NCBI GenBank assembly: GCA_900545085.1
Contig: UQXU01000055.1
Span: forward strand, 1 to 11,648
Direction of reading: 5' to 3'
Source of the DNA: an uncultured Eubacteriales bacterium
GTDB lineage: Bacteria; Bacillota; Clostridia; Christensenellales; Christensenellaceae
Length of the DNA: 11,648 nt
Part shown: piece after piece, positions 1-11,648 of the stretch
Layout: the number at the start of each line of letters is the position of its first letter
Position numbering within the stretch: position 1 is the first letter of the stretch
Program-made: the position numbers and the translations under genes
The notes under the pieces: model-generated
Seen by the model: only the letters and a program-made list of their open reading frames with translations
Told to the model about the DNA's origin: nothing
Databases searched by the model: none

Positions 1-45
1 GTATTTCACTTTAAAAAACTGTAACACTAATTATCTGTTCAAAAC

Positions 46-66
46 AAAAAAGACCCCAGGGGGGTC
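46..66 (-). terminator. Intrinsic terminator of the LysR-amidohydrolase unit
   Basis: Read on the minus strand, a perfect 6-bp G+C-rich stem (GACCCC at 52-57 pairing with GGGGTC at 61-66, 3-nt loop) is followed by six U residues (46-51). It begins about five bases after the stop codon of the amidohydrolase gene. The plus strand also has a run of six T after the stem (68-73), so it may work in both directions and also stop transcription entering from the left. Confidence 0.88.
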
Positions 67-71
67 ATTTT

Positions 72-1205
72 TTACTTTACTCTTTCTCCATTTATAAATA
101 CTGCTTCTATGCGCGTCCGCACATCCAAAGGGTCCCCTGCGAATAGCACTATGTCTGCGTCTTTTCCCTCAGCCAGCGATCCTACTCTGTCCTCGATCCT
201 GCAAGCTTTTGCAGCATTAATCGTTATAGATTCAAGCGCGGCTCTCTCCGGCAGTCCATACCTGACGCACACTGCCGCTGTCATAAGCAGGTTCTGAGTT
301 ATTTGTACCGGATGATCACTCATCAAAGCAAATTCAATACCGTTTTCATAAAGTATCCGCGGCGCTTCCAAAGATTGATTTTTCAGCTCCGGCTTGCACC
401 TATCGCTGAGAAGAGGCCCGAGGAATACCCTGGCTCCTGACCTTTTAATGTATTCCGGTATCAAATGCCCCTCGGTGCAGTGTTCTATAGATAAATCCAA
501 ATCAAATTCTTTTGCTATTCTAATCGCAGTCATTATATCATCTGCACGATGAGCATGAACCTTAACGGGTATTTCTCTTTTTAGCGCAGAAACCAATATC
601 TCGTACTTTAAATCTCGAGCTGCGCCGTCTTCGCTCTCTCTATCCTTTTGATATTCCTGCGCTTCGATAAAAGCCGCACGCATCAGAGCCGCAGTCGCCA
701 TTCTCGTACTGGGGGCTTTTTTCTGCTCTCCGTACACTCCTTTAGGATTTTCTCCTAAAGCCATCTTCAAAGCCGCCGGAGCTTTTATAACCATTTCATC
801 TACACAGACCCCTGCCGTTTTCATAGCGCAGAACTGCCCGCCGATAACATTAGAACTACCGGGGCCTGTAACTACTGTCGTTACTCCTCCTTCTCGCGCC
901 TCCTCAAAGCAGCGATCCAAAGGATTTATAGCGTCTATCGCCCTCAGCTCAGGAGTTATAGGTTCAGTAGACTCATTTCCATCCGCTCCTTCCTGATCTA
1001 TACCATCTTCCCACATTCCTATATGACAGTGAGAATCTACTATACCGGGGATTGCGGTCAATCCGGCAGCATCAAATTTTTCCGCATCTTCTGACGATAT
1101 GTCTTTTCCGATTTTAGCAATTCTGCCGTTTTTTATAAGTATATCGGCACATTCATAATCAGTTTCTTCCAAAGTAATTATTTTCGCATTTTTTATAAGC
1201 AGCAT
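72..1205 (-). CDS. Metal-dependent amidohydrolase (imidazolonepropionase-like)
   Basis: This 377-residue protein is a cytoplasmic amidohydrolase-superfamily enzyme that hydrolyses a C-N bond in an unknown substrate. The first metal-ligand motif HxH is at residues 59-61 (DSHCHIG). Further expected ligands are in VHAHR (His217, His219) and IEHCTEGH (His242), and the late catalytic Asp is in MSDHPV (Asp297). The first 50 and last 40 residues form the usual small beta-sandwich, ending with the 'EGKDADIVLF' signature of this superfamily. The length is normal for the imidazolonepropionase-like group. There is no signal peptide. The ATG at 1205 has a GAGGTG ribosome binding site about nine bases upstream. 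It lies 21 bases after the LysR gene and is probably co-transcribed with it. The HAHR...EHCTEGH pattern argues against dihydroorotase or adenine deaminase. The true substrate is not known; histidine degradation is unlikely, since no other hut gene is present. Confidence 0.88.
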   Translation of the reverse strand: MLLIKNAKIITLEETDYECADILIKNGRIAKIGKDISSEDAEKFDAAGLTAIPGIVDSHCHIGMWEDGIDQEGADGNESTEPITPELRAIDAINPLDRCFEEAREGGVTTVVTGPGSSNVIGGQFCAMKTAGVCVDEMVIKAPAALKMALGENPKGVYGEQKKAPSTRMATAALMRAAFIEAQEYQKDRESEDGAARDLKYEILVSALKREIPVKVHAHRADDIMTAIRIAKEFDLDLSIEHCTEGHLIPEYIKRSGARVFLGPLLSDRCKPELKNQSLEAPRILYENGIEFALMSDHPVQITQNLLMTAAVCVRYGLPERAALESITINAAKACRIEDRVGSLAEGKDADIVLFAGDPLDVRTRIEAVFINGERVK

Positions 1206-1226
1206 ACTAACAACACCTCAAATCGC

Positions 1227-2081
1227 TCAGCGTTCATCTCTTGAAAAAAGCGAGGTCAGATATTCAGCAGCGTCAGATACTTCCGAATCCCGTCTGTATA
1301 CAGCTGCAATAGACGATTTAAAACTTTCTTCCTCCAAAACTTTATAAGGCAAATCTCCTCCAACAGCAGCAGACATGGGAACTATTGCAACGCCGAGACC
1401 CGCTCTGGCCCAATGAAGGCAGGTCCGCGCATCATCGCTTTTGCAAAAACATTTCGGAGTCGCGCCATATCTTTGCAGAGTAGAAGAAATTATGCTTTCA
1501 TATCTGCGATAGTAGATCAGCGGAATGTCAGTCAGATCCTCCGCTCCTGCCGGATCAGGTAAATCATCTATCATCTCTGCTATGCCCGCCGCTACAAAAG
1601 GCTCAGGCGATAGAAACGAGCATACAAGACCTTCTGTGCTGAACGGAGTGCGAACGACGGCTACTTCTATTATACCTCTCCGGATTTTTTCCAAAAGATC
1701 ATAAGTGTTTCCCTCCATTACCTCAAACTCTACGTTAGGATACCTCTTGCAGAAAATATGTATTCGCTTTCCCAACAGAGAGGACGCCACAGACGACGTC
1801 ATTCCCAAACGCAGTCTTGTGCTGTCTCCCATAGTAAATCTGCATTTTGTATCCTCCATCATGGAGAGTATATCTTTAGCTTTGCTATAAAGAACAACGC
1901 CCGAATCCGTCGCCTGTACACTTTTTGCCCCGCGATGCAGCAGTTTAGTCCCCAATTCCTCTTCCAGCGCTATAATATACCGGCTGACAGAAGATTGCGG
2001 CATATTGAGCTTTTTCGCTGCGCGTGTAAAGCTACCTTTTTCCAAAACAGTGACAAAGCACTGTAAATTCCTAAAATTCAT
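1227..2081 (-). CDS. LysR-family transcriptional regulator
   Basis: This 284-residue DNA-binding regulator has the standard LysR layout. An N-terminal winged helix-turn-helix spans about residues 1-62 (MNFRNLQCFVTVLEKGSFT, AAKKLNMPQSSVSRYI, LEEELGTKLLHR). A linker helix follows, then a periplasmic-binding-protein-like effector domain from about residue 90 (LRLGMTSSVASSLLG) to the end. It is slightly shorter than the usual ~300 residues but complete. The ATG at 2081 is preceded by a GGAGG ribosome binding site at suitable spacing. It is divergent from the CHR transporter pair and upstream of the amidohydrolase on the same strand, the classic position for a LysR protein controlling the divergent operon and itself. 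The effector cannot be told from the sequence. A weak leftward promoter (TATACT at 2121-2126) overlaps the rightward -10 element, as expected for coupled divergent control. Confidence 0.93.
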   Translation of the reverse strand: MNFRNLQCFVTVLEKGSFTRAAKKLNMPQSSVSRYIIALEEELGTKLLHRGAKSVQATDSGVVLYSKAKDILSMMEDTKCRFTMGDSTRLRLGMTSSVASSLLGKRIHIFCKRYPNVEFEVMEGNTYDLLEKIRRGIIEVAVVRTPFSTEGLVCSFLSPEPFVAAGIAEMIDDLPDPAGAEDLTDIPLIYYRRYESIISSTLQRYGATPKCFCKSDDARTCLHWARAGLGVAIVPMSAAVGGDLPYKVLEEESFKSSIAAVYRRDSEVSDAAEYLTSLFSRDER

Positions 2082-2100
2082 TATAACCTCCGAAAGAGAC

Positions 2101-2128
2101 TTGACATATTATGCAAACAGAGTATAAT
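2101..2128 (+). promoter_or_regulatory. Sigma-70 promoter of the CHR transporter pair
   Basis: A perfect -35 hexamer TTGACA (2101-2106) and a perfect -10 hexamer TATAAT (2123-2128) are separated by 16 bases. The predicted start is near 2135, giving a leader of about 90 bases before the first CHR gene. A promoter this close to consensus would be strong unless repressed, which fits control by the adjacent LysR protein. Confidence 0.8.
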
Positions 2129-2139
2129 TTAGATGTAAT

Positions 2140-2156
2140 AATGCAGTAATTACATT
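2140..2156. promoter_or_regulatory. Candidate LysR-type binding dyad (T-N11-A)
   Basis: The 17-bp sequence AATGCAGTAATTACATT is an imperfect palindrome, with outer arms AATG/CATT matching and inner positions mostly matching. It contains the T-N11-A spacing (T2142 to A2154) typical of LysR-family sites. It lies just after the predicted rightward start and near -35 for the leftward lysR promoter. A related half-like element, TTATGCA (2109-2115), lies about three helical turns to the left. Assignment to this regulator is inference from position. Confidence 0.4.
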
Positions 2157-2226
2157 GTCTCTCCATAAGTATTTTATGACAGTACGGTGTAAAAGTCAAG
2201 CACAGAAAGGATCTGAAACTACAATC

Positions 2227-2775
2227 ATGAGAGAATTAGCCGTATTATTCTGGACGTTTGCCAAAATCGGCGTTTGCACTTTCGGCGGAGGCTACGCCAT
2301 GCTTCCTCTTTTGCAGCGCGAATTGGTAGACAACAAAAAATGGATAACTGAAGAGCAGCTTATGGACTATTTCGCCATAGGTCAATGCACACCCGGCATC
2401 ATAGCCGTAAACACATCTACATTCGTAGGCTGCAACAGAAAAGGCGTACTCGGCGGAATATTTGCAACGCTCGGCATGATCGCTCCGTCGATAATTATAA
2501 TTTGCATAATAACTGCTTTTCTCACTAATTTTGCAGACATTCCCGCTGTAGGTCACGCTTTGGCAGGCGTTCGCGTCTGTGTCTGTGTTCTTATTATACA
2601 GGCCGTATTAAAATTCGCAAAGAAAGCGTTTGTCGACAAGCTGTGCATAATTATCTTTGCCATAGTCCTCGCACTTTCTCTGTTCACCGGAATCCCAACT
2701 GCCTTGTTGGTCGTGGCTGCTGCGGTATTCGGCGCACTTCTGTCTTTAAAAAACAAGAAAGGAGCAGCTAAATGA
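2227..2775 (+). CDS. Chromate transporter family (CHR) protein, half-length subunit 1
   Basis: This 182-residue integral membrane protein is a short-chain CHR (PF02417-type) half transporter. It carries the family's paired signatures: FGGGYAMLPLLQRELV near the N-terminus and GQCTPGIIAVNTSTFVG after it, followed by about four to five hydrophobic segments. Family members of this size work in pairs, and the next gene supplies the second half. I chose the ATG at 2227 because the protein then starts with MRELAVLFWTFAKIG, exactly where the family begins. An AAAGGA element lies upstream but about 15 bases away, which is long. An in-frame TTG at 2155 would add 24 unrelated residues and lacks a ribosome binding site. 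The family exports chromate or exchanges it for sulfate in characterised members, but many pairs have no known substrate. Here the LysR and amidohydrolase neighbours suggest another anion, which is inference. Confidence 0.87.
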   Translation: MRELAVLFWTFAKIGVCTFGGGYAMLPLLQRELVDNKKWITEEQLMDYFAIGQCTPGIIAVNTSTFVGCNRKGVLGGIFATLGMIAPSIIIICIITAFLTNFADIPAVGHALAGVRVCVCVLIIQAVLKFAKKAFVDKLCIIIFAIVLALSLFTGIPTALLVVAAAVFGALLSLKNKKGAAK

Positions 2776-3341
2776 TATTCAGACTGATATATGAATTTAT
2801 GATTACAGGCCTGCTCTCTGTCGGCGGCGGCCTGGCCACTCTTCCCTTTCTATATGACATAGGCGCAAGGACAGGTTGGTATACATCCTCCGACGTGCTG
2901 AACATGATCGCCATATCCGAAGCTACACCCGGGCCTCTCGGGATAAATATGTCAACCTATGTCGGGTACATCACCGCCGGTATCCCCGGAGCAATACTTT
3001 CGGCATTTTCGCTTGTATTCCCATCTGTTATAATAATTATGATTATAGCAAAAGTTTTAAATCAATTCAAGGAATCCCCTGTAGTCGAATCTGCATTTTA
3101 CGTATTGCGTCCTACATCTACCGCGCTCATCGCAGCGGCCGGCTTGACTGTTATCGCTGCGGCATTAGGTACAGGTCTTGGGTTCGACGTCTCCGCGGGT
3201 ATAAGCTCTCTTCTGGCTATGGTTGACTGGGGAAAGGTCATAATGGCAGCGGTATTTTTCATCGCTATATATAAATTAAAATGGCATCCGATAATTTTCA
3301 TTGCCATATCTGCCGTACTTGGGATTGTATTTTCTATGTAA
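2772..3341 (+). CDS. Chromate transporter family (CHR) protein, half-length subunit 2
   Basis: This 189-residue membrane protein is the partner of the preceding gene and homologous to it. It repeats the same signatures in variant form: SVGGGLATLPFLYDIG near the start and ISEATPGPLGINMSTYVG around residues 48-65, then several hydrophobic segments and a short C-terminal tail. The ATG overlaps the upstream stop as ATGA (2772-2775), which indicates translational coupling. An AGGAG ribosome binding site sits eight bases upstream. The two halves probably assemble in opposite membrane topology as a heterodimer, as is known for paired short-chain CHR proteins in Bacillus. It ends only six bases before the convergent helicase stop, with no convincing terminator between them. 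The substrate is unproven. Confidence 0.87.
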   Translation: MIFRLIYEFMITGLLSVGGGLATLPFLYDIGARTGWYTSSDVLNMIAISEATPGPLGINMSTYVGYITAGIPGAILSAFSLVFPSVIIIMIIAKVLNQFKESPVVESAFYVLRPTSTALIAAAGLTVIAAALGTGLGFDVSAGISSLLAMVDWGKVIMAAVFFIAIYKLKWHPIIFIAISAVLGIVFSM

Positions 3342-3347
3342 TACTTT

Positions 3348-5378
3348 CTATATTACACGCATGGCTTTACAATGGGCGAGGCTTATCCGCTTCTTTCCTA
3401 AGCCTTCAAAATCTATTAATGCAATTCCATCATCTATGCTCAACACTAATCCCCGTCCAAACAGATTGTGTTCTACGCTGCTCCCCTCGCGGTATTCTTC
3501 TGTCTGGGGCTCCGACTCCCCTTCGATAGTCTTTTTCATAATCCGAAGATAGCGAGATATAGGATAAACTTTTTCTCTGCCTGTGAGAGATAATATTTCC
3601 AATTTGTTTTTGGCACGCGTTATTCCTACATAGAATATCCGTTTATCTTCTTCATTATCCGCCTCCTCTCCGGGGGCGGTTTTATTTTCCTCGGGCAGTA
3701 TACCCTCCACGACATCTACCATACAGACTCTTTCAAATTCCTGTCCTTTGGCTGAATGAATCGTAGAAAGCGTTAAATTGCTATTTTCTATGTCGCAGCC
3801 TCCGTCCTCCAGCAGCTTCTCCAATACTTCAAATCTATATTGCAGCTCATCCGGCGTCATGCCGCCTCGCGATATCTGCATTAACACATTCAGCTTTTGG
3901 CGCATGGCGTCACGTCTTCGAGCGGCTCTTTTATCTACATATGCTCCATATCCGATATCATTTATTATATAATCTAACGCTTCATCTGCTCTTTCTATAC
4001 TTTTAAGAAAATTAAATTTACGTTTGAGCGATTTTATTTTTCCGGAGTATCTTTTCTCCTTATCCAAAGCCGTCAGAGAGTCAAATACATTTCCCCCTCT
4101 GCCGACTGCTTTGCGCATTTTATCCTTCCCTATAGGCACGGACAGCTTGTAATATATGCGTGAAAATGCAGCCGTATCCGAAGCATCTTTAGCCAACCGC
4201 AAAAAACACTTTATATCGCGCGAAACCTCGTCAGTAAAATGATCTGTTTTGCTTCCTCTCACTTTAAAAGGAATGTTGTTTTTTTCCAGATAGTCTGCAA
4301 TAGGAAGTGCAGAGCTGTTATTTTTGTAAAGCACAGCGACCTCCCCGTGCCGCGCAGCTTCAGCAATATGTTCAGCCATAGAGCGAATCGTGGAAAACTC
4401 CAGAAAATCCACAGGCTCTCCCTCGCCTCTCACGGCATTCATGTGTTTATTATATCTGTTTTTACAGGTAGCAATAAAATCAGCCGCGGCGTTTGCTATA
4501 GGAGCGGTGCTTCTATAGTTATTCTGCATATAAAACAGCTCTGAGTCTGGATATATGTCTCTGAATCTGAGCAAAGCCTTGGGGTACGCCGCGCGAAACC
4601 CATATATGCTCTGGTCTTCATCTCCGACCATAAACATGCTTTTGCCTTTAGCAAGCTCAAATATCAGTCTGTGCTGCAAAAGTGACACATCCTGAGCTTC
4701 GTCTACACAGATATGGGATAGCCTGCTTCTGTAATATTCAGCTATATTCGGCTTGCTTCTGAGAATTGTCAGAGCAAATTTCAGCATATCGTCAAAGTCC
4801 ATTAGGCGATTAATTCTTTTATACTGTTCATAAGCTTTATATATTTTTAAAAAGTCAACACCGGATATGTCAATGCTCTCTTTAATCTGTTCGTCTGTCA
4901 GCATCATATTCTTAACGTATGTTATCCCTCCCGATATATCGCTTATTTCATCGTCAGAAGGAGCTTTGTCATAAAATGATTTATAGATTTCAAGAAGCGC
5001 AGGCGTCATACTCTCTATCAGCCTAAACGGTTGAGAATTGTATTTTAAAATCACGCTGCGGGCGAAAGCATGTATAGTTTTAAAAGAAAGCCCTTCGTCA
5101 ATATATCCGAACATCCGCTCATATCTGGCGGGCATGTCCTGAGCAGCTGAGACATTGTACGCTACAACTAATATACTCCTCGGATCTATTCCTAAGCATC
5201 TGACCATATATGCGGTCCTGCACATCAGCATTGTCGTTTTTCCGCTGCCCGGCACGGCGAGCACAAGAGTATTTCCATGTGTCCGAGACATAGCGCGCAT
5301 TTGATCATAATCCAGATTTATACTATATTTTCCAATAAAATCCTTAATTTGACTTTCTATTTCCACGTGTTTTTTCAT
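3348..5378 (-). CDS. UvrD/PcrA-type superfamily 1A DNA helicase with Tudor-like C-terminal tail
   Basis: This 676-residue ATP-dependent 3'-5' DNA helicase has the full SF1A motif set. A Q-motif region (LDYDQMRAM, 22-30) and Walker A (AVPGSGKTT, 41-49) are followed by motif Ib (FKTIHAFA, 99-106) and Walker B (VDEAQD, 225-230). Then come motif III (VGDEDQSIYGFR, 251-262), motif IV (NNYRST, 286-291), motif V (HSAKGQEFE, 541-549) and motif VI (FYVGITRAKN, 582-591). Residues 634-676 (VEHNLFGRGLV...IDFEGLGKKRIS) resemble the C-terminal Tudor-like domain of PcrA, which contacts RNA polymerase in PcrA. At 676 residues it is shorter than PcrA/UvrD (about 720-740), so it may be an extra paralogue rather than the essential PcrA. 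The ATG at 5378 has an AAAGGA site just upstream. A role in repair or transcription-replication conflict is inferred from the family. Confidence 0.93.
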   Translation of the reverse strand: MKKHVEIESQIKDFIGKYSINLDYDQMRAMSRTHGNTLVLAVPGSGKTTMLMCRTAYMVRCLGIDPRSILVVAYNVSAAQDMPARYERMFGYIDEGLSFKTIHAFARSVILKYNSQPFRLIESMTPALLEIYKSFYDKAPSDDEISDISGGITYVKNMMLTDEQIKESIDISGVDFLKIYKAYEQYKRINRLMDFDDMLKFALTILRSKPNIAEYYRSRLSHICVDEAQDVSLLQHRLIFELAKGKSMFMVGDEDQSIYGFRAAYPKALLRFRDIYPDSELFYMQNNYRSTAPIANAAADFIATCKNRYNKHMNAVRGEGEPVDFLEFSTIRSMAEHIAEAARHGEVAVLYKNNSSALPIADYLEKNNIPFKVRGSKTDHFTDEVSRDIKCFLRLAKDASDTAAFSRIYYKLSVPIGKDKMRKAVGRGGNVFDSLTALDKEKRYSGKIKSLKRKFNFLKSIERADEALDYIINDIGYGAYVDKRAARRRDAMRQKLNVLMQISRGGMTPDELQYRFEVLEKLLEDGGCDIENSNLTLSTIHSAKGQEFERVCMVDVVEGILPEENKTAPGEEADNEEDKRIFYVGITRAKNKLEILSLTGREKVYPISRYLRIMKKTIEGESEPQTEEYREGSSVEHNLFGRGLVLSIDDGIALIDFEGLGKKRISLAHCKAMRVI

Positions 5379-5422
5379 TAATTCCTTTTGTATGTATATT
5401 TAGTGAATTTTGCAAAAAAGGG

Positions 5423-5451
5423 TTGAATTTATTCGCCTTTTGTGGTTTAAT
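5423..5451 (+). promoter_or_regulatory. Extended -10 promoter for a candidate small RNA
   Basis: The -35 element TTGAAT (5423-5428) and the -10 element TTTAAT (5446-5451) are 17 bases apart, and the -10 is preceded by TGg (5443-5445), an extended -10 motif. It points rightward, away from the helicase and against the flanking leftward genes. The predicted start is near 5458, the first base of a stem-loop. Confidence 0.55.
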
Positions 5452-5457
5452 ATAAAT

Positions 5458-5573
5458 GTGCTTTAGAGAGCACAGAAATTTAGTTTGTACCGTTTACATG
5501 CTGACGAGTGTAGACGTGTATATATTTTCTTCCTCTGATGGAGACGCTTTTGTCGGCGTCTCCATTTTATTTT
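5458..5573 (+). ncRNA. Candidate small RNA, about 115 nt, three stem-loops
   Basis: No protein gene fits this rightward transcript, which has a promoter at 5423-5451 and an intrinsic terminator at its end. Three stem-loops can be drawn. Stem 1 pairs TGTGCT (5457-5462) with AGCACA (5469-5474) around a 6-nt loop. Stem 2 pairs CGTTTACA (5491-5498) with TGTAGACG (5509-5516), 8 bp with one G-U pair and a 10-nt loop. Stem 3 is the terminator stem (5540-5563). The unpaired linker between stems 2 and 3 holds the CU-rich CUUCCUCU (5529-5536), complementary to Shine-Dalgarno sequences, as in trans-acting small RNAs of Bacillota. It does not match any riboswitch or housekeeping RNA I know (6S, SRP, tmRNA). 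It lies in the gap between the metallopeptidase and helicase genes and would be antisense to any read-through transcript. Expression is not shown. Confidence 0.5.
5540..5572 (+). terminator. Intrinsic terminator, rightward
   Basis: A perfect 8-bp stem, GGAGACGC (5540-5547) with GCGTCTCC (5556-5563), and an 8-nt loop are followed by ATTTTATTT on the plus strand. On the minus strand the hairpin is followed by ATCAGAGG, with no U-tract, so it does not terminate the leftward operon even though it starts 11 bases after the metallopeptidase stop codon. No protein gene on the plus strand ends here, which points to a non-coding transcript. Confidence 0.75.
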
Positions 5574-5574
5574 G

Positions 5575-6243
5575 CTAATTTTCCATCCATCCTTCACTCT
5601 CAAGCATTCTGCCAAAATCGGCAAGTTCTGAGCGCAGAGCTCTATAATCCGGCATATATTGTCCAACTATCTTCCAAAATCTATCTGAATGATTCATCTC
5701 GCTCAGATGAGCCAGCTCATGTACGACAACATAATCTATCAGCTCTCCCCTCGCCATTATCAGCCGCCAGCTCAGATTTATACTGCCTTTTGAACTGCAC
5801 GAGCCCCAACGCGTACGCGCATTCGTAACTTTAACAGCAATTGGAGTCACACCCATCGCCTCTGCAAAATACTCAACTCTTTCCGAAAAAATCGACTCTG
5901 AGCTTCTTCTCATCCACATAGCGACATACGCGCGCGAATTTTCCTCCGGCAGTTTAAACTTACGACCGTCAAACTCTACGCTTTTCCCTCCGAATTTCAC
6001 GCCGTATTCTTCACCTAAAAAGAAAATCCTGGATACCGGCTTTCCCTTTTTTTCGTTTAGTTCTTTGACCTTATCGAGAGTATTAAGCACCCAGCCTTCA
6101 TGTGCAGAGACGAAACCATCTATAAACGCTGCCGGCGTTCCGTGCGGAGCGCGCACCTCAACAGTTTCGTCTCTGTTTACTTTAATCGTAATATTTCTTC
6201 TGACAGAGTATTTTATTTTATATTCGAATTGCATTTCAATCAT
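5575..6243 (-). CDS. YgjP-like (DUF45/SprT-type) zinc metallopeptidase
   Basis: This 222-residue cytoplasmic protein belongs to the YgjP/M48-like metallopeptidase family (PF01863 type). The zinc-binding motif HELAH is at residues 175-179, followed by the third candidate ligand His185 in EMNHSDRFW. Upstream is the family signature TRWGSCSSKGSINLSWRLIM (about 144-163). The N-terminal half is the beta-rich portion typical of the family, and the length is normal. The ATG at 6243 overlaps the U32 gene's stop by eight bases, indicating translational coupling. An alternative ATG at 6234 has a GGATG element six bases upstream and would remove three residues, so the exact start is uncertain. It is probably the last gene of the RNase J operon. 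Its substrate is unknown; family members are widely conserved but poorly characterised. Confidence 0.9.
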   Translation of the reverse strand: MIEMQFEYKIKYSVRRNITIKVNRDETVEVRAPHGTPAAFIDGFVSAHEGWVLNTLDKVKELNEKKGKPVSRIFFLGEEYGVKFGGKSVEFDGRKFKLPEENSRAYVAMWMRRSSESIFSERVEYFAEAMGVTPIAVKVTNARTRWGSCSSKGSINLSWRLIMARGELIDYVVVHELAHLSEMNHSDRFWKIVGQYMPDYRALRSELADFGRMLESEGWMEN

Positions 6244-7468
6244 CCAAACGCCTGAGCATATCCCCCGCCGAGAGCTTGTACGGACAATTTATATACAGCC
6301 TTTGCTGTGGATGCGGAGCGGTTATCTGATTTTCTCCTTCCATATTCACTATATCTGTTATTTTAAAGCTGCGCGCCGGCATATTAGGAGAAAGTATGTT
6401 TAACTCTTCGCCCAAGCTGAATTTATTTCTCTGCTCTATATAAATCATTCCATCAGGAGCTTCACCGTCCAGAATCAGCGCACAAAATGTGTACTTTCTG
6501 CCTCCGAGCTTTTTTTCAACATCCTGACCCGATGCACGCGGGTTTCCGTAATAAAAGCCTGTAGTAAAGCTTCGTGTGCCGGAAAGGCGCAAGTCGTCGG
6601 CCAGAGTCGGATCACACGGCTCGTCCGCCAAATATGCGTCTATCGCTTTTCTGTACGCGCTCACAACGCTCGCGACATAAAACGCAGACTTCATCCTTCC
6701 TTCTATCTTAAAAGAAATAATCCCGCTGTCCGCAAGCTCCGGTATATGATCTATCATCATCAAATCACGCGAATTTAAGATATACGTCCCGCGCTCGTCC
6801 TCCTCAATGGGAAAATACTCATGAGGGTATGCGCTTTCGTGAATAGTATACTCCCATCGGCAAGGCTGCGCACATGCGCCTTTATTTCCGCTGCGCCCTG
6901 TGAGTACACTGGAAAGCAGGCATCTGCCGGAATATGCTATGCACATCGCTCCATGTACAAACGCCTCTATTTCCATATCCTGGGGACATTCTTCTCTTAT
7001 CTGCTTAATTTCTTTAAGACTGAGCTCCCTCGCCAGCACTACGCGTTTAACGCCTTGCTCATACCAGAAACGTGCGCTTACGGCATTCGCCGTGCTGACT
7101 TGTGTACTCAAATGCACTTCGAGACCGGCTTCCCTCGCCATTAAAACCGCCGCCGGATCAGATACAATAACGGCGTCTGCTCCGGCTTCTTTCAATTTCG
7201 ACAAATGCTTCGGCAATCCGGGCAAATCAGCATTGCGCATTAATACATTAACTGTGACATAGAGCTTTTTACCCATTTTGTGCAGAAACTCAGCTGAATC
7301 TGCGAGCTGATTGTAATTAAAATTATCTGCAAAAGCACGCAGACCATAAGCTTTCCCCGCTACATAAACCGCGTCTGCGCCGAAATAAGCCGCAGTGCGC
7401 AGGCATTCCATATTGCCTGCGGGTGCAAGAAGCTCGGGAACTATTTTTTTATTTGAAACGTCGTTCAT
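6236..7468 (-). CDS. Peptidase U32 family protein (TrhP/YrrO-like, probable tRNA U34 hydroxylation)
   Basis: This protein of about 410 residues carries the U32 signature EAFVHGAMCIAYSGRCLLS and starts with PELLAPAGNMECLRTAAYFG, the typical first strand and loop. Despite the name, characterised relatives such as E. coli TrhP (YegQ) and Bacillus YrrN/YrrO act in 5-hydroxyuridine formation at tRNA position 34. Cysteines at about 176, 183, 199 and 203 (ATG numbering) cluster around the signature and could bind an iron-sulfur cluster, as in related UbiU/UbiV; that is inference. The open frame extends to a TTG at 7477, but that codon is two bases from the AGGAG site. The ATG at 7468 has AGGAG 11 bases upstream, so I prefer it. 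It follows mltG directly, an order resembling the yrrL-trmR-yrrN-yrrO region of Bacillus, but without the methyltransferase gene. A peptidase role cannot be excluded. Confidence 0.9.
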   Translation of the reverse strand: MNDVSNKKIVPELLAPAGNMECLRTAAYFGADAVYVAGKAYGLRAFADNFNYNQLADSAEFLHKMGKKLYVTVNVLMRNADLPGLPKHLSKLKEAGADAVIVSDPAAVLMAREAGLEVHLSTQVSTANAVSARFWYEQGVKRVVLARELSLKEIKQIREECPQDMEIEAFVHGAMCIAYSGRCLLSSVLTGRSGNKGACAQPCRWEYTIHESAYPHEYFPIEEDERGTYILNSRDLMMIDHIPELADSGIISFKIEGRMKSAFYVASVVSAYRKAIDAYLADEPCDPTLADDLRLSGTRSFTTGFYYGNPRASGQDVEKKLGGRKYTFCALILDGEAPDGMIYIEQRNKFSLGEELNILSPNMPARSFKITDIVNMEGENQITAPHPQQRLYINCPYKLSAGDMLRRLDD

Positions 7469-7473
7469 AATTG

Positions 7474-8682
7474 TCAATTCTCCTGTTGTGCGTCATGTTG
7501 CCGCCATAAGCTCTGATACTGAGCTTTATAGGCATTATGTTCCTCCAAAGTCTTGGAGAAATAAAGCGTACCTTGGTTCGGATCGCCCAAGCAAAAGTAC
7601 AGATATCCGTCTCTGAGCATTTCTTCATCCGGATAGAGAGCTGCCATAAGCGCATCATTGCCCGGGTTGCAAATCGGCCCCGCAGGAAGCCCGGAATTCA
7701 AATACGTATTATACGGCGAGCTAACCGCTAATTCCTCAGACGTCCATACGAGTTTATTCTCACCCATAAAGTATTGATGCGTAGCACATGATTCCAAATT
7801 CATTCCATTGTTAAGTCTATTATGGAACACCGCGGACACTTTAGTAAAATCATCTGTCTTCGCTTCACGCTCTATCATAGAAGCGAGTATTACCACATCG
7901 TCCACAGACATATTCAGCTCCGCAGCGCGTTCTGCCATCTCGTCAGTAAACTTCTTGCTGAATTCATCCAGCATATTCTGAATTATCTGCGATGGACTCG
8001 CACTGGAATATATTTCATATGTTTCGGGATAAAGGTATCCCTCCAGAAGATATTTTCTGTTTTTAACTGCATCTGCATCATCCAGTATTTCACTGATATA
8101 TACATTGCCGGAGTATTCACTTGCAGACTGCACTTCTGATAAGAAAGTCAGTTCGTTATTAAATATGCCTTTCTTCACAAGCAAAGCCGCATAGTCTTGT
8201 ATAGAAGAGCCTTCAGTAAATGTTATTTTGCTAGTAACATTTTTATTGTTGCTTTTCTTCAAAGTATCAATAATGTCATCATAAGTCATATCTGTACTTA
8301 GCTTGTAAGTCCCTGCGCGGAGCTTGGACGCCATATTAGAAAAATCAACATAATATTTAAATACAGAAGAGCTTCTTATTATACCTTCTTCCTCGAGAAT
8401 ATTTGCAATAGCAGAAAGGCTGCTGCCGCTTTCTATGACAACAACTTTTTCCTCGCCTTTTCTATCTACAGGAGAAAAATACGCATTGTAAAGATATACC
8501 CCTGCAATAGCAAATATCACAATTGATATAATCAACCCTATAGCAATTGATACTATCGGTCTTGCAATGCTATCGTTTGACTTTGCACCTCTGATAAGAG
8601 TCTTTACCCTTTCCATCCTCCCGTCTTTACGCTCGTCATTGCTTTTTTTCTTTATTACATATTTTTTCCTGCTCCCTGCCAT
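7474..8682 (-). CDS. mltG: Endolytic murein transglycosylase MltG
   Basis: This 402-residue membrane-anchored enzyme cleaves nascent glycan strands of peptidoglycan and helps set their length. A basic cytoplasmic N-terminus (residues 1-41) is followed by one transmembrane segment (about 42-66, RPIVSIAIGLIISIVIFAIA). A LysM-like stretch comes next (about 79-112, VVVIESGSSLSAIANILEEE). The YceG catalytic domain contains ASMIEREA with the catalytic Glu at 271, SAVFHNRL, and the late motif SSPYNTYLNSGLPAGPICNPG (from residue 321). All expected motifs are present and the length is normal for Clostridia. The ATG at 8682 has a GAGGAG site overlapping the end of the ylbF-like gene. It sits between that gene and the U32 gene in one operon. 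The basic tail would be intracellular and the catalytic domain extracytoplasmic. Confidence 0.95.
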   Translation of the reverse strand: MAGSRKKYVIKKKSNDERKDGRMERVKTLIRGAKSNDSIARPIVSIAIGLIISIVIFAIAGVYLYNAYFSPVDRKGEEKVVVIESGSSLSAIANILEEEGIIRSSSVFKYYVDFSNMASKLRAGTYKLSTDMTYDDIIDTLKKSNNKNVTSKITFTEGSSIQDYAALLVKKGIFNNELTFLSEVQSASEYSGNVYISEILDDADAVKNRKYLLEGYLYPETYEIYSSASPSQIIQNMLDEFSKKFTDEMAERAAELNMSVDDVVILASMIEREAKTDDFTKVSAVFHNRLNNGMNLESCATHQYFMGENKLVWTSEELAVSSPYNTYLNSGLPAGPICNPGNDALMAALYPDEEMLRDGYLYFCLGDPNQGTLYFSKTLEEHNAYKAQYQSLWRQHDAQQEN

Positions 8683-8688
8683 TATTCA

Positions 8689-9039
8689 TTACTCCTCAAA
8701 GCCCAAAGGCATTTCCATTCCGCTGGCATCAGACAGCATAGAAAATATCTGTGCCATCAGAGTGTTCAGTTCATACTCTGCTGAAAAAAACTCCGTAACA
8801 TTCGGATCAAACGCTAACAGTTCGCCCAGCTTTTGCAGCTCAGTCATTAGTTTTGGATTAGGACTTTGCCCCATCATAAGCGCGGTCTGCCCTTGGAGCT
8901 GAAGATCTTTATACCTTTTTACCATAGTTCTTTTGCTCTCGTCCAAATCAATTTTTTCTTTAAGCAGACAGTATCTCATAACTATAGGATTCATTCTAAG
9001 CTCGTCGGCGAGCTGCTGCGCTCTTTCCAAAACATTCAT
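8689..9039 (-). CDS. YlbF/YmcA-family (DUF964) protein
   Basis: This 116-residue, nearly all-helical cytoplasmic protein has the YlbF/YmcA family pattern: ERAQQLADELRMNPIVMRY at the start, a central charged helix, and FDPNVTEFFSAEYELNTLMAQIFSML near the end. In Bacillus, YlbF, YmcA and YaaT form a complex that binds RNase Y and alters mRNA processing; this is established for those proteins, not for this one. The ATG at 9039 uses a GAGGTG site that lies inside the last codons of the RNase J gene, three bases after whose stop it begins, so translation is probably coupled. Its placement directly behind RNase J suggests a role as an RNA-decay cofactor, which is inference. It could be a paralogue rather than the true YlbF orthologue. 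Confidence 0.88.
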   Translation of the reverse strand: MNVLERAQQLADELRMNPIVMRYCLLKEKIDLDESKRTMVKRYKDLQLQGQTALMMGQSPNPKLMTELQKLGELLAFDPNVTEFFSAEYELNTLMAQIFSMLSDASGMEMPLGFEE

Positions 9040-9042
9040 ACT

Positions 9043-10815
9043 TTACACCTCTATTATTATAGGCAGTATCATCGGACTGCGCTTTGTCTTTTGATACAGC
9101 ATGCCGCTTAGTGATTTCTTTATCTTGCCTTTGATAACCACCCATTCTTTTACGTTAGAAGTCAGGCAGTCCTCTATCACCTTGCAGACCAGCTTCTTTG
9201 CGTCTATAAGCAGTTGTTCTGATTCACGCATGTATATGAATCCGCGCGAGATTATCTCCGGGCCGGATACCAACGCGGCGTCTTCACGCGAAATTGTGGC
9301 AACCACTATAAACAATCCATCCTGAGAGAGTATCTTTCTGTCTCTCAACACCACATTGCCCACGTCGCCTATTCCGAGACCGTCTATAAGAATGCTGCCC
9401 GACGGCACCTGCTCCGCTACCGCCGCGCCCTGCTTTGCGCTTAGTTCTATCGGCACGCCGATTTCCGGTATGAACACGTTCCCGGGCTTCATTCCCAAAT
9501 CTTTAGCGAGTTGAGCATGTTTGTACAAATGCCGATATTCTCCGTGTACAGGGATAAAGTACTTTGGTTTTACTAAAGACAGAATCAACTTTAATTCTTC
9601 CTGACACGCATGGCCCGACACGTGAACCTTCGCCATGCCGCCATATACGACATCTGCTCCTCTCTGGTACAGCATATCTATTACACCGGATACATACAGC
9701 TCATTTCCCGGGATAGGTGAAGACGATATAATTACTTTATCACCCTGCTTAATTTGCAGGCTGCTGTGTTCGCCTGTAGCCATTCGCACAAGGCCGCTCA
9801 TCGGCTCACCCTGGCTGCCCGTGGTGAGAATAACTACTTTATTATCTTTTACCGTGTCCACTTCTTCCATTTTAAGCTGCATCTTTTCCGGCAGTTTCAG
9901 ATAACCCAGCTCTACGGCTATTCCCGCTATTTTTACCATGCTTCGCCCGGAGAGACATATCTTTCTGTTGAAGCGCTTAGCTAAATCTACCACTTGCTGC
10001 AGCCTATGTATATTAGATGCAAAAGTAGCTATTATAAGCCTGCCGCGAGCCTCTGTAAAATACTTTTCAAACGATGCTCCTACACTTCTCTCTGAAATTG
10101 TAAAGCCCTCGCGCTCAGCATTCGTGCTGTCGGACATGAGAGCCAGAACACCTCTTTCACCCAGCCTGCCGAATTTAGCCAAATCAGTAGATTTTCCGCC
10201 GACGGGGGTATAGTCCACTTTAAAATCACCTGTATGTACCACCACTCCCTCAGGCGTATGCACAGCAAGCCCTATTGCATCATCTATGCTATGGCAAACC
10301 TGGATAAACTCTATCTGAAACACTCCGCATTGTATAGTTTCGTCAGCTTTAATGACGTTTATATTTGCGCTGACTCCATGTTCCGCCAGCTTGCTTTCTA
10401 TAAGAGCTGCCGTAAGTTTCGTTGTATATACAGGTACTGCAAAGTTTCTGAGTATATACGGCGTCGCACCTATATGATCCTCATGGCCATGCGTTATAAC
10501 AATACCTTTTATCTTGTTTCTGTTCTTTTCAAGATAAGTCGTATCGGGAATAACATAGTCAACGCCCAGCATATCGACTCTCGGAAAGCAGAACCCGCAG
10601 TCTATGACCAATATATTATCGCCCCATTCAAGCACGGTCATGTTTTTCCCGATCTCTCCTACGCCGCCGAGCGGGATTATCTTCAGCTTTTTTACGTTCT
10701 TTTGCTGAGCAGATCCGGCAGTCCTTCTGGCCTGCGCGCCTCGGCCGCGTTGTGTGTGCTTCTTTTTAGCGTTATCAGAGGCTTTGACGCCCTGCTTGTT
10801 ATTGTTGTTTTCCAA
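9043..10815 (-). CDS. rnj: Ribonuclease J with basic N-terminal extension
   Basis: This 590-residue metallo-beta-lactamase/beta-CASP ribonuclease performs 5'-exonucleolytic and endonucleolytic RNA decay in the cytoplasm. The fold starts at KLKIIPLGGVGEIGKNM (about 43-59), and the zinc motif THGHEDH is at 108-114. Other conserved blocks are HTGDFKVDYTPV, MSDSTNAEREG, ATFASNIHRLQQ, LTTGSQGEPMSGL, SSSPIPGNE, VHVSGHA and FIPVHGEYRHLY. Residues 1-42 are an extra Asn/Gln/Lys/Arg-rich, probably disordered tail absent from the ~555-residue Bacillus RNase J1. It could bind RNA or partners. The start is a TTG at 10815 with an AGAGG site six to seven bases upstream; no ATG lies near. It is the first gene of the leftward operon, behind a long structured leader. 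Whether it matches J1 or J2 cannot be decided from one copy. Confidence 0.96.
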   Translation of the reverse strand: MENNNNKQGVKASDNAKKKHTQRGRGAQARRTAGSAQQKNVKKLKIIPLGGVGEIGKNMTVLEWGDNILVIDCGFCFPRVDMLGVDYVIPDTTYLEKNRNKIKGIVITHGHEDHIGATPYILRNFAVPVYTTKLTAALIESKLAEHGVSANINVIKADETIQCGVFQIEFIQVCHSIDDAIGLAVHTPEGVVVHTGDFKVDYTPVGGKSTDLAKFGRLGERGVLALMSDSTNAEREGFTISERSVGASFEKYFTEARGRLIIATFASNIHRLQQVVDLAKRFNRKICLSGRSMVKIAGIAVELGYLKLPEKMQLKMEEVDTVKDNKVVILTTGSQGEPMSGLVRMATGEHSSLQIKQGDKVIISSSPIPGNELYVSGVIDMLYQRGADVVYGGMAKVHVSGHACQEELKLILSLVKPKYFIPVHGEYRHLYKHAQLAKDLGMKPGNVFIPEIGVPIELSAKQGAAVAEQVPSGSILIDGLGIGDVGNVVLRDRKILSQDGLFIVVATISREDAALVSGPEIISRGFIYMRESEQLLIDAKKLVCKVIEDCLTSNVKEWVVIKGKIKKSLSGMLYQKTKRSPMILPIIIEV

Positions 10816-11022
10816 AACAAACCTCTCTTTTTATTATTTTTGTCAGCATAAACGATCAGTAGAATGAGCTCGAGCGTCTGTCCGCTCGGCCGGCGCGGTA
10901 TCGTACACATTTTTAATGCGCCTCGCTCGGTCAAATCCCGAGTTTTTTGACTGCTGCGTAAATTAAAACTCGTTTGCTGCCAATTACTTCGAGTCTGTAT
11001 CTCTCCGTCAACAGACCACATG
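10816..11022 (-). promoter_or_regulatory. Structured leader of the RNase J operon
   Basis: The predicted transcript start near 11022 gives an untranslated leader of about 205 bases. On the minus strand it can form CTCGG/CCGAG (10938-10942 with 10926-10930) or, exclusively, GTCAAA/TTTGAC (10946-10951 with 10930-10935), because the two stems share bases. Two further hairpins follow: GGCGC/GCGCC (10918-10922 with 10892-10896) and the perfect CGAGCG/CGCTCG (10883-10888 with 10871-10876, 6-nt loop). CCGAGCG occurs twice. No known riboswitch is recognised. Leaders of ribonuclease genes are sometimes targets of their own product, as with E. coli RNase E, which makes autoregulation a reasonable guess. 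Confidence 0.45.
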
Positions 11023-11029
11023 TCACTAT

Positions 11030-11058
11030 ATCATACCACATTTCATTTAATAAGTTAA
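11030..11058 (-). promoter_or_regulatory. Probable promoter of the RNase J operon
   Basis: On the minus strand, TTAACT (11053-11058) and TATGAT (11030-11035) are 17 bases apart, and the -10 is preceded by TGg, an extended -10 motif. The predicted start is near 11022. The -35 element is only a partial match and overlaps one arm of an imperfect inverted repeat (11051-11061 with 11088-11098, ten of eleven positions pairing), which might bind a regulator. No other promoter-like sequence this good is seen closer to the gene. Confidence 0.5.
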
Positions 11059-11266
11059 GCCTCGCTTTACGCCTTTCGCCCTTTTTCGGTTAAACTTAAC
11101 ACAAAATTTCAAAATTAGCACCAGACAATTCGTCCACCATGCCGCGCCATAATGTTGCATATTAAAATTGATATGTTTACATATCAATCATCGACGACTA
11201 ATTGCTCTGTGCACACCTTTATTTATATAAATACTGCAATTTATTGCTTGTTTTTCCATTTTACTA
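11059..11266. other. Divergent intergenic region between the RNase J and SDR promoters
   Basis: No coding or RNA gene is recognised here. The stretch is A+T-rich and holds several inverted repeats: the right arm of an imperfect repeat (11088-11098), a 9-bp perfect repeat (11167-11188), the 12-bp palindrome ATTTATATAAAT (11221-11232) and GCAAT-TT-ATTGC (11236-11247). The last two lie 20 to 45 bases upstream of the SDR -35 element and could be regulator sites, although A+T-rich palindromes also arise by chance. Confidence 0.4.
11167..11188. repeat. Perfect 9-bp inverted repeat, candidate operator
   Basis: ATTGATATG (11167-11175) and CATATCAAT (11180-11188) are exact reverse complements around a 4-base TTTA centre. 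It lies about 100 bases upstream of the SDR promoter and about 130 upstream of the RNase J promoter. No U-tract follows on either strand, so it is not a terminator. It looks like a binding site for a dimeric regulator, but the family cannot be named. Confidence 0.5.
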
Positions 11267-11295
11267 TTGAATTCGCCCGTATTATCTGATATAAT
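11267..11295 (+). promoter_or_regulatory. Sigma-70 promoter of the SDR gene
   Basis: The -35 element TTGAAT (11267-11272) and the perfect -10 TATAAT (11290-11295) are 17 bases apart. TGa directly before the -10 makes it an extended -10 promoter. The predicted start is near 11302, giving a short leader of about 30 bases before the AGGAGG ribosome binding site and ATG. The -10 overlaps a long palindrome. Confidence 0.8.
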
Positions 11296-11320
11296 AGCAT
11301 ATATTAAAATATATGCTATT
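11293..11320. promoter_or_regulatory. Operator-like 28-bp palindrome over the SDR transcription start
   Basis: AATAGCATATATT (11293-11305) and AATATATGCTATT (11308-11320) are exact 13-bp reverse complements with a 2-base AA centre. The repeat covers the end of the -10 element and the predicted start point. A bound protein here would block RNA polymerase, so a repressor site is the simplest reading. Because transcription should start inside the repeat, it is unlikely to act as an RNA hairpin. The repressor is not encoded within the window. Confidence 0.6.
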
Positions 11321-11333
11321 CAGGAGGCGTCAT

Positions 11334-11648
11334 ATGGGCTTTTTAAACGGCAAAACAGCAATAATCACAGGCGGCGGCAGATCTGTATTAAAAGACGGCA
11401 GATGCGGCTCCATAGGTTACGGCATAGCCACTGCATACGCTAAAGAAGGCGCAAATTTAGTCGTCACCGGCCGCAACGTACAAAAAATTGAAGACGCAAA
11501 AGAAGAGCTGGAACGACTCTATGGTATTAGAGTTCTCGCAATACCCGCCGACATATCCTCGGGAGCAGATAATGAAGCTATAGCCCAATCTGTTATAGAC
11601 AAAGCTGTAAAAGAGTTTGGCAGAATAGACGTCCTCATAAACGTTGCT
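11334..11648 (+). CDS. Short-chain dehydrogenase/reductase (SDR), 5' part only
   Basis: The first 105 codons of an SDR-family NAD(P)-dependent oxidoreductase are present and run off the right edge without a stop. The Rossmann start is KTAIITGGGR (7-16), then SIGYGIATAYAKEGANLVVTGRN (from residue 26), PADIS near 65-69 and FGRIDVLINVA (95-105), where NVA replaces the common NNA. About nine extra residues (SVLKDGRCG) separate the TGGGR loop from SIG. The SIGYGIA wording recalls enoyl-reductase (FabI-like) members of the superfamily. The Arg in TGRN after strand 2 favours NADP, by family rules. The ATG at 11334 has a perfect AGGAGG site (11322-11327) six bases upstream. It is divergent from RNase J and has its own promoter and operator-like repeat. 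The substrate is unknown, and the catalytic Tyr-Lys lies beyond the window. Confidence 0.9.
   Translation, partial: MGFLNGKTAIITGGGRSVLKDGRCGSIGYGIATAYAKEGANLVVTGRNVQKIEDAKEELERLYGIRVLAIPADISSGADNEAIAQSVIDKAVKEFGRIDVLINVA

Follow-up and report, generated by a model that had tools for sequence, protein, structure and literature searches.

The gap between ygjP and uvrD in the window, the 11,648-nucleotide stretch of DNA analysed here, contains a candidate small RNA gene that is probably lineage-specific. We lean, with somewhat better than even confidence, towards a stand-alone gene read on the plus strand (5457-5573). A promoter-like sequence with an imperfect -10 element, itself predicted from the sequence, directly precedes it, and its 3' end is an intrinsic terminator located just before the ygjP stop codon. 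As the original prediction had it, the genes on both sides of the gap run opposite to the candidate, the helicase gene (3348-5378) and the ygjP-like gene (5575-6243) being encoded on the minus strand. The features are as follows.

3348-5378, minus: UvrD-type helicase gene (uvrD), one flank of the gap
5379-5574: ygjP-uvrD gap, with the candidate RNA unit read on the plus strand
5423-5451, plus: promoter-like site (-35 TTGAAT, 17-nt spacer, TG, -10 TTTAAT), from reading of the sequence and a matrix score
5457-5573, plus: candidate small RNA gene of about 115 nt, by fold z-score, no Rfam match
5457-5474, plus: hairpin 1, coinciding with the predicted start of the transcript (about 5458)
5482-5526, plus: hairpin 2, a long stem with the 8-nt apical loop GCTGACGA, from folding
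5525-5536, plus: pyrimidine-rich linker TTTTCTTCCTCT, partly unpaired
5537-5573, plus: one-way intrinsic terminator, 12-pair stem with T-rich tail, from scan and folding
5575-6243, minus: YgjP-like gene (ygjP), the other flank of the gap
6236-7477, minus: peptidase U32 gene
7474-8682, minus: YceG/MltG gene
9043-10815, minus: RNase J gene
minus: 116-aa frame, listed between RNase J and YceG/MltG
plus: two chromate-transporter genes

Promoter-like site and terminator

The promoter-like site is composed of TTGAAT (5423-5428), TG (5443-5444) and TTTAAT (5446-5451). Scored with a matrix that does not come from a tool, it reaches 10.2 and outscores every other site in the gap, the next on the plus strand reaching 6.6 and the best on the minus strand 5.6. 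Its score was matched in 18 of 500 shuffled gaps on the plus strand, and nine sites in the whole window, counting both strands and the site itself, score as high. The TG expected of the extended -10 promoter claimed earlier is present, together with the -35 element and the 17-nt spacer, but the -10 element lacks the usual A at its second position. Because the base found there is T, a consensus scan, which demands A, omits the site.

At the other end of the unit, the terminator stem folds into 12 pairs, 10 Watson-Crick and two G-U, in place of the 8 pairs first assigned to it. Its U-rich tail does lie on the plus strand, with none on the minus strand. Hairpin 1 can also be read as a weak minus-strand terminator (5474-5457, 6 pairs). 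The gap has no good promoter facing leftward, and its parts are not accounted for by such a promoter or by a strong terminator in that direction.

The unit has a frame of 40 codons open across its whole length, from an ATG at 5456-5458 to a TAA at 5576-5578. That this frame is a small-protein gene is very improbable, given that the 20 bases ahead of the ATG hold no ribosome-binding site (by eye), that the ATG sits at or before the predicted transcript start, and that the frame runs through the terminator.

Folding of the candidate RNA

The segment 5457-5573 folds with -43.2 kcal/mol (z -6.31), and none of 200 shuffles folds as well. The MFE and centroid structures both contain hairpin 1, hairpin 2 and the terminator hairpin; the three plus-strand hairpins originally described are therefore present, yet there are three only if that of the terminator is counted. 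Hairpin 1 lies at the predicted start of transcription, as had been proposed. Without the terminator the fold z-score is -4.21 and -3.81, and -3.6, -3.3 and -3.9 in three repeats. Hairpin 1 has a z-score of -4.3 on the plus strand and -3.6 on the minus strand. Hairpin 2 (5481-5527) reaches -14.8 kcal/mol (z -3.5) on the plus strand versus -6.4 kcal/mol (z -1.4) on the minus strand, where A-C replaces its G-U pairs, so that only the plus-strand form is stable. The mean unpaired probability is 0.61 in the linker (5524-5536) and 0.79 in the loop of hairpin 2.

These strand comparisons bear on whether there is an RNA gene at all. A promoter-like site could have arisen by chance beside hairpins whose role is at the 3' end of the ygjP message transcribed leftward, or which are inverted repeats bound by a protein. 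The recurrence of the promoter-like score in 18 of 500 shuffles is in keeping with this explanation, as is the folding of hairpin 1 and the terminator hairpin on both strands, but hairpin 2 is stable and the T-tract of the terminator is found on the plus strand alone, and we consider the explanation unlikely, while giving it real weight.

Controls in related genomes

How often such parts come together by chance was assessed in three family genomes (G403, G151 and G402), using 54 stretches. A crude ORF caller, taking frames of at least 80 codons, defined 169 gaps of 100 bases or more between co-directional genes, and an antisense unit was a promoter score of at least 9 together with a terminator. 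Antisense units occurred in 2 of the 169 gaps (2 of 58 in G403, 0 of 69 in G151 and 0 of 42 in G402); five further units of promoter and terminator were in sense or in gaps of other orientation. One of the two antisense units, L108, is a tRNA-Leu(CAA) gene. The other, L110, has four A in the eight bases ahead of its terminator, one below the limit at which a terminator is taken as two-way. Antisense terminators in these gaps were one-way in four cases and two-way in 14, and of the four one-way cases only L108 contains a tRNA by ARAGORN, which made no call in L110, L119 or L128.

Among 79-nt segments preceding terminators in 42 of the 54 stretches, none of 170 had a z-score of -3.8 or lower and three had -3 or lower; for random segments from 42 of the 54 stretches the counts were 8 and 15 of 623. 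The same script gave -3.6, -3.3 and -3.9 for the 79-nt segment of the window. The z-score of the window without its terminator is thus close to the best background values and not far past them. By these controls the combination of parts is uncommon, and the unit in the window is unusual, not unique.

Search for homologues and lineage of the window

The Rfam search proposed with the original prediction gave no match to Rfam 15 at the gathering threshold anywhere in the window. Lax thresholds gave three matches within the gap, with E from 5.4 to 6.9, which are attributed to chance. The top alignment among them, to ctRNA_pT181 (RF00242), likewise pairs a hairpin with a terminator; its 18.1 bits (E 6.9) fall below the gathering score of 56, and it too was rejected as chance. 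Skipping-rope RNA (RF02924), a family of the sRNA type found in the relative G403 (L106), has no match in the window. Comparison of the gap with phage and plasmid records returned short matches only, the largest covering 24% of the query, and the letters of hairpin 2 had no match in viral contigs. When 5400-5590 was compared by blastn with the 18 family genomes, the matches listed were of 14-35 bases with a best E of 0.007, and were set aside as short chance matches.

A covariance model, R1, was built from the single window sequence given twice (self-match 148 bits). It found nothing at E<=10 in the 18 family genomes, an empty answer that says nothing without a known positive, and nothing at E<=1 in 55 helicase and YgjP loci. 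In 342 genomes of the order, a set that was drawn from a larger group, was scored under stricter filters and may overlap the family set, R1 gave nine matches in eight genomes at E<=1. The best had 28.5 bits; its E of 0.007 refers to a single genome and amounts to chance level across all 342. All nine alignments were viewed, with gene context for L158 and L160, and none was accepted; they rest largely on the terminator. L158, the 28.5-bit match, is located in the space separating two frames of the minus strand, and its alignment depends on a terminator-like hairpin that has a T-tract on either strand. L160 resembles hairpin 2 but is inside a coding frame. Hence the claim of an undescribed small RNA holds in so far as the parts are best read as an RNA gene on the plus strand and no Rfam 15 family covers it, but R1 yielded no credible homologue in the 18 family and 342 order genomes, and no genome of the same genus as the window was found among those searched.

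Across 391 genomes of the class, 396 of the order and the 18 of the family of G075, the nearest RNase J proteins found are 65-66% identical to that of the window. Given this best identity, the genus of the window is probably missing from the genomes searched; it is from RNase J that membership of the window in the family of G075 is inferred. The listing of 120 relatives of the helicase includes one that is 98% identical (P0001) and is labelled Christensenellaceae bacterium by one source, one that is 85% identical (P0002) and a 100% identical fragment with 47% cover; the rest are at most 40% identical. For YgjP, the relatives P0122 and P0123 are 86% and 68% identical. A scan for the helicase in genome contigs returned three distant loci (35-36% identity), and one in viral contigs returned no match. 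The helicase gene (3348-5378) seemingly lacks a close orthologue in the family members G075 and G151, where its best E is 6e-45 and 8e-42, versus about 1e-130 in the best class genomes, with at most three candidates scored per genome. As these two genomes seem to have no close orthologue, the helicase gene may have been acquired.

tRNA genes behind ygjP

A YgjP match is present in 17 of the 18 family genomes, and gene order at the ygjP locus is not conserved across those examined. In seven family genomes (L080-L086) a tRNA-Leu(CAA) gene lies downstream of ygjP and convergent with it. ARAGORN places it near the ygjP stop in five of them (G404, G403, G400, G399 and G402), while in G401 the distance is about 0.9 kb; in G405 it is cut by the contig end, has no ARAGORN call and was read by eye. 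Six genomes, G397, G075, G396, G395, G151 and G394, have a tRNA-Leu(UAG)-Gly-Gly-Gly-Lys cluster after ygjP that runs the same way as the gene. In the family, ygjP is often trailed by tRNA genes (L080-L087, L090-L094). No tRNA was found by the YgjP locus in the stretches examined of G407, G408, G406 and G398 or at the second G395 locus, nor at five YgjP loci of order genomes outside the 18.

It is no more than suggestive that the candidate RNA unit of the window occupies the position and orientation that tRNA-Leu(CAA) has behind ygjP. Like the tRNA unit of the relatives, most of which lie close to the ygjP stop, it is convergent with ygjP; unlike that unit, it has no tRNA sequence, no ARAGORN call and no Rfam tRNA match. 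In plus-strand local alignment with tRNA-Leu(CAA), its score was reached by 236 of 500 shuffles, and by 446 of 500 under looser scoring. One explanation is that the unit is what remains of a tRNA-Leu(CAA) gene, whose promoter and terminator were left while its body was lost or replaced. Its side, its orientation, its short distance to ygjP and its similar length are as this would predict, but similarity to the tRNA is absent, the body folds well into a shape that is not that of a tRNA, and the wider gene order differs, ygjP standing behind the U32 gene in the window and elsewhere in G403 and G402. We therefore regard a tRNA remnant as quite improbable. Still more doubtful is that, in the genus of the window, a new regulatory RNA was born or captured at this stable-RNA site, replacing the tRNA-Leu(CAA) of the relatives and perhaps reusing its promoter and terminator. 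In G403 and G402, unlike in the window, ygjP lies away from the RNase J-MltG-U32 operon, and a sigma-factor-like gene, so labelled from reading its translation, follows that operon in place of ygjP and the helicase gene (L107 in G403, L139 in G402).

Possible mode of action

Intergenic, independently transcribed small RNAs are a general kind in bacteria. The candidate resembles them in its promoter-like site, hairpins, intrinsic terminator, length of about 100 nt and genes on the other strand; it differs in that it has no family match and is known here from sequence alone. On the stand-alone reading, RNA polymerase would start near 5458 on the plus strand, as its sequence signals suggest, and would produce an RNA of about 115 nt opening with hairpin 1, transcription stopping at the one-way terminator just short of the ygjP stop codon. 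Such an RNA would most likely act by base pairing, through the exposed UUUUCUUCCUCU linker and the GCUGACGA loop, and this pairing is a guess. An earlier pairing of the linker with 11 window starts, made with no control, had given -3.3 to -12.2 kcal/mol. Against the ribosome-binding regions of nine window genes, 230 of 1000 shuffled linkers pair as well, so that targeting is a guess; with these nine starts and shuffles as control, a seed in the linker against ribosome-binding sites does no better than chance.

Any message that reads through leftward from ygjP to uvrD would, moreover, match the candidate RNA with perfect complementarity. This complementarity to the spacer, and the absence from the gap of a good promoter facing leftward, make a cis effect possible, on uvrD or on ygjP-uvrD read-through. 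In its strict form, the unit would be a cis-acting antisense element whose rightward transcription damps read-through by RNA pairing or by collision of polymerases. The unit fully overlaps the ygjP-uvrD spacer, and the best leftward promoter scores only 5.6 versus 10.2, so that uvrD may depend on read-through. Such an element, however, has no need of the hairpin structure, and both transcripts are predicted only. We judge this strict form unlikely, if worth keeping in mind.

Orphan small RNA candidates are common in bacteria, and the candidate alone therefore changes little. If real, it would add one more lineage-specific small RNA, from a little-sampled Christensenellaceae-like lineage, and the tRNA-Leu(CAA) of relatives at the same place would make it a concrete case in which to ask how new RNA genes come about at old transcription units.

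Two further sites lie elsewhere in the window. Upstream of the chromate-transporter pair lies a promoter-like site of the form TTGACA-16-TATAAT, matching the consensus at 12 of 12 positions (2101-2128). On the plus strand at 3659-3679, in the 3' portion of the helicase gene, which is convergent, and 318 bases past the chromate-transporter stop, is a terminator-like hairpin of 8 pairs with a T-tail.
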